From assembly GCF_025457605.1 (NCBI RefSeq), contig NZ_JAMZFY010000001.1, forward strand, positions 1,860,001 to 1,924,000: DNA of 64,000 nt, given 5' to 3'. The DNA comes from Haloarcula laminariae (GTDB lineage: Archaea > Halobacteriota > Halobacteria > Halobacteriales > Haloarculaceae). Shown piece by piece: positions 1 to 64,000 of the stretch (the stretch's first letter is position 1; each line of letters opens with the position of its first letter). The notes below the pieces were generated by a model that saw nothing but the letters and a program-made list of their open reading frames with translations, searched no databases and was not told where the DNA came from. The position numbers and the translations under genes are program-made.

Positions 1-311
1 CGCAGCCACGTCGCCGGCACCGCACAGTCCGAGTCGGTGAAGGCGACGTACTCGCCCTCGGCGGCGTCGATACCGCGGTTCCGGCACGCGCCGATGGTCC
101 CGCCGTCGACGACGTGGACCGCCGCGCCGTGCTCCGCGGCGATAGCTCGGGTGTCGTCGGTGCTGCCGCCGTCGACGACGATGAGTTCGTACTCGGGATA
201 GGTCTGGTCGGCCAGCGACGACAGGGTCTCACCGACGGTTCGTTCGGAGTTGTAGGTGACGACGACCACCGACACTAGCGGGTCGGTCGCGCCGCGTGGC
301 TCGCTGGACAC
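1..311 (-). CDS. Glycosyltransferase family 2, N-terminal part only (runs off the window)
   Basis: Reading leftwards from a GTG at 311, the frame stays open to the window edge (103 codons). It begins with a short polar stretch, then a typical GT-A nucleotide-sugar fold: VSVVVVTYNSER, then a VVDGGSTDDT strand-loop, then GACRNRGIDAAEGEYVAFTDSD, ending in the first acidic metal-binding motif (TDSD). This is the signature of family 2 transferases that move a sugar from a nucleotide donor onto a lipid or glycan acceptor at the cytoplasmic face. It lies in the same direction as the lipoprotein gene ending at 354 and next to the + strand glycan operon. The acceptor-binding C-terminal half is not visible, so the substrate is unknown. 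The GTG start is chosen because nothing resembling the family precedes it. Confidence 0.85.
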   Translation of the reverse strand, partial: MSSEPRGATDPLVSVVVVTYNSERTVGETLSSLADQTYPEYELIVVDGGSTDDTRAIAAEHGAAVHVVDGGTIGACRNRGIDAAEGEYVAFTDSDCAVPATWL

Positions 312-353
312 GGGGTAGCAGTCGACGGGCCGTCGAATAACGCTATCGGTGCC

Positions 354-1532
354 CTACCCCATGCCGCGGCCGGCGGTGCCCATGACCCGCAGCCCGCCAG
401 TGGCCGACGTTCCGGTCACGTCCACCTCGGCGGGTCGGCCGAAGTAAAACGAGGGGCGGCCGCCGTCCAGTCTGCCGGCGACGTTGACGACGGCGTCCCT
501 GACGGTGCCGCGGCCGCCCGGCGGCCCGAACCGGGCGTTGCCGGCCCCCTTCGAGAGTTCGTACACGTAGTCGACGGCCCCCGAATCGACCACCACGTCG
601 TCGAAGCGGGTCGCGCCGTCGGGGCCGATGCGGACGAGCGACGCGGGTGTAGCTCGCTGGTCTTCCGGTTCGTAGTGGAGTCGACCGACGTGGAGCCGGC
701 CGTTCCGCGTGTCGACGAGGCGCCCGGCCGAGCCGCCGACAGTTACGTCGTCGACGGCGAGTTCGCCGCCGCGCTGCGAGAGGAGGGCGCTGTTGGCCCC
801 GCTTCGGTCGGCGGACGGGTAGGCGACGATGGTGCCGAAGCTGTTGGCCGGGCCGTAGGAGGAGCGCCACTCGATGAGCGCGTCCCGGTCGCCGGCGTCG
901 CAGTCGTCCATCCGGAGGAAGTCGTGGCGACACTGGAACGGGCCCACGCCCCTGTCGACGCGGTAGACGCTGTCGTTCCACGCCCAGCAGTAGAGCCGGC
1001 CGATGTAGAAGTCCGCGGGGTCGGAGACCGGGGTCGCGCCGTTGTCGAGGAAATGTATCGCCACGCCGCTGTCGGTGTCCGGCCCCGGACCGCGGAGTTC
1101 GAAACCGTCCAGCTGGACCCGACTGGCCCGCGGCTTGCGGTCGAACCGGATACCGTCGGTGTTCGAGTCGACGATGTGTAACACGGAGGCGTTCATCCCG
1201 AACCCGTAGATGCCGGTGTTGGGGTGGGGACGGACGGGTCCCCGCTCGGTGATGCGCCCCGGCGGGAGGTAGACGCGGCCCCCGCTCCCGGCAATCGCGT
1301 CCAGCGCGTCCTGGACTGGCGTCTCGGTGTCGTCGGCCTCGATGGTCGTCTGTTCGAGGTTCTGCCCGACGGCCACGACGTGGCCGGCGGCGAGGTCCGT
1401 GACGGCCGTCGGCGTGGTTACCGTCTCGGTCGGCACGCCGTCACCACCCCAGAGCGAACAGCCGGCGGTCGTCGAGGCGAGCAACAGCGCGAGATACGAG
1501 CGGCGGGCGAGCGGTGGCGTCACCGGACCCAC
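354..1532 (-). CDS. Secreted lipoprotein, probable right-handed beta-helix (pectate-lyase-like) protein
   Basis: 392 residues from GTG 1532; a second GTG at 1523, preceded by AGGTGG, is an equally good start. The N-terminus has an RR pair, a hydrophobic stretch and the lipobox STTAGC near residue 25, so the protein should be exported (possibly by Tat) and lipid-anchored outside the cell. After a short spacer comes VQDALDAIAGSGGRVYLPPG, the usual opening of pectate-lyase-3 / glycan-binding beta-helix proteins. Repeated short strands rich in G, D, V and N follow. No catalytic residues can be assigned, so it may bind, trim or tether a surface glycan. It is transcribed divergently from the glycosyltransferase operon, which suggests a shared role in the cell-surface polysaccharide. 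Confidence 0.75.
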   Translation of the reverse strand: MGPVTPPLARRSYLALLLASTTAGCSLWGGDGVPTETVTTPTAVTDLAAGHVVAVGQNLEQTTIEADDTETPVQDALDAIAGSGGRVYLPPGRITERGPVRPHPNTGIYGFGMNASVLHIVDSNTDGIRFDRKPRASRVQLDGFELRGPGPDTDSGVAIHFLDNGATPVSDPADFYIGRLYCWAWNDSVYRVDRGVGPFQCRHDFLRMDDCDAGDRDALIEWRSSYGPANSFGTIVAYPSADRSGANSALLSQRGGELAVDDVTVGGSAGRLVDTRNGRLHVGRLHYEPEDQRATPASLVRIGPDGATRFDDVVVDSGAVDYVYELSKGAGNARFGPPGGRGTVRDAVVNVAGRLDGGRPSFYFGRPAEVDVTGTSATGGLRVMGTAGRGMG

Positions 1533-1576
1533 CTACAGAGGGGACGAGCGAGGGACACACGTTTCCGGGTACTCAC

Positions 1577-1598
1577 CGCCGATAAAAAGCGTTATCGG
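1577..1598. promoter_or_regulatory. Perfect 8-bp inverted repeat over a TATA-like element
   Basis: GCCGATAA-N6-TTATCGGC lies in the 217-bp divergent gap 1533-1749. The left arm and spacer contain a TATA-like run (GATAAAAAGC) that on the - strand would start transcription about 20-25 nt before the lipoprotein start. The symmetry and placement fit an operator controlling the lipoprotein gene, and perhaps the divergent glycosyltransferase operon. No other gene is seen in the gap. A weak TATA-like element (ACCTATCC, 1717-1724) sits about 28 nt before the + strand start at 1750. Confidence 0.5.
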
Positions 1599-1749
1599 CA
1601 CCTGGACGGGCCTTACCCGGCGGGCCGGCTGCGGGCGCTCCGACGGTCGGACGTGTGGAACGGCGTCCCGCACGGCCCGGAAAGCATAACATCGGACTCG
1701 GTGTAGAGTAAGCCGAACCTATCCCACAGCCGCGTGGCGACTATCTCTC

Positions 1750-2982
1750 ATGTCAGACGACCGCCCCTCACAGACCGCCGCAAGCGAGCCAGGCCCATCC
1801 TACAGCGTGCTCGGGTGCGCGACGGAGCATCCGACCCACCTCTTCCCCGTCCGGACGCCGTTCAACCACCGCTCGTTCGACGCGCTCAACGCCACCGCGG
1901 CCGACCTCGACGTGGTCTCGCCGACGCCCTTCGCCCCGCCGGTCGGCCCTTACTCCGAGTACCGTCACGTGCCCAAGACCGAGCGGTGGGGGTCGTATCA
2001 GGCCCACTACCCGAGATACCTCTACGCGCTGCCGAAACGCTACGCGTACCAGCTCTCGGGGGACTCCCTGCAGAAGCGTGTCACGCGCTACGTCGAGGAC
2101 ACCTTCGAGACGCCACACGACGTGGTGCAGGCCTGTAGCTTCTATCTCGACGGCTACGGGATGCTCAAGTACTGCAAGCGCCACGACGTGCCGCTTGTGG
2201 CGCTGTCACACGCGGGCGACCTGAAGAACTTCGAGCGGTTCAACGACACCGTCCAGTCGTACATCCGCGAGACCATCGACTACGCCTCGGCGGTGTTGAC
2301 GGTCAGCGACGAGCTCTCGGAGGTGGCCCGGCGGTTCGCCCCCGCGGACAAGGTGACGACCCTCCCCATCGGGGAGGACCCCGAGAAGTACCCGACCGAC
2401 AGGCGCGAGAAGCTCCGGCGGGAGCTGGGTATCGACCCCGGGACGAAGCTCCTGTTGTACGTTGGCCGCTTCGAGAAGGAGAAGGGCGTCAAGGAACTGG
2501 CCGCGGCGCTGGACCGGCTGGACCGCGACGACGTGACCGTCGCCGCCGTCGGCCACGGCGGGGCCCTCCGGTGGTGGTTTCTGGACCGGCTGGGCGAGCT
2601 CTCACACCCGGCCCACGCCTACTGGGAACTGGACCCCATCGCCGTCCGGCGGCTCCACGTCGCGGCGGACCTGCTCGTGTTGCCGAGCCACTTCGAGGCG
2701 CGCCCGACGGTCATCTACGAGGCGATGGCCGCCGAGACGCCTGTTCTGGCGTCGAACGTCGGTGGCATCCCGGAGATGGTCGTCGACGGGGAGACGGGCG
2801 TGCTAGTCCCGCCCCACGACGCCCAAAAGCTGTCCGAGACGCTCGACTATCTGCTGGACGACCCCGAGCGCCTGCGTGCGATGGGCGCGGCCGGCCACCG
2901 GCGGCTGCTCGACAACGAGTGGACGTGGACCCGCCACGCCGAGCGGCTCAACGAGATTCACCGGAGGGTCATCGATGAGTGA
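1750..2982 (+). CDS. Glycosyltransferase family 4 (first of two paralogues)
   Basis: 410 residues with the GT-B fold of group 1 transferases. The N-terminal acceptor domain (1-225) includes RTPFNHRSFDALN and SGDSLQKR. The C-terminal donor domain begins at LLYVGRFEKEKGVKEL (about residue 235). The retaining-GT4 EX7E pair is present in EARPTVIYE (about 315), followed by GGIPEMVVDGETGVLV, which contacts the nucleotide. It should add a sugar from an activated donor to a lipid-linked glycan in the cytosol. It is the first gene of a + strand operon, and its last codons overlap the ATG of the next gene by 8 bp. The gene at 3892 is a close paralogue. Sugar specificity cannot be read from the sequence. 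Confidence 0.92.
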   Translation: MSDDRPSQTAASEPGPSYSVLGCATEHPTHLFPVRTPFNHRSFDALNATAADLDVVSPTPFAPPVGPYSEYRHVPKTERWGSYQAHYPRYLYALPKRYAYQLSGDSLQKRVTRYVEDTFETPHDVVQACSFYLDGYGMLKYCKRHDVPLVALSHAGDLKNFERFNDTVQSYIRETIDYASAVLTVSDELSEVARRFAPADKVTTLPIGEDPEKYPTDRREKLRRELGIDPGTKLLLYVGRFEKEKGVKELAAALDRLDRDDVTVAAVGHGGALRWWFLDRLGELSHPAHAYWELDPIAVRRLHVAADLLVLPSHFEARPTVIYEAMAAETPVLASNVGGIPEMVVDGETGVLVPPHDAQKLSETLDYLLDDPERLRAMGAAGHRRLLDNEWTWTRHAERLNEIHRRVIDE

Positions 2983-3895
2983 GCCGCGCGTCAGCGTCGT
3001 GATTCCGACCTACGAGCGGGCCGACGTGGTCGGTCGGGCCATCGACAGCGCGCTCGCCCAGACCGTCGACGACATCGAGGTCGTCGTCGTCGACGACGGG
3101 AGCAGCGACGACACAGAGACGGTCGTCGAGTCGTACGACGACGAGCGGGTGCGGTATCGCGCCCACGGGACGAACCGGGGCGTGAGCGCCGCGCGGAACA
3201 CCGGCGTCGCGGCCGCGAGGGGCGAGTACGTCGCCTTCCTGGATTCGGACGACGAGTGGCTCCCGCGGAAGCTAGAGCGCCAGCTGGCGACGCTTGCAGG
3301 CCGGGGCGAGGAGTGGGTCGGGGCGTACTGCGACGTGGCGACGGCGGGTCTCTCGACCGCCGGCCGCGTCGCGTCGTTCGTCTCGGAGACGCTCTTTCGC
3401 TCCCGGGCCCCCCGCGAGGGCGGCCGGGAGCTGGCCGAGGCGCTGCTGTCGATGCAGGTGTTCATGGGGCCGGGGTCGACGCTGCTGGTCGAACGCGCCG
3501 TCCTGGCGGAGGCCGGCGGCTTCGACGAGGGGCTGTCCATCTACGAGGACTGGGACCTCGTGCTCCGGGTCCTGGCGGTCGGCAAGCTGGCCCACGTCCC
3601 CGAGCCGCTGGCGCTGACTCACTTCACCGGCGACGCCCCCGCGGAGGCCTACGTCGAAAACGACCGCCGGTATCTCGAACGGAACGCCGAACTGGTCGCC
3701 GCCCTCGAAGCCCGCGGGGTGCCCGTCGAGCGGGTCCACCGGATGGGGCTGGTCGGGCACTACCTCGCGGAGGGGCGCTTCGGCGAGGCCCGCGAGTACC
3801 TCGACGCGGCCACCGTCGCGCGGCCGAAGAACCTCGCCCGGCTGGCCTTCTGGTCGGTGCTGGGGCTGGGCGTGCTGGCCGGGGGGCGGCGATGA
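2975..3895 (+). CDS. Glycosyltransferase family 2 with TPR-like tail
   Basis: 306 residues from the ATG at 2975, which overlaps the upstream stop; an upstream extension of the frame is just shadow of the GT4 gene. The GT-A domain opens with RVSVVIPTYERADVV, then VVVVDDGSSDDT, NRGVSAARNTG, and the metal motif FLDSDDEW near residue 90. An ED motif (IYEDWD) near residue 190 is the likely base. The last 50 residues (AEGRFGEAREYLDAATVARP) look like one tetratricopeptide-type hairpin followed by a hydrophobic end that may sit on the membrane. The stop overlaps the next ATG as ATGA. It probably adds one sugar in the same glycan pathway as its neighbours. Confidence 0.9.
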   Translation: MSEPRVSVVIPTYERADVVGRAIDSALAQTVDDIEVVVVDDGSSDDTETVVESYDDERVRYRAHGTNRGVSAARNTGVAAARGEYVAFLDSDDEWLPRKLERQLATLAGRGEEWVGAYCDVATAGLSTAGRVASFVSETLFRSRAPREGGRELAEALLSMQVFMGPGSTLLVERAVLAEAGGFDEGLSIYEDWDLVLRVLAVGKLAHVPEPLALTHFTGDAPAEAYVENDRRYLERNAELVAALEARGVPVERVHRMGLVGHYLAEGRFGEAREYLDAATVARPKNLARLAFWSVLGLGVLAGGRR

Positions 3896-5088
3896 GCGAA
3901 CCCTACGACGTGCTGGCCTGCTGTATCCACCACCAGAGCCACCCGCTACAGGTGCGCTCGCCGTTCAATCACCGCTCGTTCGACGCCATCAACCGCACCC
4001 ACGCCGACCTCGACGTGGTGGTGCCGACGCCCTTCGCGCCGCCCGTCGGCCCCCATTCGGAGTACGCGAAAGTGCCCAGAACGGAGCGGTGGGGCACCTA
4101 CGTCGCCCACTACCCGCGCTTTCTGTACCTGGTTCCCAAGCGGTACTTCTACCACGTCTCGGGGGACTCCCTGCAAAAGCGAATCCCGCGATACGTCGAC
4201 GCCACCTTCGAGACGCCCCACGACGTGGTCCACACCTCCGACATCTACCTCGACGGCTACGGCCTGTTGCCCTACTGCCGCGACCACGACATCCCCCTCG
4301 TGGTCAACAGCCACGCCGTCGACCTCCACAACTTCGAGTCGTTCAACGACGGCGCACAGCAGCGCATCCGCGAGACCATCGACTACGCCGCCCGCATCCT
4401 CGTCGTCAGCGACGAACTGGCCGACGTCGCCCGCCGCTTTGCCCCCGCCGAGAAAGTGGAGACGGTCCCTATCGGCGCCGACCCCGAGATGTTCCCGACC
4501 GACCGGCGCGCGGCTATCCGTCGGGAGCTCGGCATCGACCCGGAGACGAAACTGCTGCTGTACGTCGGGGCCTACACCGAGCAGAAGGGGCTGCGGGAAC
4601 TGGTCGAGGCGGTCGACGCGGTCGACCGGGAGGACGTGATGCTCGTCACCGTCGGCCACGAGGGGGACCTGCGCTGGTGGCTGCTTGACCAGTTGGGCGA
4701 ACTCTCACATCCCGCCCGGTCGCTGTGGCGGCTCGACCCCGTGGCGCTGCGGCGGTGGCAGGTCGCCGCCGACGCCGTGGTCCACCCCAGCTGGACGGAG
4801 GGGCGCCCGACGGTCATCTACGAGGCGATGGCCGCCGGGACGCCGGTTGTCGCCTCGAACGTCGGGGGCATCCCGGAGATGGTCGTCGACGGGGAGACGG
4901 GCGTGCTGGTCCCACCGAACGACCCGGCGACGCTGACCGCGACGCTTTCGTCGCTGCTGGACGACCCCGAGCGACTGCGTGAGATGGGCGCGGCCGGCCA
5001 CCGGCGGCTGCTCGACAACGAGTGGACGTGGGGCCACCACGCCGAGCGCGTGACCGAGGTCCACGAGGCGGTGATGGACGAATGGTGA
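3892..5088 (+). CDS. Glycosyltransferase family 4 (second paralogue)
   Basis: 398 residues from the ATG at 3892 (ATGA overlap with the previous stop). The longer open frame upstream is a shadow. The protein matches the gene at 1750 almost throughout: RSPFNHRSFDAIN, SGDSLQKR, LLYVGAYTEQKGLREL, and EX7E in EGRPTVIYE. The two genes share an identical 48-nt stretch near their 3' ends (2881-2928 and 4984-5031), so they arose by duplication or are kept alike by gene conversion. The catalytic residues are intact in both, so both are probably active, perhaps adding different sugars or successive identical ones. It is followed with 7-bp overlap by another GT2. Confidence 0.92.
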   Translation: MSEPYDVLACCIHHQSHPLQVRSPFNHRSFDAINRTHADLDVVVPTPFAPPVGPHSEYAKVPRTERWGTYVAHYPRFLYLVPKRYFYHVSGDSLQKRIPRYVDATFETPHDVVHTSDIYLDGYGLLPYCRDHDIPLVVNSHAVDLHNFESFNDGAQQRIRETIDYAARILVVSDELADVARRFAPAEKVETVPIGADPEMFPTDRRAAIRRELGIDPETKLLLYVGAYTEQKGLRELVEAVDAVDREDVMLVTVGHEGDLRWWLLDQLGELSHPARSLWRLDPVALRRWQVAADAVVHPSWTEGRPTVIYEAMAAGTPVVASNVGGIPEMVVDGETGVLVPPNDPATLTATLSSLLDDPERLREMGAAGHRRLLDNEWTWGHHAERVTEVHEAVMDEW

Positions 5089-5843
5089 CCGTCTCCGTCG
5101 TCATCCCCTACAGCGAACGGTTCACGCCCCCGGAGATGCTCGAAGAGGCCAAAGGGACCGTCTCGGCCCAGTCGGTCGACACCGAACTCGTCGTCGTCGA
5201 CGACGTGGACACGGGGCCGGCCGACGCCAGGAACGCCGGTCTGGAACGGGCGAGCCACCGCTACGTCGCCTTCCTCGACGCCGACGACCTCTGGGAGGCC
5301 GACAAGCTCGAACGGCAACTCGACCGGATGGCCGAGACGGGCGCGGGGTTCTGTATGGAGGGCGAACCGATGTCACTCGACGAGTTCGTCTATCGGGTGC
5401 TGGCAAACGAGATAACGTCGTTTACCTCCTCCATGCTCGTCGACACCGACCAAGTGTCGGCGACGTTCGAATCCGGCCTCGACCGGGGCGAGGACCGGCT
5501 GTACGCCCTCGAAGCGGCAAGCGAGGGCGGGGTGGCGTTCTGCCCGTCGCTGTTCTCGCGACGGCGCCACGAAGGGAGCATGATGGCCTCCGGCATTCCG
5601 ACCGACGAGTACGTCGCGGCCTGCAAGCAGTTCGCCTACCTCGTCGACCGGCGGGTTCCCGAGGCCCACCCCTATCTCGATATCTACTACGTCCAGATCT
5701 TCACGACCGTCGGGCGAGCTCTCCACGACGAGGGCGAGCACGACCGCGCCGTCTCGTATTTCATGCGGGCGCTCCGCATCTCGCCACACCCGTACACCCT
5801 CTGGTATCTGCTCGTCACTCTCGGGACTCGTGTGCTCCCGTGA
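5082..5843 (+). CDS. Short glycosyltransferase family 2-like protein
   Basis: 253 residues. The ATG at 5082 (followed directly by GTG) overlaps the end of the GT4 gene. The GT-A start is recognisable (VTVSVVIPYSERFTPPE, VVVDDVDTGPADARNAG) with the metal motif FLDADDLWE. However, the loop between the first two strands is shortened and lacks the usual GSxDxT signature. The C-terminus again has a TPR-like hairpin (DEGEHDRAVSYFMRALRISP) and a hydrophobic end, as in the GT2 at 2975. It may be a specialised or weakly active transferase, or an accessory subunit of its neighbours. It ends the coupled four-gene set; a new promoter follows. Confidence 0.82.
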   Translation: MVTVSVVIPYSERFTPPEMLEEAKGTVSAQSVDTELVVVDDVDTGPADARNAGLERASHRYVAFLDADDLWEADKLERQLDRMAETGAGFCMEGEPMSLDEFVYRVLANEITSFTSSMLVDTDQVSATFESGLDRGEDRLYALEAASEGGVAFCPSLFSRRRHEGSMMASGIPTDEYVAACKQFAYLVDRRVPEAHPYLDIYYVQIFTTVGRALHDEGEHDRAVSYFMRALRISPHPYTLWYLLVTLGTRVLP

Positions 5844-5852
5844 GGAACCGTA

Positions 5853-5860
5853 ATTTTAAT
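5853..5860 (+). promoter_or_regulatory. TATA box for leader ORF / flippase
   Basis: ATTTTAAT stands in the only AT-rich patch of the 120-bp gap. Its centre is 28 nt before the ATG at 5884, the spacing for a leaderless haloarchaeal transcript starting at that codon. It would separate the flippase and later genes from the glycosyltransferase transcript, or supplement it. Confidence 0.55.
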
Positions 5861-5883
5861 TCGCCGATTCACGAGAAGGGGAT

Positions 5884-5967
5884 ATGGACCGGAGCGATAC
5901 GTTGGACGGAGTGATGGGGGAACCGCCGGCCCTCGGCCGCATGCCGACCCAGCGGCCCGGACGATGA
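5884..5967 (+). CDS. 27-codon leader ORF overlapping the flippase start
   Basis: ATG at 5884 lies 28 nt from a TATA box, so it would be the first codon of a leaderless mRNA. The frame runs 27 codons and ends in TGA at 5965-5967. That stop overlaps the flippase ATG as ATGA, the same coupling used between the upstream glycosyltransferases. The peptide begins MDRSDTLDG and is Pro/Arg-rich at its end; no known family is recognised. It could be a translational-coupling leader, as ribosomes terminating there could restart at the flippase. It could also be a chance frame in a 5' leader. Confidence 0.4.
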   Translation: MDRSDTLDGVMGEPPALGRMPTQRPGR

Positions 5968-7436
5968 CGGCCAGCGAGGACGACATCGGCGGGCCGGTCG
6001 GCAGACCGACGATGCCGCGACAGTTGAACTTCGCGCGGGCCGGCAGTCTCCTGCTCGGGCTGGAGCTCGTCGGGGTCGTCGTCGGGTTCGGCTCGACGGT
6101 GTACTTCGCGTCGGCGCTGGGTGCCACCGCGCTTGGGGTGTTCTTCCTGTTCGAGGCCACGCTGAGCACGCTGGGGACGTTCGCCGACTTCGGGCTGAAC
6201 GGGGCCATCGAGAAACGCATCAGCGAAGGGGCCGACCCGGGCGCGGTGCTTTCGGCGGGCCTCGTCCTGAAGGGGGTTCTCCTGGTGGCACTGGCGGCCG
6301 TCGTCGTCCCACTGCGTGGCCCCATCGACGCCTACGTCGGTACCGCCGTCGTCGTCCCACTGCTGGTCGCGATGGCGCTCTCACAGCTGGCGTTGCTGTC
6401 GATGCACGTGCTCCGGGCCGAGTTGCGGGCCGACGAGACGGCGGTCATCCAGTTTCTCCGACTCGCCACGTACGTCGTCGTCGCGGTCGCGCTCGTACTG
6501 TTCGGCGCCGGGCCGCGTGCGCTCATCTACGGGCTCGTCGCGGGCTATCTCGTGATGCTGGTCGGCGGGGCTGTTCGGGTGTCGACGAGACCGACACGGC
6601 CGACGATGCGACAGTTTCGCACCCTCCTCGACTACGCGAAGTTCAACGGCATCTGGGGGCTGGGCGGGCACGTCTACAACACCATGGATATTCTCGTCAT
6701 CGGCCTCTTTCTGTCGAGCGCCCACGTCGCGGCCTACGAGCTCGCGTGGCGGGTGACGGTGATGACCGGGGTCGTCGGCGGCGTCGTCGCCAACACCGTC
6801 TTCGCCCAGATGAGCGCGTGGGACGCGAGCGGTCAGCGGGACCGCATCGCCGCGACGGTTCGGGACGGCCTGCTCGCGTCGCTCGTCCTCGTCATTCCGT
6901 CGTTCGTCGGGGTCGCGTTGCTGTCCGACCGGATCCTCGGGCTCGTCTTCGGGCCGGAGTTCCTCCTCGCGACGGTCGCGTTCGTCGTGTTGATGGGCGA
7001 GAAGCTCGTCGCCGCGGTGAACAACGTCTTCGACGCGACGGTGCGGGCGGTCGACCGGCCCGACATCGGGGCCTACGCGACGGTCGCATCGCTTTCGTTG
7101 AACGTCGTCTTGAACTTCCTGTTGGTCCCCCGGTACGGCCTGCTCGGTGCCGCGGCCGCGACGGGCACGGCGATGGCGATAAACACCGCCGTCCTCGGGC
7201 TGTTTCTCCGCCGGGTCGTTCCCGTTCGGTTCCCCACCGGTCCGGTCGGGTGGTGTGTCGGCGCCGCGGCGGTGATGGGCGGCGTGGTGGTCGCCGTCGG
7301 GAGCCTGCTCCCCGAATCGCTCCCGGCGCTCGTCGGCCAGATAGCGGCCGGCGGCGTCGTCTACGGCCTCGTCGTCCTGGCCTCCCCGACGCTGCGAACG
7401 AAGCTGTTCGCGACAGTTCGGAACGCCGGCGCCTGA
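5964..7436 (+). CDS. Oligosaccharide flippase (Wzx / polysaccharide transporter-like, MATE/MOP superfamily)
   Basis: 490 residues with about 14 hydrophobic segments and short polar loops. It begins with an amphipathic stretch and the first membrane helix at LLGLELVGVVVGFGSTVYF, followed by the GLNGAIEKRISEG loop typical of polysaccharide-transport proteins of the MOP exporter superfamily. Such proteins move lipid-linked glycans from the inner to the outer face of the membrane. Its place after four glycosyltransferases and before a deacetylase fits the export step of the same pathway. The start overlaps the stop of a small leader ORF. No polymerase (Wzy) is evident nearby, although the GT-C-like protein at 9375 could act outside the cell. 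Confidence 0.9.
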   Translation: MTASEDDIGGPVGRPTMPRQLNFARAGSLLLGLELVGVVVGFGSTVYFASALGATALGVFFLFEATLSTLGTFADFGLNGAIEKRISEGADPGAVLSAGLVLKGVLLVALAAVVVPLRGPIDAYVGTAVVVPLLVAMALSQLALLSMHVLRAELRADETAVIQFLRLATYVVVAVALVLFGAGPRALIYGLVAGYLVMLVGGAVRVSTRPTRPTMRQFRTLLDYAKFNGIWGLGGHVYNTMDILVIGLFLSSAHVAAYELAWRVTVMTGVVGGVVANTVFAQMSAWDASGQRDRIAATVRDGLLASLVLVIPSFVGVALLSDRILGLVFGPEFLLATVAFVVLMGEKLVAAVNNVFDATVRAVDRPDIGAYATVASLSLNVVLNFLLVPRYGLLGAAAATGTAMAINTAVLGLFLRRVVPVRFPTGPVGWCVGAAAVMGGVVVAVGSLLPESLPALVGQIAAGGVVYGLVVLASPTLRTKLFATVRNAGA

Positions 7437-7449
7437 CCCCGTGAGTGGA

Positions 7450-7460
7450 AATGTATATGA
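7450..7460 (+). promoter_or_regulatory. TATA box for the deacetylase gene
   Basis: AATGTATATGA lies directly after the flippase stop. Its centre is about 28 nt before ATG 7484, which favours that codon as a leaderless start over the in-frame GTG/ATG codons at 7445-7457 that fall inside the box. Confidence 0.55.
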
Positions 7461-7483
7461 CGGTTCCCAGCCGTTGGAAACCT

Positions 7484-8326
7484 ATGTCCAGTTCCGTCCC
7501 GACCCGCCTCGGACGGCAGCTGCTCGGGTCCGTCCGTGGGACCCTCGTCCGCGTTCACGGTCGCACGGGCATCGGGGCGGCCGGCGGGCGCTCGCGGAAC
7601 GCGATTCTGATGTACCACGCGGTCGACGAACCGGCCGACGCCGGCTACTTCGGGAACGTCACCGCCGAGCGGTTCCGGGAGACCGTGCGGTACGTGACCG
7701 AGCACGCCGAGGTCGTCCCGCTGTCCGAGATTACCACCCGGGGTGCGCGCCAGCGCGTCGCGATTACGTTCGACGACGCGCTGAAATCCGTGCCCCGAAG
7801 CGCGCTGCCGATACTGGAGGCGTTCGACGCCCCGGCGACCGTCTTCGTCAACCCCGAACTCGTCGGCGACCCGGATCCGGAGCTCGTCCGGCGCCGCCTC
7901 GACATCGGCGGCGAACCCGGACAGGTCGTCGTGACCGACTCACAGCTCCGGGAGCTCGTCGACAACCCGCTTATCACCATCGGGAACCACACTGGGAGCC
8001 ACGTGGACCTCTCGACGGTCACGGACGAGGCGACGCTGCAGGCGGAGATCGTCGACGCGAAGGCGACCCTCGAATCCGAGTACGGAATCGAGGTGTCCGC
8101 GTTCAGCTATCCCTACGGCGCGTCGAACGAGCGGGCCCGCGCGGTCGTCGAGGACAGCCACGACTACTCGGTGACGACGGCGCCGTTTCTGGTCGGCCCC
8201 GGCGACGGAACCCACGGGATGGGGCGGCTGAGCGCCCACGAACCGCCCCGACGGCTCCGGTGGGAGCTGACACCGGCCAGTGACTTGCTCAACCGACTGG
8301 AGTACTGGGGTGCCGGTGTCGGATGA
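7484..8326 (+). CDS. Polysaccharide deacetylase family protein
   Basis: 280 residues from ATG 7484. The NodB homology domain is seen as ILMYHAVDE (motif near residue 40), VAITFDDALKS (metal-binding Asp pair), and TIGNHTGSHVDLS, which carries the HxxxH-type metal ligands. FSYPYGASNERA follows. The family removes acetyl groups from N-acetylated sugars with a divalent metal. No clear signal peptide is present, only a basic N-terminus, so it may act in the cytosol on lipid-linked intermediates. It lies downstream of the flippase, and its stop overlaps the next start as ATGA, linking it to the GNAT gene. Confidence 0.88.
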   Translation: MSSSVPTRLGRQLLGSVRGTLVRVHGRTGIGAAGGRSRNAILMYHAVDEPADAGYFGNVTAERFRETVRYVTEHAEVVPLSEITTRGARQRVAITFDDALKSVPRSALPILEAFDAPATVFVNPELVGDPDPELVRRRLDIGGEPGQVVVTDSQLRELVDNPLITIGNHTGSHVDLSTVTDEATLQAEIVDAKATLESEYGIEVSAFSYPYGASNERARAVVEDSHDYSVTTAPFLVGPGDGTHGMGRLSAHEPPRRLRWELTPASDLLNRLEYWGAGVG

Positions 8327-9381
8327 CAGACGGGGACAGCTACACGGTCCGGGCGGCCGAGTCGACCGACGTCGACGGCTTCCTGTCGCTCCACGGGACG
8401 GTGTTCGGGACGTGGCCACGGGACGTGGCCGAAGCGGTGTTCGAGTGGAAGTACGCCGACCAGCCGGCAGTCGACCGGATGCCGGTCGTCGTGGTCGAAC
8501 ACGAGGGCCAAATCGTCGGTGCCCGCGGCTACTTCGCGATGCGCGTGGTCGCCGGGTCCACGCGGCTGCTGGGACTGCAGTCGACGGACCTGATGGTTCA
8601 CCCCGACCACCGAGAGCGGGGGCTGTTCACCCGGATGACCGAGTTCGGCCTCGAACGGTTCGGCGGCCCGGAGACGCTCTTTTTCAGCTTCCCGGGACCG
8701 GAACCGCGACGGGGGTATCTCAAGCGAGGGTGGACGGAGGTCCCCAACCCCGAGTACGTCCAGTTCTTCGACGTCGGCCGGCAACGGGTCGGGTGGCCGC
8801 CGAACCCGCGGGCGCTCGCCAAGCGACTCTACCAACCCCTCTACGACGGCTACGTGGCGGCCCGGACGCTCGGACAGCGCCACACCCACGACGTGACGGT
8901 GGCCGACGAGCTACCGGCCGAGACCCTCGCGGAACTGGCCGACAGCCGGGAGCCGGACGGCATCCACGCCGAGCGGTCGGCCGCGTTCTACGAGTGGCGC
9001 CTCTCGCATCCGCTGTACGAGACGACGACGTATCTCGCACGGCGGGACGGGCGCGTCGAAGCGGCCGTCGTCGTCGACGAACTCGACGGGCGTGGTTTCC
9101 TGCGGGAAATCCTCCCCGCGGCCGGACGGCGGCGGGCGTTGTCGGCGCTCCTCGCCCGCCTGCGGGCCGACCGTCCCGCGGCCGAGTCGCTGACCGCATG
9201 GCCGCCCCGGGCGCATCGCTCGACGCTCCGTCGCGCCGGCTACCTGTCGAGCGACCGGACGCCGTACCGGTCTGGCGACCACGATATCGTCGTCAAAGCC
9301 CCCGCGGACGGAACAGTCGGGGGGCTGTCGGTCGCCGATCCGACGAACTGGGCGCTGCAACTCGCCGAGCGGGACTACTGA
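8323..9381 (+). CDS. GNAT-family acetyltransferase
   Basis: 352 residues. The N-terminal 150 residues form a GNAT fold: YTVRAAESTDVDGFLSLH, then a central strand and the acetyl-CoA pyrophosphate loop around LMVHPDHRERGLFTRM (V-x-P-x-x-R-x-x-G-L pattern). The C-terminal half, with EWRLSHPLYE, resembles the second lobe of large haloarchaeal/bacterial GNATs found in polysaccharide loci. It follows the deacetylase with ATGA coupling, so the pair may swap acyl groups on an amino sugar (deacetylation, then re-acylation); this is inference. Its last 7 bp overlap the end of the convergent gene at 9375. Confidence 0.85.
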   Translation: MTDGDSYTVRAAESTDVDGFLSLHGTVFGTWPRDVAEAVFEWKYADQPAVDRMPVVVVEHEGQIVGARGYFAMRVVAGSTRLLGLQSTDLMVHPDHRERGLFTRMTEFGLERFGGPETLFFSFPGPEPRRGYLKRGWTEVPNPEYVQFFDVGRQRVGWPPNPRALAKRLYQPLYDGYVAARTLGQRHTHDVTVADELPAETLAELADSREPDGIHAERSAAFYEWRLSHPLYETTTYLARRDGRVEAAVVVDELDGRGFLREILPAAGRRRALSALLARLRADRPAAESLTAWPPRAHRSTLRRAGYLSSDRTPYRSGDHDIVVKAPADGTVGGLSVADPTNWALQLAERDY

Positions 9382-11330
9382 GGCGTCGTTCGGTTGTCGC
9401 CGTACATCCCGCTGTGGCCGTCAGTCCCGTAGTACACCCGAACGTCGTCGGTCGTGTACACCTTCCCCCGCGTCGCGTCGGCGGCCTCGAAGCGGGGCCG
9501 GCTGACGACGAACCGGTTCTGCTCGCTCCTCGCGAGCCCGGTCCCCAGCGCGACCACGTGGCCGGTCCAGCGTTCCCGCACGACGAGGTAGGTCGCGTCC
9601 GTATCCAGCCCCCTCGGTCCGGCCCGGAGCGGCTCGGTCGCGTTGAACCGGCTCGTCTCGAAGGCCCGATTCGTCACGCGGTCGGTGGCGGTCCGTCCCG
9701 CGCCGTAGCGGTCGAGGAACGACGCCGTCGTCCGGGTCGCCCGGAACTGGTCGTCGGTCATCGACACCTGCTCGCGGGGCTCCTCGATGTACGTCTCTGA
9801 GAGGTCGTCGGACGCGAGCACGGTAAACGCCGTGGCCCCGCCTATCGCCGCCACGAGGACGACAGCGACGGCGGCGTACTGCCGGTCGACGGCGAGCGTG
9901 CGCCGGAGGCCGACGGCGACGGGGAAGATAGCGACCAGCGACACGACGAACTTCAGGCGCTCTATCTGCGGAATCGGAATCGGGAGTGGGAGCAACAGGG
10001 CCGACAGGCCAAGTCCGGCGACCGTGAGGGTGAAGCCCCGCCGGTAGGCCCGGAGGTCGTCGAGCAGTTCGTAGCCCGCAAGCAGCAACAGCGCCCCGAG
10101 CCCGCACGCGTAGAGGCCGGTCGGCGTCAGCAGCCACGCCACGGCCCTGTCGAGGGTGTCGACGGGCAGCGCCGTCCCGTAGGTGTACAGGACGGACCCG
10201 GGCACCGTCGCCACGTCGAACAGCACGCCGGCAGTCAGTTCGACGATGCCCACGGTGATGAGACTCGGGGAGTACGACCAGTACACCAGCATAAACACCG
10301 CGCCGAGGACGCCGGGGAACAGCCAGCGGTATCGCAGCCAGCGGACGCCGTCGCCGAGCGACCCGCCGAACAGGTACGGCCGGACCAGCGCCACGGGGAC
10401 GGCGACCGTCGCGACGGCGGCAAAGAGGATGTAGGTGAGGTGGTGAGTCACCACCATCGTGGTCAGGAGCGCGACGACGAACACGGAGAGGCGCCGGAAG
10501 GTCCGCTCGTCCGCGGCGTGGCGCAGCCGGCTGTTGAGATACAGCGCCCCCAGAATGAGGATGCTCGCCAGCGCCTGCGGGTAGAAGTACAGCGCGTGAT
10601 ACGAGAAGAACTCCAGGACGGTCACCGACAGCGCCGCGAGCAGGCCCATCCGCCGGGAGTCGAACACCGTCCAGCCGAGCAGGTACGCTATCGGGACGAC
10701 GGCGGTCAGCAGCACGCAGCCGGTCAGGACGAGGGCGTCGTAAGCCGGCAGCCCGGTGGCGTATCTGACCGCGCCGACGAGGAAGTGAAACACCGGATAG
10801 AGGTCGTACCCGTGGGGAATCGCCGTCGTGTATCGGGTCCGGGCCAGCGTGTCGACGGCGGTGACGTGGGCGAAGGTGTCGGTGCCGCCGAAGTAGAAGC
10901 CGGTCGTGACGTACTTCCCGAGGCGACCGGCCAGAAACAGCGCACAGAGCTGCGTCAGAACTGCCGGGACGTAGGGCTCCCCGCGGAGCTGCAGTGCCAC
11001 GGCGCCGAGCCCGAGCGGGAGGACGGCGGCGAACGCCAGGAGCCGCGACCCCGACAGCGCCGTGACGACGACCGCGCCGGCGGCGAGCGCGACGATAGCT
11101 CTCGTGGTGTGACCCGGCGGCAGCCGGCGCTCGATGTCTGGACGGTCGCCCCGCGAGGCGAAAAATACCAGGAGCGCGACGACGGCCCCGACGAACGTGA
11201 ACCCGGCCCGCAGCAGCGTCGGCCGCGGCAGGAGGTCGAGGAGGTCGGCGGCCACCAGCCCGGTAGCCGCGAGCAGGCAGACGGCGACCGGGACGGCGGC
11301 GGGGCGACGAAGCCGTGCGAAGGAGACCAC
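9375..11330 (-). CDS. Large polytopic membrane protein, GT-C glycosyltransferase-like
   Basis: 651 residues from GTG 11330, which lies 30 nt from a TATA-like CTTTTGACC; a TTG at 11360 would add ten residues. About 12-14 membrane helices fill residues 1-500, and a soluble C-terminal domain follows. The first large loop carries GGTDTFAHVTAVDTLART with acidic residues, as in the outer loop of GT-C enzymes (PMT/ArnT/Stt3-like) that use dolichol-linked sugars outside the membrane. The following YDLYPVFHFLVGAV resembles predicted haloarchaeal glycosyltransferase-39-like proteins. It may transfer or polymerise the exported glycan. Family assignment is by pattern only. Confidence 0.7.
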   Translation of the reverse strand: MVSFARLRRPAAVPVAVCLLAATGLVAADLLDLLPRPTLLRAGFTFVGAVVALLVFFASRGDRPDIERRLPPGHTTRAIVALAAGAVVVTALSGSRLLAFAAVLPLGLGAVALQLRGEPYVPAVLTQLCALFLAGRLGKYVTTGFYFGGTDTFAHVTAVDTLARTRYTTAIPHGYDLYPVFHFLVGAVRYATGLPAYDALVLTGCVLLTAVVPIAYLLGWTVFDSRRMGLLAALSVTVLEFFSYHALYFYPQALASILILGALYLNSRLRHAADERTFRRLSVFVVALLTTMVVTHHLTYILFAAVATVAVPVALVRPYLFGGSLGDGVRWLRYRWLFPGVLGAVFMLVYWSYSPSLITVGIVELTAGVLFDVATVPGSVLYTYGTALPVDTLDRAVAWLLTPTGLYACGLGALLLLAGYELLDDLRAYRRGFTLTVAGLGLSALLLPLPIPIPQIERLKFVVSLVAIFPVAVGLRRTLAVDRQYAAVAVVLVAAIGGATAFTVLASDDLSETYIEEPREQVSMTDDQFRATRTTASFLDRYGAGRTATDRVTNRAFETSRFNATEPLRAGPRGLDTDATYLVVRERWTGHVVALGTGLARSEQNRFVVSRPRFEAADATRGKVYTTDDVRVYYGTDGHSGMYGDNRTTPQ

Positions 11331-11513
11331 TGTTGTCGGTGCTTTCGCCGGTACGGTCAAAAGTGTTGCAGTCGGCGAGCAAGCGTCAGCTACCGGCCAC
11401 CAGTCGGCAGGGACAGTGGGTGTGGCGCTGTCGCCTCTCGGGACGGGTGACGAGGCTGAGAGTCCGTGCGCTCACCCGACGGCTACGTTCACTCCCAGGA
11501 ACGCAACCGTCGG

Positions 11514-12044
11514 TCAGTTAGCCCGGCGCGTCGGCCACCGCGGCGCGCGGACGAACTGGACCAGCACGACCAAGCCGACGACGCCGCAGACGGCCGCCGT
11601 CGCCAGGAGTCTCGTGGTGATGGTCAGCTCCGCGAGGAAGTTGCCGAAGCCGGTGGTGTCGTCGTAGGGGTACGGCGGGAGTATCGGCCACAGGAGGAAC
11701 GTGAACTCCTCGACGCGCCAGTAGTAGAGGGCGACGTACGTGTCCCCGATGAGGTGGCTGACGTACCCGAGCCCGAACGCGAACCCCACCTCGGGGTAGC
11801 TGCGGTGCCACGCGACGGCGAGGACGACGAGCGACAGCGGGACAGCGACCAGCAGCGAGTGGGCGAGCGAGCGACCGGAGGGGACCGCCGCGAACCACCA
11901 CGCCAGGGGCTTGTCGACGAAGTCGGCGAGCTGTGTCCCGATTAGAACGGCGACCAGTTCCGCCTTCGAGATGCGGCGACCGAGCAGGAAGCTGCAACAG
12001 ACGAGGAGAAGATAGCCGAAGGCGAAGTGCGTCCACGGGAACAT
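11514..12044 (-). CDS. YdjM/DUF457-like metal-dependent hydrolase-type membrane protein
   Basis: 176 residues from ATG 12044. The open frame runs further upstream, but its translation there is low-quality Arg/Ser/Pro-rich sequence, so the start at MFPWTHFAFGYLL is preferred. That opening, the His in WTHFAFGY, the DFVDKPLAW segment, SLAHSLL, and GYVSHLIGDTY place conserved His/Asp residues between four or five membrane helices. This is the pattern of the YdjM (LexA-regulated, inner-membrane hydrolase-like) family. The role in haloarchaea is unknown. It is followed by 150 bp with no feature, then the GT-C-like gene in the same direction. Confidence 0.8.
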   Translation of the reverse strand: MFPWTHFAFGYLLLVCCSFLLGRRISKAELVAVLIGTQLADFVDKPLAWWFAAVPSGRSLAHSLLVAVPLSLVVLAVAWHRSYPEVGFAFGLGYVSHLIGDTYVALYYWRVEEFTFLLWPILPPYPYDDTTGFGNFLAELTITTRLLATAAVCGVVGLVVLVQFVRAPRWPTRRAN

Positions 12045-12152
12045 CTTGGTAGACAAACGGAACCGCGGGTCTTGAAGCCACACGGATTGCGTGGCAGCCC
12101 CCGTGACGGACCGGATACGGAGCGACGAAACCCGGCGCGGCGGTGCCGGTGC

Positions 12153-12160
12153 GGTTATAC
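12153..12160 (+). promoter_or_regulatory. TATA box for the 90-residue membrane protein
   Basis: GGTTATAC is centred about 28 nt before ATG 12185 in the 140-bp divergent gap, giving a leaderless start. Confidence 0.5.
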
Positions 12161-12184
12161 CGGTCGGGCGAGTAGTGGCGCCAG

Positions 12185-12457
12185 ATGACGACGCCACGAC
12201 AGCGCCGGTTCCTCTTCGCCCAGGTCGGGTGGATGCTGGCCGGTATCGCGGCGCTCGCAAGCGCCGGCGCACTGACGCTCGAATACGCGTTCGTCGTCGG
12301 GTTCGTCGGCCTCGTGGTCGTCACCGCGCTGACCACACCGGTCAACGCCACCGTGCGCTGGCGGGCGCGCCTGCGGTGGCCGCTACTGGTCGGCGGGCTC
12401 GTCTTCGCCGTGCTGGTCGGGCTCCGGTCGGTCGCGAAGTTCTTCGGCACCCTCTAG
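12185..12457 (+). CDS. Small membrane protein of unknown function
   Basis: 90 residues: a basic N-terminus (TTPRQRRF), two adjacent hydrophobic segments (GWMLAGIAALASAGAL and FVVGFVGLVVVTAL), a short basic loop with WRARLRW, then a third segment and a C-terminus ending AKFFGTL. No family is recognised. A TATA box at the right spacing supports expression. The last 75 bp overlap the 3' end of the convergent gene at 12383-13093, so both proteins share DNA coded on opposite strands. Confidence 0.65.
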   Translation: MTTPRQRRFLFAQVGWMLAGIAALASAGALTLEYAFVVGFVGLVVVTALTTPVNATVRWRARLRWPLLVGGLVFAVLVGLRSVAKFFGTL

Positions 12458-13093
12458 CCGGCAGGTGACGACGAGGTCGTCGCCCTCGACGGTCGCTTCG
12501 ACGCTGACTGGCACGTCCAGCCGGCGGGCCAGCCCGACGCCAAGGACCGACGCCACGGGGTGGTCGAACAGTTCGCCCGTCCCAACCCGGCTATCGGTCA
12601 CGGTCACCGTCGCACCGTCCTCGGCCGCCGTCGCCCGCGCCGCCCCGGCGAGTTCGAGGTCGCTGACGAGCACGTCCACCAGCACCGCGAGATGGTCGGT
12701 CAGCGACTCGCCCGGCGCGGCCTCGACCGTCGCCAGCAGCCGTCGGCCGACTGGGTCGAATTCGTCGCCGGCGACGACGAGCGTGACGCCCTCGTCAGCC
12801 GGGACGTAGCGGGACCGGCCCGCTCCGACGCGTCGGCGGACGTTGCCAGCTATCGTCTCGTACACGTCGGTCGTCACCGCCGTCGAGAGGGTCGGCTCGC
12901 CCATCACGAACCGGAGTAGCAGCGCGACGAAGACGGCGGTGCCGCCCCACGCGACCAGCAGCGTCTCGTAGGCGGGGACGGCGAACGCCGCGGCGAGGAG
13001 GCCGACACCGAGGACGGCGAATATCGGCGCGGGGTTGCGGCTTCCGACGCGGTCACGGAGCCGGCCACCGGCCGCGAGGTCCGTCTCAGCCAC
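12383..13093 (-). CDS. Haloarchaeal membrane-anchored protein of unknown function
   Basis: 236 residues. After a polar N-terminus come two membrane helices (IFAVLGVGLLAAAFAVPAYETLL and VAWGGTAVFVALLLRFV). A soluble domain of about 160 residues follows, with VYETIAGNVRRRVGAGRSRYVP and regular beta/alpha spacing. The C-terminus is acidic and polar and lies in the stretch that overlaps the convergent gene. It has the look of a conserved haloarchaeal protein family but I cannot name it. Its position next to the fused GT2 gene (same strand, 62 bp away) may mean a shared envelope role. Confidence 0.7.
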   Translation of the reverse strand: MAETDLAAGGRLRDRVGSRNPAPIFAVLGVGLLAAAFAVPAYETLLVAWGGTAVFVALLLRFVMGEPTLSTAVTTDVYETIAGNVRRRVGAGRSRYVPADEGVTLVVAGDEFDPVGRRLLATVEAAPGESLTDHLAVLVDVLVSDLELAGAARATAAEDGATVTVTDSRVGTGELFDHPVASVLGVGLARRLDVPVSVEATVEGDDLVVTCRLEGAEELRDRPEPDQHGEDEPADQ

Positions 13094-13155
13094 GCTCTCC
13101 CACCGGCCCGGCGACAGGGAACGCTGTCATACTGCTGTACAGCCGTGCCGCCCGT

Positions 13156-14904
13156 TTAGCTGTTGTCGTCCTCGCGCAGCTGTTTGAGCGTCGGATGGCG
13201 GTTCAGCACGTGCATCATCAGCGACATGATACACAGCAGCAGGCCGCCGAGGATGAACAGGAGCCCGGTCGCCAGCGGTGCCGCCGTCAGGGTGCCGGTC
13301 TCGGCGTACCGGACGAACAGCGACACCGAGACGACGACGCCGAGAAGCGTCATGAGGCTGCCCGGCAGACCGATTATCAACAGCGGGCGGCCGTACTCGA
13401 CGGTCCAGAAGATGTTCCGAAGCAGGTCCATGCCGTGGGAGAGCGACCCCTGCGAGCTGGCGTTTTCCACGTCGTAGGAGATGGTGGTCGCCACCTCCGC
13501 GACGCTGAGCCGGTTTCGGTGGGCGTGATAGAGGATGTCCGTACTCGCGCCCATGTTGTTCCCGATGGCGGGGTCGGCGGCGAGCGAGCGGATGGCCGTC
13601 CGGCTGTAAGAGCGGTAGCCGCTCTGCGTGTCGCGGATGAACCCGCTCGGCCGGAGGGTGCCCATGCTGGCGTTGGTGAGGTTGTTGATGAGCGCCAGCC
13701 CGACCGAGCGGACGAACGGTATCCTGGTCGTTCGGTCACCGACGTAGCGGCTCCCGATGACGATGTCGGCGTCGTCGCGGACCTGCGTCTCGACCAGCCT
13801 CGGCACGTCCGCCGGGTCGTGCTGGCCGTCGGCGTCGATGACGACCAGGTGGGCGGCGTCCAGCCGCGCGGCCTCCCGGAACAGCGTCTTGAGCGCGCCG
13901 CCGTAGCCGCGGTTTCGCTCGTGGGTGACGACCGTCGCGCCGGCCTCGCGGGCGCGTCCCGCCGTTTCGTCACGGCTCCCGTCGTCGACGACGAGCACTT
14001 CCTCTGCGTAGGGGAGCGCGCGCTCGACGACCGCCGCGATGCTGTCGCCGGCGTTGTACGCCGGGATGCCGACGACCACGGAGGGGTTGTCCGGCGACTG
14101 GTTCCACAGCTCCGGGATAGCGATGACCGTGTAGTCGGCCTCCGCGAAGGCCGCCGCGGTCCGGTCGTAGTCGATGCGCGGGCAGTCCCGCGTCTGCAAC
14201 ACGATACCCGTCATCCCCCGCTCGCGCGCCGCCTTCGACAGCAGTCGGTGGAGTTCGAGATGCGAGGCCCACTTCGACGGCGGGGCCAGCACGACTGTCC
14301 CGAGCATCTCCAGCACGTCGAGGGCCTCGCTGTCGGCCTCGATGCCTTGCGTCGTCACGAGCACCGGGTGACCGCGCCGACTGGCCCGGAGTGCGGTTCG
14401 AACGACGGCGTCCTCGTTGCTCGGCGTGAGGATGACGCCGATAGCCGCCCCCTGCATCCCGCCGCCGGTGGCCGTCTCCGGGGTGGTGAGCAGCCCGCCC
14501 CCGGCCGCGTCGTCGGTTTCGCTCCCCATCGACAGCACCGCTGTCGACCCGTCGGGGCCGGTCCACTCGGAGCGGTCCGGCTCGTCGGTCGCGGTCCCGG
14601 CCACGTTCTCGACTGTCGGCTCGGGGAGCGCCTCCGCCGGCCCGACGAGGTGGTAGCTGACTCGCCTGGCGGCGTCCGGTTCGACGGTTCGCTCGACGGT
14701 GAACGTGCCGCCGCTGTAGGCGGCGCCGTCGTCGAATCGCACCTCGTGGCCGTCCGGGACGGTGTCGGTCAGCGTCACCCGGACCGGCGTCTCGGCCGTC
14801 GACCGGAGTTCGAGCCGCACGAGTCGGTCCCCACCGTCTAGCTCGACTGCGGACTTGTCGATAGATACCGCTCCGCTCTCAACGCGTTGTGTCTCTGGTC
14901 CCAC
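13156..14904 (-). CDS. Fused membrane glycosyltransferase family 2 (dolichyl-phosphate-sugar synthase-like)
   Basis: 582 residues from GTG 14904, supported by AGGTGAT six nt upstream. Four parts are visible. Residues 1-120 are a beta-rich domain (VRVTLTDTVPDGHEVRF). Residues 150-250 look like a Rossmann-type segment (AAIGVILTPSNEDAVVRTAL). Residues 275-470 are a GT-A domain with SVVVGIPAYN, VLVVDDGSRDETA, VIDADGQHDP (metal site), RDTQSGYRSY and a terminal amphipathic region. Two membrane helices come near 510 and 550. The GT-A plus two C-terminal helices match AglJ/DPM-type synthases that load a sugar on dolichol phosphate. The two extra N-terminal domains are unusual. Confidence 0.85.
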   Translation of the reverse strand: MGPETQRVESGAVSIDKSAVELDGGDRLVRLELRSTAETPVRVTLTDTVPDGHEVRFDDGAAYSGGTFTVERTVEPDAARRVSYHLVGPAEALPEPTVENVAGTATDEPDRSEWTGPDGSTAVLSMGSETDDAAGGGLLTTPETATGGGMQGAAIGVILTPSNEDAVVRTALRASRRGHPVLVTTQGIEADSEALDVLEMLGTVVLAPPSKWASHLELHRLLSKAARERGMTGIVLQTRDCPRIDYDRTAAAFAEADYTVIAIPELWNQSPDNPSVVVGIPAYNAGDSIAAVVERALPYAEEVLVVDDGSRDETAGRAREAGATVVTHERNRGYGGALKTLFREAARLDAAHLVVIDADGQHDPADVPRLVETQVRDDADIVIGSRYVGDRTTRIPFVRSVGLALINNLTNASMGTLRPSGFIRDTQSGYRSYSRTAIRSLAADPAIGNNMGASTDILYHAHRNRLSVAEVATTISYDVENASSQGSLSHGMDLLRNIFWTVEYGRPLLIIGLPGSLMTLLGVVVSVSLFVRYAETGTLTAAPLATGLLFILGGLLLCIMSLMMHVLNRHPTLKQLREDDNS

Positions 14905-14910
14905 TATGTC

Positions 14911-14970
14911 ATCACCTGTAGCGTCCTCCCAACAGTTACGTACCAGTTGACGGCCGTAGGAGTTATATAG
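14911..14970 (-). promoter_or_regulatory. TATA box and Shine-Dalgarno for the fused GT2
   Basis: On the - strand, CTATATAACT (14961-14970) would start a transcript near 14935. AGGTGAT (14911-14917) is a perfect 7-nt match to the anti-Shine-Dalgarno end of archaeal 16S rRNA and lies 6 nt before GTG 14904. This is one of the few leadered genes here with a clear ribosome binding site, and it fixes the start. Confidence 0.6.
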
Positions 14971-14991
14971 ATGCCGACGACTGCCGATTTG

Positions 14992-15930
14992 TCACTGGGG
15001 CGTGACAGAAAGCCAGAGCTGGACGCGCCGGAGCGGCGAGTCGGCGCCGGTCCGGTAGAGCCGGTAGGTCAGCCGGAGGCGCTCACCGAGTAACGAGGGC
15101 CGGACGGTGTGTCGGCGGACGGTCCGCTCGCCGCCCGACACCTCCACGTCGAACGCGTCGAGGCGCTGGGAGTCCGTGACTCGCGCCGTCTCGCCGCTGA
15201 CGTTCACCCGCTCGATGGTGGCGACGACGCGCCCGTCGAAGCCCGACCCGTTGGTGGTCCCCACGCCGACCCCGACTGTCACCGGTTGGCCGGCCGTCAC
15301 AGTCGACGGGTAGTTCCCCGCGACCAGTTCGCCCGACTCGTTCTCCCCGAGGATGTAGAACTCGGTGACCGTGCCCTGTTCGGTCGACTCGGTGGCGACA
15401 ACCCCGACGGCCCCCGCGGCGGCGGCGACGACGACGAGAGTCAACACGACGCCGGCGGCACTCCCGCCGACGACCTGGCTCGCACGCGCCCGGACCGCGG
15501 CCGCGTCCGCGCCTGCCTGGACGCTCACCGGGAGCCGCCGGCGGCGATACCACGCAACGGCCGTCGAAACGAGGGTGAACAGACACAGCCCCGCGATTAC
15601 CGGCGTCCGCCCGAACCCCCAGACGGTGAAATCGAGGACGCCGCCGACCGACGCGACCGCGACGACGCTGCCGATGACGCTCAGCCCGAGACGAGCGAGC
15701 CAGGCGGTCCCGGTCCCCGGGCCGAGCGCCGTCTCGCCAGCGCGGGGGAACACGGCCGAGACGAGCGCGTAGCCGGGGACGAAGAGCACGAACGGGAGCC
15801 CGACGGCGATGGCGAGCGGACGGACGGCGCCGGCCGGCGAGAAGGCGACGAGAGCCACCAGCGCGACGCTCGCGACGACGGCCAGCAGGTCGACAGCGAG
15901 CACCCGGTCAGCCACACCCGACTTCTGCAT
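14992..15930 (-). CDS. DUF1616 family membrane protein
   Basis: 312 residues from ATG 15930, chosen because a TATA box (15951-15960) lies about 26 nt upstream; ATG 15939 would add three residues. Four membrane helices occupy the first half: the opening VLAVDLLAVVASVALVALVAF, then LPFVLFVPGYALVSAVFPR, a third segment with GSVVAVASVGG, and a fourth near residue 165. The LPFVLFVPGYALVSA helix is characteristic of DUF1616. The C-terminal half is an extracytoplasmic beta domain (EFYILGENESGELVAGNYP) with alternating strands, ending in LWLSVTPQ. Function is unknown. DUF1616 proteins are often near surface-glycan genes in archaea, and this one lies upstream of a fused GT2. Confidence 0.85.
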   Translation of the reverse strand: MQKSGVADRVLAVDLLAVVASVALVALVAFSPAGAVRPLAIAVGLPFVLFVPGYALVSAVFPRAGETALGPGTGTAWLARLGLSVIGSVVAVASVGGVLDFTVWGFGRTPVIAGLCLFTLVSTAVAWYRRRRLPVSVQAGADAAAVRARASQVVGGSAAGVVLTLVVVAAAAGAVGVVATESTEQGTVTEFYILGENESGELVAGNYPSTVTAGQPVTVGVGVGTTNGSGFDGRVVATIERVNVSGETARVTDSQRLDAFDVEVSGGERTVRRHTVRPSLLGERLRLTYRLYRTGADSPLRRVQLWLSVTPQ

Positions 15931-15950
15931 AGGCTCCATCCGTCGAGCAC

Positions 15951-15960
15951 CGATAAAAAG
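15951..15960 (-). promoter_or_regulatory. TATA box for the DUF1616 gene
   Basis: CGATAAAAAG on the + strand reads CTTTTTATCG on the - strand, centred about 26 nt before ATG 15930. This implies a leaderless transcript and selects that codon over ATG 15939. Confidence 0.5.
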
Positions 15961-16097
15961 ACACGGTACGTGGGGCGGAGCAGGTCACAGTCGAGCGGCT
16001 ACCGCCGCGTCGGCGTGTCCCGCTCCGAGGGGTAGTGTCCTCGCCGGCGGCGACGTGACAACGCGCCGTTTTTGCCCGCCGAGCCTGAAGAACGGGT

Positions 16098-16529
16098 ATG
16101 AGTAACCGTTCGGACATCGCGCCCGACACCGTCTCGGTCGAACTCAGCGAGGAGGGCGTCGCCGTGGAGTATCTCGACGGCCGGACCGCCTTCTACCACG
16201 GCGTCCCCACGAAGGCCGAGGGGAGCGTCACCACCGCGCCGGGCAAGGACACGCACGTCCTCATCACCGACAAGACGGAGACCTCGGGCATCATGGTCTA
16301 CGTCAACGACCTGCGGACCCACGACGACATCATCGAGGAGAGCGGCGTCGGCCGCGTCATCCTGGAAGACGGCGAGGAAGACGAGCTGTTCCCCGGCGTC
16401 ACCGTCACGGACCGTCAGATGCGCGTCGAGGTGACCGTCGACTACGACGTGACCGACGGCCGCGTGTTCGTCTTCGAGGAGGACGAGATGGGCGCGCGGA
16501 GCTTCGAGATAGTGCCGGTCGAGGAGTGA
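16098..16529 (+). CDS. DUF5796-type haloarchaeal protein
   Basis: 143 residues, strongly acidic and without membrane segments. The sequence is made of short regular strands (VSVELSEEGVAVEYLDGR, AFYHGVPTK, THVLITDK, GIMVYVNDLRTHDD), giving an all-beta look. It ends DEMGARSFEIVPVEE. I recognise it as the conserved haloarchaeal DUF5796 family, of unknown function. A TATA-like GTTTTTGCC lies about 29 nt upstream. The gene's last 44 bp are repeated almost exactly 95 bp downstream, and a T-rich terminator lies between the two copies. Confidence 0.8.
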   Translation: MSNRSDIAPDTVSVELSEEGVAVEYLDGRTAFYHGVPTKAEGSVTTAPGKDTHVLITDKTETSGIMVYVNDLRTHDDIIEESGVGRVILEDGEEDELFPGVTVTDRQMRVEVTVDYDVTDGRVFVFEEDEMGARSFEIVPVEE

Positions 16530-16558
16530 GTACGGCGAGCGAACGGCGTGAGTGAGCC

Positions 16559-16577
16559 GTTTTTCGCGCACGTTTTT
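16559..16577 (+). terminator. T-rich transcription terminator after the DUF5796 gene
   Basis: Two T5 runs separated by CGCGCACG (GTTTTTCGCGCACGTTTTT) lie 30 nt after the stop. Runs of T are the usual archaeal terminator. A short GC hairpin (GGTGGCC-ACC-GGCCACC, 16586-16602) follows. On the opposite strand, the A5 run at 16610-16614 could end transcripts of the small zinc-finger gene. Confidence 0.5.
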
Positions 16578-16624
16578 CGGTAAGCGGTGGCCACCGGCCA
16601 CCCGAGCCGAAAAAGGTGCACGCC

Positions 16625-16668
16625 AGATGGGCGCGCGAAGCTTCGAGATAGTGCCGGCCGAGGAGTGA
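16625..16668 (+). pseudogene. Duplicated 3' end of the DUF5796 gene
   Basis: The 44 bp ending in TGA at 16668 repeat 16486-16529, the last 14 codons and stop of the DUF5796 gene, with only two base differences (one silent, one Val to Ala). No start codon or body accompanies the copy. It is a gene fragment left by a local duplication, or by deletion of a second copy. A palindromic element begins at the next base, which suggests the element was involved. Confidence 0.7.
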
Positions 16669-16747
16669 TACTGGTGGCTGTAAGTTCGTAAAGATATTCG
16701 CCACCTCGGGGATGGCGAATTCCTTCAGTTTGTTACAGCCATCAGTA
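16669..16747. mobile_element. 79-bp palindromic MITE-like element (possible IS200/IS605-family relic)
   Basis: The ends are 15-bp inverted repeats with one mismatch: TACTGGTGGCTGTAA (16669-16683) and the reverse complement of TACTGATGGCTGTAA (16733-16747). Inside is a second perfect 8-bp hairpin, ATTCGCCA / TGGCGAAT (16696-16703 and 16713-16720). The element is clearly more AT-rich than its surroundings and has no ORF. Nested subterminal hairpins are what TnpA/TnpB-type (IS200/IS605) ends look like, and small palindrome-associated elements mobilised by such transposases are known in haloarchaea. No transposase is in the window. Membership of that group is inference. Confidence 0.6.
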
Positions 16748-16751
16748 TGAG

Positions 16752-16886
16752 TCACTGCAGGTACGAGGGGTCCTCGTCGTCGCAGTTTTCCTCGTGCTTT
16801 TCCGCGTCGTCGCGGTCGTCAAACATGAGGCCGCAGGTCTCACATTTGTACCAAGTCATCTCGTCGCGCTCGGTAGTGACAACCAT
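16752..16886 (-). CDS. Small zinc-finger protein (DUF7128-like)
   Basis: 44 residues from ATG 16886. The protein is one zinc-binding unit, YKCETCGLMFDDRDDAEKHE followed by ENC, i.e. C-x2-C-x13-H-x4-C, with an acidic tail ending DPSYLQ. A TATA-like ATTTACC lies about 26 nt upstream of this start, so the longer open frame (to 16973) is not used. Such one-finger proteins are abundant in haloarchaea and some act as regulators of motility, biofilm or stress genes. The role of this one is unknown. It converges on the DUF5796 gene, and its stop lies only five bases from the MITE-like element. Confidence 0.75.
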   Translation of the reverse strand: MVVTTERDEMTWYKCETCGLMFDDRDDAEKHEENCDDEDPSYLQ

Positions 16887-17011
16887 ATGGAATACTCTAT
16901 CGCCGGGAGGTAAATCGCTTTCGCGGGTGGGCACCGTTCGAAGGGCCCGCCGCATGGGCCCGTATCCGGCCAACGGGAACCCTCAAGAGGACCGGAGCGC
17001 TAGCCGCTGAC

Positions 17012-19165
17012 ATGAGCGGGAACGGCGGGAGCGTCGAACTCACGGTCGAAGGCGCCCACAAGCGCGACGCCGGACGGGGCATCGCTCGCCTCCCCGAGTC
17101 CGTCCGCAGCGAACTGGGCGTGTTGAGCGGGTCGCCGGTCATCGTCGAGGGCGAGGGGACGACGGTGGTGAAGGTGTGGCCGGGTGAGGGCGACGGCTCC
17201 ACGGTCCGCATCGACTCGGACACGCGGGCCAACGCCGGCGTCAACATCGGCGATACGGTCCGGGTCCGGGCGGGCTCGGTGACGGAGGCGACGGATATCG
17301 GCATCCAGCCACTGGAGCCCCTGCCCGGCACCGACGAGTACGCACACACGGTCAGGACGCGGCTGGTCGACCGGATGGTCCAGGCCGGCGAGCGGACCCA
17401 CATCGACGGGCTGGGGACGTTCGTCGTCCGGACGACCGAGCCGGACGGCGCGGTGCGGGTCTCGCCGAGCACTGACGTGACCGTGTTGCCGGCCATCGAC
17501 GACGGCGACGACGCCGGCGACACCGAGCGGTCCGCGTCGCCGGTGGGGGCAAACGCCGGGACGGCCGAGACGGCGACGGGCGTCAGCTACGAGGACATCG
17601 GGGGGCTGGACGAGGAACTCGACCGCATCCGCGAGATGATAGAGCTGCCCCTGGCCGAGCCCGACCGGTTCCGGGAGTTGGGTATCGACCCGCCCAGCGG
17701 CGTCCTCATGCACGGGCCGCCCGGCACCGGCAAGACGCTCATCGCCAAGGCCGTCGCCAACGAGGTCGACGCCTACTTCGACACCATCTCCGGCCCGGAA
17801 ATCGTCTCGAAGTACAAGGGCGAGAGCGAGGAGCGGCTGCGCGAGGCCTTCGAGCGGGCCGAGGCCGAAGCCCCCGCTATCCTCTTCGTCGACGAGATAG
17901 ACTCCATCGCCGGCTCGCGGGACGAGGACGCCGACATGGAGAACCGCGTCGTCGCCCAGCTGCTGACGCTGATGGACGGCCTCGAAGACCGGGGCCGGGT
18001 GGTCGTCATCGGTGCGACCAACCGCGTCGACGCCGTCGACGACGCGCTGCGCCGGGGAGGGCGCTTCGACCGCGAGATAGAAATCGGCGTCCCGGACGAG
18101 GGGGGCCGCCGCGAGATTCTCGACGTCCACACCCGCGAGATGCCGCTGGCCGACGACGTCGACCTGGACCGCATCGCGGCCCAGACCCACGGCTTCGTTG
18201 GCGCGGACCTCGCCTCGCTGACGACCGAGGCGGCGATGTCGTCGCTGCGGGCAGGGCGTGACGGGAGCACGGAGGACGGCGACGAGCCGGAGAGCGAGGG
18301 GCCGGCAGTGACCCAGGCGGACTTCGACGCGGCGCTGGCGGTCGTCGACCCCAGCGCGATGCGGGAGTACGTCGCGGAGACGCCCGACGTGGGCTTCGAC
18401 GACGTGGGCGGGCTGAGCGAGGTCAAACAGACGCTGACGGAGGCCATCGAGTGGCCCCTCGAATACGGCGCCCTGTTCGACACGACGAACACCGACCCGC
18501 CCAGCGGCATCCTCATGTACGGCCCGCCCGGCACCGGCAAGACGCTGCTGGCCCGGGCCGTCGCCGGCGAGAGCGACGTGAACTTCATCCACGTCGCCGG
18601 CCCCGAGATTATGGACCGCTACGTCGGCGAGAGCGAGGAAGCCGTGCGGGAGCTGTTCGAGCGGGCCCGACAGACGGCCCCGAGCATCATCTTCCTGGAC
18701 GAGATAGACGCCATCGCGAGCCACCGCGGCCAGGGCAACGAGGTGACCGAGCGGGTCGTCTCCCAGCTACTGGCGGAGCTCGACGGCATCACCGAGAACC
18801 CCAACCTCGTGGTGCTGGCGGCGACCAACCGCCGGGACATGATAGACGACGCCCTGCTGCGACCTGGGCGGCTCGAACAGCACGTCGAGGTGCCAAACCC
18901 GGACGGCCCAGCCCGGGAGGAGATTCTGTCGGTCCGCACCGAGGGGAAGCCGCTGGCCGAGGACGTGTCGACGGCGGAGCTGGCCGCGGAGCTGTCCGGC
19001 TACTCCGGGGCCGAGATAGCGGCGGTGGTCCGGGAGGCGTCGATGTTGGCCATCCGGGAGATGGCCGCCGACCTCGGCCCCGCCGAGGCCAGCGAGCGGG
19101 CCGACGAGGTCCGTATCACCGGCGACCACTTCCGGCGGGCGCTGGAGCGGGCCGAGGAGCGGTGA
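17012..19165 (+). CDS. cdc48: CDC48/VCP-type AAA+ ATPase
   Basis: 717 residues. Residues 1-95 are the double-psi barrel substrate/adaptor domain ([13 protein letters not shown]), and 100-180 the second N-domain part. Two AAA modules follow. D1 has Walker A GPPGTGKT near 235 and Walker B ILFVDEID near 290. D2 has Walker A near 502 and Walker B IIFLDEID near 560, each followed by sensor and arginine-finger regions ([38 protein letters not shown]). The hexameric enzyme unfolds proteins and hands them to the proteasome or dissociates complexes. Haloarchaea usually carry several copies. It stands alone, with a large hairpin downstream. Confidence 0.95.
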
Positions 19166-19264
19166 CTGTCGGGCGTGAGCCCCGGTCCCGATGAAGTCCG
19201 CGTCGCCGTCTGTGGCGGGAACGAGTAGGTACTGAGAGGAGTTGGATTCCGAGCGGCCGGTGAG

Positions 19265-19330
19265 ACGGCGTCGCTGGCGAGGAGCAGTGAAAGGCTGTCC
19301 GGACAGCCTTTGGCGGACGAGCGACGCCGT
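19265..19330. repeat. 66-bp nested hairpin with a perfect 22-bp palindrome
   Basis: The 262-bp gap 19166-19427 holds no gene. Its centre is a nested palindrome: outer arms ACGGCGTCGCT (19265-19275) and AGCGACGCCGT (19320-19330), inner perfect palindrome AAAGGCTGTCCGGACAGCCT ending in TT (19290-19311). It lies between the convergent cdc48 and nitrilase genes, so it could fold in RNA from either side as a shared terminator/3' stabiliser. It could also be a small non-autonomous repeat. There is no T-run directly beside it. Confidence 0.6.
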
Positions 19331-19427
19331 GTGGCCGAGCAGCGAGACGGGCTAAGTTACCGGCATCGACGTGAAAAGCGCCTTGCCGGCGATTATGTGT
19401 TGGCGTCCACGGTTATAAAGGGCGCGG

Positions 19428-20234
19428 TCACCGCCGGTCCGACAGCGCGGGGAACTCCTCGCGCACGTCGGCCACCGTCTCGGGACTGATGTCGGCCGTG
19501 ACCAGGGCGGGGTCGTCGTCGGAGCTCGCGAGTGGGGTGCCCCACGGGTCGTACACCGTCGAGCGGCCAAGCAGCTCCGCGTCGTCGAACCGGCCGACGC
19601 CGTTGGCCGCGGCGACGTAACACTGGTTCTCGACGGCCCGCGTCCGGGGGAGTAACTGCCAGTGCTCGACGCGGGGGTAGGGCCACGCGCTCGGGACCGC
19701 GACCAGGGTCGCGCCCGAATCGACGAGCCGGCGGTACAGCTCCGGGAACCGGAGGTCGTAGCAGGTCGTGACGCCGACGGTAAACCCCGCGAACTCGACG
19801 GTCGGGAGCGACTCGCCGGCCACGAGCAGGTCCGACTCGGCCGAGTCGTAGCCAAAGAGGTGGTGCTTTCGGTACACCGCTTCCCGGTTCCCGTCGCGGT
19901 CGAGAAAGACTGACGTGTTGGCCAGTCCCTCCCCCGCCGGCACGTCGTGGCCCGCCGCCGCGCTCAGTTCGAGGTCCTCGACGAAGCTCCCGGCGAGTAT
20001 CCCGATATCGTGGGCGGCCGCCAGCTCCCCGAGCGCCGTCACCGTCTCCCCGTCCAGGCGCTCGGCGTTGCGCTGGTAGGCGTCGAAGGCGAAGTAGCCG
20101 ACCGTGAACAGCTCCGGCAGCACGACCAGGTCACAGCCAGCGGCGGCGGCCCGCTCGACGGCGTCGGCCGCGCGCTGGCGGTTCGCCGCGACCGCGGACG
20201 GTTCGACGGCTATCTGAGCGAGCGCGAGCTTCAT
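19428..20234 (-). CDS. Carbon-nitrogen hydrolase (nitrilase superfamily)
   Basis: 268 residues with the nitrilase triad in order: Glu in VVLPELFTVGYFA (about residue 41), Lys in VYRKHHLFG (about 115) and Cys in VGVTTCYDLRFPELYR (about 148). These residues hydrolyse or transfer the acyl part of amides through a thioester. The Cys context CYDLRFPE is typical of the omega-amidase/Nit2-like branch, where the enzyme would deaminate 2-oxo-dicarboxylic amides; exact substrate is not certain. The gene overlaps the upstream SRPBCC gene by 4 bp (ATGA), so they are co-expressed. Confidence 0.9.
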   Translation of the reverse strand: MKLALAQIAVEPSAVAANRQRAADAVERAAAAGCDLVVLPELFTVGYFAFDAYQRNAERLDGETVTALGELAAAHDIGILAGSFVEDLELSAAAGHDVPAGEGLANTSVFLDRDGNREAVYRKHHLFGYDSAESDLLVAGESLPTVEFAGFTVGVTTCYDLRFPELYRRLVDSGATLVAVPSAWPYPRVEHWQLLPRTRAVENQCYVAAANGVGRFDDAELLGRSTVYDPWGTPLASSDDDPALVTADISPETVADVREEFPALSDRR

Positions 20235-20662
20235 GCTTCGACTTCGAGATACTCCGTGAGCGCCGCTTCGAGGTTCTGGAGCTCGTCGTCGAGGTTTCGC
20301 TTGAAAAAGCGCTCGATGCCGGGGAGCTTCCCGTCGACGACGAACCTGTTTGTCACCCGGGTCCCGCCGTCGCCGGTCGGTTCGAGCTCCTGTTCGCCCT
20401 GGACCCGCAACACCTTCGACCGACCGACGAAGCGGACGTACTCGGGCTCACGTCGCTCGACGTCTTCGGTCTCGATGGCGATGGTCCGGTCGATGACGGG
20501 AATCGGGAGGCGCACGTGCCAAGTCACGTGGTCCGCGTCGTGGACGTCCCAGTCCTGTACGACACTTATCGGCCGGGCACGCTGGTCGGGGTCGCCGATG
20601 AACTCCCACACCGCCTCGGGGCTCGCCGCTACTGTCATCGTTCGTTCGACCCGGACAGTCAT
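20231..20662 (-). CDS. SRPBCC (START/cyclase-dehydrase-like) family protein
   Basis: 143 residues. It begins MTVRVERTMTVAASPEAVWEF, the classic opening of the helix-grip SRPBCC fold (first strand, then the SPEAVW helix). Curved-sheet strands follow (THVTWHVRLPIPVIDRTIAI, YVRFVGRSKV) and a long C-terminal helix with ERFFKRNLDDELQNLEAAL closes the pocket. These proteins bind hydrophobic ligands or act as cyclases/chaperones; no ligand can be deduced. It is the first gene of a two-gene unit with the nitrilase. The N-terminus is compact and the ATG start unambiguous. Confidence 0.85.
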   Translation of the reverse strand: MTVRVERTMTVAASPEAVWEFIGDPDQRARPISVVQDWDVHDADHVTWHVRLPIPVIDRTIAIETEDVERREPEYVRFVGRSKVLRVQGEQELEPTGDGGTRVTNRFVVDGKLPGIERFFKRNLDDELQNLEAALTEYLEVEA

Positions 20663-20732
20663 ACCACGAATCAGGCGTGCATCCGCATGAATCCACCGAC
20701 TGGTCGGCTCTGCCGACGCCGGCGCGCCGCGG

Positions 20733-20957
20733 TCAGCTCGTCGTGACGCGCCAGGTGGTCGAGCGGGCCCGACCCCACTTCTCTATCTCCACCTCGTCGG
20801 CTTCTTCGGCGAGACGCGGGAGGCGGGCTCCGACCTGCTTCGACGAGAGCCCGAGCTGAGAGGCGATGTTCTTCGCGCGGAAGTAGCTCTCCCCGCGCGA
20901 GACGCTCTCACGGAGGTACTCCAGAATGCGGCGGTCCTCCTCGCTGAAATCCACCAT
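20733..20957 (-). CDS. Small winged-helix DNA-binding protein (DUF7123-like)
   Basis: 74 residues: DFSEEDRRILEYLRES, then AKNIASQLGLSSKQVGARL (helix-turn-helix) and a short beta wing EVEIEKWGRARSTTWRV. This is a minimal winged helix of a conserved haloarchaeal family that I recall as DUF7123. It probably binds DNA as a transcription factor or chromosomal protein, without a ligand domain. It stands as a single gene with its own short upstream gap (20958-21002). The convergent/divergent neighbours do not point to a specific target. Confidence 0.8.
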   Translation of the reverse strand: MVDFSEEDRRILEYLRESVSRGESYFRAKNIASQLGLSSKQVGARLPRLAEEADEVEIEKWGRARSTTWRVTTS

Positions 20958-21002
20958 ACCCCGAGTACGTGCCGAGCGTTATTAATGGTTGCTTTTAGCA
21001 CA

Positions 21003-21230
21003 TCATTCGGCGTAGGCGTGAATGGCCACGAGCGACAGCGACGCGGCCACTATCGCCACTCCGAAGGCGATACCGCTGTTGGTCAACAGCCCCGCTGTGT
21101 CGAGTCCCTGCGCGTGGCGGACGGCGTAGTTGTAGCTGCTCACGGCGGTCACGCCCGCCCCCAGAACAGCGACGATGCCAAAGAGCGCACCGAGGCCAAC
21201 GCCCATGTCGGTTGCCGACTCCGTTGTCAT
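21003..21230 (-). CDS. Small two-helix membrane protein
   Basis: 75 residues: a short polar start (TTESATDMG), a first membrane helix (VGLGALFGIVAVLGAGVTAV), a polar loop (SSYNYAVRHAQGLDTAG), then a second helix (GIAFGVAIVAASLSLVAI) and a short tail. Both ends should face the cytosol or both the outside. It looks like a conserved haloarchaeal small membrane protein of unknown function. It is divergent from the LEA14-like gene, from which it is separated by an 82-bp promoter region. Confidence 0.7.
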   Translation of the reverse strand: MTTESATDMGVGLGALFGIVAVLGAGVTAVSSYNYAVRHAQGLDTAGLLTNSGIAFGVAIVAASLSLVAIHAYAE

Positions 21231-21280
21231 GCCCGTGCGTTCCGCCCTGGCACACTTAGTTCATTCGGGGCCGGCCAGAG

Positions 21281-21290
21281 GACATATATC
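21281..21290 (+). promoter_or_regulatory. TATA box for the LEA14-like gene
   Basis: GACATATATC, centred 27 nt before ATG 21313, indicates a leaderless transcript. It also shows that the open frame upstream of 21313 is not translated. Confidence 0.6.
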
Positions 21291-21312
21291 GGACGACGGC
21301 CAGGAGTGGCTA

Positions 21313-22428
21313 ATGAGAGAACTCGGGCGGTTACGGCAGGTCGGTCTCGTCGCCCTCGTCCTGGCCGGGAGTATCGGCGGCGCGTTCGCCGTCGGCGCCA
21401 TCGGCGTCCCGGCCGTCGAGAGCGTCGAGAACCGGTTCACCGGCGTCTCGGAGAACACGACGACCGTCGGGACGGCCATCACGGTGTCGAACCCCAACCC
21501 CATCGGCGTCTCCCTTGGCGGGACGACGATCAACTACACCGTCTCGATGAACGACGTAGCCATGGCCAGCGGGCAGAAGCGTGGCATCGCCCTCGACCGC
21601 GGGAACACGACGCTCCAGCTCAGCACGCGGATGCAAAACGGCAAGATACCGGCGTGGTGGGTCAGCCACATCACCAACGGCGAGCGGACACAGGTCACTA
21701 TCGACGCCGACATAACCGACTCGCTGGTGGGGGGTCGGTCGGTGACGCTCACGCAGAACCGGGAGATAGAGACCGACATGTTGGGGGCGTTCAACTCCAC
21801 GGAGACGCGCCCGGTCAACGCCGACAGACCGTTCGTCTCCGACCCGGTGCTGTACATCAACGAGACGCGCGGGTCCTGGGACCGGGAGGGCGTCACCCGT
21901 TCGGAGACCCCGATGGAGATGGCGTTCGACGTGTACAACCCCAAGCCGGTGCCGTACGCGGTCAGCAAAATCGGTTACACGACGTATATGAACGACGTCC
22001 GTGTCGGCTCGGGCGAGACCGACAGCGAGGAGCTCATCATGCCCGGGGAGCGCGAGACTATCGGCGTCCGGAACGTCATCCGGAACGAGCGCCTCGACGA
22101 GTGGTGGGTCACGCACCTCCAGCGAAACCAGAACACGACGATGTACATCGACTTCTACCTCGTCGTCGAGGGCGGGGGCGAGCAGTTCCGCATCGACCTC
22201 GACGCCATCGACTACGAGACGGCCATCGAGACGGACATCTTCGGCACCAAGGCCCAGTACCCGACCGGCGGGGATGCCGACCCGAGCGGTGACCCGACAG
22301 CGGGCGACAACAGCTCCGAGGACTCGGCAGGCGGCACGGCGACGCCGTCAGACGAGACATCGACCGATAGCACTGCGACGCCGACCGACGGAACGCCGAC
22401 CGACGACGGCGGCATCATCGGCATCTGA
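21313..22428 (+). CDS. Exported LEA14-like (WHy domain) protein, two domains
   Basis: 371 residues from ATG 21313. A signal-anchor (VGLVALVLAGSIGGAFAVGA) is followed by two similar domains. The first has TVSNPNPIGVSLGGTTINYT with VSMNDVAMASG; the second has DVYNPKPVPYAVSKIGYTTY with MNDVRVGSG. The NPNP/NPKP turn and the following strand pairs are the signature of the LEA14/WHy fold, linked to desiccation and stress tolerance. A Thr/Ser/Asp-rich tail (about 60 residues) ends GGIIGI. The protein is probably anchored by its N-terminus with the domains outside. How WHy domains act in archaea is not known. Confidence 0.82.
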   Translation: MRELGRLRQVGLVALVLAGSIGGAFAVGAIGVPAVESVENRFTGVSENTTTVGTAITVSNPNPIGVSLGGTTINYTVSMNDVAMASGQKRGIALDRGNTTLQLSTRMQNGKIPAWWVSHITNGERTQVTIDADITDSLVGGRSVTLTQNREIETDMLGAFNSTETRPVNADRPFVSDPVLYINETRGSWDREGVTRSETPMEMAFDVYNPKPVPYAVSKIGYTTYMNDVRVGSGETDSEELIMPGERETIGVRNVIRNERLDEWWVTHLQRNQNTTMYIDFYLVVEGGGEQFRIDLDAIDYETAIETDIFGTKAQYPTGGDADPSGDPTAGDNSSEDSAGGTATPSDETSTDSTATPTDGTPTDDGGIIGI

Positions 22429-22431
22429 GAG

Positions 22432-24003
22432 CTACGCCACGGCGATTTCGACGAGCGACATCCCCCCGTCGACGGCCGCCTGGAGGTCGTCTCGCAGTTC
22501 CGCGCGCGTCGTCGGCCGGTAGCTGTCGATGCCGAAGCTCTCGGCGAAGGTCCCGAACGACGGGTTCGTCAGCTGGGTCCCGAACGACTCGCCGGTCTCC
22601 GCCCGCTGTTGCTCCGCGATGAGCCCGTAGTCGTCGTCCGTGAACACGACGACGGTGTACGAGCAGTCCAGCCGGGTAGCGGTATCCAGTTCGGCGGCGT
22701 TCATCAGGAAGCCGCCGTCGCCCGTCGCGGCGACCACCTCGGCGTCGACCGCGAGGTCGGCGGCGACGCCGCCGGGCACCGCGATACCCATCGAAGCGAG
22801 GCCGTTGGAGACGATGCAGGTGTTTGGCTCGTAGGTGGGATAGTTCTGTGCGATGGCCATCTTGTGGCTCCCCACGTCGGAGACGAGCACGTCCTCGGGA
22901 GCCAGCACGTCGCGGAGGACCGGGAGTACGCCCTTGACGGTAAACGGGGCCTCCGCGGCGGGGGTGGCGGCTACGTCCGCACGAACTGCCTCGCGCATCT
23001 CGGCGTACCACTCGTCGTCGGTCGCAGGCTCCTCGGCGCGGGCCGTGAGCGCGCTCAGGGCCTGCCCGATGTCCGAGACGACCTCGATATCCGGGTGGTA
23101 CGCCTCGTACACCTCCGCGGGTTCGCTGTCGACGTGGACGATGGGCGTCCCCTCGCAGTGCCACTCCGCCGGGTCGTGTTCGGCGATATCGTACCCGACA
23201 GTGACGATGAGGTCGGCCGTCTCGATGGCCGACAGCGCCGCGCCGTCCCCCGAGTCGAGCGTGTACAGCGACCGCTCGTCGTCGTCGGGGACCGCCCCCT
23301 TTCCCATGAACGTCGAGGCGACCGGGAGGTCGAACGCCTCGACGAAGTCCCCCAGCTGGGCGGCCGCGCGCGTTCGGACCGCGCCGTTCCCGGCGATAGC
23401 CAGCGGGCGGTCGGCCTCGGAAAGCAGCGACGCCACCGCCTCTATCGTCTCCGCGCTCGGCGCTCCGGCCCGGACGGGGTCCCGCTCGGGAAGCGGCTGC
23501 TTCTCCGTCGTCTCGGCGGCGATGTCCTCGGGCAGTTCGAGGTGGGTGGCGCCGGGTTTCTCCGACTCGGCGACCTTGAACGCCTTGTGGACCGACTCGT
23601 GGACGATGTCGGGGTCGTCGAGCTGGGTGTTCCACTCGGTGATAGGCTCGAACAGCCCGACCACGTCCAGCGCCTGGTGGCTCTCGACGTGGAGGCGTTC
23701 GAGCCCGCCCTGTGCGGTGACGGCGACGAGCGGGCTCTTGTCGAGGTGGGCGTCGGCGACGCCGGTGAGGAGGTTCGTCGCGCCCGGGCCGAGCGTCGCG
23801 AGACAGACGCCCGCCTGGCCGGTCAGGCGTCCGTGGACGTCGGCCATGAACGCCGCGCCCTGTTCGTGACGGACCGGGACGAAGGTAATCGAGGAGTCTC
23901 TGATGGCAAAGAGCAGGTCGGCCATCTCCTCGCCGGGGAGCCCGAAGACGTGGTCGACGCCCTCGCGTTCGAGGCACGCGACCAGCAGTTCGGCGGCGTT
24001 CAT
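22432..24003 (-). CDS. Thiamine diphosphate-dependent acetolactate synthase-like enzyme
   Basis: 523 residues. The TPP-enzyme order is clear. The Pyr domain has the catalytic Glu in VPVRHEQGAAFMA (about residue 50) and LATLGPGATNLLTG. A central nucleotide-fold domain spans about 185-330. The PP domain has the GDG...N Mg/TPP motif in ATGDGGFLMNAAELD (about 427). It resembles acetolactate synthase large subunits but is about 40-60 residues shorter than typical IlvB, and no small subunit lies beside it. It may therefore be a 2-oxo-acid decarboxylase or carboligase of another pathway. The ATG directly follows the stop of an aldehyde dehydrogenase (no spacer), so the two act together. Confidence 0.85.
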   Translation of the reverse strand: MNAAELLVACLEREGVDHVFGLPGEEMADLLFAIRDSSITFVPVRHEQGAAFMADVHGRLTGQAGVCLATLGPGATNLLTGVADAHLDKSPLVAVTAQGGLERLHVESHQALDVVGLFEPITEWNTQLDDPDIVHESVHKAFKVAESEKPGATHLELPEDIAAETTEKQPLPERDPVRAGAPSAETIEAVASLLSEADRPLAIAGNGAVRTRAAAQLGDFVEAFDLPVASTFMGKGAVPDDDERSLYTLDSGDGAALSAIETADLIVTVGYDIAEHDPAEWHCEGTPIVHVDSEPAEVYEAYHPDIEVVSDIGQALSALTARAEEPATDDEWYAEMREAVRADVAATPAAEAPFTVKGVLPVLRDVLAPEDVLVSDVGSHKMAIAQNYPTYEPNTCIVSNGLASMGIAVPGGVAADLAVDAEVVAATGDGGFLMNAAELDTATRLDCSYTVVVFTDDDYGLIAEQQRAETGESFGTQLTNPSFGTFAESFGIDSYRPTTRAELRDDLQAAVDGGMSLVEIAVA

Positions 24004-25365
24004 CTATTCGACCCACACCGTTTTTCGGTTGGTGAACTCGCGGATGCCGACGGCGGACAGCTCCCGGCCGTAGCCGGACATCTTCACGCCGCCGAAGGGG
24101 ACCCGTGGGTCCGACTTGACGAGCTGGTTGACGTAGACGCAGCCGGCGTCGATGCGCCCCGCCACCCGCTCGCCCCGCTCGCGGTCTTCAGTCCAGATAC
24201 TGGCCCCGAGCCCGTACTCGGTGTCGTTCGCCTTCCGGACCGCTTCCGCCTCGTCCTCGACCTCGTAGACGGCCGCCACGGGGCCGAACAGCTCCTCGCT
24301 GTCGGCGGGACAGCCCTCTGGTACGTCGGTGAGGACCGTCGGCGGGTAGTAGGCGCCCTCCCGGTCGAGCGGCTGGCCGCCCGTCTCGACCGTGGCGCCG
24401 GCGTCGACGCTGGCCTCGACCTGCTCGTGGAGGTCCGCGAGCAGGTCGGGGCGGGCCTGTGGCCCGATGTCCGTCCCCTCCGCCGTCGGGTCGCCGACGG
24501 TGAACGACTCGACCGCCGCGACGAAGCGGTCCAGGAAGTCGTCGTAGACGTCCGTGTGGACGACGAACCGCTTGGCGGCGATGCAGGACTGGCCGCCGTT
24601 CTGGTTGCGGGCCCAGGCGCCCGTCTCGACGGCGGCCTCCAGGTCGGCGTCGTCGAGCACGACGAACGGGTCGCTGCCGCCGAGTTCGAGGACGGTCTTC
24701 TTGAGGTGGTCGCCGGCCGCTGAGGCGACCGCGCGCCCGGCCGGCCCGCTCCCGGTCACCGTCGCCGCACGCACGCGGTCGTCGGCGACGATGTCCTCGA
24801 CGCGGTCGGAGGGAATCAGCAGCGACGTGAAGACGTCCTCTGGATAGCCCGCCTCGGCGAAGACCTCCTCGATGGCCCTCGCACAGCCCGGGACGTTCGA
24901 GGCGTGTTTCAGCAGGCCGACGTTGCCGGCCGTCAGATACGGGGCCGCGAAGCGAAAGACCTGCCAGAACGGGAAGTTCCACGGCATCACGGCCAGTACC
25001 GGGCCGAGCGGCTCGTAGACGGTCTTCGCCGACGACCCCGGCGGGCTCGGGTGCGCTTCGGGCGCGAGGTGTGCGCTCGCGTGGTCGGCGTAGTAGTCAC
25101 AGCCCCACGCGCACTTCTCTACCTCCGAGACGGCCTGCTCGACCGGTTTCCCCATCTCCTCGGTCATCGTCTCGGCGTACTCTCGCTTGTTCTCTCTGAG
25201 CACGTCGGCCGCCGCCGAGAGCAGCGAGGTCCGCTCGCGCAGCGGTCGGTCCCGCCAGCGCTCGAACGCCTCAGTCGCCCGCTCTATGGCCGCATCGACC
25301 GCCGACTCGCCGTCTTCCTCGTAGGTCCGGAGCGTCTCGCCCGTCGCCGGGTTGGTTGCTCGCAT
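24004..25365 (-). CDS. NAD(P)-dependent aldehyde dehydrogenase (succinate-semialdehyde type)
   Basis: 453 residues. [16 protein letters not shown], the cofactor-binding [13 protein letters not shown], the catalytic Glu in [12 protein letters not shown] (about residue 233) and the catalytic Cys in [11 protein letters not shown] (about 266) are all in place. So are the C-terminal [10 protein letters not shown] and [13 protein letters not shown] segments. The short length and FWQ context resemble succinate-semialdehyde dehydrogenases of the GabD1/YneI group. The gene is transcribed first, from a TATA box at 25391, and is contiguous with the TPP enzyme. A 2-oxo-acid to aldehyde to carboxylic acid route is plausible but unproven. 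Confidence 0.92.
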
Positions 25366-25390
25366 GGTGCGAATCGTTCGGCCCGGAGAC

Positions 25391-25400
25391 GGATAAAAAT
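25391..25400 (-). promoter_or_regulatory. TATA box for the ALDH-TPP enzyme operon
   Basis: GGATAAAAAT (ATTTTTATCC on the - strand) is centred about 30 nt before ATG 25365, within the 65-bp gap between the PhoU-like and ALDH genes. Confidence 0.5.
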
Positions 25401-25430
25401 TTCAAGCAGCCGATAACTCTCGCGGCCCCG

Positions 25431-26465
25431 TCACTGAATCGTCGTGTGTTCGGACTCCTCATCGAGCGCGAGGTTCGTCGCGATTTCGGCGTTCCGGACG
25501 GCGTACTCGGCGGTCTGTTGGAGGCTCACCAGCACTTCGCGGACCTGGAGCAGGGCCTCGTTGTCCATCTCGGGCAGGTCCGTGAGGATGTCCTGTTCCT
25601 TGTCGTCGATGCCGGCGTAAGTCTTGCGGACCTGGATGGCGGTGTCGTAGTCGCGCTCGACGGCCGCCTGGACTGCGAGTTCGGTTATCTCGTTTACCTC
25701 CTCGGTGAAATCGCGGATGCGCCGCATGGTGGAGCTGTCGACGTCCAGCGAGTGATCGTCGGTCTCCAAGGCGATTTCGGCGATGTCCTCGGCGTTGTCG
25801 GCCGTGAGTTCGAGGTTCTTCGCGATGGAGCGGTAGCCGATGAGCGGGAAGCCGTCGTCGAGTCCCACGGCCCGCGCGAGGTTCGGGTTCTGGTAGGAGG
25901 TGAAGATGAGCCGGAGCAGGAGCACGAATATCTTGTTGGCCTGTCGCTCCCGGTTCAGAGCCCGCTGCGCGAGGTCGGGGTTGCCGTGGGCCAGCGCCTT
26001 GACGGCCTCGTTCCGCATCGTCGAGCCCGTCGACTCCAGCCGTTCGAGCAGGTTGTTGAGCGTGAAGTCCTCGGGGTCGACCGAGCAGCGAATCGTAATT
26101 CTGTTCGGCGTCTCCTCGATGACGCCCAGCCCCATCAGCTGGGTCTCAGCGTTGTAGACGGCGTTGATGTGGGCCGATTCGAGCGTCTGGTCGTCGGGCG
26201 CCTCGACGTGGATGATTCGCCGGCCGAGGACGTACTGGGCCACGATGGCCCGCTCGACGGCGTCGGCGTCGAGGTTCTCCGCGTGGATGACGGCCTCCGA
26301 CTCCTCCTTCTGGACGGATTCGGGTAGCACCGTCAGCGTCCCTTTGCCACCCATCCGCAGCGAGACTTCGTCCCCCTTCTCGACGTCGTGGGCGCTCGCC
26401 CACTCGGCGGGAAGCGTCATCGCCAGCGTCGACGGCCCGAGTCGTTGAACTTTCCGCGTTTCCAT
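25431..26465 (-). CDS. PhoU-domain protein with AbrB-like N-terminal domain
   Basis: 344 residues from ATG 26465; a GTG at 26483 is in frame but lies within the leader. Residues 1-55 (METRKVQRLGPSTLAMTLP) form a SpoVT/AbrB swapped-hairpin domain, usually DNA-binding. The rest carries two PhoU three-helix bundles, with STMRNEAVKALAHGNPDLA and the metal-site type motif DNAEDIAEIAL. This AbrB-PhoU fusion is the standard haloarchaeal phosphate-regulator type, thought to link phosphate sensing with transcription or Pst control. No pst transporter genes are adjacent. A TATA-like GATTAAGG lies about 29 nt upstream. Confidence 0.9.
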   Translation of the reverse strand: METRKVQRLGPSTLAMTLPAEWASAHDVEKGDEVSLRMGGKGTLTVLPESVQKEESEAVIHAENLDADAVERAIVAQYVLGRRIIHVEAPDDQTLESAHINAVYNAETQLMGLGVIEETPNRITIRCSVDPEDFTLNNLLERLESTGSTMRNEAVKALAHGNPDLAQRALNRERQANKIFVLLLRLIFTSYQNPNLARAVGLDDGFPLIGYRSIAKNLELTADNAEDIAEIALETDDHSLDVDSSTMRRIRDFTEEVNEITELAVQAAVERDYDTAIQVRKTYAGIDDKEQDILTDLPEMDNEALLQVREVLVSLQQTAEYAVRNAEIATNLALDEESEHTTIQ

Positions 26466-26575
26466 ACGCCCTTGGTTACGCACCGAACACCTTAATCTTC
26501 ACTATACGGCATATAATCTGCCGGAGTATATACAATCGTTTGGGGCGCCGGAGCAAGACCCCACAATCGTCAGTA

Positions 26576-27649
26576 TCAGGCCTGGACTTCGACGAGCCGG
26601 CGCTCGTACCGACCCACGCGGACCTGTATCCAGCCGGCCAGTTCGGCGTCGATATCCGGGTCGCCGCTGTCGACCCGCAGCGTCCCCAGCCCGTCGAGCT
26701 TCCGCCGGGAGGCGACCACCTCGATATCACACCGGGCGATGACGGCCGGGGAGAGCTGCTGGTTCCCGCGCCCGAAGACGAATCCCTGCCCGCCGATAGG
26801 CGAGACGACGATGACATTCCGGTCGCCCAGCGCCGCGAGGATGTCGGATTCGGCGGCGTCGCGCGCGACGACCTCGCCGTCGCGCCAGACGTCGACGCCC
26901 AGCGTCGTCCCCTCGAAGCCGAGCCGCTCCTTTATCGCGCCGACGGTGCTCCCCGGACCGAGGACGTACGTGACGCCGTCCTCAACGCTCTCGGCGACGC
27001 CCTCGGCGAGCGTCTCGACGGTGCCGCCCCCGAGCTGTTTCGCCGACTGGCGCTGGTCCGCGACCGGCACCGTCGCCACGGCCCGGAGTTCGGTCACCAC
27101 CTCGCCGCCCCGGAAGGCGTCCTCGTCGATGTCGTTGACCTCGGCTGGCTCGGTCTCCGAGAACGTCGCGGCGATGCGGCCGGCCGCCCGCGGCGAGACG
27201 CCGAAGACCGACGAGTACACCTTGACGCCGGCTGGCACCCCGAGCATCGGCGTCTCGGCGTCGAGCTCATCGAGCGTCTCGGCCACGTCTACGGCGGTGC
27301 CGTCGCCGCCGACAAACAGGATACAGTCCGCCGCTCGGTCGACGAAGGCCCTGACCGCCGCCCTGGTGTCCTCGCCCGTCGTCGCGTCGGGGTCGGCCGG
27401 CTCGCCGACGACTGTCGGGTCGAAACCGGCGGTCCTGACGACGGACTCGCCCATCGGCTCGCCGTAGGTCAGCACCTCGATGTCCCGGCCGACCGCGGCC
27501 AGGGCCGCGACGGCCTCGCGGGCCCGCTCGGGCGCTCGTTGCTCCGCGCCCCGTTCCCGCGCCTCCGCGACCTTCCCGTCGGTACCCTTCAGGCCGACGC
27601 GACCTCCCATCCCGGCGATGGGGTTGACGACGACTGCGATACGGCGCAT
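26576..27649 (-). CDS. ATP-NAD/AcoX kinase family protein
   Basis: 357 residues from ATG 27649 (MRRIAVVVNPIAGMGGRVG). The opening NPIAGMGG and the FVGGDGTAVDVAE motif (GGDGT, about residue 105) are the nucleotide- and substrate-binding signatures of the NAD kinase/diacylglycerol kinase superfamily. The long C-terminal half (DRNVIVVSPIGGQGFVFGRG) with GRGNQQLSP matches the ATP-NAD/AcoX subgroup, whose real substrate is not established. A haloarchaeal cell usually has another, shorter true NAD kinase, so this one may phosphorylate a different nucleotide or lipid. It is a single gene; the 110-bp gap before the PhoU gene start belongs to that gene's promoter. Confidence 0.88.
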   Translation of the reverse strand: MRRIAVVVNPIAGMGGRVGLKGTDGKVAEARERGAEQRAPERAREAVAALAAVGRDIEVLTYGEPMGESVVRTAGFDPTVVGEPADPDATTGEDTRAAVRAFVDRAADCILFVGGDGTAVDVAETLDELDAETPMLGVPAGVKVYSSVFGVSPRAAGRIAATFSETEPAEVNDIDEDAFRGGEVVTELRAVATVPVADQRQSAKQLGGGTVETLAEGVAESVEDGVTYVLGPGSTVGAIKERLGFEGTTLGVDVWRDGEVVARDAAESDILAALGDRNVIVVSPIGGQGFVFGRGNQQLSPAVIARCDIEVVASRRKLDGLGTLRVDSGDPDIDAELAGWIQVRVGRYERRLVEVQA

Positions 27650-27727
27650 ACCCCGGCGTACTGTACCCGGCGGCAAAAGCGGCCCGGGAGCGTATCATTC
27701 AAGACAGCGGCCACTGAAAGGGCGGGT

Positions 27728-27844
27728 ATGTTACAACTCCTCGCGTCGGGCGTCCAGCCCGGTGTCATCAACGCCTCGGGCGCCTTCATCACTCTCGGCG
27801 GCCTCGCGCTGACGTTCGGCTGGCTGGCGTACCTCTACCGGTAG
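27728..27844 (+). CDS. 38-residue single-helix membrane protein
   Basis: ATG at 27728 opens a 38-codon frame: a short start (MLQLLASGVQPG), a hydrophobic helix (FITLGGLALTFGWLAYLY) and a terminal Arg. Codon use is like that of real genes here (GC-rich third positions), and it fills the gap between two - strand genes. Its topology, N-terminus out or in, cannot be told. Small membrane peptides of this kind are common in haloarchaea; no function is known. Confidence 0.55.
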   Translation: MLQLLASGVQPGVINASGAFITLGGLALTFGWLAYLYR

Positions 27845-27862
27845 TCCCGCCCGCCGAGCGTC

Positions 27863-28555
27863 TCACTCCTCGACCCGGTCGACCCGTTCGCGGAGCCACG
27901 CCGCCGCCGCTTCGACCGCCTCCGGGTCGGTGCCTTCCAACCGCACGGTGACGTACTCGCCCGGGTAGCTGCCGACCTTCACCGGGAACCGGTCTCTGAC
28001 GCCCTGTATCCGGTCGAGGAGAGCGCTCTCGGGTTCGGCCGCGTCGACGGTGACGACGTGGCGCTTCTCGCCCTCGAAGTCGTCGGCCACCTCGGCGAAC
28101 ATCCGCTTCATCTCCGTGGGGACCCCGGGGAGGACGTAGCAGTTCTCGACGACACAGCCAGGGGCGACGCCCTCGTGGTTCAGGAGCGGTCGGCTCCCCG
28201 CCGGAATCTCACCGGTCCCTTCGGCCAGGTCCCCGTGGCTGTAGCCGCCGTGTTCGTCCAGCCATTCGATGGCGTCCTCGCTCTCGACGACATCGCGGCC
28301 GAAGGCGGCCGCGACCCCCTCGATGGTCACGTCGTCGTGGGTCGGCCCCAGCCCGCCGGTGACGATGACCGCGTCGTATTCGGCGTGGTACTCGTTGACG
28401 ACGCGGGCGATATCTCCGGTCCGGTCCGGCAGTGTCGTCATCCGCTCGACGTAGACGCCCCGGTCCCGTAGCTGTTCGCCAAGCCACGCGGCGTTCGTGT
28501 TGACCGTCTCGCCGACGAGCAGTTCGTCTCCGACTGTGACCACCGCAACGCGCAT
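27863..28555 (-). CDS. CinA-like / molybdopterin-binding domain protein
   Basis: 230 residues. The MoCF-biosynthesis/CinA N-terminal fold is seen in VAVVTVGDELLVGETVNTNA, DAVIVTGGLGPTHDDVT (GGxGPTxDD motif) and PGVPTEMKRMF. The domain is alone, without the C-terminal nicotinamide-nucleotide amidohydrolase part of bacterial CinA. In archaea such single-domain proteins are often annotated as competence/damage-inducible or molybdenum cofactor related, without firm evidence. ADP-ribose pyrophosphatase activity is known for CinA relatives. A TATA box at about 28583 gives a leaderless start. Confidence 0.88.
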   Translation of the reverse strand: MRVAVVTVGDELLVGETVNTNAAWLGEQLRDRGVYVERMTTLPDRTGDIARVVNEYHAEYDAVIVTGGLGPTHDDVTIEGVAAAFGRDVVESEDAIEWLDEHGGYSHGDLAEGTGEIPAGSRPLLNHEGVAPGCVVENCYVLPGVPTEMKRMFAEVADDFEGEKRHVVTVDAAEPESALLDRIQGVRDRFPVKVGSYPGEYVTVRLEGTDPEAVEAAAAWLRERVDRVEE

Positions 28556-28578
28556 GAGACCGGGTTGGGCTGCCGGCT

Positions 28579-28609
28579 ACAAATACTGTCGGACCAAGGT
28601 TGAAATACC
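28579..28609. promoter_or_regulatory. Divergent promoter pair between the CinA-like and HerA-like genes
   Basis: Two TATA-like elements lie in the 74-bp gap. CAAATACT at about 28580-28587 reads AGTATTTG on the - strand, 28 nt from ATG 28555. TGAAATAC at 28601-28608 is about 26 nt from GTG 28630 on the + strand. The second shows that the in-frame TTG at 28600 is promoter, not coding. Confidence 0.5.
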
Positions 28610-28629
28610 GGGCCGGGACCAGCCCCGCT

Positions 28630-29682
28630 GTGAGCTTCGTACTCGGACGGGAGGGAGACATCGAGGCCGGCCACGCGGGTGAGTTGGGGACCTACCGCGC
28701 CCTCGACGGGAGCGAAGGGGCGCCGCTGCACATCGACCTCGACGGCCCACACGCCATGCTCGTCGTCGGAAAGCGCGGCTACGGGAAGTCCTACACGCTG
28801 GGAGTCATCGCCGAGGCGCTCGCGCGGGCGGCGGGGGTGGCCCCGGTCGTCATCGACCCGATGGGCGCCTTCGACACCCTGGAAGCGGACGCCGACGGCG
28901 AACCGGTGCCGACGACAGTCGTCGAGAAACCGGCCGTGACGCCGGCGTCGCTCGACCCCAAATCCTGGTGTGCGCTGCTGGGGCTCTCACCGGAGAGCGG
29001 CGCGGGCGCGCTCGTCTGGCAGGCCGCCGGGCGCTGCGAGACGCTCGCGGCGATGCGCGCCCACGTGGCGGACGCCGACGCGCCCGGGACGGACAAGCGC
29101 GCCGCGACGAACCACATCAGCCTCGCCGAGTCGTGGGGGGTCTTCGACGTCGACGGGATGACCGCCGGGGACCTCGGCAGTGACGATATTACGGTCGTCG
29201 ACGTCTCAGGGCTGGACGCCGCGCCGATGAACGCCATCGCCCGCGGCGTCGGCGAGACGCTGTATCGGGCCCGCGTCGACCGGGACATCCCCCGGCTCCC
29301 GTGGGTGCTGGTCGACGAGGCCCACACCTTCTTCGACGGCGTGGCGCGGTCGGCACTGGAGACGATACTCACGCGTGGTCGCGCACCCGGTGTGAGTCTC
29401 GTCATGGCGACCCAGCGGCCGAGCGTCGTGCCGGAAGTGGCCGTCTCCCAGTCCGACATCATCGTCTCCCACCGGCTGACCGCCGAAGCGGACCTGGAGG
29501 CGCTGGACGCCGCCCGGCCGACGTATATGCAATCCTCGCTGGGGGAGCGACTGCCGACCGAGCCGGGGGAAGTCGTTATCATCGACGACTCGACGGAGAC
29601 GGTCCACGCCGCACAGATTCGACGCCGGGCCACGCCCCACGGCGGTGACAGCCCGAACGCGAGTGACGTGCCCGTCGAGTGA
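28630..29682 (+). CDS. HerA/VirB4-like P-loop ATPase of unknown role
   Basis: 350 residues from GTG 28630. After a small N-terminal beta part comes Walker A VVGKRGYGKSYTLG (about residue 45), Walker B PWVLVDEAHTFFDG (about 225) and a sensor-like VSLVMATQRPSVVPE with QSDIIVSHRL (about 255-285). This set is typical of the HerA-FtsK superfamily DUF87-type ATPases that form hexamers and move DNA or protein. It is shorter than HerA and lacks a clear HAS-barrel plus C-terminal brace. No NurA nuclease or Mre11/Rad50 gene is nearby, so a repair role cannot be assumed. Confidence 0.82.
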   Translation: MSFVLGREGDIEAGHAGELGTYRALDGSEGAPLHIDLDGPHAMLVVGKRGYGKSYTLGVIAEALARAAGVAPVVIDPMGAFDTLEADADGEPVPTTVVEKPAVTPASLDPKSWCALLGLSPESGAGALVWQAAGRCETLAAMRAHVADADAPGTDKRAATNHISLAESWGVFDVDGMTAGDLGSDDITVVDVSGLDAAPMNAIARGVGETLYRARVDRDIPRLPWVLVDEAHTFFDGVARSALETILTRGRAPGVSLVMATQRPSVVPEVAVSQSDIIVSHRLTAEADLEALDAARPTYMQSSLGERLPTEPGEVVIIDDSTETVHAAQIRRRATPHGGDSPNASDVPVE

Positions 29683-29703
29683 GTGGCGCAACGTCCCGAC
29701 CCG

Positions 29704-30564
29704 CTAGCGGGGCGAGCCGTCGATGTCGTCTGGGAGACGGTCTGACGCTGCCGGCCCGTGGTCGCTCGGCGACGACAGCTGTCCGTCCAGAAACTCGACG
29801 GTAACGTCGTACGTGTCGTCGTAGTGAGCGCCGGCGAACGGGAAGCCGTGGCCGCCCGGAACCACACGGTGGTCGACCGTCGTCAGCGGGTCGAGCGTCT
29901 CCGCGAGTATCGCGGATTGCCGCGGCGGCACGACGCCGTCGTCCTCGCCGTGGAGCAAGAGCGTCGGCGGCATCGACATATCGGCCTGCTCGACCGGCGA
30001 GGCGAGGTCGTAGGCCGCGGGTACGTCCTCGGGCGACCCGCCCAGATACGTCTCCCGGCGGTCGTCGTGTCCCACGCGGAAGTCGTAGATACCCGCGTAG
30101 CCGACGACGGCCGACAGGGCCGACGACGCGCCGGGGTACTGGTCGGGTTCCAGCGCCGGGTCGTCGGCCGTCGCGGCCGCGAGGACGACCAGGTTTGCGC
30201 CGGCGGAGTGGCCGACGGCGGCGACGCACTGTGGGTCCGCCGCTTCGCACTCGGTCCGACACCACGCGACGGCCGCCTTCACGTCGACCAGCGCGGCCGG
30301 GAACGTCCACTCCGGCGCGAGCCGATACTGGGGCTCGACGACGAGATAGCCCGCCTCGGCGAGGTCGATGGCCTGGCGGGCGAACTCGCCCTTGTCGCCG
30401 ACCGTGAAGCCGCCGCCCCTGACGAGCACGACGGGCGGTTTCGGCCCGGTCGCCGCCGCGTCCTCGTAGACGTCGAGCAACAGCGTCTCGCCTTCGCCCT
30501 CGTGGAAGGGGATATCCCGGCGGACCGTGACTGTCGTGGCCTCTGGTGCGTTCACGGACGGCAT
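29704..30564 (-). CDS. Alpha/beta hydrolase (hormone-sensitive-lipase/esterase type)
   Basis: 286 residues from ATG 30564. The open frame extends upstream only as non-conserved sequence through the promoter. An oxyanion-hole motif VVLVRGGGFTVGDKGE replaces the usual HGGG (here RGGG). The nucleophile elbow is AAVGHSAGANLVV (Ser near residue 140). The later Asp and His lie in HGEDDGVVPPRQ and GGHGFPF. So the triad is complete and the enzyme should cleave a carboxylic ester or similar bond. TAAAAATAT (30580-30588) is a likely - strand TATA box. It is divergent from a sensor kinase, 82 bp apart. Confidence 0.88.
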   Translation of the reverse strand: MPSVNAPEATTVTVRRDIPFHEGEGETLLLDVYEDAAATGPKPPVVLVRGGGFTVGDKGEFARQAIDLAEAGYLVVEPQYRLAPEWTFPAALVDVKAAVAWCRTECEAADPQCVAAVGHSAGANLVVLAAATADDPALEPDQYPGASSALSAVVGYAGIYDFRVGHDDRRETYLGGSPEDVPAAYDLASPVEQADMSMPPTLLLHGEDDGVVPPRQSAILAETLDPLTTVDHRVVPGGHGFPFAGAHYDDTYDVTVEFLDGQLSSPSDHGPAASDRLPDDIDGSPR

Positions 30565-30646
30565 TCCGGGCGAGGCCGGTAAAAATATCCCGGGGCGTAT
30601 ACGGCCGCTGTCGGGCCGAGACGCACCGATAGAACAAAGAGGACAA

Positions 30647-33025
30647 ATGAACCACATACAGAAGTCAATGTACGAGCAGTTCGTTCTCCTGCTCTATCTT
30701 CTCACCGCCGTCTCCACGCTGTGTGCCGCGCTCGCGTGGCGCAAGCGGGCGGAGCCCGGCGGAACCCCGATGCTGGTGTTCTTCCTCGCGTTGGGGGTCG
30801 GGGCGTTCGCGTACGTCGGTGACATCACCGCCACGACGCTCTCGACACAGCTCCGCTACCGCCAGCTGGCGACGGTCGCCCAGAGCACGGTCGCCATCTC
30901 CTGGCTCTACGCCGCCCTCCAGTACGCGAACTTCGACCGACCCCTGACGCGTCGCATCGTCGGCGTGTTGGCGCTGGACCCGCTCTTGCTAATCGTCGGC
31001 TTCCTGTTGCCCGGCGTCGCGTTCTTCGAGCTCCCTGCGACGGGCGGAACCGGGTCGCTGCTCCACGCCACGGACACGCAGCTCACGCTGTTGTTTCTCG
31101 TCCACATGGGGACCATTCTCGTCACCGCGCTGGCCGGGACGGTCGTGCTCGTCCGGCTTTTCCTCCGCTCGCGCCACCTCTACCGGACACAGTCCGGGGC
31201 CGTCCTGGTCGCGGCGCTTGCCCCCTGGACCGTCGCGCTGACCCAACAGTACTTCCTCGAAGTCCCGGAGGACGCGACGATTTTTGCCTGGGGGCTCTCG
31301 GGGGTCGCGATGACCGTCGGTCTCTACACGTTCAACACGCTGGACCCGGTCCCGGCGGCCCAGTCAGCCATCGTCGAGACCATGGGCGACGGGACCGTCG
31401 TCCTGGACGTCGACGGCCGAATCAGCGACGTCAACCCCGCAGCGAGGACGCTGTTGGGCGATAGGGAGCTCGTGGGACGGCCCATCGAGCGCGTCATCGA
31501 GGGGTGGGAGCGGGCCCGGACAGACGAAGGCGGCCACCGCGACTGGGAGGAGCTCTCGGTGACGGTCGACGGCGACGAGCGGTTCCTGGAGGTCGAGACG
31601 ACCTCCTTTACCGACCGGTTCGACGAGCCGGTCGGGACCCTGGTGGTGTTGCGCGACGTCACCGAGCGAAAGCGCCGCGAGCAACGCCTCGAACAGTACA
31701 AGCTCATCTTCGATTCTGTCACCGAGCCCGTCTACGTCCTCGACGGCGAGGACCGAATCGTCCGGTACAACGACCCGTTCGCGGAGTTGGTGGGATACGA
31801 CGCGGACGCCCTCGTCGGCGAGCCGATATCGGCCGTCCTGGGGCCGGAGCCGACGGTCACCGACGGCGGGTTCACCGACCGCACCGAGGCGACGGTCCGG
31901 ACTGGCTCCGGGACCGACGTCCCCTGCGAACTGGACCTGGCCCCAGTCGAACTCGGCGACGGCACCACCGGCCGTGTCGGCATCATCAGGGACATCAGCC
32001 GGCGGAAGGCCATCGAGTCCGAGCTGGCACAGACGACAGAGCGCCTGGAGACGTTAGTCGAGGCCTCGCCCCTCGCCATCGTCGCCCACGACACAGACGG
32101 CGTCGTCGACGTCTGGAACCCCGCCGCCGAGTCGCTGTTCGGCTGGGCGGCCGACGAGGTCCGCGGCGAGCAACTCCCGCTCATCCCCGACGAGAACCGC
32201 GAGGAGCTCCTCGAACACCACGAGCGCGTCCAGAACGGGGACCACCTGACCGGACTGGAGACGGAGCTACGGCACGAGGACGGGCGGACGGTGCCAACCA
32301 GAGTGTCGGCGGCCCCGATACGGAACACCGACGGCGACATCGTCGGGACCGTCGCCATCATCGCCGACATCACCGAGCAGAAGGCCAGACAGCGCCGGCT
32401 CGAACGCCAGAACGAGCGGCTCAACGAGTTCGCCAGCCTCGTCAGTCACGACCTCCGGAACCCGTTGCAGGTCGCGGCGGGACATCTCCAGCTGGCGCGG
32501 GACGGCGAGGGCGACGTCACGACCCGGCTCGACGACGTCGAGGCCGCGCTCCAGCGGATGGAACAGCTCATCGACGAGACCCTGGCGCTGGCCAAACAGG
32601 GGCGGGCCATCGGCGAGACGGAGCCGGCGGCGCTGTCGACGCTGGCCCGGCGTGCGTGGGCGAACGTCGCGAGCGGGGCGGGGCAGCTCGATATCGCGGA
32701 CCCCCCGACCGTCGACTGCGACCCGGACAGGATGGTGGAGCTACTGGAGAACCTGTTCAGCAACGCGATACGCCACGGCAGCGCCGACGGTGAGCCGGTG
32801 ACCGTGACCGTCGGCGCGCTGTCGGACGGGTTCTACGTCGCCGACGACGGGGACGGTATCGACGAGAGCCGGGCGGAGGAGGTGTTCGAATCGGGCTTTA
32901 CCACGGCGGAGGGCGGGACGGGCTTCGGGCTCGACATCGTCCGGACTATCGCTGACGCCCACGGCTGGGACGTCACCGTCACCGAAAGCGAGCCGGGCGG
33001 CGCCCGGTTCGAGGTCACCTTCTAG
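30647..33025 (+). CDS. Membrane sensor histidine kinase with 7TM and three PAS domains
   Basis: 792 residues from ATG 30647, preceded by GAGGA. Seven membrane helices fill residues 8-225 (histidine-kinase N-terminal 7TM sensor region). Three PAS-type domains follow: around 235-340 (VETMGDGTVVLDVDGRISDV), 345-460 (VYVLDGEDRIVRYNDPF) and 465-580 (AIVAHDTDGVVDVWNPAAE). HisKA has the phospho-acceptor His in ASLVSHDLRNPLQV (about 599). The HATPase has the N box ELLENLFSNAIRHG and the G1/G2 motifs DDGDGIDES and GGTGFGLDIV. It is an orphan: no response regulator is adjacent. The stop overlaps that of gltX. Confidence 0.93.
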   Translation: MNHIQKSMYEQFVLLLYLLTAVSTLCAALAWRKRAEPGGTPMLVFFLALGVGAFAYVGDITATTLSTQLRYRQLATVAQSTVAISWLYAALQYANFDRPLTRRIVGVLALDPLLLIVGFLLPGVAFFELPATGGTGSLLHATDTQLTLLFLVHMGTILVTALAGTVVLVRLFLRSRHLYRTQSGAVLVAALAPWTVALTQQYFLEVPEDATIFAWGLSGVAMTVGLYTFNTLDPVPAAQSAIVETMGDGTVVLDVDGRISDVNPAARTLLGDRELVGRPIERVIEGWERARTDEGGHRDWEELSVTVDGDERFLEVETTSFTDRFDEPVGTLVVLRDVTERKRREQRLEQYKLIFDSVTEPVYVLDGEDRIVRYNDPFAELVGYDADALVGEPISAVLGPEPTVTDGGFTDRTEATVRTGSGTDVPCELDLAPVELGDGTTGRVGIIRDISRRKAIESELAQTTERLETLVEASPLAIVAHDTDGVVDVWNPAAESLFGWAADEVRGEQLPLIPDENREELLEHHERVQNGDHLTGLETELRHEDGRTVPTRVSAAPIRNTDGDIVGTVAIIADITEQKARQRRLERQNERLNEFASLVSHDLRNPLQVAAGHLQLARDGEGDVTTRLDDVEAALQRMEQLIDETLALAKQGRAIGETEPAALSTLARRAWANVASGAGQLDIADPPTVDCDPDRMVELLENLFSNAIRHGSADGEPVTVTVGALSDGFYVADDGDGIDESRAEEVFESGFTTAEGGTGFGLDIVRTIADAHGWDVTVTESEPGGARFEVTF

Positions 33026-34752
33026 GGGTGGGCGAAGTACGCGACCGACTCGCCGTCGGACTCGACCGCATCGACGCGGGCAAAGCCGATGCGTTCGAAC
33101 TGGAGCATGTCGTCGGGCTCGTACGCCACCAGCCCCGGCTCGGCCAGGCCGGTCACGTCGCCGTCCATTGTCCGCAGTCGCAGGGTGGGACCGTCGGCCG
33201 GCGCCCAGTGGACCACGTCGACGCCCTCCTCGCGAACGGCCGTGATGTCGTCGCCGACGTACTCGAAGCCGTCACTGGTGTGTCGCACGCAGCCGTACCC
33301 CTTGAGCCAGACCCGCTCACCCTCTGCGGGCAGGTCGTCGCCCTCGACGACGACCCCCGCCGTGACGGGGATGTCTCGCCGGCCCCGGTCCTCGAAGTCG
33401 GGGTGGAGCGGCGGGTGGCCGGCGTCGGGACCGCCCGTGACATCTTGCTCGACCAGCCCGCCGTGGGCCGGGTCGTCGCGGACGAAAAAGGCGCGGTCGG
33501 TGTCGTCGTCTATCATCTCGCGGTTGTTCGCGTAGACCGACGATATCGCGAGGTCGACGTCGGAGGTCGAGGTGCCCAGTTCGACCATCGCGTCGACCAG
33601 GGCCTCGCCCCGGATGCCACGGCGACGCAGGCTGGCAACCGTCGGCGCGCGCGGGTCGTCCCAGCCGTCGAGTTCGCCCTCGGCGATCAGTTCGCCGATG
33701 GTCGAGGTCGACATTGACACGTCGTAGGCGTCGACCTGGACGTGCCCCCAGTGGACGACCTCGGGGTACTCCCAGTCGAAGTAGTCGTAGACGAACCCCT
33801 GGCGTTTCGCGGAGTCCTGCAGGTCGATACCGCGGATGATGTGGGTGATGCCCAGCAGGTGGTCGTCGATACCGCTCTGGAAGTCGAGCATCGGCCAGCA
33901 GCGGTAGTCGGCGGCCTCCTCGCGCGGGTGTGGCGTGTCTATCATCCGGAAAGCGACGAAGTCCCGCAGGGCGGGGTTCTTGTGGGTGATGTCGGTGCGG
34001 ACCCGCAGCACCATCTCGCCGCTGTCGTACTCCCCGTCGACCATCGCCTCGAACTCCTCGGCGACCGTCTCGGCGTCCTTCCCGCGGTGGGGACACGCCT
34101 CGCCGTTGTTCTTCAGGTCCGAGAAGTCCCCCTGCGGGCAGGAGCAGGTGTAGGCACCGCCCAGTTCGATGAGTTCGCGGGCGTGGTCGTAGTAAGTCTC
34201 CACGCGGTCGCTCGCTTTGACCACGTCGTCCGGTTCGAAGCCGAGATAGCCGATAGCGTCGAGAATCGCGTCGTAGGCGTCGAGGTCAGGCCGCTTGGTT
34301 TCGGGGTCGGTGTCGTCGAAGCGACAGACGAACTCGCCGTCGTAGCGGTCCTTGTACGTCCCGATGACCGCCGCCATCCGCGCGTGGCCGATGTGCCACG
34401 GGCCGTTCGGGTTCGGCGCGACGCGCATCCGCACCTCGCCCTCGTCGGCGTTCGGGAGGTCCGGCAGCGGGTGGTCGTCGCCGTCGTCCTCGCTCTCTAT
34501 CTCGTCTAACCTCTCGGGTGCGAGTTCGGCGATGCGCTCGCGTCGCTCCTCGCCGCTCATCCCGTTGACCCGGTCGACCACCGGGGCGATGATGCCCGGT
34601 ATCTCGTCGCCGTACTCGCGGAACTCGGGGTTCTCGCCCATGAGCGGCCCCATGATGGCTCCGACCTGTGCCTCGCTGTCGTGTTTGACCGCGTTGAGGA
34701 GGGCGTTCGTCTCGGCGGCCTCCTCGATACGCTGGCGTACGGCGTCGTCCAT
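33022..34752 (-). CDS. gltX: Glutamyl-tRNA synthetase
   Basis: 576 residues. The class I signature is PNPNGPWHIGHARMAA (HIGH motif, about residue 118), followed by VCRFDDTDPETKRPD. The zinc-type cluster CSCPQGDFSD, AFRMIDTPHPR, and the AYDVSMSTSTIGELI segment in the KMSKS position place it in the archaeal GlnRS-like subgroup. That subgroup charges both tRNA-Glu and tRNA-Gln, the latter corrected by GatDE. The beta-barrel anticodon domain is C-terminal. It is the far end of the archaeal isoprenoid/translation block (RNase J, prenyl synthase, gltX), although a LolA-like gene and a small HTH pair intervene here. Its TAG shares 4 bp with the convergent kinase stop. Confidence 0.96.
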   Translation of the reverse strand: MDDAVRQRIEEAAETNALLNAVKHDSEAQVGAIMGPLMGENPEFREYGDEIPGIIAPVVDRVNGMSGEERRERIAELAPERLDEIESEDDGDDHPLPDLPNADEGEVRMRVAPNPNGPWHIGHARMAAVIGTYKDRYDGEFVCRFDDTDPETKRPDLDAYDAILDAIGYLGFEPDDVVKASDRVETYYDHARELIELGGAYTCSCPQGDFSDLKNNGEACPHRGKDAETVAEEFEAMVDGEYDSGEMVLRVRTDITHKNPALRDFVAFRMIDTPHPREEAADYRCWPMLDFQSGIDDHLLGITHIIRGIDLQDSAKRQGFVYDYFDWEYPEVVHWGHVQVDAYDVSMSTSTIGELIAEGELDGWDDPRAPTVASLRRRGIRGEALVDAMVELGTSTSDVDLAISSVYANNREMIDDDTDRAFFVRDDPAHGGLVEQDVTGGPDAGHPPLHPDFEDRGRRDIPVTAGVVVEGDDLPAEGERVWLKGYGCVRHTSDGFEYVGDDITAVREEGVDVVHWAPADGPTLRLRTMDGDVTGLAEPGLVAYEPDDMLQFERIGFARVDAVESDGESVAYFAHP

Positions 34753-34829
34753 GGTCGAAGCCTCCGGCGGGCGGCCTCAAAACGCCGTCGGGTTCGGTCA
34801 GCCGTACCGGAGACGACCGCGGGGCCCTG

Positions 34830-35141
34830 TCAGCCACGCCGGTGGAGCGAGTACGCGATGAACACCACGCCGAGGAACTGCAACGTCCGTGTCACCAGGG
34901 TGAGCGACTGCTGGAACCGGACCGGGAGAACGCCCTCTCTGAGCAACGCCGACCCGACGAAGGCGATACTGAACGCGACCGTCGTGAGCAGGAACAGCCC
35001 GAGCGAGAGAAACCGCATCGACGGGCTGTCGTGGCGCCGGTAGCCGCGGTAGGCCTGGTAGCCGATGTACCCGCCGACGAGGGTCGAGCCGAACGCGAAC
35101 GCGACGATGAGCCAGTCGACGAGCGAGGGCAGCGAAATCAT
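34830..35141 (-). CDS. Small membrane protein (DUF7521-like)
   Basis: 103 residues with three membrane helices: LVDWLIVAFAFGSTLVGGYI, then a basic loop (YQAYRGYRRHDSPSMR), then FLSLGLFLLTTVAFSIAFVGSAL and a last helix with VTRTLQFLGVVFIAYSL. The GGYIGYQAYRGYRRHDSPSMR stretch is a pattern I know from haloarchaeal membrane proteins paired with a winged-helix regulator. The upstream gene is such a regulator, and the two are separated by a single base. It may be the sensor or effector partner of that regulator. Function is unproven. Confidence 0.8.
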   Translation of the reverse strand: MISLPSLVDWLIVAFAFGSTLVGGYIGYQAYRGYRRHDSPSMRFLSLGLFLLTTVAFSIAFVGSALLREGVLPVRFQQSLTLVTRTLQFLGVVFIAYSLHRRG

Positions 35142-35142
35142 A

Positions 35143-35514
35143 TCATAGGTTCTCCCACATTTTCGTGAATCGGTCGGCCGTGTCGTCTTCCGCTTGCCCG
35201 GGGAAATCCGGCGCCTGTCGGCGGGTGATGGCCGATTCGAACGAGCCGTCCTCGAGTTCGAGGGCGAACCGCGAAAGCGTCGCCACGTAGAGCTTGTAGT
35301 CGTTGCCCCCGGTCTCTACTTTCGTCCGTTCCGCTACCAGCTCGTGCTCCTGGAGCGAGCTAATTCGACGATACACCGTCGGCTCAGACATGCCACACTG
35401 TTCGGCGAGCTCGTTTGCGGACATAGGTCTCTCACTCGCTGCTGCGAGGATATCCCGGGCGTACTCGTCGCTAAGCAGGTCGAGAACCTCGCCCAACGCC
35501 GGGTCCTCACTCAC
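35143..35514 (-). CDS. Winged-helix transcriptional regulator (ArsR-like), leaderless GTG start
   Basis: 123 residues from GTG 35514. The core is EVLDLLSDEYARDILAAAS, SANELAEQCGMSEPTVYRRI (helix-turn-helix) and EHELVAERTKVETGGNDYKL (wing). This is the ArsR-type wHTH common in haloarchaea. The open frame continues upstream for 120 codons, but it crosses a perfect TATA box (35539-35547) 28 nt before the GTG and loses coding character, so the short start is preferred. It lies one base upstream of a membrane protein gene, forming a two-gene regulator/membrane-protein cassette whose signal is unknown. Confidence 0.85.
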   Translation of the reverse strand: MSEDPALGEVLDLLSDEYARDILAAASERPMSANELAEQCGMSEPTVYRRISSLQEHELVAERTKVETGGNDYKLYVATLSRFALELEDGSFESAITRRQAPDFPGQAEDDTADRFTKMWENL

Positions 35515-35538
35515 GTACTGGACCAACCACGGCCGTTT

Positions 35539-35547
35539 GTATAAAAG
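35539..35547 (-). promoter_or_regulatory. TATA box for the wHTH regulator
   Basis: GTATAAAAG reads CTTTTATAC on the - strand, centred 28 nt before GTG 35514, marking a leaderless transcript and deciding the start codon. Confidence 0.65.
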
Positions 35548-35836
35548 GTCCTGCCACTTTCCGAGACAGAAACCGATGTCCGGCAGTCGGTCACGCGTCA
35601 GCGGGGAAGGGGAGTGGGTGTGAGCCACGGAGTTGGAGGCTGGAGACCACACAGCGGCATCGGTTTGAACGCGAGCAGCGCAGGCAGGGATGGGGAACCC
35701 ACAGTGGGGACCTGCAGCGGAAGGCCCGAAGCGTGGAGGGCTGGACAGCGGGGACCACCGCGGCTCCCGCATCTCATTAGTGGGCGGCCGGGAGCATATA
35801 AACCGGAGCCGAGTTTCTGACCCAGAAGTCGGTCCC
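35548..35836. other. Gene-poor region with a second TATA-like element
   Basis: About 290 bp between the wHTH promoter and the end of the LolA-like gene. No convincing coding frame is present: the wHTH frame extends into it, but its translation is Pro/Ser/Arg-rich. CATATAAAC at 35795-35803 is a good TATA box in either orientation. Read on the - strand it would start a transcript near 35770 that runs through GC-rich sequence into the regulator. Read on the + strand it would run antisense to the LolA-like gene. No conserved core of SRP RNA, RNase P RNA or tRNA was found. Confidence 0.4.
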
Positions 35837-37039
35837 CTAGCCCGGGTCCGCGGGACAGCCGACCGACCGGCCGACGGTGACGAGCTGGTCAACGGAGACA
35901 CCGCTCCCGCGGACGGTGTAGCGGAAGCTGTCGCAGGTCCACGACACCGACGCGGTCGGCCCGGGACTGACCGTCACCGGCCGACCGTCGATTCGGCGCC
36001 GCTCGTCCGGGTTTTCCGGCTCGTAGGTGTAGTTGTACTTGGACACCGTGATTTCGCTAGACCGGTTCACGTACCGGAGTCCGACCCCGTTGACCTCGCC
36101 CGTGGTCCGCGTGGCGTAGGTCCACTCGTACGAGGGCGGCAGCTCCGGCTCCGGGACCCGTAGCGAGGTGTTGGCGGCCAGGGCGCCGCGACGCCGGTAC
36201 ACCGTCGTCTCCGGCGTGTCGGCCGTCTCGACGGACGTGTTCGGGCCGATGTCCGGGCGGAACGTTCCCGGGTCGGCGGTGGCGTCGAACGACACGTCGG
36301 TGTAGGTGGTCGTCATCTCGGTCCGGACGCCGTCATCGCGCCACGAGGTCTGTCGCTTGAGCGGGTAGAGCCGCTCCGTGTCTATCCAGACGGTCTGTCG
36401 GTACGTGGCCGCGGCGTCCGCACGCGGCGTGATATCGACGACGTACGTCTCCCGGCCGTCGACAGTCTCGTTTCCGACGTAGCTGACGGCGTAGCCGGCC
36501 GCCGACTGACGGGGCGGCTGGCCCTGTTCCTGTGGCACCACGGGCAGTGGTTCGACGCCGGGCGCCTGGCCCGTTCTCTCGGCCGGGGTGAGGTTGGCGC
36601 GCACGAGCAGACGCCGTACGCGGTCGGCGCTACCGGCCGTCCGGGACGGCCCGGTGAGCGGAATCTTCGTCACCTCGTTTCGGTCCCGCTCGTGGAGCCA
36701 CAACACCGACCCGTTCGAAATCCGGAGGTCGTACCGGTCCACCGACGAGTCGGTGAGGCGGAGCCGCTGTTTCCCCGTGGTCGGGTCCAGCACGACGCTG
36801 TGTACCGCCCTGGAGCTGACTGTCCCGTCGCGTTCGATTACGGTCGTCCGCGTGGCCGACAGCGCGCCGAAGGAATCGTACTGCTCGCTGACGTTCGCGT
36901 CGACGGTCGGCGTCCCGCCGCCGGCCGGCAGGCCGGCCGACCAGATACCGACTATCACCACCGTCAGGAAGACGAGTCCGCTGCCTACGAGCACGAAGCG
37001 GTCGGTCGAAACGTACCGCGAGCGGTTTGGAGGGGCCAT
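35837..37039 (-). CDS. Membrane-anchored LolA-like / outer-membrane-lipoprotein-sorting fold protein
   Basis: 400 residues from ATG 37039 (MAPPNRSRYVS). An N-terminal anchor (FVLVGSGLVFLTVVIVGIWSAG) precedes a long beta-rich outside domain. The stretch EQYDSFGALSATRTTVIERD, the LRLTDSSVDRYDLRISNGSV segment, and the YVVDITPRADAAATYRQTVW pair of strands resemble the LolA/LppX half-barrel. Haloarchaeal copies are annotated as outer membrane lipoprotein-sorting protein, although no outer membrane exists. It may carry a lipid or hydrophobic ligand at the cell surface. Alternative upstream starts exist (frame to 37111) but lack support. Confidence 0.75.
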   Translation of the reverse strand: MAPPNRSRYVSTDRFVLVGSGLVFLTVVIVGIWSAGLPAGGGTPTVDANVSEQYDSFGALSATRTTVIERDGTVSSRAVHSVVLDPTTGKQRLRLTDSSVDRYDLRISNGSVLWLHERDRNEVTKIPLTGPSRTAGSADRVRRLLVRANLTPAERTGQAPGVEPLPVVPQEQGQPPRQSAAGYAVSYVGNETVDGRETYVVDITPRADAAATYRQTVWIDTERLYPLKRQTSWRDDGVRTEMTTTYTDVSFDATADPGTFRPDIGPNTSVETADTPETTVYRRRGALAANTSLRVPEPELPPSYEWTYATRTTGEVNGVGLRYVNRSSEITVSKYNYTYEPENPDERRRIDGRPVTVSPGPTASVSWTCDSFRYTVRGSGVSVDQLVTVGRSVGCPADPG

Positions 37040-37122
37040 GTGTCGGCACGACGGGCGTTCGGCGACCGTCGCGTATGCTGTGGAACTACCGCCTCGGGAG
37101 TAAAAATCCACCGGGAGCGCCG

Positions 37123-38163
37123 TCAGTAGTCGCGTTCGACGAGGTAGTCGGCGATGCCCGAGAGCAGGTCGCGGGCCTCGTTGTCCGGCAGGACTTCGAG
37201 GTTCTCCTTCCCGCTGGTGACGAGCTCCTGGGCGCGGGACTGGGCGTACTCGATAGAGCCCACGTCCCGGAGCGCCTCGACGGCCGCGTCGATCTCGGCC
37301 TCGGAGACGGCCTCGACGGAGTCGGTGTCGACGAGGTTCGCCACGTCGACGCCCTGCTGACGGGCGTGTAGCGTGACCAAAGTCTGCTTGTTCTCGACGA
37401 GGTCCGACCCGCGCTGTTTGCCCAGTTTCTCCGACGGGGTCGTCAGGTCCAGCAGGTCGTCCTGAATCTGGAAGGCCCGGCCGACGTCCAGCCCGTGGTT
37501 GTACAGCGCCTCGACGGTGTCGTCGTCGGCGCCCAACAGGGTGGCCGGGATGGCGGCGGCCGCGCCGTACAGCACGGCGGTCTTGAGCTCGACCATCTCC
37601 AGATACTCGTCGGGCGTGACGGCGTCGCGGGCCTCGAACTCGATGTCCAGCGACTGCCCCTCACAGATTCGGGTACAGGTCTCGGCCAGGCGCTTGTTCG
37701 CTGCCACGGTCCGGTCGTCGGCCGCGCCGGTCGCGAGGAGGAACTCGAAGGCCTTCGAGTACAGCGTATCGCCGGCCAGAATCGCCGTCGAGAGGTCGTA
37801 CTCCTTGTGGACGGCCGGGACCCCGCGTCGGAGGTCGTCGTCGTCCATGATGTCGTCGTGGATGAGCGTGAACGTCTGGATGACCTCGATGGCGATGGCG
37901 GCCGACAGCAGGTCGGCCTCCCCGTCGTCGAGGGTGGGGAACGCTCTGTAGTCGGCCCCCAGCGGGTCGACATCCAGCAGCGACTCGCCAACCAGCAGGA
38001 GGACAGTCGGCCGGAGCCGCTTGCCGCCGGCGTCGAGCAGGTACCGGGTCGCCTCGTAGAGCCCCTCCGGTCGCGTGACCGGGAGCTCCTCGGGCAGGGC
38101 CTCGTTGACCCGCTCGCGACGGGAGAGGATGGCTTGTTCGACCTGCTGATGGCGTTCTGACAT
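37123..38163 (-). CDS. idsA: Polyprenyl (geranylgeranyl-type) diphosphate synthase
   Basis: 346 residues of the trans-prenyltransferase fold. The first Asp-rich motif is LIHDDIMDDDDLRRG (FARM, DDxxD, about residue 95), and the second is FQIQDDLLDLTTP (SARM, about 225). GGKRLRPTVLLLVGESL lies near the start. The enzyme condenses isopentenyl diphosphate with allylic primers; in haloarchaea the product should be geranylgeranyl (C20) diphosphate for diether lipids, possibly C25. The residues before FARM are not bulky aromatic ones beyond FTLI, consistent with C20 or longer. It follows RNase J with only two bases between stop and start. Confidence 0.94.
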   Translation of the reverse strand: MSERHQQVEQAILSRRERVNEALPEELPVTRPEGLYEATRYLLDAGGKRLRPTVLLLVGESLLDVDPLGADYRAFPTLDDGEADLLSAAIAIEVIQTFTLIHDDIMDDDDLRRGVPAVHKEYDLSTAILAGDTLYSKAFEFLLATGAADDRTVAANKRLAETCTRICEGQSLDIEFEARDAVTPDEYLEMVELKTAVLYGAAAAIPATLLGADDDTVEALYNHGLDVGRAFQIQDDLLDLTTPSEKLGKQRGSDLVENKQTLVTLHARQQGVDVANLVDTDSVEAVSEAEIDAAVEALRDVGSIEYAQSRAQELVTSGKENLEVLPDNEARDLLSGIADYLVERDY

Positions 38164-38165
38164 GC

Positions 38166-39512
38166 TTACTCGGTGAGCTGGATCATGTTGCCGTTACGGG
38201 TGATATGCAGGTCGCGACCGACCTTGTAGCCCATGTCCTCGGCGAGGTCGACGTAGGGGGCGAACCCTTTCAGGCTCTGGTGAGCGGGGATGACGTTCTG
38301 TGGCTGGAGCGCTTCGAGCATCTGGTAGTGGCCCTCCTGTCGGAGGTGGCCCGAGACGTGGATGTCGTCGTAGATGCGGGCGCCCTGCATGCCCAGCAGC
38401 TTCTCGGACTGGTAGCGCTGTCCCTCGTTGGTCGGCTCCGGGATGACCCGGGCCGAGAAGATGACCTTGTCGCCGTTGTCCAGTTCGTACGGCGTCTCGC
38501 CCCGGCCCATACGGGTGAGCATCGCGCGCGGCTCGCCCTGGTGTCCGGTGACGATGGGCAGGAAGTTCTCCTTGCCCTCGTTCATGATTCGCTTGAACGT
38601 GCGGTCGACGGACTTTCGGTGGCCGTACATCCCCAGGTCGTCGGGGAAGTCGACGAAGTCCAGCCGTTCGGCGGTGCCGGAGTACTTCTCCATCGACCGG
38701 CCCAGCAGGACCGGCTGGCGGCCCATGTCCTTGGCGAACTCGACCAGGCTCTTCACGCGGGAGATGTGCGAGGAGAACGTCGTGGCGACGATGCCGCCGT
38801 CGTAGTCCTCGATGCTCGTCATCACGTCCTTGAGGTGGGTTCGAGCGACGTTCTCGGAGGGCGTACGGCCCTTCCGGCCGGCGTTCGTACAGTCCTCGAT
38901 GTAACAGAGGACGCCCTCGTCCTCGCGGCCGATCTCCCGGAACCGCTTCATGTCGATGGGGTCGCCGATGACCGGCGTGTGGTCCATCCGCTTGTCCAGC
39001 CCGTAGACGACGGCGCCCTCGGGCGTGTGGAGCACGGGGTTGATGGCGTCGATGATAGAGTGGGTGACGTTGACGAACTCGAGTTCGTTGCGCTCGCCGA
39101 TCTGCATCGTCTCGCCGGCCTCCATCTTGACGAGGTCGTTCTGGACCCCGAACTTCTCCTCGCCCTTGATCTGCTGTTTGACCAGTTCGATGGTGAACGG
39201 CGTCGCGACGATGGGGGCGTCGTAGCGGTGGGCCAGCTTCGAGATGGCGCCGATGTGGTCGAGGTGACCGTGTGTCGGCACGATGGCCTTCACGTCGCCT
39301 TCGAGCTCGGACATGACCCGGTCGTCCGGGATTGCGCCCATGTCGATGAGGTCCAGCGAGTGCATCCGCTCGGTCTCGACGTTGTCGTGAATCAGTACCT
39401 TCGAGAGGTTCAGGCCCATGTCGAAGATGACGACGTCGTCCCCCGCTCGGACGGCCGTCATCTGTCGGCCAACAGCCTCGTATCCGCCAATTGTTGCGAT
39501 TTCGACTTCCAT
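38166..39512 (-). CDS. rnj: Ribonuclease J (beta-CASP metallo-beta-lactamase RNase)
   Basis: 448 residues from ATG 39512 ([15 protein letters not shown]). The metallo-beta-lactamase signature [12 protein letters not shown] (about residue 77) binds two zinc ions. The beta-CASP part has [10 protein letters not shown], then [12 protein letters not shown] (about 335) and the C-terminal [15 protein letters not shown] and PAHQSLKGF motifs. The archaeal enzyme is a 5'-3' exonuclease acting on mRNA and rRNA. It lacks the bacterial C-terminal domain, as usual in archaea. It heads a short operon with the prenyl synthase. Its own leader of about 200 nt is rich in hairpins, which may control it. Confidence 0.94.
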
Positions 39513-39747
39513 GGTTGTAGCTCCGAGTAGGAGCCGTCCGCGAGCGGCGGTCGGGGCTGGCAACGACGGTAACGGCTGAAACGGCGCTGTGGACGTTGAG
39601 GCCGGCCGGGTGTCGCCCGTAGCCTCGATGTCCGTAGTGGCAGGGACTCACGTCCCGACGACTGTTCCCGTCGTCTGCCGGCCGCCGACCCGTCGCGGGC
39701 GGCCGTGCGCTCGGTTGTCGATGGCTACAACGTGAGTTCATAAAACG
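39513..39747 (-). promoter_or_regulatory. RNase J promoter and hairpin-rich 5' leader
   Basis: CATAAAAC (39740-39747; GTTTTATG on the - strand) is the only good TATA box for rnj and would start transcription near 39715. That leaves a leader of about 200 nt. Three perfect stems stand in series in its first third: GGCCGCC/GGCGGCC (39680-39704), GACGAC/GTCGTC (39657-39675) and GGGAC/GTCCC (39643-39656). The rest of the gap up to 39873 has no gene. A possible GTG frame through the leader in the -1 phase of rnj has no homologue I recognise. Confidence 0.5.
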
Positions 39748-39873
39748 GTGTGGGTTCCGCGACGAACTATACGATGGGTGGTATCGTCTGTCAGTGACAG
39801 CGCCCTGGAAGTTTGGCCGTCGTGGGTTTCTCCCGTCCGAACCAGTGCGAGCGGCGTCTCCCTGGCCGGAGTT

Positions 39874-39894
39874 GGCACGCAATTCAAACGTGCC
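39874..39894 (+). promoter_or_regulatory. Operator-like inverted repeat on the P450 promoter
   Basis: GGCACG-N9-CGTGCC is a perfect 6-bp inverted repeat whose spacer (CAATTCAAA) is the TATA-like element lying 27 nt before ATG 39913. A dimeric regulator bound here would block TBP/TFB. The RHH protein encoded downstream at 41326 is a candidate, by proximity only. Confidence 0.5.
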
Positions 39895-39912
39895 GAGTCC
39901 TAACCCGCGCCA

Positions 39913-41250
39913 ATGGCAGAAACGCCACCCGGACCGAAGGGCGAACCGCTGTTCGGGAGCAGTCGGACCTACGCCTCGGACCCGTTCAGATTCATCTCGA
40001 CCCTGGAGGACGCCTACGGCGACGTGGCCTACTTCGACATGGGGCCGATGGAGACGGTGATGCTCTCGGACCCGGCCGCGATAGAGCGGGTGCTGGTCTC
40101 GGAGGCCGACCGCTTCCGGAAACCCGACTTCCAGGGCGACGCCCTGGGGGACCTGCTCGGCGACGGACTCCTGCTCTCCGAGGGCGACACCTGGGAGAAA
40201 CAGCGCCAGCTCGCCAATCCGGCGTTCTCGATGCGCCGGCTCGCGGGGATGGCCGACCGCATCACCGGCCACGCCGAGGACCGGCTGGCCGGCTGGGCCG
40301 ACGGCGACGTGGTCAACGCCGAGCGCGTGATGACACGGACGACGCTCGACGTCATTCTCGACCTGATGATGGGCGTCGAGCTGAGCGAACAGCGCGTCGA
40401 GACGATAGAGGAACAGCTCATGCCGCTGGGGCAGCGGTTCGAGCCCGACCCGCTGCGTTTCGCCGCGCCCGAGTGGATGCCGATGCCCGACGACGCCGAG
40501 TTCGACGCGGCCGTCGAGACGCTCGATTCGATTCTCGACGACATCATCGCGGTGCGCGAACGGACCGCCGGCAGCGGCGAGGACGGCCCCATGGATTTCC
40601 TCTCGGTACTCATCCGCGCCCGCGACGACGGCGTCGAGTCGCCCGAACAGCTCCGCGACGAGATGATGACGATGCTGCTCGCCGGCCACGACACCACGGC
40701 GCTGACGCTCACCTACACGTGGTTCCTGCTGTCGGAACACCCCGAGGTCGAACGGCGCGTCCACGAGGAGCTAGACGAGGTCATCGGCGACGACCGGCCC
40801 GGGATGGAACACGTCCGCGAGCTGGACTACCTGGAGTGGGTCATCCAGGAGGCCATGCGGCTCTACCCGCCGGTGTACACGATATTCCGCGAGCCGACCG
40901 AGGACGTGACCCTGTCGGGCTACCCCGTCGAGGAGGGACTGACGCTGATGCTCCCCCAGTGGGGCGTCCACCGCTCGGAGCGGTTCTACGACGACCCCGA
41001 GACGTTCGACCCGGAGCGCTGGAAACCCGAACGCGCCCAAGAGCGGCCGCGCTTCGCGTACTTCCCCTTCGGCGGCGGCCCGCGCCACTGCATCGGCAAA
41101 CACCTGGCGATGCTGGAAGCCCAGCTCATCGTCGCGACGACGGCCCAGCAGTACGAGCTGGAGTTCCTGGGCGAGACGCCCCTGGAGCTGATGCCCTCGC
41201 TGACGGCCCACCCCCGCCAGGAGATGTCGATGCGGGTCGTCGAGCGGTAG
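39913..41250 (+). CDS. Cytochrome P450 (class I/III-like; resembles haloarchaeal CYP174)
   Basis: 445 residues. All P450 landmarks are present: WEKQRQLANPAFS (C helix, heme propionate), MTMLLAGHDTTALTLTYTW (I helix with AGxDTT, about residue 260), EAMRLYPPV (ExxR, about 316), FDPERWKPERA, and FPFGGGPRHCIGKHLA (heme Cys, about 390). There is no membrane anchor. It is soluble and needs external electrons (ferredoxin or flavodoxin); no reductase gene is adjacent. The family is rare in archaea; the known haloarchaeal type is CYP174, of unclear substrate (carotenoid, lipid or xenobiotic). It lies between the RNase J operon and an RHH regulator. Confidence 0.95.
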   Translation: MAETPPGPKGEPLFGSSRTYASDPFRFISTLEDAYGDVAYFDMGPMETVMLSDPAAIERVLVSEADRFRKPDFQGDALGDLLGDGLLLSEGDTWEKQRQLANPAFSMRRLAGMADRITGHAEDRLAGWADGDVVNAERVMTRTTLDVILDLMMGVELSEQRVETIEEQLMPLGQRFEPDPLRFAAPEWMPMPDDAEFDAAVETLDSILDDIIAVRERTAGSGEDGPMDFLSVLIRARDDGVESPEQLRDEMMTMLLAGHDTTALTLTYTWFLLSEHPEVERRVHEELDEVIGDDRPGMEHVRELDYLEWVIQEAMRLYPPVYTIFREPTEDVTLSGYPVEEGLTLMLPQWGVHRSERFYDDPETFDPERWKPERAQERPRFAYFPFGGGPRHCIGKHLAMLEAQLIVATTAQQYELEFLGETPLELMPSLTAHPRQEMSMRVVER

Positions 41251-41290
41251 GGCGCCGCCCAGACCTGTCGGAAACCTTGCACACGAAGGT

Positions 41291-41300
41291 GAATTTATAG
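41291..41300 (+). promoter_or_regulatory. TATA box for the RHH regulator
   Basis: GAATTTATAG is centred about 29 nt before GTG 41326, giving a leaderless GTG-start transcript. Confidence 0.55.
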
Positions 41301-41325
41301 TGGTTCACCCTGTGCATCGAACAAC

Positions 41326-41700
41326 GTGGTCAAATCAACAGTTCGCTTCCCCGAGGCGGTGATGGACCGCGTCGAGGAGATGGTCGAGGACGACGTCTTC
41401 TCGAGCAAATCGGAGTTCCAGCGGTTCGCCGTGGAGTACGTCCTCTCGGAGCTGGGAGAGTACGAGGCCGAGATGGTCGATTTCGAGGAGATTCGGAGCG
41501 AGCTGTTCACGACGGACCCGGCGACAGCCGAGGCCGGCGAGGCCGAACTCAACGAGGCCTTCTACGAGAACGCGGCCCGCGTCCGGCAGTACGCCGTCCG
41601 CGGGGACATCGAGACGGCCGAAGCGTACATCGACACGGCCTACCCGGTGACCGACCCGCGCTGCCTGCTTCTCGATGACCTGCTGGAAGCGTACCGGTGA
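41326..41700 (+). CDS. Ribbon-helix-helix (CopG-type) DNA-binding protein
   Basis: 124 residues from GTG 41326. The N-terminal RHH motif is complete: a beta strand (KSTVRFPEAVMDRVEEMV) then the helices around SSKSEFQRFAVEYVL. The dimer strand pairs with the DNA major groove. The C-terminal 75 residues are acidic and helical (EYEAEMVDFEEIRSELF, ENAARVRQYAVRGD) and may sense a ligand or partner. The protein resembles haloarchaeal RHH regulators of the CdrS/CdrL type in the first domain. It may control the upstream P450 through the inverted repeat at 39874; that link is untested. Confidence 0.88.
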   Translation: MVKSTVRFPEAVMDRVEEMVEDDVFSSKSEFQRFAVEYVLSELGEYEAEMVDFEEIRSELFTTDPATAEAGEAELNEAFYENAARVRQYAVRGDIETAEAYIDTAYPVTDPRCLLLDDLLEAYR

Positions 41701-41741
41701 CCGGTCCGCGTACCGAGTGTCGCCGTGGCGCCCCGCGAGGC

Positions 41742-42575
41742 TCAGTTGTCGGCGTCGACGTTTTCCACCCGTATCTCCCGACTCGCGGAGGCGTGCCCCT
41801 CGACGGAAAGGGTGACGGGACCGCTCTCGTCGGCGGTGAAGGCCGTGTTGATGTCGAGCGACGCGGTTATCGTGTCGCCGGCCGGGACCCTCCGGTCGAC
41901 GACGTGGGACTCGTCGTCGTCGGCGATTCGGTCGGTCGGCCAGTAGACGGCCGCGAGGAACCGGCCGGGAGCGTCGGAGACGTTGGTCACGTCGAGCCCG
42001 ACGGTCATCGTCTCCCCCTGTGAGACGCTCTCCGGTGTGGTCAGCTCGTCGAGGTCGTATCGCGTGCCCGGTTCGCCGAGTGTCTCGGTGGCGTCCGCCC
42101 CGAGCGCCCAGGCGTCGTCGGCCGACCGTATCTGCGGGTTCGACGCGGGCAGGGGCGAGGGGACCTCGAACCCGACCACCGGCCAGTCCCGGTCGGCGAC
42201 GGAGCGGGTGTTCCCGCCCGCTATCGTCGGCAGACCGGCCTCCCAGGTCTGGCCGTCGGCCTCGAAGACGTACTCCGTCTCCCGGCTGTCGCCGTCGGTC
42301 CCCACGCTGGCGACCACGTACTGCCGCCCCTCGGCGGCGAGCACACCGCCGGAACCGAGTAACGACTCGTACCTGACTGCCTTGCGGACGGCGATATCGG
42401 AGACGCCCTCGGTGTCGTCGCCGGGCGTCGCTGTCGGTGTCTGACTGGTCGTTCGTTCGCCGTCGGTGTCGGTACCGACCGGCGTCACGGTGGACTCGCC
42501 CGGCGTCCCGGAGAGACACCCCGCGAGGCCGCCGATACCCGCACCGAGCGTCGCCAGCAACTGTCGTCGGTTCAT
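41742..42575 (-). CDS. Secreted lipoprotein with a BsuPI/CARDB-like domain
   Basis: 277 residues from ATG 42575. The N-terminus MNRRQLLATLGAGIGGLAGC has a twin arginine and a lipobox (LAGC), so the protein should go through Tat and be lipid-anchored. A Thr/Pro/Asp-rich linker of about 40 residues follows. Next is a beta domain (VRYESLLGSGGVLAAEGRQY), then a C-terminal Ig-like part with SQGETMTVGLDVTNVSDAPG and DRRVPAGDTITASLDI. The latter is the usual form of archaeal cell-surface CARDB-like modules. No enzymatic motif is seen. It is convergent with the RHH gene. Confidence 0.8.
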   Translation of the reverse strand: MNRRQLLATLGAGIGGLAGCLSGTPGESTVTPVGTDTDGERTTSQTPTATPGDDTEGVSDIAVRKAVRYESLLGSGGVLAAEGRQYVVASVGTDGDSRETEYVFEADGQTWEAGLPTIAGGNTRSVADRDWPVVGFEVPSPLPASNPQIRSADDAWALGADATETLGEPGTRYDLDELTTPESVSQGETMTVGLDVTNVSDAPGRFLAAVYWPTDRIADDDESHVVDRRVPAGDTITASLDINTAFTADESGPVTLSVEGHASASREIRVENVDADN

Positions 42576-42686
42576 ACCCCTTCGTTCCGCTAGTTGACAC
42601 AAGTGCTTTCAGGTCGGTACAACGGCCGTTTGACCCTCGCCGGCGCGTCCGAAAACACCTAACACCCTCCACGCACAGGCACGGGT

Positions 42687-43670
42687 ATGGTCACGTCGAG
42701 CGCTCCCGGCAAGGTGTATCTGTTCGGGGAGCACGCAGTCGTCTACGGCGAGCCGGCGGTCCCGTGTGCCATCGAACGCCGGGCCCGCGTCACGGCGGAG
42801 GAGATAGACGAGGGGTTGGTCGTCCACGCCGAGGACCTCCAGCTCGACGGGTTCACCGTCGAGTACATGGACGAGGGGACGGACCATCCGGACGTCGACG
42901 CCGAGAACTCGTTGCTGGAGGCCGCCATGGGCTACGTCAACGAGGCCGTCAAAGAGGTCCGTGACGCCGCCGACTCGCCCGAAGCCGGCTTCGAGATATG
43001 GATAGAGAGCGATATCCCGCTGGGCGCGGGGCTGGGTTCGTCGGCCGCGGTCGCCTGTGCGGCCATCGACGCCGGCTGTCGCGAACTGGGCGTCGAGCTC
43101 ACCCCCGAGGAAGTCGCCGACCGGGCCTACCGGGTCGAGGCCGCAGTCCAGGACGGCGAGGCCTCCCGCGCGGACACGTTCTGCTCGGCGATGGGGGGCG
43201 CGGTCCGGGTCGAGGGCGACGACTGCCGCCGCCTCGAAGGGGTCGGCAACCTCCCCTTCGTCATCGGCTACGACGGCGGCGCGGGCGACACCGGGAAACT
43301 CGTCGCCGGCGTCCGGGAGCTGCGCGGCGAGTACGACTTCGCGGCCGACACCGTCGAGAGCATCGGCGACATCGTTCGGGAGGGAGAGACCGTCCTGGGG
43401 ACCGGGGACACCGAGACGCTCGGGGAGCTGATGGACTTCAACCACGGGCTGTTGGCGGCGCTTGGCGTCTCCGCCCGGTCGCTGGACACGATGGTGTGGG
43501 CGGCCCGCGACGCGGGCGCCAGCGGGGCGAAGCTCACCGGTGCCGGCGGGGGCGGCTGTATCGTCGCCCTCGACGAGACGGACGCCGCGCTGACGGCGCT
43601 GAAGTACACGCCCGGCTGTGACGAGGCCTTCCGGGCGGCGCTCGCCACCGAGGGGGTCCGGGCGGAGTGA
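42687..43670 (+). CDS. mvk: Mevalonate kinase
   Basis: 327 residues of the GHMP kinase family. PGKVYLFGEHAVVYGEPAV (motif 1, residues 6-24), the ATP-binding loop PLGAGLGSSAAVACA (motif 2, about 110) and SGAKLTGAGGGGCIVAL (motif 3, about 275) are all present. So is the catalytic Asp region (ASRADTFCSAMGG). It phosphorylates mevalonate in archaeal isoprenoid synthesis. Its stop overlaps the ipk start (GTGA), so the two are one transcript. In most haloarchaea I know, this pair lies on the same strand as rpsB and RNase J; here it is on the opposite strand. Confidence 0.95.
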   Translation: MVTSSAPGKVYLFGEHAVVYGEPAVPCAIERRARVTAEEIDEGLVVHAEDLQLDGFTVEYMDEGTDHPDVDAENSLLEAAMGYVNEAVKEVRDAADSPEAGFEIWIESDIPLGAGLGSSAAVACAAIDAGCRELGVELTPEEVADRAYRVEAAVQDGEASRADTFCSAMGGAVRVEGDDCRRLEGVGNLPFVIGYDGGAGDTGKLVAGVRELRGEYDFAADTVESIGDIVREGETVLGTGDTETLGELMDFNHGLLAALGVSARSLDTMVWAARDAGASGAKLTGAGGGGCIVALDETDAALTALKYTPGCDEAFRAALATEGVRAE

Positions 43671-44413
43671 CCGTCGTCCTGAAACTCGGCGGCAGCGTCG
43701 TCACCGCGAAGGACGAGCCGGAGACCGTCGACGAGGCCGCCCTCGGAACCGCCGCCGACGCCGTCGCCGACAGCGACGACGACCTGGTCGTGGTCCACGG
43801 CGGCGGGAGCTTCGGCCACCACCACGCCGCCGACTACGGCGTCAGCACGACCGAGGGCACCCACGACGCCGCCGGGGTCGACGCAATCCACGGGGCGATG
43901 AAGCGGCTGAACGCCGCCGTCGTGACCGCGCTGACCGACAGGGGCGTACCCGCAGTCCCCGTCCACCCGTTCTCGGCCGCGAGCCGCGACGCCGACGGCC
44001 GCCTCGACCTCCCGACCGAGCAGGTCCGGACCCTGCTCGCGGAGGGGTTCGTCCCCGTCCTCCACGGCGACCTCGTCGCCCACCGCGGCGAGGGCGCGAC
44101 GGTCTGCAGCGGCGACGAACTCGTCGTCGAACTCGCCCCGGCTGTAGGGGCGGACCGGGTCGGCGTCTGCTCGACGGTCCCCGGCGTCCTCGACGACGAC
44201 GGGAGCGTCATCGACCGCATCACGTCGTTCGACGAGGTCGCGCCGGCGCTGGGCGGCAGCGACGCCACCGACGTCTCCGGCGGGATGGCCGGGAAAGTCC
44301 GGGCGCTGCTGGGGCTTGCCTCGCCGGCGCACATCTTCGGCCCCGAATCGCTCGGGTCCTTCCTCGCCGGTTCGGACCCGGGGACGACCGTCGCCGGGAA
44401 CGGCCGCCCCTGA
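43667..44413 (+). CDS. ipk: Isopentenyl phosphate kinase
   Basis: 248 residues from GTG 43667. The amino-acid kinase fold begins VVLKLGGSVVTAKDEPETV, and VVHGGGSFGHHHAADYG carries the His that defines isopentenyl phosphate kinases. FVPVLHGDLVAH and TDVSGGMAGKVRALLG follow. It converts isopentenyl phosphate to the diphosphate in the modified archaeal mevalonate pathway, with mevalonate-5-phosphate decarboxylated by enzymes not in this window. The direct overlap with mvk shows coupled translation. Confidence 0.95.
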   Translation: MTVVLKLGGSVVTAKDEPETVDEAALGTAADAVADSDDDLVVVHGGGSFGHHHAADYGVSTTEGTHDAAGVDAIHGAMKRLNAAVVTALTDRGVPAVPVHPFSAASRDADGRLDLPTEQVRTLLAEGFVPVLHGDLVAHRGEGATVCSGDELVVELAPAVGADRVGVCSTVPGVLDDDGSVIDRITSFDEVAPALGGSDATDVSGGMAGKVRALLGLASPAHIFGPESLGSFLAGSDPGTTVAGNGRP

Positions 44414-44425
44414 TTTCGTCGTAAC

Positions 44426-44434
44426 CTATTTGAC
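44426..44434 (+). promoter_or_regulatory. TATA-like element for the acidic membrane protein
   Basis: CTATTTGAC lies in the AT-richer 43-bp gap after ipk, centred about 27 nt before ATG 44457. It separates this gene from the mvk-ipk unit. Confidence 0.45.
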
Positions 44435-44456
44435 GGCAGTTATCATTTGTCCGACT

Positions 44457-45650
44457 ATGTCTGCTGCTGGGTTATCAGATGTCTACCGATACGGTGTCCG
44501 CTTCGTTGGCTACCTCCTCGCGGTGACACTCGTCGCCGGCGTCTTCGTTGCCGGCGGGGCCGCTATCGGTGGTCGAGCCCTCACGAACGTCGCCGGTAGC
44601 GGCGCCGCGGCGGTGGGGACCGGAACCGCCGTGGCGGCCATCGCGCTGGTCGCCATCGGCCTCCTGCTCCTCCTCTCTGGGCTAGTCGGACTGGGACACA
44701 AGCTCATCGCCGACGCGACGATGGTCGGCGTCGCACAGGGGCGGGCCGTCGCAACCCCCGCCGCGGAGGCGGCCGACGCCGAGTCCGGCGAGACCGAGAC
44801 CGACGAGGGGACCGCGTCGGAACCGACGCCGGACTCCGCCGGCGGAGCGGCAGCGGCGACCGGGGAAACTGACGCGTCAGACGACGGTACCGCGGAGACG
44901 GACGACGCCGAATCGGGAGCTAGCGGCCCGGTCGACGACGCGGCCGCGCCCGACGATGCCGCTACCCCCGAAGACGCCGCGGCGGATACACCCGAGGGGA
45001 ACGCTGCCTCGAACTCGGCGTCCGAGCCGCCCACCGACGCACAGACCGTCGTCGAGGAGCCACCGGAGCCGTCGGCGGAACCGGACGAGGACCGGTCGGA
45101 CTCCCCGGACGACCCGCTAGCGGAGGACGAACCCACCGACGACCCGCCCAACGCCTGGGCAGCGCCCGACGAGAGTAGCGACGAACCGGTCACCGCGGAC
45201 GCAGCCGACGAGAGCGAATCCGCCAACGAGACCGCGGACGCACCATCGACGCCCGAACGCGACGCCGCGGGGCCGGAGACACAGCCCGAGGAGTGGTCGC
45301 CGCCGGACCCCTCGGAGTTCGAGACCGACGAGTCCGCCACCGTCGAGACATCCGCGGAGTCAGCGGACGATGGCGACGACGCGCCCGCCGGCTGGGAGAT
45401 AGACGACAGCGGCGAGGAGTCCTCCGAGGGGCCCCGGACGGCCGACGACCTGTTCGGCGAGACGGCCGACGAGGGGGACGACGCCGAGCCGGTCGAAGAC
45501 GTCTCCGACCTGTTCGCCGACGACGCGGCCGACGGGGACGAGGAGGGGACCGACGACGGTGGGTCCGAGCAGTCCGACGACGGAGACGCGACGGTGTTCG
45601 AGCCCAAATCCGACAGCGACCCGCTCTCGGACGCGCTGGACGACTCGTAG
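44457..45650 (+). CDS. Membrane protein with long acidic low-complexity tail
   Basis: 397 residues from ATG 44457. Two membrane helices (FVGYLLAVTLVAGVFVAGGA and VAAIALVAIGLLLLLSGLVG) come first with a Gly/Ala-rich linker. About 290 residues follow that are nearly all Asp, Glu, Ser, Thr, Ala and Pro, with Trp only in small hydrophobic islands (NAWAAPDESS, EEWSPPDPSEF, DAPAGWEIDD) and LF islands (TADDLFGE, DVSDLFADD). The islands recur, so the tail may be a disordered scaffold with short binding motifs on the cytosolic or outer face. No homologous function is recognised. The codon pattern is normal for the genome. Confidence 0.75.
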   Translation: MSAAGLSDVYRYGVRFVGYLLAVTLVAGVFVAGGAAIGGRALTNVAGSGAAAVGTGTAVAAIALVAIGLLLLLSGLVGLGHKLIADATMVGVAQGRAVATPAAEAADAESGETETDEGTASEPTPDSAGGAAAATGETDASDDGTAETDDAESGASGPVDDAAAPDDAATPEDAAADTPEGNAASNSASEPPTDAQTVVEEPPEPSAEPDEDRSDSPDDPLAEDEPTDDPPNAWAAPDESSDEPVTADAADESESANETADAPSTPERDAAGPETQPEEWSPPDPSEFETDESATVETSAESADDGDDAPAGWEIDDSGEESSEGPRTADDLFGETADEGDDAEPVEDVSDLFADDAADGDEEGTDDGGSEQSDDGDATVFEPKSDSDPLSDALDDS

Positions 45651-45680
45651 CGCCGCTTTTCTCTATTGTCGCTCCCCCGC

Positions 45681-46061
45681 TTACAGCCACCGGACCGGGT
45701 CGAGATTCCAGTCGGTGTTGGCCCGCGCCCACGCGCCCCCGAGGCCGCCGACGGCGCTCAGGCCGACGGTGTACAGCAGGAAGAAGGCGAACACGAGCGC
45801 GAGAAAGAGGCCGTACCCCGGTGACGACGGCGGGATGCCGAACCCGAGCAGGCCCGCGATATACAGCGACGGGACGAACAGCGCGAGCAGCGGGACCATC
45901 GCCCCCACGCCGGCCAGCGTCCCGAGCCACAGGCCGCCGCGGTAGCCGCCGCCGTGGCGGTACGCCGCGGCAGCGCCGCCGACGACCGACGAGAACGGCA
46001 CGATGGAGAGAGCCAGCGTCACGAGCGCACCCAGCCCGGCGTCGACGAGCGTCTCACGCAT
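45681..46061 (-). CDS. DUF5518 membrane protein (paralogue A)
   Basis: 126 residues from ATG 46061. Three or four membrane helices: LGALVTLALSIVPFSSVVGG, then a Gly/Tyr-rich cytosolic turn AAAYRHGGGYRGGLWLG, then LAGVGAMVPLLALFV and LFLALVFAFFLLYTVGLSAV. The VPFSSVVGGA-YRxGG-G-G pattern is DUF5518, a family widespread in haloarchaea as several copies per genome; function is unknown. A TATA box at 46087-46097 gives a leaderless start. The neighbouring gene at 46175 is a diverged paralogue in the same direction. Confidence 0.82.
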   Translation of the reverse strand: MRETLVDAGLGALVTLALSIVPFSSVVGGAAAAYRHGGGYRGGLWLGTLAGVGAMVPLLALFVPSLYIAGLLGFGIPPSSPGYGLFLALVFAFFLLYTVGLSAVGGLGGAWARANTDWNLDPVRWL

Positions 46062-46086
46062 GCTGTCTGTCGGTGTCGGCAGCGGC

Positions 46087-46097
46087 CGGTATATAGT
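46087..46097 (-). promoter_or_regulatory. TATA box for DUF5518 paralogue A
   Basis: CGGTATATAGT (ACTATATACCG on the - strand) is centred about 30 nt before ATG 46061, so paralogue A has its own promoter. Confidence 0.6.
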
Positions 46098-46174
46098 ATG
46101 GTGTCCGGCCGACGTGGCAGAACCCACCTCCGGAACCGGTCCGATGGGGTCAGACTAGCCGGAGCGGACCCGCC

Positions 46175-46546
46175 TCAGAGGTCCATCTCGTATCTCGCGT
46201 AGTTGCCCAGCCAGCCACCGAGGGCGCTCAGCCCGACGGTGTAGAGGGCGCTGAGTATCGCTCCGATGGCCAGGACGAAGAGGGCAAAGTGACTAAACAG
46301 CGGCGGTGCGCCCACGCCGAACAGATACGCGCCAAACAAGACGAAAAACAGGCCGAAAAACACCGCGCCCACGAACAGGCCCAGAACGCCCGATATCGCG
46401 CCGACCCGAAGCCCGTCCGAGCGGGTCCCGCCCTGCAGGTAGCCGGCGATGGCACCCCCGAGGACGGGGGAGAAGGGGACGAACCCCAGCACAGCACTTG
46501 CGACGGCGCCGATGACGGCGTTGAGGAGGGTGTCTTGTTCTCCCAT
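46175..46546 (-). CDS. DUF5518 membrane protein (paralogue B)
   Basis: 123 residues from ATG 46546 (MGEQDTLLNAVIGAV). It has the same arrangement as the gene at 45681: VLGFVPFSPVLGGAIAGYLQ with the GG turn (GYLQGGTRSDGLRVGAI), a long middle hydrophobic run of two helices (VLGLFVGAVFFGLFFVLFG), and ALYTVGLSALGGWLG near the end. The two paralogues share the PFSxVxGG and YTVGLSAxGG motifs. They may form a hetero-oligomer, but this is unknown. It has its own TATA box. It lies just downstream of rpsB, in the same direction. Confidence 0.82.
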   Translation of the reverse strand: MGEQDTLLNAVIGAVASAVLGFVPFSPVLGGAIAGYLQGGTRSDGLRVGAISGVLGLFVGAVFFGLFFVLFGAYLFGVGAPPLFSHFALFVLAIGAILSALYTVGLSALGGWLGNYARYEMDL

Positions 46547-46566
46547 CGTCGCCGGGTACACGGCCG

Positions 46567-46575
46567 TGTATACTA
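46567..46575 (-). promoter_or_regulatory. TATA box for DUF5518 paralogue B
   Basis: TGTATACTA (TAGTATACA on the - strand), centred about 25 nt before ATG 46546, lies in the 120-bp gap after rpsB. Confidence 0.5.
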
Positions 46576-46666
46576 TCGTTTGTGGAGAGTGAAAACGCGG
46601 TTACACCCACTGCCCGCCGGACGCTGTCGGCACTGCCGGCGGTCGCGAAAGGGGAAAATCGGCCGC

Positions 46667-47464
46667 TCAGAGCTCGGACTCGAAGTCGTCGAGCCCGTAG
46701 GACGGCTCGGCACCGCGGCGGTCGAGCGTCTCGTTGGCCAGCAGCCAGTAGACGACCGACAGCGCCTTTCGCCCCTTGTTGTTGGTCGGGACGACCAGGT
46801 CCACGTTGGACGTGGTGTTGTTGGAGTCACACATCGCGATGACGGGGATGCCGACCGTGATGGCCTCCTTGACGGCCTGGGCGTCGCCGATGGGGTCGGT
46901 GACGACCACGACGTCGGGTTCGATGTAGCCGTCGTAGTCCGGGTTCGTCAGCGTTCCGGGGATGAACCGGCCCGTTCGGGCACGGGCGCCGACGGCGTCG
47001 GCGAACTTCTCGGCCGGGAAGCGGCCGTACTGGCGCGAGGAAGCCACGAGGATCTGCTCGGGCTCGTAGTTGGCCAGGAAGTCCGCGGCGGTCCGAATCC
47101 GGGAGTCCGTCATCGAGACGTCCAGCACGTAGAGCCCGTCGGTCCGGACGCGGTGGATGAACCGCTCCATGTCCTGGGTCTTCTGCTGGGTCCCGATGTG
47201 GACACCGGCGCCGAGGTAGTCCTCGACGGGGATGAGGAGGTCTGCCTCGCTCTGCTCGTCGGGCATGACGTCCTCGTCGAGCTGGGGGGCCTCCGCTTCG
47301 GCCTCCTCAGTCTCTTCCTCGTCGGTTGTCTCTGCGTCGGCCTCCTCGGCGTCCGCGGGCTGTTCGGCGTCTTCGGTCTCCGCGTCGGCGTCGAGTTCGT
47401 CCTCCTCGGACGGGTCGAACTCGGACTCCTCTGCGTCGAGACCTTCTTTCTCGTTGCCGCTCAT
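46667..47464 (-). CDS. rpsB: Small ribosomal subunit protein uS2
   Basis: 265 residues. The first 70 or so are an acidic extension made of Glu, Asp and Ala ([16 protein letters not shown]), characteristic of halophilic S2. The conserved S2 fold begins at [20 protein letters not shown] and includes [34 protein letters not shown] and [19 protein letters not shown]. It binds the 30S head and recruits S1-like or initiation factors. The ATG overlaps the eno stop by 4 bp, the last junction of the long ribosomal/RNAP operon. Confidence 0.97.
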
Positions 47465-48666
47465 ACTGCGTTGTCCTCGATACGGATCAGTTCGTTCAGC
47501 TTGGCAGTTCGCTCGCCGCCGACGGCGCCCGTCTTGATGAACGCGGCGCCGGTCGCCACGGCGAGGTGTGCGATGGTGGTGTCCTCGGTCTCGCCGCTCC
47601 GGTGGGAGACGACCGACTCGTAGCCGTTTTCGGTCGCCAGTTCGATGGCGTCCACGGCGTCGGAGAGCGTCCCGATCTGGTTCGGCTTGATGAGGATGGA
47701 GTTGCCGGCGCCCTGCTGGATGCCGGTCTGCAGGCGGTTGACGTTCGTCACGAAGAGGTCGTCGCCGCAGATGAGGGTCTGGTTACCGACGCGGTCGGTC
47801 AGCTCGGTGTGGCCCTCGTAGTCGTTCTCGTCGAGGGGGTCCTCGACGTAGACGAGGTCGTACTCCTCGACCTTCTCGGCGATGTAGTCGATCTGCTCGT
47901 CGGTCGACTTGACGCCGTCGTCGTAGACGTAGCCGCCCTCGTCCTCGTCGTACATCTCTGCGGCGGCGACGTCGAGGCCGAACTGGATGGCGAAGCCGAC
48001 GTCGTCCGCGACGGCCTCGACGGCCTCGGCCATAATCTCGAAGGCCTCGTCGTCGGAGATGGACGGCGCCCAGGCGCCCTCGTCGCCCTTGCCCGCTGGC
48101 AGGTCGCGGTCGGCCAGGATGTCGTGGACCTCCTGGTGGACCGCGGCGTTGGCGAAGACGGCCTCCTCGACGCTCGGCGCGCCGACGGGGGCCGACAGGA
48201 ACTCCTGGATGTTGGTGGCGTCGGCGGCGTGTTCGCCGCCGCCGATGATGTTACCGAGCGGCGTCGGGAACTCGTTGCCCCGGAAGGTGCCGCCGAGGTG
48301 CTGGTACAGCGGCGCGCCAAGCACGTCGGCGCCGGCCGCGGCGGCCGCCATCGAGATGGCGACGGCGCTGTTGGCGCCGATGCTGGAGAAGTCGTCCGTG
48401 CCGTCGGCGGCGCGGAGCGCGTTGTCCACGTCGCGCTGGTTGCCGGCGTGGACCTCGCCGATGAGGCGCGGGTAGGCGTCCTCGCGAGCGTTCGCGATGG
48501 CCTCCTGTGCCGGCAGTTCGAGCGCCTCGTACTCGCCGGTACTTGCACCGCTCGGTGCCTTTCCGCGGCCGAAGCCGCCGCTCTCGGTGAGCACGTCGGC
48601 CTCGACGGTTGCGTTGCCACGCGAGTCGAGCACGCGGCGGAGTCGGATGTCTGTGATTAGCGTCAT
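47461..48666 (-). CDS. eno: Enolase (phosphopyruvate hydratase)
   Basis: 401 residues. [20 protein letters not shown] is the standard start. Catalytic and Mg-binding residues are in [33 protein letters not shown] (first metal Asp), [16 protein letters not shown] (Glu), and [16 protein letters not shown] (Asp). The catalytic Lys is in [11 protein letters not shown], and [16 protein letters not shown] completes the site. It interconverts 2-phosphoglycerate and phosphoenolpyruvate. Placement between RpoK and S2 in the ribosomal operon is a conserved archaeal arrangement. Start overlaps the rpoK stop as ATGA. Confidence 0.97.
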
Positions 48667-48842
48667 TTGTGGTCACCTCTGCGAACGGTGAACGGCAACA
48701 CACCGGCGTCGTACTCCTCGGCGGCGATGAGGATGGGCTGGGTGTGTTCCGTCTCGATGAGCACGGGTGCACCGTGGGCCAGCTGGAGCGCTCGCGCGCC
48801 CAGTTTCCGGGCCTTCTCGTATCGGCTTTCCTGTGCGTTCAT
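48663..48842 (-). CDS. rpoK: DNA-directed RNA polymerase subunit K (Rpo6)
   Basis: 59 residues, starting at ATG 48842 and ending in a TGA that overlaps the eno start. The protein reads [20 protein letters not shown], then [10 protein letters not shown], and ends FTVRRGDHK. It is the archaeal counterpart of eukaryotic Rpb6 / bacterial omega, clamping the assembly of the large subunit. The core motif [16 protein letters not shown] is typical. The gene overlaps rpoN by 4 bp and is wholly within the ribosomal operon. Confidence 0.95.
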
Positions 48843-49039
48843 TGGTAGGGGGCGACGATGTCGACCAGGTCTTTGTGAGAGACGAGCATCCGGCGACAGC
48901 AGTGTCGCTCGACGCCGAGCTCGTCGAGGACCATCTCGGGGTCCTCGGGCTCTTCGGCCTCGCGGGTGCGGGCCTTGAACTCTTCCCAGTGCTCGCCGAC
49001 GACGTTACCGCACGTGAAACACCGGACCGGTACCATCAT
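48839..49039 (-). CDS. rpoN: DNA-directed RNA polymerase subunit N (Rpo10)
   Basis: 66 residues. The zinc site is CFTCGN at the start (C-x2-C) and the adjacent Cys pair HCCRRML near residue 48, as in Rpb10. [20 protein letters not shown] and [17 protein letters not shown] are diagnostic. It is part of the D-L-N-P assembly platform of RNAP. The start could be either of the first two Met codons. It precedes rpoK with ATGA overlap and follows rpsI by 12 bp. Confidence 0.96.
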
Positions 49040-49051
49040 ATCCTGAACACC

Positions 49052-49450
49052 TCAGCGGTAGGATTTCTGGTAGCGGGCCCGTGCGCCGGGGCCGCCCCAC
49101 TTCTTGGGTTCGGACTGGCGAACGTCGTTGACCAGCAGCGAGCGGTCGAACTCCATGAACGCGTCGCGGAGCTCCGCGTCGTTGGTGAAGTCGACGAGGC
49201 CGCGGGCGATGGCGGTGCGGGCCGCGTCGGCCTGCCCCATCACGCCGCCGCCCTCGACTGAGACGTCGACGTCGACGTCGTCGCGGAGGTCCTCGTCGGC
49301 GATGCGGAACGGCTCCAGCATCTTCAGCTGGGCCAGCTCCGGATCGACCAGTTCGACCGGCTGGGAGTCGATACGCACGCGGCCCTCGCCCTCGCTGATC
49401 GTGGCGCGGGCGACGGCGGTCTTCTTCTTGCCAGACGTGTTCGTTACCAT
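49052..49450 (-). CDS. rpsI: Small ribosomal subunit protein uS9
   Basis: 132 residues. The N-terminal [20 protein letters not shown] and [16 protein letters not shown], the Gly-rich [20 protein letters not shown], and the C-terminal basic tail [14 protein letters not shown], which reaches the P-site tRNA, are classic S9. The start overlaps the rplM stop by 7 bp. It is in the L18e-L13-S9-RpoN-RpoK order found in archaea. Confidence 0.97.
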
Positions 49451-49881
49451 GTCTTGTTCGCTCCGAGTGTCTCGCTCACTTCCGCGAGCGTGACGAATTT
49501 GATGTTCGACAGTCGGTCAAGCGACGTGCCCTCGAGCACCTCGCTGTCCTTGTCGTGTGGGTTGCCCACGTAGACGCGGACGTTCTCGAACGCGTCGCGG
49601 CCACGCTGCTTCTTGTGGGGCAGCATGCCGCGGATACAGCGCTTGAGGATGCCGTCCGGTCGCTTGGGGTAGAAGTACGCGTTGTCGGCGCCGATCTCGA
49701 CGCGTTTCTTGTACTTCTCTTTGATCTGCTCTTCGCGGCCGGTGATGACCGCGCCCTCGGCGTTGACGACGGCCACGGTCTGGCCGTCGAGCGCTTTCTC
49801 GGCCACCTGCGAGGCGACCCGGCCCATGATACAGTCTCGGGCGTCGACGACGACGTCGGCGTCGAACTCTGCGACGCTCAT
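49444..49881 (-). CDS. rplM: Large ribosomal subunit protein uL13
   Basis: 145 residues. [20 protein letters not shown] at the start and [20 protein letters not shown] in the middle identify L13. The [20 protein letters not shown] segment is archaeal in type. It binds 23S rRNA early in 50S assembly. The start overlaps the L18e stop as ATGA. Confidence 0.97.
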
Positions 49882-50228
49882 CGAATCACCCGGACGTGGG
49901 AGCCTTCGGGGTTGTTCTCGATTGCCTGTTCTAGCGATACAGCCTCTCCGACCTTGTCGATCTTCGTCTCGGCGGTTCCGGAGAAGTCGACGGCGGCGAC
50001 GGTGACGTCCTTCTGCAGGACGCCGGAGCCGAGCACCTTGCCCGGAACGACCACGGTCTCGTCTTCCTGTGCGTACCGCTCGATGCGGCCCAGGTTGACT
50101 TCCGCGTGTGTTCGCCGCGGCTTCTGCAGCCGCTCGGCGACGTCGCTCCAGACTGCGCCGCCCGAGTTGCGGGCGGCCGACTTCAGGTCGGCGATGAGAC
50201 TACTGAGTCTCGGATTCGTCTTGCTCAT
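49878..50228 (-). CDS. rpl18e: Large ribosomal subunit protein eL18 (L18e)
   Basis: 116 residues from ATG 50228 ([19 protein letters not shown]); the open frame upstream runs into the tRNA and is not coding. [40 protein letters not shown] and [20 protein letters not shown] match the archaeal/eukaryotic L18e, which has no bacterial equivalent. It is 24 bp from the 3' end of tRNA-Leu, with which it is presumably co-transcribed. Confidence 0.96.
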
Positions 50229-50252
50229 AGGGTTCCTCCTTGGGAGTAAAAG

Positions 50253-50337
50253 TGCAGGGAGCAGGATTTGAACCTGCGGACCCCTACGGGACAGCGCCCT
50301 GAACGCTGCGCCGTTGGCCAAACTTGGCTATCCCTGC
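50253..50337 (-). tRNA. tRNA-Leu (anticodon CAG)
   Basis: 85 nt on the - strand. Acceptor stem GCAGGGA (5', at 50337-50331) pairs with TCCCTGC (50260-50254), with A as the discriminator at 50253. The D-arm contains GCCAAGTTTGGCCAACGGC. The anticodon stem is CAGCG/CGCTG around the loop TTCAGGG, so the anticodon is CAG, reading CUG, the commonest Leu codon at this GC content. A long variable arm (class II) and the T-loop GGTTCAAATCC follow. CCA is not encoded. It lies between rpoD and rpl18e inside the operon. Confidence 0.96.
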
Positions 50338-50439
50338 TCGCATTAGTGGATTCTTGATGCCCCGTAAAACCCCTTTCGGTCCTCGCGCTCGGGGGGCGGG
50401 CGGTCATCGGCGTCGAAGGGGTGTTTCGGGGCATTGGCG

Positions 50440-51222
50440 TTACAGTTGGACCGCGTCTTTCAGCTCTGTCGCACGGGACCGAAGCGTATCGACCGCGTGA
50501 ACGAAGAGCTCGTCGGTGGTGAACGAACCGTCGGTCTCGACGTGGAACACGAAGGCGTTCTCGACGTCAGTGACCTCGACCTCCTTGCCCGGATACCGCT
50601 GGCTGAGGTCGTTGTCGAACGTCTCGGTCGGGACGAGGTCGCCGTCCGCGGCGTCCGGGTCGGCGGCCTCGGCGGCCGCGCCCTCCTCGATGACGCCGCG
50701 CAGAATGCGCGGTTCCTCGTCCTCGAACTCGCCCGTGTCGCCGACGACCTCGGTCCGCTGGAGGTGTCGGTAGCCGACGGCCACGCCGCCCTGGTGTTTG
50801 GCGTGTTCCTTCCCCGTGTCGAGGACGGCGTCGGCCTCGACTTCGAGGCGCTGGCCGTCTTTCAGGTCGATGATGGGGATGTTGTCGTCGGCCGGCTCCA
50901 CCAGCGAGTCGCTGGAGACGAGGTCGCTGGAGTAGGCCGTGTTCGGCCCGTCGACCGACAGCGACAGCGTCACCTCGTCGCCGACCTCGAAGTCGTCGAG
51001 GTCGGTCGAGAGCGGGACCAGCCCCAGTCGGAGGCCGATCTGCTCGTTGAACATCACGCTGGTGTTCTCGATGACGCGGACGGTGTCGATGCTGAACGTG
51101 GGCACGTCGGCGACCATCGCCCGGCGGATGCCGTTGGCGAAGGCCGGCGTGATGCCCCGGACCAGCACGAGCGACTCCCGCTCGCCGCGTTCGACGAACT
51201 CAACCTCGTAATCCTGTGTCAT
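50440..51222 (-). CDS. rpoD: DNA-directed RNA polymerase subunit D (Rpo3)
   Basis: 260 residues, the alpha-like subunit of archaeal [44 protein letters not shown] and [16 protein letters not shown] form the dimerisation part shared with Rpb3/alpha. The inserted middle domain (about residues 170-220) contains no cysteine. The whole protein lacks Cys, so the [4Fe-4S] cluster found in some archaeal D subunits is absent. It follows rps11 by 3 bp. Confidence 0.96.
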
Positions 51223-51225
51223 TGG

Positions 51226-51615
51226 TTAGAAGCCGGAGTTCTTGGGTGCGCGAGTGCCGTCGTGGGGCGTCGGTGTGACGTCCTCGATGCGGCCGATTTC
51301 GAGGCCGGCGCGGGCCAGCGCTCGGATGGTGGCCTGGGCGCCCGGCCCGGGGGAGGTCTGCTGGTTCCCACCGGGACCGCGCACGCGGACGTCGACGCCT
51401 TCGACGCCGCGGTCGAGGGCCTTCTCGGCGACGACCTCTGCCATCTGCATCGCGGCGTAGGGCGAGGCCTCGTCGCGGTTCTGCTTGACGACCGTCCCGC
51501 CGGAGCTCTTCGCGAGCGTCTCCGCGCCGGTCTGGTCGGTGATGGTGATGATGGTGTTGTTGAACGATGCGTGGACGTGGGCGACGCCCCAGATGTCTTC
51601 GGTCTCTTCGCTCAT
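51226..51615 (-). CDS. rpsK: Small ribosomal subunit protein uS11
   Basis: 129 residues. [40 protein letters not shown], and [20 protein letters not shown] followed by [20 protein letters not shown] are diagnostic for S11, which lines the mRNA path on the platform. The C-terminal [11 protein letters not shown] is complete. Its start overlaps the rps4 stop as ATGA. Confidence 0.97.
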
Positions 51616-52127
51616 TCTTGGGCCTCCGCGCGCTCAGGATGCAGTTCGTCCGACAGCGAGCTGTTCTCGTCGAAGCCGACCGAGCTCTCGACGGCCACGT
51701 CGACCTTCATCGACGGTCGGGTGACGCGTGCGTCGTCGAGCTCGATGTGGCCGTGGACGATGAACTGACGGGCCTGCTCGGGCGTGTTCGCGTAGCCCTT
51801 GCGGTAGACGACCGTCTGGAGCCGGCGTTCGAGGACGTCCGTCACGTCGAGCGACAGGACGTCGTCGAGCTGGTCCTGCTCGTTGAGGATGCCGTAGCGT
51901 TTCAGTCGAGCCAGGAACTCCTCGGCTTCGAGGTCGCTCCCCTCGGTGCTGCCCAGCAGTTTCCGGGCCTCGCGGCGGTAGCCACGCAGCTCGGACTGGG
52001 CTCGCCAGAGCTCTTCCTTGTTTTTGAGGCCGTAGCGGCCCTTGAGGTTGCTCTCGTCGGCGATGCGTTCGCCCTGGTAGGGGTGGTTCGGGGTCTCGTA
52101 GAACTTCGTGTTGGAACCGAGCGCCAT
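51612..52127 (-). CDS. rpsD: Small ribosomal subunit protein uS4
   Basis: 171 residues. [20 protein letters not shown] and [20 protein letters not shown] at the start are of the archaeal/eukaryotic S4 (S9 in eukaryotes). The S4 RNA-binding domain is [20 protein letters not shown] with [19 protein letters not shown]. It is a primary 16S rRNA binder. The ATG shares one base with the stop of rps13 (TAATG on the - strand). Confidence 0.97.
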
Positions 52128-52654
52128 TATTCGTCATCCTCCGCGGCGGCTTCCTCGGCCTGTTCTTCCTTGATGGCCTCGACGTTGACGCCGATGGTCC
52201 CCTCGGTACGACCGGTGGACTTCGTCCGCTGCCCCCGTACCTTCTGGCCCCGCTTGTGGCGGACGCCGCGGTAGGAGTCGATCATCTTCATGCGGTTGAT
52301 GTCCTGCCGGCGGGTGAGCTGGAGGTCGTTACCCGTCTCGTGGGTGGTCTCGCCGGTGAAGTAGTCCTTCTGGTGGTTCGTCATCCACTCGGGGACGTTG
52401 TCGGCGAAGTTCTGGACCTGGTCGACGACCTCGTCGATGACGTCGTCGTCCAGCTTACCAAAGACCGCGCGGCGGTCCACGTCAGCGCGCTGGGCGATGA
52501 TGCGGGCGGCGCGGTGGCCGATGCCGTTCAGTTCTGTCAGTGCTCGCTCGACGGACTTGGTGCCGTCGAGGTCTGTCTGTCCGATGCGAACGAAGTAGCG
52601 GATGTCCTCCTCCTCATCCGCGTCCTCGCCCGCGTCTGGGTCTTCTGCACTCAT
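52127..52654 (-). CDS. rpsM: Small ribosomal subunit protein uS13
   Basis: 175 residues from ATG 52654. An acidic start (SAEDPDAGEDADEEED) is a halophilic addition. IRYFVRIGQTDLDGTKSVER, GIGHRAARIIAQRADVD and DSYRGVRHKRGQKVRGQRTK (archaeal RGxRHxxGxxVRGQRT motif) are S13. A short Glu/Ala-rich tail ends EEAAAEDDE. The open frame extends upstream into the tRNA-Ser gene and is ignored. It is the first protein gene of the operon. Confidence 0.97.
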   Translation of the reverse strand: MSAEDPDAGEDADEEEDIRYFVRIGQTDLDGTKSVERALTELNGIGHRAARIIAQRADVDRRAVFGKLDDDVIDEVVDQVQNFADNVPEWMTNHQKDYFTGETTHETGNDLQLTRRQDINRMKMIDSYRGVRHKRGQKVRGQRTKSTGRTEGTIGVNVEAIKEEQAEEAAAEDDE

Positions 52655-52672
52655 ATCTTGTATTGGGGTGAG

Positions 52673-52757
52673 CGTCGTGGCTGGGATTCGAACCCAGGAG
52701 GCTGTACGCCACAGAGTTAGCAACCCTGCGCCTTGGGCCAGGCTTGGCTACCACGAC
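52673..52757 (-). tRNA. tRNA-Ser (anticodon GCT)
   Basis: 85 nt on the - strand. Acceptor stem GTCGTGG (52757-52751) pairs with CCACGAC (52680-52674), discriminator G at 52673, the base that marks Ser identity. The anticodon stem CAGGG/CTCTG (one wobble pair) encloses TTGCTAA, so the anticodon is GCT, reading AGC/AGU. A long variable arm (class II) precedes GGTTCGAATCC. CCA is not encoded. It heads the ribosomal protein operon, 18 bp before rps13. Confidence 0.96.
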
Positions 52758-52842
52758 ACGCTTGCTTGATACTCGCGCCCGCAGCACGCGGACTCGGGAG
52801 CCGGTCCCCCTACACGAGTCTGTACGTAGGTATCCGGGGGTT

Positions 52843-52851
52843 GTATTTAAA
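52843..52851 (-). promoter_or_regulatory. Promoter of the tRNA-Ser / ribosomal protein operon
   Basis: GTATTTAAA (TTTAAATAC on the - strand) is a near-consensus haloarchaeal TATA box. Transcription should begin near 52820, giving about 60 nt of leader before the tRNA-Ser. Confidence 0.65.
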
Positions 52852-52859
52852 CGCAACGA

Positions 52860-53195
52860 AGGGGCGCGCGTGCGTCAACCGTGGACACGCTGCCGGTTCG
52901 TCGGACGCCGTTCGTCGAGCAGACCACGATGCGCTCGTCGACAGGTCTAGCCGCCGTACCGTCCGTCGATACGGATATCGGTACGCGCGTAGTCCAGCGA
53001 TGCCGACCGCTGGCAGGAGTGTTTTCATATATGATAACTAATGGAAAAGCTACTAACAATAGGCCATGAATGTTCCGGGTAGGTGCCACATAGTTCGGCT
53101 GTCGGTCCGGGGAAGGGGTGTGCGAGTACACCTTCGGTCGAGGGGACTCGGTGGTTCCATCGGTCGACAGTCGGTCGGCGGGCACGTGATCAGCT
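52860..53195. other. Non-coding leader region of the large exported protein
   Basis: No convincing gene is seen. A 62-codon GTG frame (52881-53069) has no homologue and crosses an AT-rich patch. That patch (53028-53067, with CATATATG, then ATAACTAATGG) is the only likely promoter for the gene at 53196. It would leave a leader of over 100 nt, because no TATA box lies 25-30 nt before 53196. Confidence 0.4.
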
Positions 53196-55136
53196 ATGAA
53201 ACGAACGCGAGACCCTACGAAATTCGAGGCGGTAGCGCTGTCGGTGGTGGTCGTGGTGAGTGTCGTGGCCCTGTCCGGAGCGGCAGTGGGGGCGGTCACC
53301 GACGATTCGTTGACCGTCACCGACGCACCGGTCGGCCCCGACGGAACTATCACCGTCGAAGGAACCGTTAGCGACGCAACCAACGACGTCACGTTTCTGA
53401 TACAGGACTCCGAAAACGACGACGCCGTGACGACCACGAAGACGGTCGACTCGACTGAGTTCACCGTCACAATCGACCTGTCGACCCTCGGCATCGACGG
53501 CGGACTGAGCGACGGGACGGCGACGCTGATGGCGGACGAGGGGTCGACCTTCGAGAGCGCGGAGGATACGACGACCTTCGAGGTGGACGGCCAGGCCCCG
53601 ACGGTGGACATCGAATCGCCCACTGACGGCGAGAACGTCTCCTCGGAGAGCGAGAACCCGTATCTGATAAACGGGACCGCGTCGGACGACCACTCGCTCG
53701 ACAGAGTGGAACTCTACGTCCAGAACGAGAGCGACGGCCAGTACTACAACGCGACCAGCGGAAACTGGGAGAGCGACCGCGCGTGGGTGACCGCAAGTAG
53801 TACGTCCGAGTGGAGCAAGTGGAGCTACGATACGAGCGACATCGCCGAGGACGGGAGCTACGACGTGGGCGTGCGCGTGTTCGACGATGCCGGGAACAGC
53901 CGCTCGTACACGGACGGCCCGAAAGCGCCGACCGACACGGACACCCTGCAGGTCGATTACACGTTAGACACGACGGCGCCGTCGGTACAGGGCGTTACGG
54001 TCACCGAGCAAAACAGCGACGACACGGTCGCAGTCGGTGACACGGTCAACGTCACCGCCGACGTGACCGACGCGACCGCGGGCGTCGACACCGTCACCGT
54101 CGACGCCTCGCCCCTCGGTGGCGACAGTTCGATGACGCTCACACAGGACGCCGGGGACACCTACACCGGGACGTTCGACGTGGGGAGCCCGAACGTCGGC
54201 GACGGGACCGTCAGCCTGACCGTCACGGGAGCGGACGCGTTCGGCCAGACGACCGACGCGAGCGACACGGTCACTCTGGACACGGCCATCGAATCCGTCG
54301 AGACGCTCGACGTCCACCAGGAGTTCGTCGCCATCGTCGAGGACGGCAACGACTCCGTGGCCGTGACCGCGACCGGTGTCCGAGATCAGGAGGGGTATCT
54401 CATCGCCAGCGGTAGCGGGTCCGGAACCGTGAGCGCGACCCTCGACATCGCCGGGACGCCGTACACCGTCCCCGTCAACGACGGCGAGATAGACACGACC
54501 ATCGACCCGAACGCTATCGCCGACTCGACGGCGACCGGGACGACCACTGTGGAAGTCGCCCAGGCGAACGACACGTCGGCGACCGACAGCGTCCAGCTAG
54601 TCCACGAGGCGTACTCCCTGGATGGAGGGTATCAGGTGACGGCCACGCCGATGGACGCCGAGACCGTCGAGTACCAGTACGTCAATAGTTCGTTGACCTA
54701 CGACGCCGGGACCGATAGCTGGGTCCTGCCGGACGAACGCGAGGCCGGGAGCGCCTACTACGTCAGCGGAATCAACGACTCCGCCCGCATCGGGTACACC
54801 TTCGAGTCGGAGGGCGAGCTCCACTCTCACTACCTGCAGGAAGGGTACAACCTGGTCGGTGCAACCCCCGACCTCAACGACGGCGATAGCGTCACGACGG
54901 GCGCGGACCTCGGCGACGCCGTCTCCATCGACGGGAACAACAACGTCGAAGTGTACCTCCGCAACGCGAGCGCGACGCTCAGCGACCCCGGCGGGACCAC
55001 CAACGCTTCGGCCTTCGACCAGGGCGACGGGACCAGCACCGTCGGTCCCTACGAGGGGTACTACGTGTACGTCGAGGACGGGGATGTCGTCCGCGTCGTC
55101 GAGAAAGCCGACTACGAGGCCGGCCAGGGGAGCTAG
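53196..55136 (+). CDS. Exported multi-domain Ig-like surface protein
   Basis: 646 residues. A signal peptide (VALSVVVVVSVVALSGAAVGAV) is cut near AVGAV. Several Ig-like beta domains follow: a first with DAPVGPDGTITVEGTVSD, a second with VDIESPTDGENVSSESE, a third with DTTAPSVQGVTVTEQNSDDT. Each has regular D/T/V-rich strands and N-glycosylation sites (NVS, NGT, NES, NAS). The C-terminal third (EGYNLVGATPDLNDGDSVTT and GPYEGYYVYVEDGDVV) is a domain seen in haloarchaeal surface proteins. No PGF-CTERM or terminal anchor is visible, so it may be secreted or held by other proteins. Confidence 0.82.
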   Translation: MKRTRDPTKFEAVALSVVVVVSVVALSGAAVGAVTDDSLTVTDAPVGPDGTITVEGTVSDATNDVTFLIQDSENDDAVTTTKTVDSTEFTVTIDLSTLGIDGGLSDGTATLMADEGSTFESAEDTTTFEVDGQAPTVDIESPTDGENVSSESENPYLINGTASDDHSLDRVELYVQNESDGQYYNATSGNWESDRAWVTASSTSEWSKWSYDTSDIAEDGSYDVGVRVFDDAGNSRSYTDGPKAPTDTDTLQVDYTLDTTAPSVQGVTVTEQNSDDTVAVGDTVNVTADVTDATAGVDTVTVDASPLGGDSSMTLTQDAGDTYTGTFDVGSPNVGDGTVSLTVTGADAFGQTTDASDTVTLDTAIESVETLDVHQEFVAIVEDGNDSVAVTATGVRDQEGYLIASGSGSGTVSATLDIAGTPYTVPVNDGEIDTTIDPNAIADSTATGTTTVEVAQANDTSATDSVQLVHEAYSLDGGYQVTATPMDAETVEYQYVNSSLTYDAGTDSWVLPDEREAGSAYYVSGINDSARIGYTFESEGELHSHYLQEGYNLVGATPDLNDGDSVTTGADLGDAVSIDGNNNVEVYLRNASATLSDPGGTTNASAFDQGDGTSTVGPYEGYYVYVEDGDVVRVVEKADYEAGQGS

Positions 55137-55183
55137 ACGCCCCTGTTCGGCCTATTCGGCCCAGGTTGTCGCCTGAATCATAA

Positions 55184-55191
55184 TGTATTTT
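55184..55191 (+). promoter_or_regulatory. TATA-like element for the Thr-Pro-rich membrane protein
   Basis: TGTATTTT in the AT-rich part of the 80-bp gap is centred about 29 nt before ATG 55217, so this gene has a promoter of its own. Confidence 0.45.
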
Positions 55192-55216
55192 CCCACACCG
55201 ACGGCACGACTATGAC

Positions 55217-56284
55217 ATGAAGCGGGCCGTCGCCGTGTCGGTAGCGTTGGTCGGGTTGCTCGCTGTCGCCGTTCTGACCGCGGGACCGTCAGTCGCACAG
55301 CCCGCGCCGCCGAACTCCTACTACGGCGTGGCGGCGTCGGAGGACGGGACCACCGCCCCACGGGGAACGACAATCGTCGCCGTCGCCAACGGCGAGATAC
55401 AGGACTCGATAGACGTGGGGTCGAACGGCAAGTACGGGAGCTCCGAGCCCGGCGAAAAGCTCCGGGTGGACAGCGACGTCGATTCGACGGTCACGTTCCA
55501 CATCGACACCGTCGACGGGCCGCAGGCGGCGGAGACGGACCCGAATCCGGAGAGCGAAGTCGAGGAGCTCGACCTGACGTTCCCGGACGGCAGTTTCGAC
55601 GGCTCGAGCACCGCATCGACCCCGACGCCGACTCCTACGGCCACGCCTACCTCAACGCCGACACCCACGCCCACGCCGACCCCGACGCCCACGCCGACCC
55701 CGACACCCACCGAAACGCCAGCGTCTACCGAAACGCCGACCGAGACAGCCACGGAGACAGCAACAGACACCCCCTCGCCGACGCCTTCCCCGACGCCGAC
55801 AGCGACCATCACGGTGACGGCGACCGCCGCGCCGACCGAGGCCGGTCAGTCGGGGACGCCCGAGAGCGGAACGGCCGCCCGGACGGGGACAGGGACCGGC
55901 GTGCTGACTGTGACCAACGCGACGTTGAACCGGAGCGAGCTTCCGGTCGGTGGCGTCGTGTCGGTGACCGCGACCGTCGAAAACAGCGGTGACGCCGAGC
56001 GGACGGGGACGGTGTCGCTCAGCGTCGACGACACGGTCGTCGAGAACACAACGGTCTCGCTCGGGGCCGGCGAGACCAGCGAAGTACAGTTCCAGTATCG
56101 GGCGGACCGAGCGGGCCAGTTCCCGGTCCGCGTCGACTCGACGACCGCCGGGACGCTCGTCGTCGGGGACAGCGGCGGCCTGATTCCCTGGGGACTCATC
56201 AGGGCCGTACTCACGTTCGTGGTCGTTCCGATAGCGCTCATCTACGGCGTTCTCAAGGCGCTGGCTATCTACTACGGCTACTGA
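55217..56284 (+). CDS. Cell-surface protein with Thr-Pro linker and C-terminal membrane anchor
   Basis: 355 residues. A signal peptide ([19 protein letters not shown]) ends at SVAQPA. Residues 33-130 form a small beta domain ([20 protein letters not shown]). Residues about 132-215 are almost only Thr, Pro, Ser, Ala and Glu, with long TPTPTP runs, a stiff, probably O-glycosylated spacer. Residues 225-325 look like a CARDB domain ([20 protein letters not shown]). The last 30 residues form a membrane helix ([20 protein letters not shown]). The domain order suits a stalked surface protein whose first domain is held away from the cell. It may work with the Ig-like protein upstream, 80 bp away. Confidence 0.8.
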
Positions 56285-56375
56285 CTCGGGACGCCGTGGC
56301 GACGCTGGCCCATCTTATTCGAATCTGGCCGACGACAGTCCGTAGCGAGCCGCAGCTACCGGCGGACCGACACCG

Positions 56376-57407
56376 TCAGTCGTCGTCGGCCGGCATCTCT
56401 ACCGGCCCGCGGTCGACGTACGCCTCGTTGATGACCCACTCGCCGCCCTCCTCAATCATGTACTCCCCGTAGTACGGGACCCGGTTGGCGACGGTCTCCC
56501 GGAACGTCTCCCGAATCTCGGCTTTCGTCATCTCGCCCATCGACCTGAGGTCGTCGGTGCGGTTCAGACAGCCCTTCAGCTTCCCGTCGTGTGTCACGCG
56601 CACGCGATGGCAGTTGGCACAGAAGTCCGCGTTCTCGACGGGGTCGACGATTTCGACCATCCCCTCGCCGTCGCCGTCCGCGGCTCCGACCCAGTAGCGC
56701 TTGCGGTCGTGCATCTCGCGGGTCTCGATGCGGTCGGCCCGTTCGGCCAGCCAGTCGTGGACCCGCCCGATGTCGATGGCCCACTCCGGACGGCCGACGA
56801 GTTCGGGCATGTACTCGATGAGCTGGAGCCGTAGCCCCTCGTTCGCGGCGACGTGGTCGACCATCTCCGGCACGTACCCCGCCGTCGGTTCGAAGACGAC
56901 CATGTTCAGTTTCACCGGGTCCAGCCCCGCGTCCAGGGCCGCCTCGACGCCCTCGACGACCCGCTCGTAGGCCCCGCTTTCGGTTATCTCGGCGAAGACC
57001 TCCGGGTCGATGGCGTCCTGAGAGACGTTGACGCGGTCGAGGCCGGCGTCGACGAGGTCGGGCGCGCGGCCGGGGAGAAACGTCCCGTTCGTCGTCATCG
57101 ACACCTCCATCGCATCCGGCGTCCGGCGGACAATCTCCGCCAGGTCACCGCGCAACATCGGCTCGCCGCCGGTGAACTTGACGGCCTCGACATCGAACTC
57201 GCGGGCGACCTCCAGAAAGCGGATGACGTCGTCGGTCCCCATCTCGTGGTCCCGGGCCGCCATCGGTCCGCGGGTGTCCCCCAGCCCCTCGTTGTGACAG
57301 TAGACGCAGTCGAAGTTGCATCGGTCCGTCAGGGAGACGCGGACCTGTGACACCGCCCGCCCGTGGTCGTCCTCTAACACACTCTCCCGTACTGCGCCCA
57401 GCGGCAT
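56376..57407 (-). CDS. moaA: GTP 3',8-cyclase MoaA (molybdenum cofactor step 1)
   Basis: 343 residues from ATG 57407 ([13 protein letters not shown]). The radical-SAM triad is in [17 protein letters not shown] (C-x3-C-x2-C; here near residues 24-31). The second [4Fe-4S] site, which binds GTP, is [19 protein letters not shown] near 265-283. [14 protein letters not shown] is the SAM-binding GGE motif. The tail here is longer than the usual GG ending, with no terminal GG; many archaeal MoaA differ in this. Start chosen at ATG 57407 since upstream codons are poorly conserved. It is a single gene on the - strand. Confidence 0.94.
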
Positions 57408-57518
57408 AAAACGACACAACAGTACCAAATCCGTCCCGATTCGCCTGTCGGCGGTGCCCACTGCGTCTGTGTCGCTTTGCTCACGGGTCGCTCCCTGCTC
57501 GCGGTTACACCGCTAGCT

Positions 57519-57537
57519 CGGGGCGCTTCGCGCCCCG
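57519..57537. repeat. GC-rich hairpin in the moaA / Mrp divergent gap
   Basis: CGGGGCGC-TTC-GCGCCCCG forms an 8-bp stem with a 3-nt loop. It lies in the 217-bp gap 57408-57624, which otherwise holds only the two promoters and a run of GCTC-rich sequence. It is too far from both starts to be an obvious operator. Confidence 0.4.
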
Positions 57538-57624
57538 CTCTCCCCGCTCGTTCGGAGCCGTCTCGCGCTGTTCGACGGCTCCTACGTCACAATCCTTATC
57601 GCACCTCCACGGCCTACCGGACGT

Positions 57625-58728
57625 ATGAACGAAGCCGAGGTGCGCGAGCGGCTCCGGGACGTCGAGGACCCGGACCTGAGCGACGACATCGTGACACTGG
57701 GGCTGGTCAACAGCATCGAGATAGACGACGAGGAGATACGCATCGACCTCGCGCTCGGTGCGCCCTACTCGCCCACGGAGACGGGGATGGCAAACGCCGT
57801 CCGGGAGGCGCTCTCGGACCTCGACCGGCGCATCGACCTCTCGGCGAGCGTCGACCGCGGCGTCACCGAGGAGGAAGACCCCCTGCCGAACGTCAGAAAC
57901 GTCATCGCCGTCGCCTCGGGGAAGGGCGGCGTCGGCAAGTCGACCATCGCCGTCAACCTCGCCGCCGGCCTCTCCCGGCTTGGCGCTCGCGTCGGCCTCT
58001 TCGACGCCGACGTCTACGGGCCGAACGTCCCGCGGATGCTGGACGCCGACGAGGCCCCGCAGGCCACCGAGGACGACGAGATAATCCCCGTCGAGAAGTA
58101 CGGGATGAAGCTGATGAGCATGGACTTCCTCGTCGGCAAGGACGACCCGGTCATCTTCCGCGGGCCGATGGTCGACAACGTCCTCACCCAGCTCTGGTCC
58201 GACGTGCTCTGGGGCACGCTCGACTACATGATAGTGGACCTGCCGCCGGGCACCGGCGACACCCAGCTGACGATGCTCCAGCGGGTCCCCGTCTCGGGGG
58301 CCGTCATCGTCACCACGCCGCAGGAAGTCGCCCTCGACGACGCGCGAAAGGGGCTCAAGATGTTCGGCCGCCACGAGACCCCGGTACTCGGCATCGTCGA
58401 GAACATGTCCTCGTTCGTCTGTCCCGACTGTGGGGGCAGCCACGACATCTTCGGCAGCGGCGGGGGCCACGAGTTTGCCGACGAGACCGACATGCCGTTC
58501 CTCGGCGAGGTGCCACTCGACCCCGCCGTCCGCGAGGGCGGCGACAGCGGCGAGCCGCTCGTGCTGGACGACGACAGCGCGACCGGCGACGCCTTCCGCG
58601 AAATCGCCGCCAACACCGCCAACATGCAGGGCATCATTCACCGGAAGCGTCAGTCCGACAGTCGGACCGCCGGGGGCGAGACGGAGCAAGCCGACGACGC
58701 CGAAGAGGAGCGCCGTCCCGACCAGTAG
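57625..58728 (+). CDS. Mrp/NBP35-type Fe-S cluster carrier ATPase
   Basis: 367 residues. Residues 1-85 are a MIP18/DUF59 domain (EVRERLRDVEDPDLSDDIVT). The P-loop VASGKGGVGKSTIAVNLAAG (about residue 93) is the deviant Walker A of the SIMIBI class. FDADVYGPNVPRML, DYMIVDLPPGTGDTQLTMLQ (switch II) and ENMSSFVCPDCGG (CxxC for a bridging [4Fe-4S] cluster at the dimer interface) follow. It scaffolds and delivers Fe-S clusters with ATP. The location next to MoaA, a two-cluster enzyme, may help its maturation. C-terminus is acidic. Confidence 0.94.
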   Translation: MNEAEVRERLRDVEDPDLSDDIVTLGLVNSIEIDDEEIRIDLALGAPYSPTETGMANAVREALSDLDRRIDLSASVDRGVTEEEDPLPNVRNVIAVASGKGGVGKSTIAVNLAAGLSRLGARVGLFDADVYGPNVPRMLDADEAPQATEDDEIIPVEKYGMKLMSMDFLVGKDDPVIFRGPMVDNVLTQLWSDVLWGTLDYMIVDLPPGTGDTQLTMLQRVPVSGAVIVTTPQEVALDDARKGLKMFGRHETPVLGIVENMSSFVCPDCGGSHDIFGSGGGHEFADETDMPFLGEVPLDPAVREGGDSGEPLVLDDDSATGDAFREIAANTANMQGIIHRKRQSDSRTAGGETEQADDAEEERRPDQ

Positions 58729-58770
58729 CCGTCGCTATGGGCCGATAGAGTACAGTAGAGAGAAGACCGA

Positions 58771-58962
58771 TTACGCTTCGACCGGGCGGTTGTACTTGCG
58801 CGTGACGTAGCCGGCGATGCGGTTGCGGACGCCCTTGGACTCGATGTTCGTGACCTCGGTGACGACCTCCTTGTTGTGCTCGAAGTCGGCACCGAAGGCG
58901 TCGGGGTACTTCTCCATGATGAGTCGCCCTGTCTTCTTGACGTAGGCGGGTTTGATTGCCAT
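58771..58962 (-). CDS. rps17e: Small ribosomal subunit protein eS17 (S17e)
   Basis: 63 residues from ATG 58962 (MAIKPAYVKKTGRLIMEKYP). ADFEHNKEVVTEVTNIESKG and VRNRIAGYVTRKYNRPVEA are the archaeal/eukaryotic S17e core, about half as long as the eukaryotic protein. It has no bacterial equivalent. It is a single gene, convergent with the Mrp-like gene and not part of the main ribosomal operon. Confidence 0.95.
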   Translation of the reverse strand: MAIKPAYVKKTGRLIMEKYPDAFGADFEHNKEVVTEVTNIESKGVRNRIAGYVTRKYNRPVEA

Positions 58963-59066
58963 GCGCCAATGTTGCCTGCTTGCCTTCAAAAAGGGTTCGA
59001 CTTCGTAACCGAGCGCGAACGTTTATCACCCGCCGCGGAACCAGACCCCCCGTGACCTGACCGTAA

Positions 59067-59107
59067 CGGTGGCGTGTCAAGCGGTTGTGCGACACAGCAC
59101 GCCACCG
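59067..59107. repeat. Perfect 10-bp stem with flanking 9-bp direct repeat
   Basis: CGGTGGCGTG (59067-59076) and CACGCCACCG (59098-59107) form a long stem with a 21-nt loop. AACGGTGGC is also repeated directly at 59065-59073 and 59108-59116. The element fills part of the 185-bp gap 58963-59147 between the start of rps17e and the stop of the DUF447 gene, both on the - strand. It can act as a 3' end structure of the cofD operon or as a site in front of rps17e. Confidence 0.5.
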
Positions 59108-59147
59108 AACGGTGGCACCTGGCCACGGAATCCGTGTCGCCTGCCCG

Positions 59148-59729
59148 CTACCACTCGGCGTCGACCAGCTCGCGAAGCCGGTCAAACGCGGCCCGTTCGC
59201 GCTCGCTCCCGGCCGTCTCGACGACCGACTCGAAGTACCGGAGCCGGTCCAGCATCGTCTCGCGGTCGTAGGCCAGGACGTCCAGCCGCGAGGCCGCGAC
59301 TGTCGCTTCGACGACGGCGGCGTGGCCTCGGTTCGTCGTGGGGACGACGCGGCGCTCGGTTTCGGATTCCTCGGGGACGAGCGCCCACTCGACCCACTGG
59401 GTCCCGCCGTCTTCGCCCTCGTCGAGGCGCTCGACGCCGACCCGGACCCACGCGTCGGCGCTGGCAAGCACCGGCTCCGACTCCTCGCGGACCGACAGCG
59501 CCGCCTCGACGAAGTCCATCGGGTCCCGCGTGAACTGGACGTACCCCTCGCCGCGCTCGCCGAAGTTCCGCCAGGTCCGGGTACGTCCCCAGGTCGTCGC
59601 CGTCACCCGGCCCTCGTCGTCCGGCTCCGCCAGCCCCAGCGCGGCGACGTTGTACAGCTCGTTCGGGCCGAGCGTCGTCACCACGGACTCGGTGACGCCG
59701 GCCAGCTCGGCGGGCCACTCGGCGGCCAT
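59148..59729 (-). CDS. DUF447 family protein
   Basis: 193 residues. ELAGVTESVVTTLGPNELYN and LGLAEPDDEGRVTATTWGRT, then TWRNFGERGEGYVQFTRDPM, give an FMN-binding split-barrel-like beta pattern, and a helical C-terminus (TMLDRLRYFESVVETAG) follows. DUF447 proteins are archaeal (and some methylotroph) proteins of unknown function; the split-barrel likeness suggests flavin or F420 binding, which is inference. The ATG shares one base with the stop of the citG-like gene (TGATG), so it is the last of four translationally linked genes. Confidence 0.85.
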   Translation of the reverse strand: MAAEWPAELAGVTESVVTTLGPNELYNVAALGLAEPDDEGRVTATTWGRTRTWRNFGERGEGYVQFTRDPMDFVEAALSVREESEPVLASADAWVRVGVERLDEGEDGGTQWVEWALVPEESETERRVVPTTNRGHAAVVEATVAASRLDVLAYDRETMLDRLRYFESVVETAGSERERAAFDRLRELVDAEW

Positions 59730-60568
59730 CAGACGACCAGCCCCCGTTCGAGCGCGACGAACAGCGCGCCGGCGACCAGGTCGGCCGTCGTCCCCGGGTT
59801 GATGTCGCGCTCGACCAGCTCGTCGGCCAGCGCCGCGGCGTCTTCGTCGCCGTCCAGCACCGCCCGTGCCCGGCGCTGTACCTCGGCCGCCGCGTCGGAC
59901 CCGTTGCGCGTCACGACGAAGGTGTCGACCTCCTCGGCCAGCAGCCTGACGAACGCCCGCGAGGCGCTGTCGGTGACTGGCCCGTCGTCGGCCAATATCC
60001 ACTCCGCGGCGTCGAAGACGCGTCCGAACTCGCCGACCCACTCGGCGGCGACGCCGTCCACGTCGGCGCTCCGGGTCATGACGTCGAACAGCGTGAGCCC
60101 GCGTTCCTCCAGGGTCGGAACCGCCTCGCTCCCGCGGCGCACGTCCAGGGGCTCCATGCCGTCGGGCGGGTCGTCGACGGCCACATCGACGTACTCGAAG
60201 GCCCGGTAGAAGTCGGCGGCGTCGGCGACGGTGGTGTCACGGACTACTGTATCCGCGCCAGAGGGCGTCAGGTCCCCGTCGCTGGCGGCGGCCACCAGCG
60301 GGGAAAGCATGAGCAGGGCGCCGAACTGCGTGTTCCCGGCCGACTGGTCGGCCATCCCGGCGACGGCCCGCTCGAAGGCCCGGCCCACGGGCTCGCCGTC
60401 AGCCGCCAGCGCCAGCCCGGGTCGGGCGCCGACCGCGCCGGCCATGAAGTGTTCGAACCGGAGGTCGTCGAAGTCCCGCCGTCGGTCGACGTTGCCGGGT
60501 TTCGGCGTCCCGGCGACCTCCAGCAAGAGCGCGAGCTCGGCGTTCTGGGTCGCTGTACGGTCGCTCAT
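59729..60568 (-). CDS. CitG-like triphosphoribosyl-dephospho-CoA synthase family protein
   Basis: 279 residues, all helical in look. Motifs EVAGTPKPGNVDRRRDFDDL (PKPGxV, about residue 15), MADQSAGNTQFGALLMLSPL (about 75) and VEWILADDGP-type segments define the CitG/MdcB/COG1767 family. The bacterial enzymes make the prosthetic-group precursor of citrate or malonate lyases, but neither lyase is expected here. In archaea the family has been linked by gene context to pterin/C1 cofactor genes, not to lyases. Its place directly behind cofD and a Dus-like gene supports a cofactor role here. The exact reaction is unknown. Confidence 0.82.
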   Translation of the reverse strand: MSDRTATQNAELALLLEVAGTPKPGNVDRRRDFDDLRFEHFMAGAVGARPGLALAADGEPVGRAFERAVAGMADQSAGNTQFGALLMLSPLVAAASDGDLTPSGADTVVRDTTVADAADFYRAFEYVDVAVDDPPDGMEPLDVRRGSEAVPTLEERGLTLFDVMTRSADVDGVAAEWVGEFGRVFDAAEWILADDGPVTDSASRAFVRLLAEEVDTFVVTRNGSDAAAEVQRRARAVLDGDEDAAALADELVERDINPGTTADLVAGALFVALERGLVV

Positions 60569-61311
60569 CCGGTGACCTCCTGGCTGAACCAGTCGTTGGC
60601 CGCCTCGCGGACCGCCGCCAGCACCTCGGGGTCGTCGCTCGGCCGGCCGACGCTCACGGCGTCGGCGCCGTACTCGAAGTACTCCGCGGCCGTCGCTCGG
60701 CCGCGGACGCCGTTGTTCGCGATGACGAACAGGTCGGTCGCGTCGGCGATGTCGGCGACGACGGGTTCCGAGTCCATCGCGTCGACGTGGACCGCGTCGG
60801 CGCCGGCGTCCTCGATGCGGCGGGCGAGGTCTGGAAGGGCGACGCCGTCGACCTCGGCCCGGACCTTCACCGAGACGGCGGCCCCGGCGTCGGCGGCGGT
60901 CCGGACCTGCCGGGCCAGCGCGTCGGGGTCCCGCAGCAGCGTCTCACCGGCGCCGGCGGCACACATCTCCGCCTGTCGGCAGTGGGCGTTCAGTTCGAGG
61001 ACAGCGCCGCGGTCGCGACAGACCGCGGCCGCCCGTTCGACGGGACCGAGCGTGGCGCTTCGGACGTTGAACGCCGCCTGGAGTGGCGCATCGGCCAGCG
61101 CGCCGAGCTGTGTGTCGACGAACGCAATCGGGTCCTCGGGGAGGAACTCCGAGCGGTCCCGGTCGGTCATCTCCCGGGCGGCTTCACGCGTGGCCTCGTC
61201 CAGCGCGATGCCGCCCAGGAAGGCACAGCCGACGTGGTCGGTGACGGCCCGCGCCCAGTCGGCGTCGGCCTCGCCGCTGAGACTCGCCAGGGCGACCCGC
61301 GGGCGGAACAT
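60565..61311 (-). CDS. tRNA-dihydrouridine synthase-like TIM-barrel protein
   Basis: 248 residues, shorter than true Dus enzymes (about 310-350). VALASLSGEADADWARAVTD opens a TIM barrel. LELNAHCRQAEMCAAGAGET has the Cys/Gln loop where Dus enzymes carry the catalytic Cys (here C in NAHCRQ). VSVKVRAEVDGVALPDLARR and FVIANNGVRGRATAAEYFEY with GADAVSVGRP are FMN-binding strands. The C-terminal tRNA-binding helical domain is missing. So the protein may reduce a small molecule rather than tRNA, in line with its cofD operon. Start overlaps the cofD stop by one base. Confidence 0.8.
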   Translation of the reverse strand: MFRPRVALASLSGEADADWARAVTDHVGCAFLGGIALDEATREAAREMTDRDRSEFLPEDPIAFVDTQLGALADAPLQAAFNVRSATLGPVERAAAVCRDRGAVLELNAHCRQAEMCAAGAGETLLRDPDALARQVRTAADAGAAVSVKVRAEVDGVALPDLARRIEDAGADAVHVDAMDSEPVVADIADATDLFVIANNGVRGRATAAEYFEYGADAVSVGRPSDDPEVLAAVREAANDWFSQEVTG

Positions 61312-62303
61312 CAGGCCACCTCCGCGAGCGCGTCTGCCACGGCACGGGCAACTCTGTCCGAATCGGCCTCGGTGTCCAGCGCCGTGTCAGTCCGTACGAC
61401 CGGGCGGTCGAGCTCGGTCCCGTCGTCGCTGTCGAGGACGAACGCGTCGGCGAAGGGGTAGGCTTCGGCGACGCCCGTCGTACTCGGGTCCCGCCCGACG
61501 CCGGCCATCAGGTCGGCGGCGGGGCCGGAGAACACCCGGTCCTCGACGAATGGGGAGACTGCGACCACTGGCGTGTCGGCCAGCGCCTCGCGGATACCGC
61601 CGACGGCGAGCATCGGCCCGAGCGAGGTGACGGGGTTCGACGGGCCGACGACGACGGGGTCGTCGAGGGCGTCGAGGACGGCCGGTGTCGCAGCCGCCCG
61701 GTCGCCGCCCCGGAACTCGACGTCCTGGACGGGCGGTTCGCCGTTCCGGCCGACCCACCACTCCTGGAAGTGCATCGGTCCCTTCGGCGTGTGAATCATC
61801 GTCGCCACGGGGTCGTCGCTCATCGGCAGGAGTTCCCGCTCCAGTCCGAACGCGTCGGCCAGCCGCCGGGTCGCCTCGGTCAGGGAGCGGCCGGCGTCGA
61901 GCAGCGAGGTGCGCGTGATGTGGACCGCGCGGTCCCGGTCTCCGATGTGCATGAACTCCCCGACGCCGGAGAAGCGCCGGTGGCGGGCGATATCCCGGCC
62001 GGCGGTCTGTGCGGCCTCCGGGAGATACTGGGGGCCCGTCGGGAGGTCGGCCGCCGCCGCGAGCCGGTGGAGTTCGTCGTGCGTGGCCGCGGAGTCGTCG
62101 GCGATTCCCCACCAGGTCTCCCGGTCGAGTTCGCCGCCGTCGAGAAAGAGCATCGTGTCGAGGTCGGGACAGACGAGGTGGCCGCCGAGTTCGATATCGT
62201 CGCCGGTGTTGGCGACGACCGCCGTCCGGTCGGGCGCGAACACGTCGCCGGCGCCGGCGAGCAGCTTCGGCGTCCCGGTCCCGCCGGCGAGGAACGTAAC
62301 CAT
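61311..62303 (-). CDS. cofD: 2-phospho-L-lactate transferase CofD (coenzyme F420 synthesis)
   Basis: 330 residues from ATG 62303 ([20 protein letters not shown]). The nucleotide-binding GGTGTPKL start, [20 protein letters not shown], and [19 protein letters not shown] are conserved CofD motifs, as are [19 protein letters not shown] and [17 protein letters not shown]. The enzyme joins lactyl- or enolpyruvyl-diphosphoguanosine with the deazaflavin Fo to give (dehydro) F420-0. It heads an operon of four genes with overlapping ends. A TATA box (62327-62335) 27 nt upstream gives a leaderless start. Confidence 0.95.
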
Positions 62304-62326
62304 ACGCCGACGTAGGGGAGACGGGG

Positions 62327-62335
62327 AGTATAAAC
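62327..62335 (-). promoter_or_regulatory. TATA box for the cofD operon
   Basis: AGTATAAAC (GTTTATACT on the - strand), centred 27-28 nt before ATG 62303, is a clear leaderless promoter for the four-gene unit. Confidence 0.65.
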
Positions 62336-62446
62336 ATGGCCCTGCGACCGGAGTCGTATCAGCCGTCTGAGAATCACTGCTGAGAACTGCGCGGGTAGAC
62401 TCAAGACCGTCCACTCTGACCGTTGACCTGTTGGGGTCATTCCACT

Positions 62447-62977
62447 GTGAACGCACACCGATTCGCGCCCGCGGCCCCCGACGAGACGTTCGTCTACGGG
62501 GCCTGTACGCCGGGCTGGCATTCGGCCGCCGGCCGCGACGAGGCCATCGACGACTGGGTCGAGTTCATGCGAGCGGAGGGTATCGAGCGGGTCTGCTGTC
62601 TCCTGACTGGCTGCCAACTGGACGACCGTGGGGCCGTCCTCGACCACTACGCGGCGACGTTCGGCGAGGCGAACGTCCTGCACGCGCCGGTTCGTGACCA
62701 CCACCTGGTCCCCGAGTCCGTGCTGGTCGACGAGATACTCCCGTTCCTGGCCGACAGCCGGGCCGCCGAGGAGCCCGTGGTCGTCCACTGTCTGGCCGGT
62801 ATCGGCCGGACCGGGCAGGCGCTCGCCGCGTGGCTCGTCTACAACCGGGATTACGGTCCGCGGCGGGCCATCGAGACGGTCCGGGAGCAGGGGCGCGAGC
62901 CGGCCGACGCCGTCCAGGCGGGCAACGCCACCGAAGACGAACTGCTGTCGCTGTTGAGTACCGTCGCCCGCCTGTAG
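62447..62977 (+). CDS. Small tyrosine/dual-specificity phosphatase
   Basis: 176 residues from GTG 62447; an upstream TTG at 62423 would add eight residues. The phosphatase loop [20 protein letters not shown] matches HCxxGxGRT (Cys near residue 117). The general-acid Asp is in [15 protein letters not shown] (about 84). [20 protein letters not shown] is the usual next helix. It may dephosphorylate protein Tyr/Ser or a small phosphate ester; archaeal relatives include TpbA/KAP-like enzymes. It is divergent from cofD and 48 bp upstream of an HD-domain gene in the same direction. Confidence 0.88.
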
Positions 62978-63025
62978 CCCCAGTCCGGGAGTACTGTTTT
63001 GCCCGCCGGCGGCCAACTGGGTCGT

Positions 63026-64000
63026 ATGACCACCATCAAGGACAGCGTCCACGACCACATCGCGGTCGAGGGCGTCGCCGCCGACCTGCTGGAGACCCCG
63101 CCCGTCCAGCGGCTCCGCCGGGTCAAACAGCTGGGGACGGTGACGATGGTCTACCCTTCGGCCAACCACACCCGCTTCGAACACTCCCTTGGGGTCTATC
63201 ACCTGGCCGACCGCGCGCTCTCCCACCTCGGCATCGAAGGCCGACAGGCCGAACGGGTGCGGGCGGCCGCCCTGCTGCACGACGTGGGGCACTCGCCGTA
63301 CAGCCACAACATCGAGGAGATAGTCCACCGCAAGACAGGGAAGTACCACGACGACGTCGAGGAGTTGCTCGACAGCGGCGAGGTTGCGCGCGTACTCGCG
63401 GACCACGACCTCTCGCCGTCGAAGGTCGCGGGGCTGGTCGGGGGCGACGGCGAGCTCGGGCAGCTCGTCTCGGGCGAACTCGACGTCGACCGGATGGACT
63501 ACCTGGTCCGGGACGCCCACCACACCGGCGTCCCCTACGGCACCATCGACCACGAGCGGCTGGTCCGGGAGCTTCGCTTCGTCGATGGGAGCCTGGTGCT
63601 CGACGAGGGGAACGTCCAGACGGCCGAGTCGCTGCTGCTCGCGCGGGCGCTGATGAACCCCACCGTCTACGCCCACCACGTCGCCCGCATCGCGAAGTCG
63701 ATGCTGCGCCGCGGGACCGATCGGCTGCTGGCCGAGACCGACGTAACCGCCCGGGAACTGCGGCGGTGGGACGACTGCGACCTGCTGGTGGGGCTGCGGA
63801 ACAGCGACGCCACCAGCGCGTACGCCCGGCGACTGAGCGAGCGGGACCTGTTCAAGCGGGCGGTGTGGGCCGAACGCCAGGCCGTCCCGGACGAGCTACT
63901 GGCGGCCGACCACGAGGCGGTCCGGGAGCTCGAGCGGGAGATAGCCGACGCCGCAAACGTCGCGCCGCCGGCCGTCGTCCTCGATATCCCCGACGCGCCC
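63026..64000 (+). CDS. HD-domain phosphohydrolase (dNTPase/SAMHD1-like), C-terminus cut by the window end
   Basis: 325 codons are visible and no stop occurs before 64000. TTIKDSVHDHIAVEGVAADL and VQRLRRVKQLGTVTMVYPS, then HTRFEHSLGVYHLADRAL (first metal His), AALLHDVGHSPYSHNIEEI (HD), and GELDVDRMDYLVRDAHHTGV with the second Asp form the HD site of the YwfO/dGTPase/SAMHD1 family. The bacterial relatives hydrolyse dNTPs to nucleoside and triphosphate. An antiviral or DNA-quality role is possible but untested here. It is downstream of a phosphatase in the same direction. Confidence 0.9.
   Translation, partial: MTTIKDSVHDHIAVEGVAADLLETPPVQRLRRVKQLGTVTMVYPSANHTRFEHSLGVYHLADRALSHLGIEGRQAERVRAAALLHDVGHSPYSHNIEEIVHRKTGKYHDDVEELLDSGEVARVLADHDLSPSKVAGLVGGDGELGQLVSGELDVDRMDYLVRDAHHTGVPYGTIDHERLVRELRFVDGSLVLDEGNVQTAESLLLARALMNPTVYAHHVARIAKSMLRRGTDRLLAETDVTARELRRWDDCDLLVGLRNSDATSAYARRLSERDLFKRAVWAERQAVPDELLAADHEAVRELEREIADAANVAPPAVVLDIPDAP

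Follow-up and report, generated by a model that had tools for sequence, protein, structure and literature searches.

The window, by which we mean the whole 64,000-nucleotide stretch of Haloarcula laminariae DNA analyzed here, contains a DUF5796 gene on the forward strand (16098-16529, 143 aa; Pfam PF19109, E=1.9e-65), whose 3' end exists in two copies. The working, left copy occupies positions 16486-16529 and includes the TGA stop, while a repeat search places the right copy, on the same strand, at 16625-16668, identical at 42 of 44 positions and separated by a spacer of 95 bp (16530-16624). This spacer is built by a hairpin terminator element, also present at other genes, and the 6 nt that precede the right copy; its core matches covariance model R1 at 16559-16619 with an E-value of 1.4e-12. 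Directly behind the right copy, and filling exactly positions 16669-16747, lies a 79-bp palindromic element with TGA on both flanks, at 16666-16668, a triplet that doubles as the right copy's stop codon, and at 16748-16750. A convergent DUF7128 gene on the reverse strand (16752-16886) has its stop just past the second TGA, and its start is placed from the Pfam match (PF23447), which covers residues 30-73 of the open reading frame at 16752-16973. The layout is thus the one described in the original prediction, a 44-bp gene-end copy with its stop, 95 bp downstream of the gene and fused directly to a palindromic element. Both copies in the window carry a lineage-specific GCG codon where congeners have GAG, so the exchange or duplication at this site was recent, and the codon points to no particular donor.

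The 79-bp element, TACTGGTGGCTGTAA..TTACAGCCATCAGTA, is a mobile MITE, as had been suspected, with imperfect terminal inverted repeats of ~15 bp around an inner hairpin, and it folds far better than shuffled sequence (z ~ -6.9). Copies number 6 in the window genome and run to tens in congeners, up to ~40 per genome, with unrelated flanks. Comparison of 18 copies, including full copies of 80 bp, revealed the true ends TACTGG..CCAGTA, of which the window copy has TACTGG..CAGTA; full copies measure 79-80 bp, too short to code. A trinucleotide of the form TNA stands on both sides of 15 of the 18 copies, and the TNA of the window copy is TGA. No recognizable transposase gene was found between matching ends at the 20 places sampled in search of a parent insertion sequence. 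Terminal inverted repeats, lack of an open reading frame, TNA duplication and high copy number are all shared with the IS5-family MITEs of the TNA-target type, which are among the known systems closest to it. The IS200/IS605-type or PATE-like ends first proposed for this element do not apply, since terminal inverted repeats and target duplication are both lacking in those elements (PMC3119063) and both present in the 79-bp one. The exact fusion of gene-end copy and MITE is explained by the target itself: the MITE inserted later, into the TGA stop of a right copy that already existed.

The 95-bp spacer is one member of a haloarchaeal family of hairpin elements with three T5C (TTTTTC) motifs, located at gene 3' ends, and the gene-end duplication goes with this spacer rather than with the MITE, a point that the original prediction had missed. 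Part of the spacer matches a site at 604 kb on the same chromosome, where the end of an unrelated gene, which we take from its sequence to be mfnA-like, is duplicated around it too. The core pattern CACGTTTTTC..GAAAAAGGTG has four matches in the window genome, each of which separates a duplicated end of the gene upstream, and it occurs in 52 of 391 Halobacteria genomes, against 0 for a reversed control pattern. With a structure-aware model, 31 of 32 congener genomes give 8-37 matches each, and the window genome gives 13 strong copies, six of them with gene-end duplication. Named hosts are Haloarcula, Halomicroarcula, Halomicrobium, Halorientalis, Halovenus, Salinibaculum, Halorubellus and Salinarchaeum; IMG/VR, considered with viral spread in mind, yielded one contig. 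Rfam holds no relevant match for the 95-bp element, and a hairpin family flanked by gene-end copies is not described in the open-license literature covered by our non-exhaustive search.

In the window, the palindromic core spans 16569-16618, with a consensus structure in which CACGTTTTTC and GAAAAAGGTG form the arms around a hairpin. One T5C motif lies ahead of the palindrome (16560-16565), a second within its left arm (16573-16578), and a third, read on the reverse strand toward the convergent gene, within its right arm (16609-16614); the same order characterizes the family, whose palindrome is imperfect. Compensatory changes accompany the variation of the inner stem. That the outer arms show no variation in the alignment is due only to the search pattern, which demanded them, and in relaxed matches the outermost bases co-vary as well (GAACG..GGTTC, CGACG..GGTCG, GCACG..GGTGC). 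The T-tract downstream of stop codons is likewise conserved, in part because the pattern required it. In Haloferax volcanii, a reporter with T5C showed ~95% termination (PMC7237163), so these motifs are most naturally read as a bidirectional terminator, and the element probably acts as one. Longer versions occur at L437, L440, L442, L444, L446, L454 and G000:C1:241132 (G000 being the window genome), with extra 5' modules (GACGGGGAAGGGCAGGC.., GCATACC-hairpin-GGTTTCACC, hairpin-CTTTTTC), and the start of most of them is only a few bases away from the stop of a convergent gene. Some elements, at L077, L081, L082, L187, L205, L213, L226 and L240, have another module of two hairpins (ACCGGGAGAGC..GCTCTCCCGAGCC.. 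or similar) between TTTTTCGCC and CCACGTTTTTC.

Among the 120 distinct Halobacteria copies with enough flanking sequence, 58 have direct repeats on either side, 27-209 bp long and formed by the 3' end of the upstream gene, against 0 of 118 in a shifted control. In a second null, the left flank of one locus was compared with the right flank of another, and 16 of 600 pairs scored above threshold, probably as orthologous loci or arrays. The repeat usually includes the stop codon, and the upstream coding strand is the same in 53 of the 54 duplicated loci where it could be called. The downstream copy starts directly after GAAAAAGGTG, which in nearly all duplicated loci means 0-12 nt past GGTG; at L065, L069 and L070 the short filler before it is diverged gene sequence. 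No consistent microhomology joins the genes to the right end of the element, and the junctions of different genes have no core in common. The remaining 62 copies are non-duplicated, and several of those in the window genome lie no more than a few bases from a convergent gene's stop codon. A repeat scan blind to the element, over 1.2 Mb of the window chromosome, recovered a single other protein-gene-end duplication of this kind, with the same spacer element, and none without it. Given this rarity and the recurrence of the MITE, the gene-end copy and the 79-bp element both lie well outside what chance would produce. Near-identical tandem units are present at L061, L182, L229 and L252, and arrays also at L190 and L250, so the repeats also expand.

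Two candidate explanations for the duplicated ends were rejected. Fold-back synthesis, in which the right copy would end in the loop of the first hairpin, seemed promising at a few loci, but most right copies end before that hairpin; as for the inserted segment being a diversity-generating retroelement template, the repeats are short and the differences are not adenine-specific.

Other repeats turned up in the same genome. Five tRNA genes (G000:C1 217654, 251663, 285110, 489334 and 884642; L126, L128, L130, L140 and L160) are followed, 84-154 bp downstream, by a second copy of their 3' end (22-25 bp); the spacers are structured and include the tRNA end in inverted orientation, GGAAGTCGCAGCGGCCGAG is common to two of them, and arrays similar to the duplicated tRNA ends also occur in congeners. 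At G000:C1 58038-58205, outside called genes, a 32-bp direct repeat (GCCGTCTTGTCATTACGA..) with a 104-bp spacer is unrelated to the element, and at G000:C1 993142-993683 a tandem pair of archaellin/pilin-like genes has a strongly conserved N-terminal segment in common.

The differences between left and right copies are distributed unevenly over the codon. Mismatches at positions 1, 2 and 3 number 26, 34 and 183, with 183 of 243 at the third position, while a right copy that evolved neutrally and was overwritten now and then by the left should have at most about half of its differences there. The excess over one half is significant at p=6e-16, and at p=1e-4 without the five most diverged loci. 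Accordingly, both copies evolved mostly as working gene ends, and the downstream copy is not decaying junk, which counts against simple target duplication followed by decay. Divergence constrained by coding in this manner is as expected if functional alleles recombine with one another in species where the element is polymorphic.

The history of the element can be followed at single genes, with a junction that is constant across species for pheT, the mfnA-like gene and DUF5796. At pheT, element and copy are present with one common junction in 8 of the 30 congeners read, and the remainder lack both, many showing a clean empty site; every right copy is closest to the gene end of its own species, with one tie. 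At the mfnA-like gene, the element or its remnants occur in at least 14 of 32 congeners. In one of them (G016), the right copy and the sequence downstream of it are nearer to the working end of the sister G021 than to G016's own, with a clustering of the differences within the duplicated part that is suggestive only (p=0.06). In another, G022 (L275, near position 1881), the working end is the right copy, in frame after half of the element, so that half an element, fused to the spare gene end, takes the place of the penultimate 17 codons with frame and length preserved; here a deletion appears to have turned the right copy into the working end. At DUF5796, the congener G010 (L029) has the same junction as the window, with the copy starting at the same place in the gene, and in G010 the stop codon comes from the element. 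Remnants of gene ends that follow the stop immediately, with no element, were seen at L030 (G018), L274 (G001), L280 (G007) and L262 (G020); G020 has several partial gene-end copies in a row.

The best explanation, to which we give a probability of about one half, has two independent layers: gene ends and their terminators form units driven by recombination, and in the window a MITE with TNA target duplication later inserted into the TGA stop of the right copy, the latter step being shown by the target itself. Homologous recombination among functional alleles would spread, homogenize, multiply and delete these units. Alleles with and without the element would recombine within and between species, with the right copy serving as the right homology arm, either a native end that has been retired or one renewed from working alleles. 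When the two copies exchange sequence, the unit could be deleted cleanly or multiplied, or the right copy could become the working gene end. Haloarchaea are known as a highly recombinogenic group with frequent recombination (PMC3988388), and deletion between short direct repeats is documented in these organisms (PMC3119063). The import and refreshing of alleles we infer from comparison between species. Against the scheme, decay or some other history has to be assumed for the 62 non-duplicated copies, and recombination by itself fails to explain how one element family reached many genes, a step for which a site-specific recombinase or a first insertion with a long duplication may be responsible. 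It is possible, if doubtful, that the unit moves in its own right, as a miniature package of foreign gene ending and hairpin terminator that passes between genomes, replaces the last tens of bases of a gene and displaces the native end behind the terminator; many unrelated protein genes would be its targets, and a sister form might do the same at tRNA genes.

Integrases that target tRNA genes and other gene ends insert at gene 3' ends, and a site-specific integrative mini-element could be organized alike: a recombinase would place a gene-end copy plus hairpin at the 3' end of the same gene, making the left copy the carried end and the right copy the displaced native one. Such a scheme accounts for a junction that stays the same per gene in many species (8 for pheT, 2 for DUF5796, and the mfnA-like gene), for a right copy fixed to the element's right end, for the native look of the right copy in G016, and for the duplicated 3' ends around ~100-bp structured spacers at five tRNA genes of the same genome. 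We nevertheless consider it rather unlikely, because the junctions of different genes have no common core sequence, a separate matching unit would be required for every one of dozens of unrelated targets, and no recombinase gene or larger autonomous version happened to be noticed. Transposition of the hairpin near gene ends, with an unusually long target duplication (27-209 bp) and subsequent decay of the right copy, seems to us improbable. It would bring related elements to unrelated genes and leave empty sites, both of which are seen, and at L072 the right copy reaches the element's left edge and then runs on into unique sequence; the duplications are, however, far longer and far more variable than usual target duplications, and the third-position bias is unlike that of a neutral duplicate, although an event of this kind could still have been the first step.

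Slippage driven by the palindrome requires no mobility at all, the hairpin of an existing terminator promoting local tandem duplication of gene end plus element, followed by expansion and contraction. The six arrays of near-identical units (L061, L182, L190, L229, L250, L252) are what it predicts, but most right copies have no second element behind them, and outside arrays the second element often has an unrelated hairpin (L060, L240, L243); as slippage explains neither one family at many genes nor the codon-position bias, we judge it decidedly improbable as a general account. Finally, the proposals of the original prediction, in which the gene end was captured or duplicated by the MITE or a deletion reaching the MITE removed the rest of a second DUF5796 gene, start from the copy ending where the MITE begins and are refuted by the 3-bp duplication, which makes the TGA stop the TNA target of the MITE, and by the general pattern, in which other inspected MITE copies carry no gene end and gene-end copies accompany the spacer element at dozens of MITE-free genes.

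The usual view takes gene ends and terminators to be set by descent. The hairpin family appears instead to mark spots at which haloarchaeal species have repeatedly copied, exchanged and replaced protein C-termini and 3' UTRs, to the extent that in one species the working C-terminus of the mfnA-like gene now contains element sequence. If the preferred reading of recombination among alleles is true, these loci hold a readable record of allele exchange at the scale of a single gene and offer a natural system in which to measure gene conversion in archaea. They also explain odd partial gene copies at haloarchaeal gene ends, by which annotation could be misled.

Several known systems resemble the element in part. 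Integrative elements that attach within the 3' ends of genes restore the gene end on one side and leave a second copy on the other, and the hairpin element is alike in both respects; unlike these, it has no integrase that we saw and no cargo, measures ~100 bp, and occupies many different genes with no common core. Archaeal T5C and poly-T terminators (PMC7237163) correspond to its two forward and one reverse TTTTTC, some of which follow a hairpin, but ordinary terminators are not described as a conserved palindromic family with flanking gene-end copies. The SMR and PATEs of Haloquadratum walsbyi are similarly short, non-coding, palindromic and multi-copy, and lack a transposase of their own (PMC3119063); they have no target duplication and reside mostly inside other mobile elements or derive from IS605 ends, whereas the 95-bp element carries terminator motifs and sits at gene 3' ends, often between two gene-end copies (direct repeats at 58 of 120). 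Repeat-mediated deletion in haloarchaea, the clean loss of one repeat together with the intervening DNA (PMC3119063), fits the empty sites at pheT and at the mfnA-like gene; that process only deletes, whereas the repeats around the hairpin element also take part in apparent exchange, amplification and replacement of gene ends.
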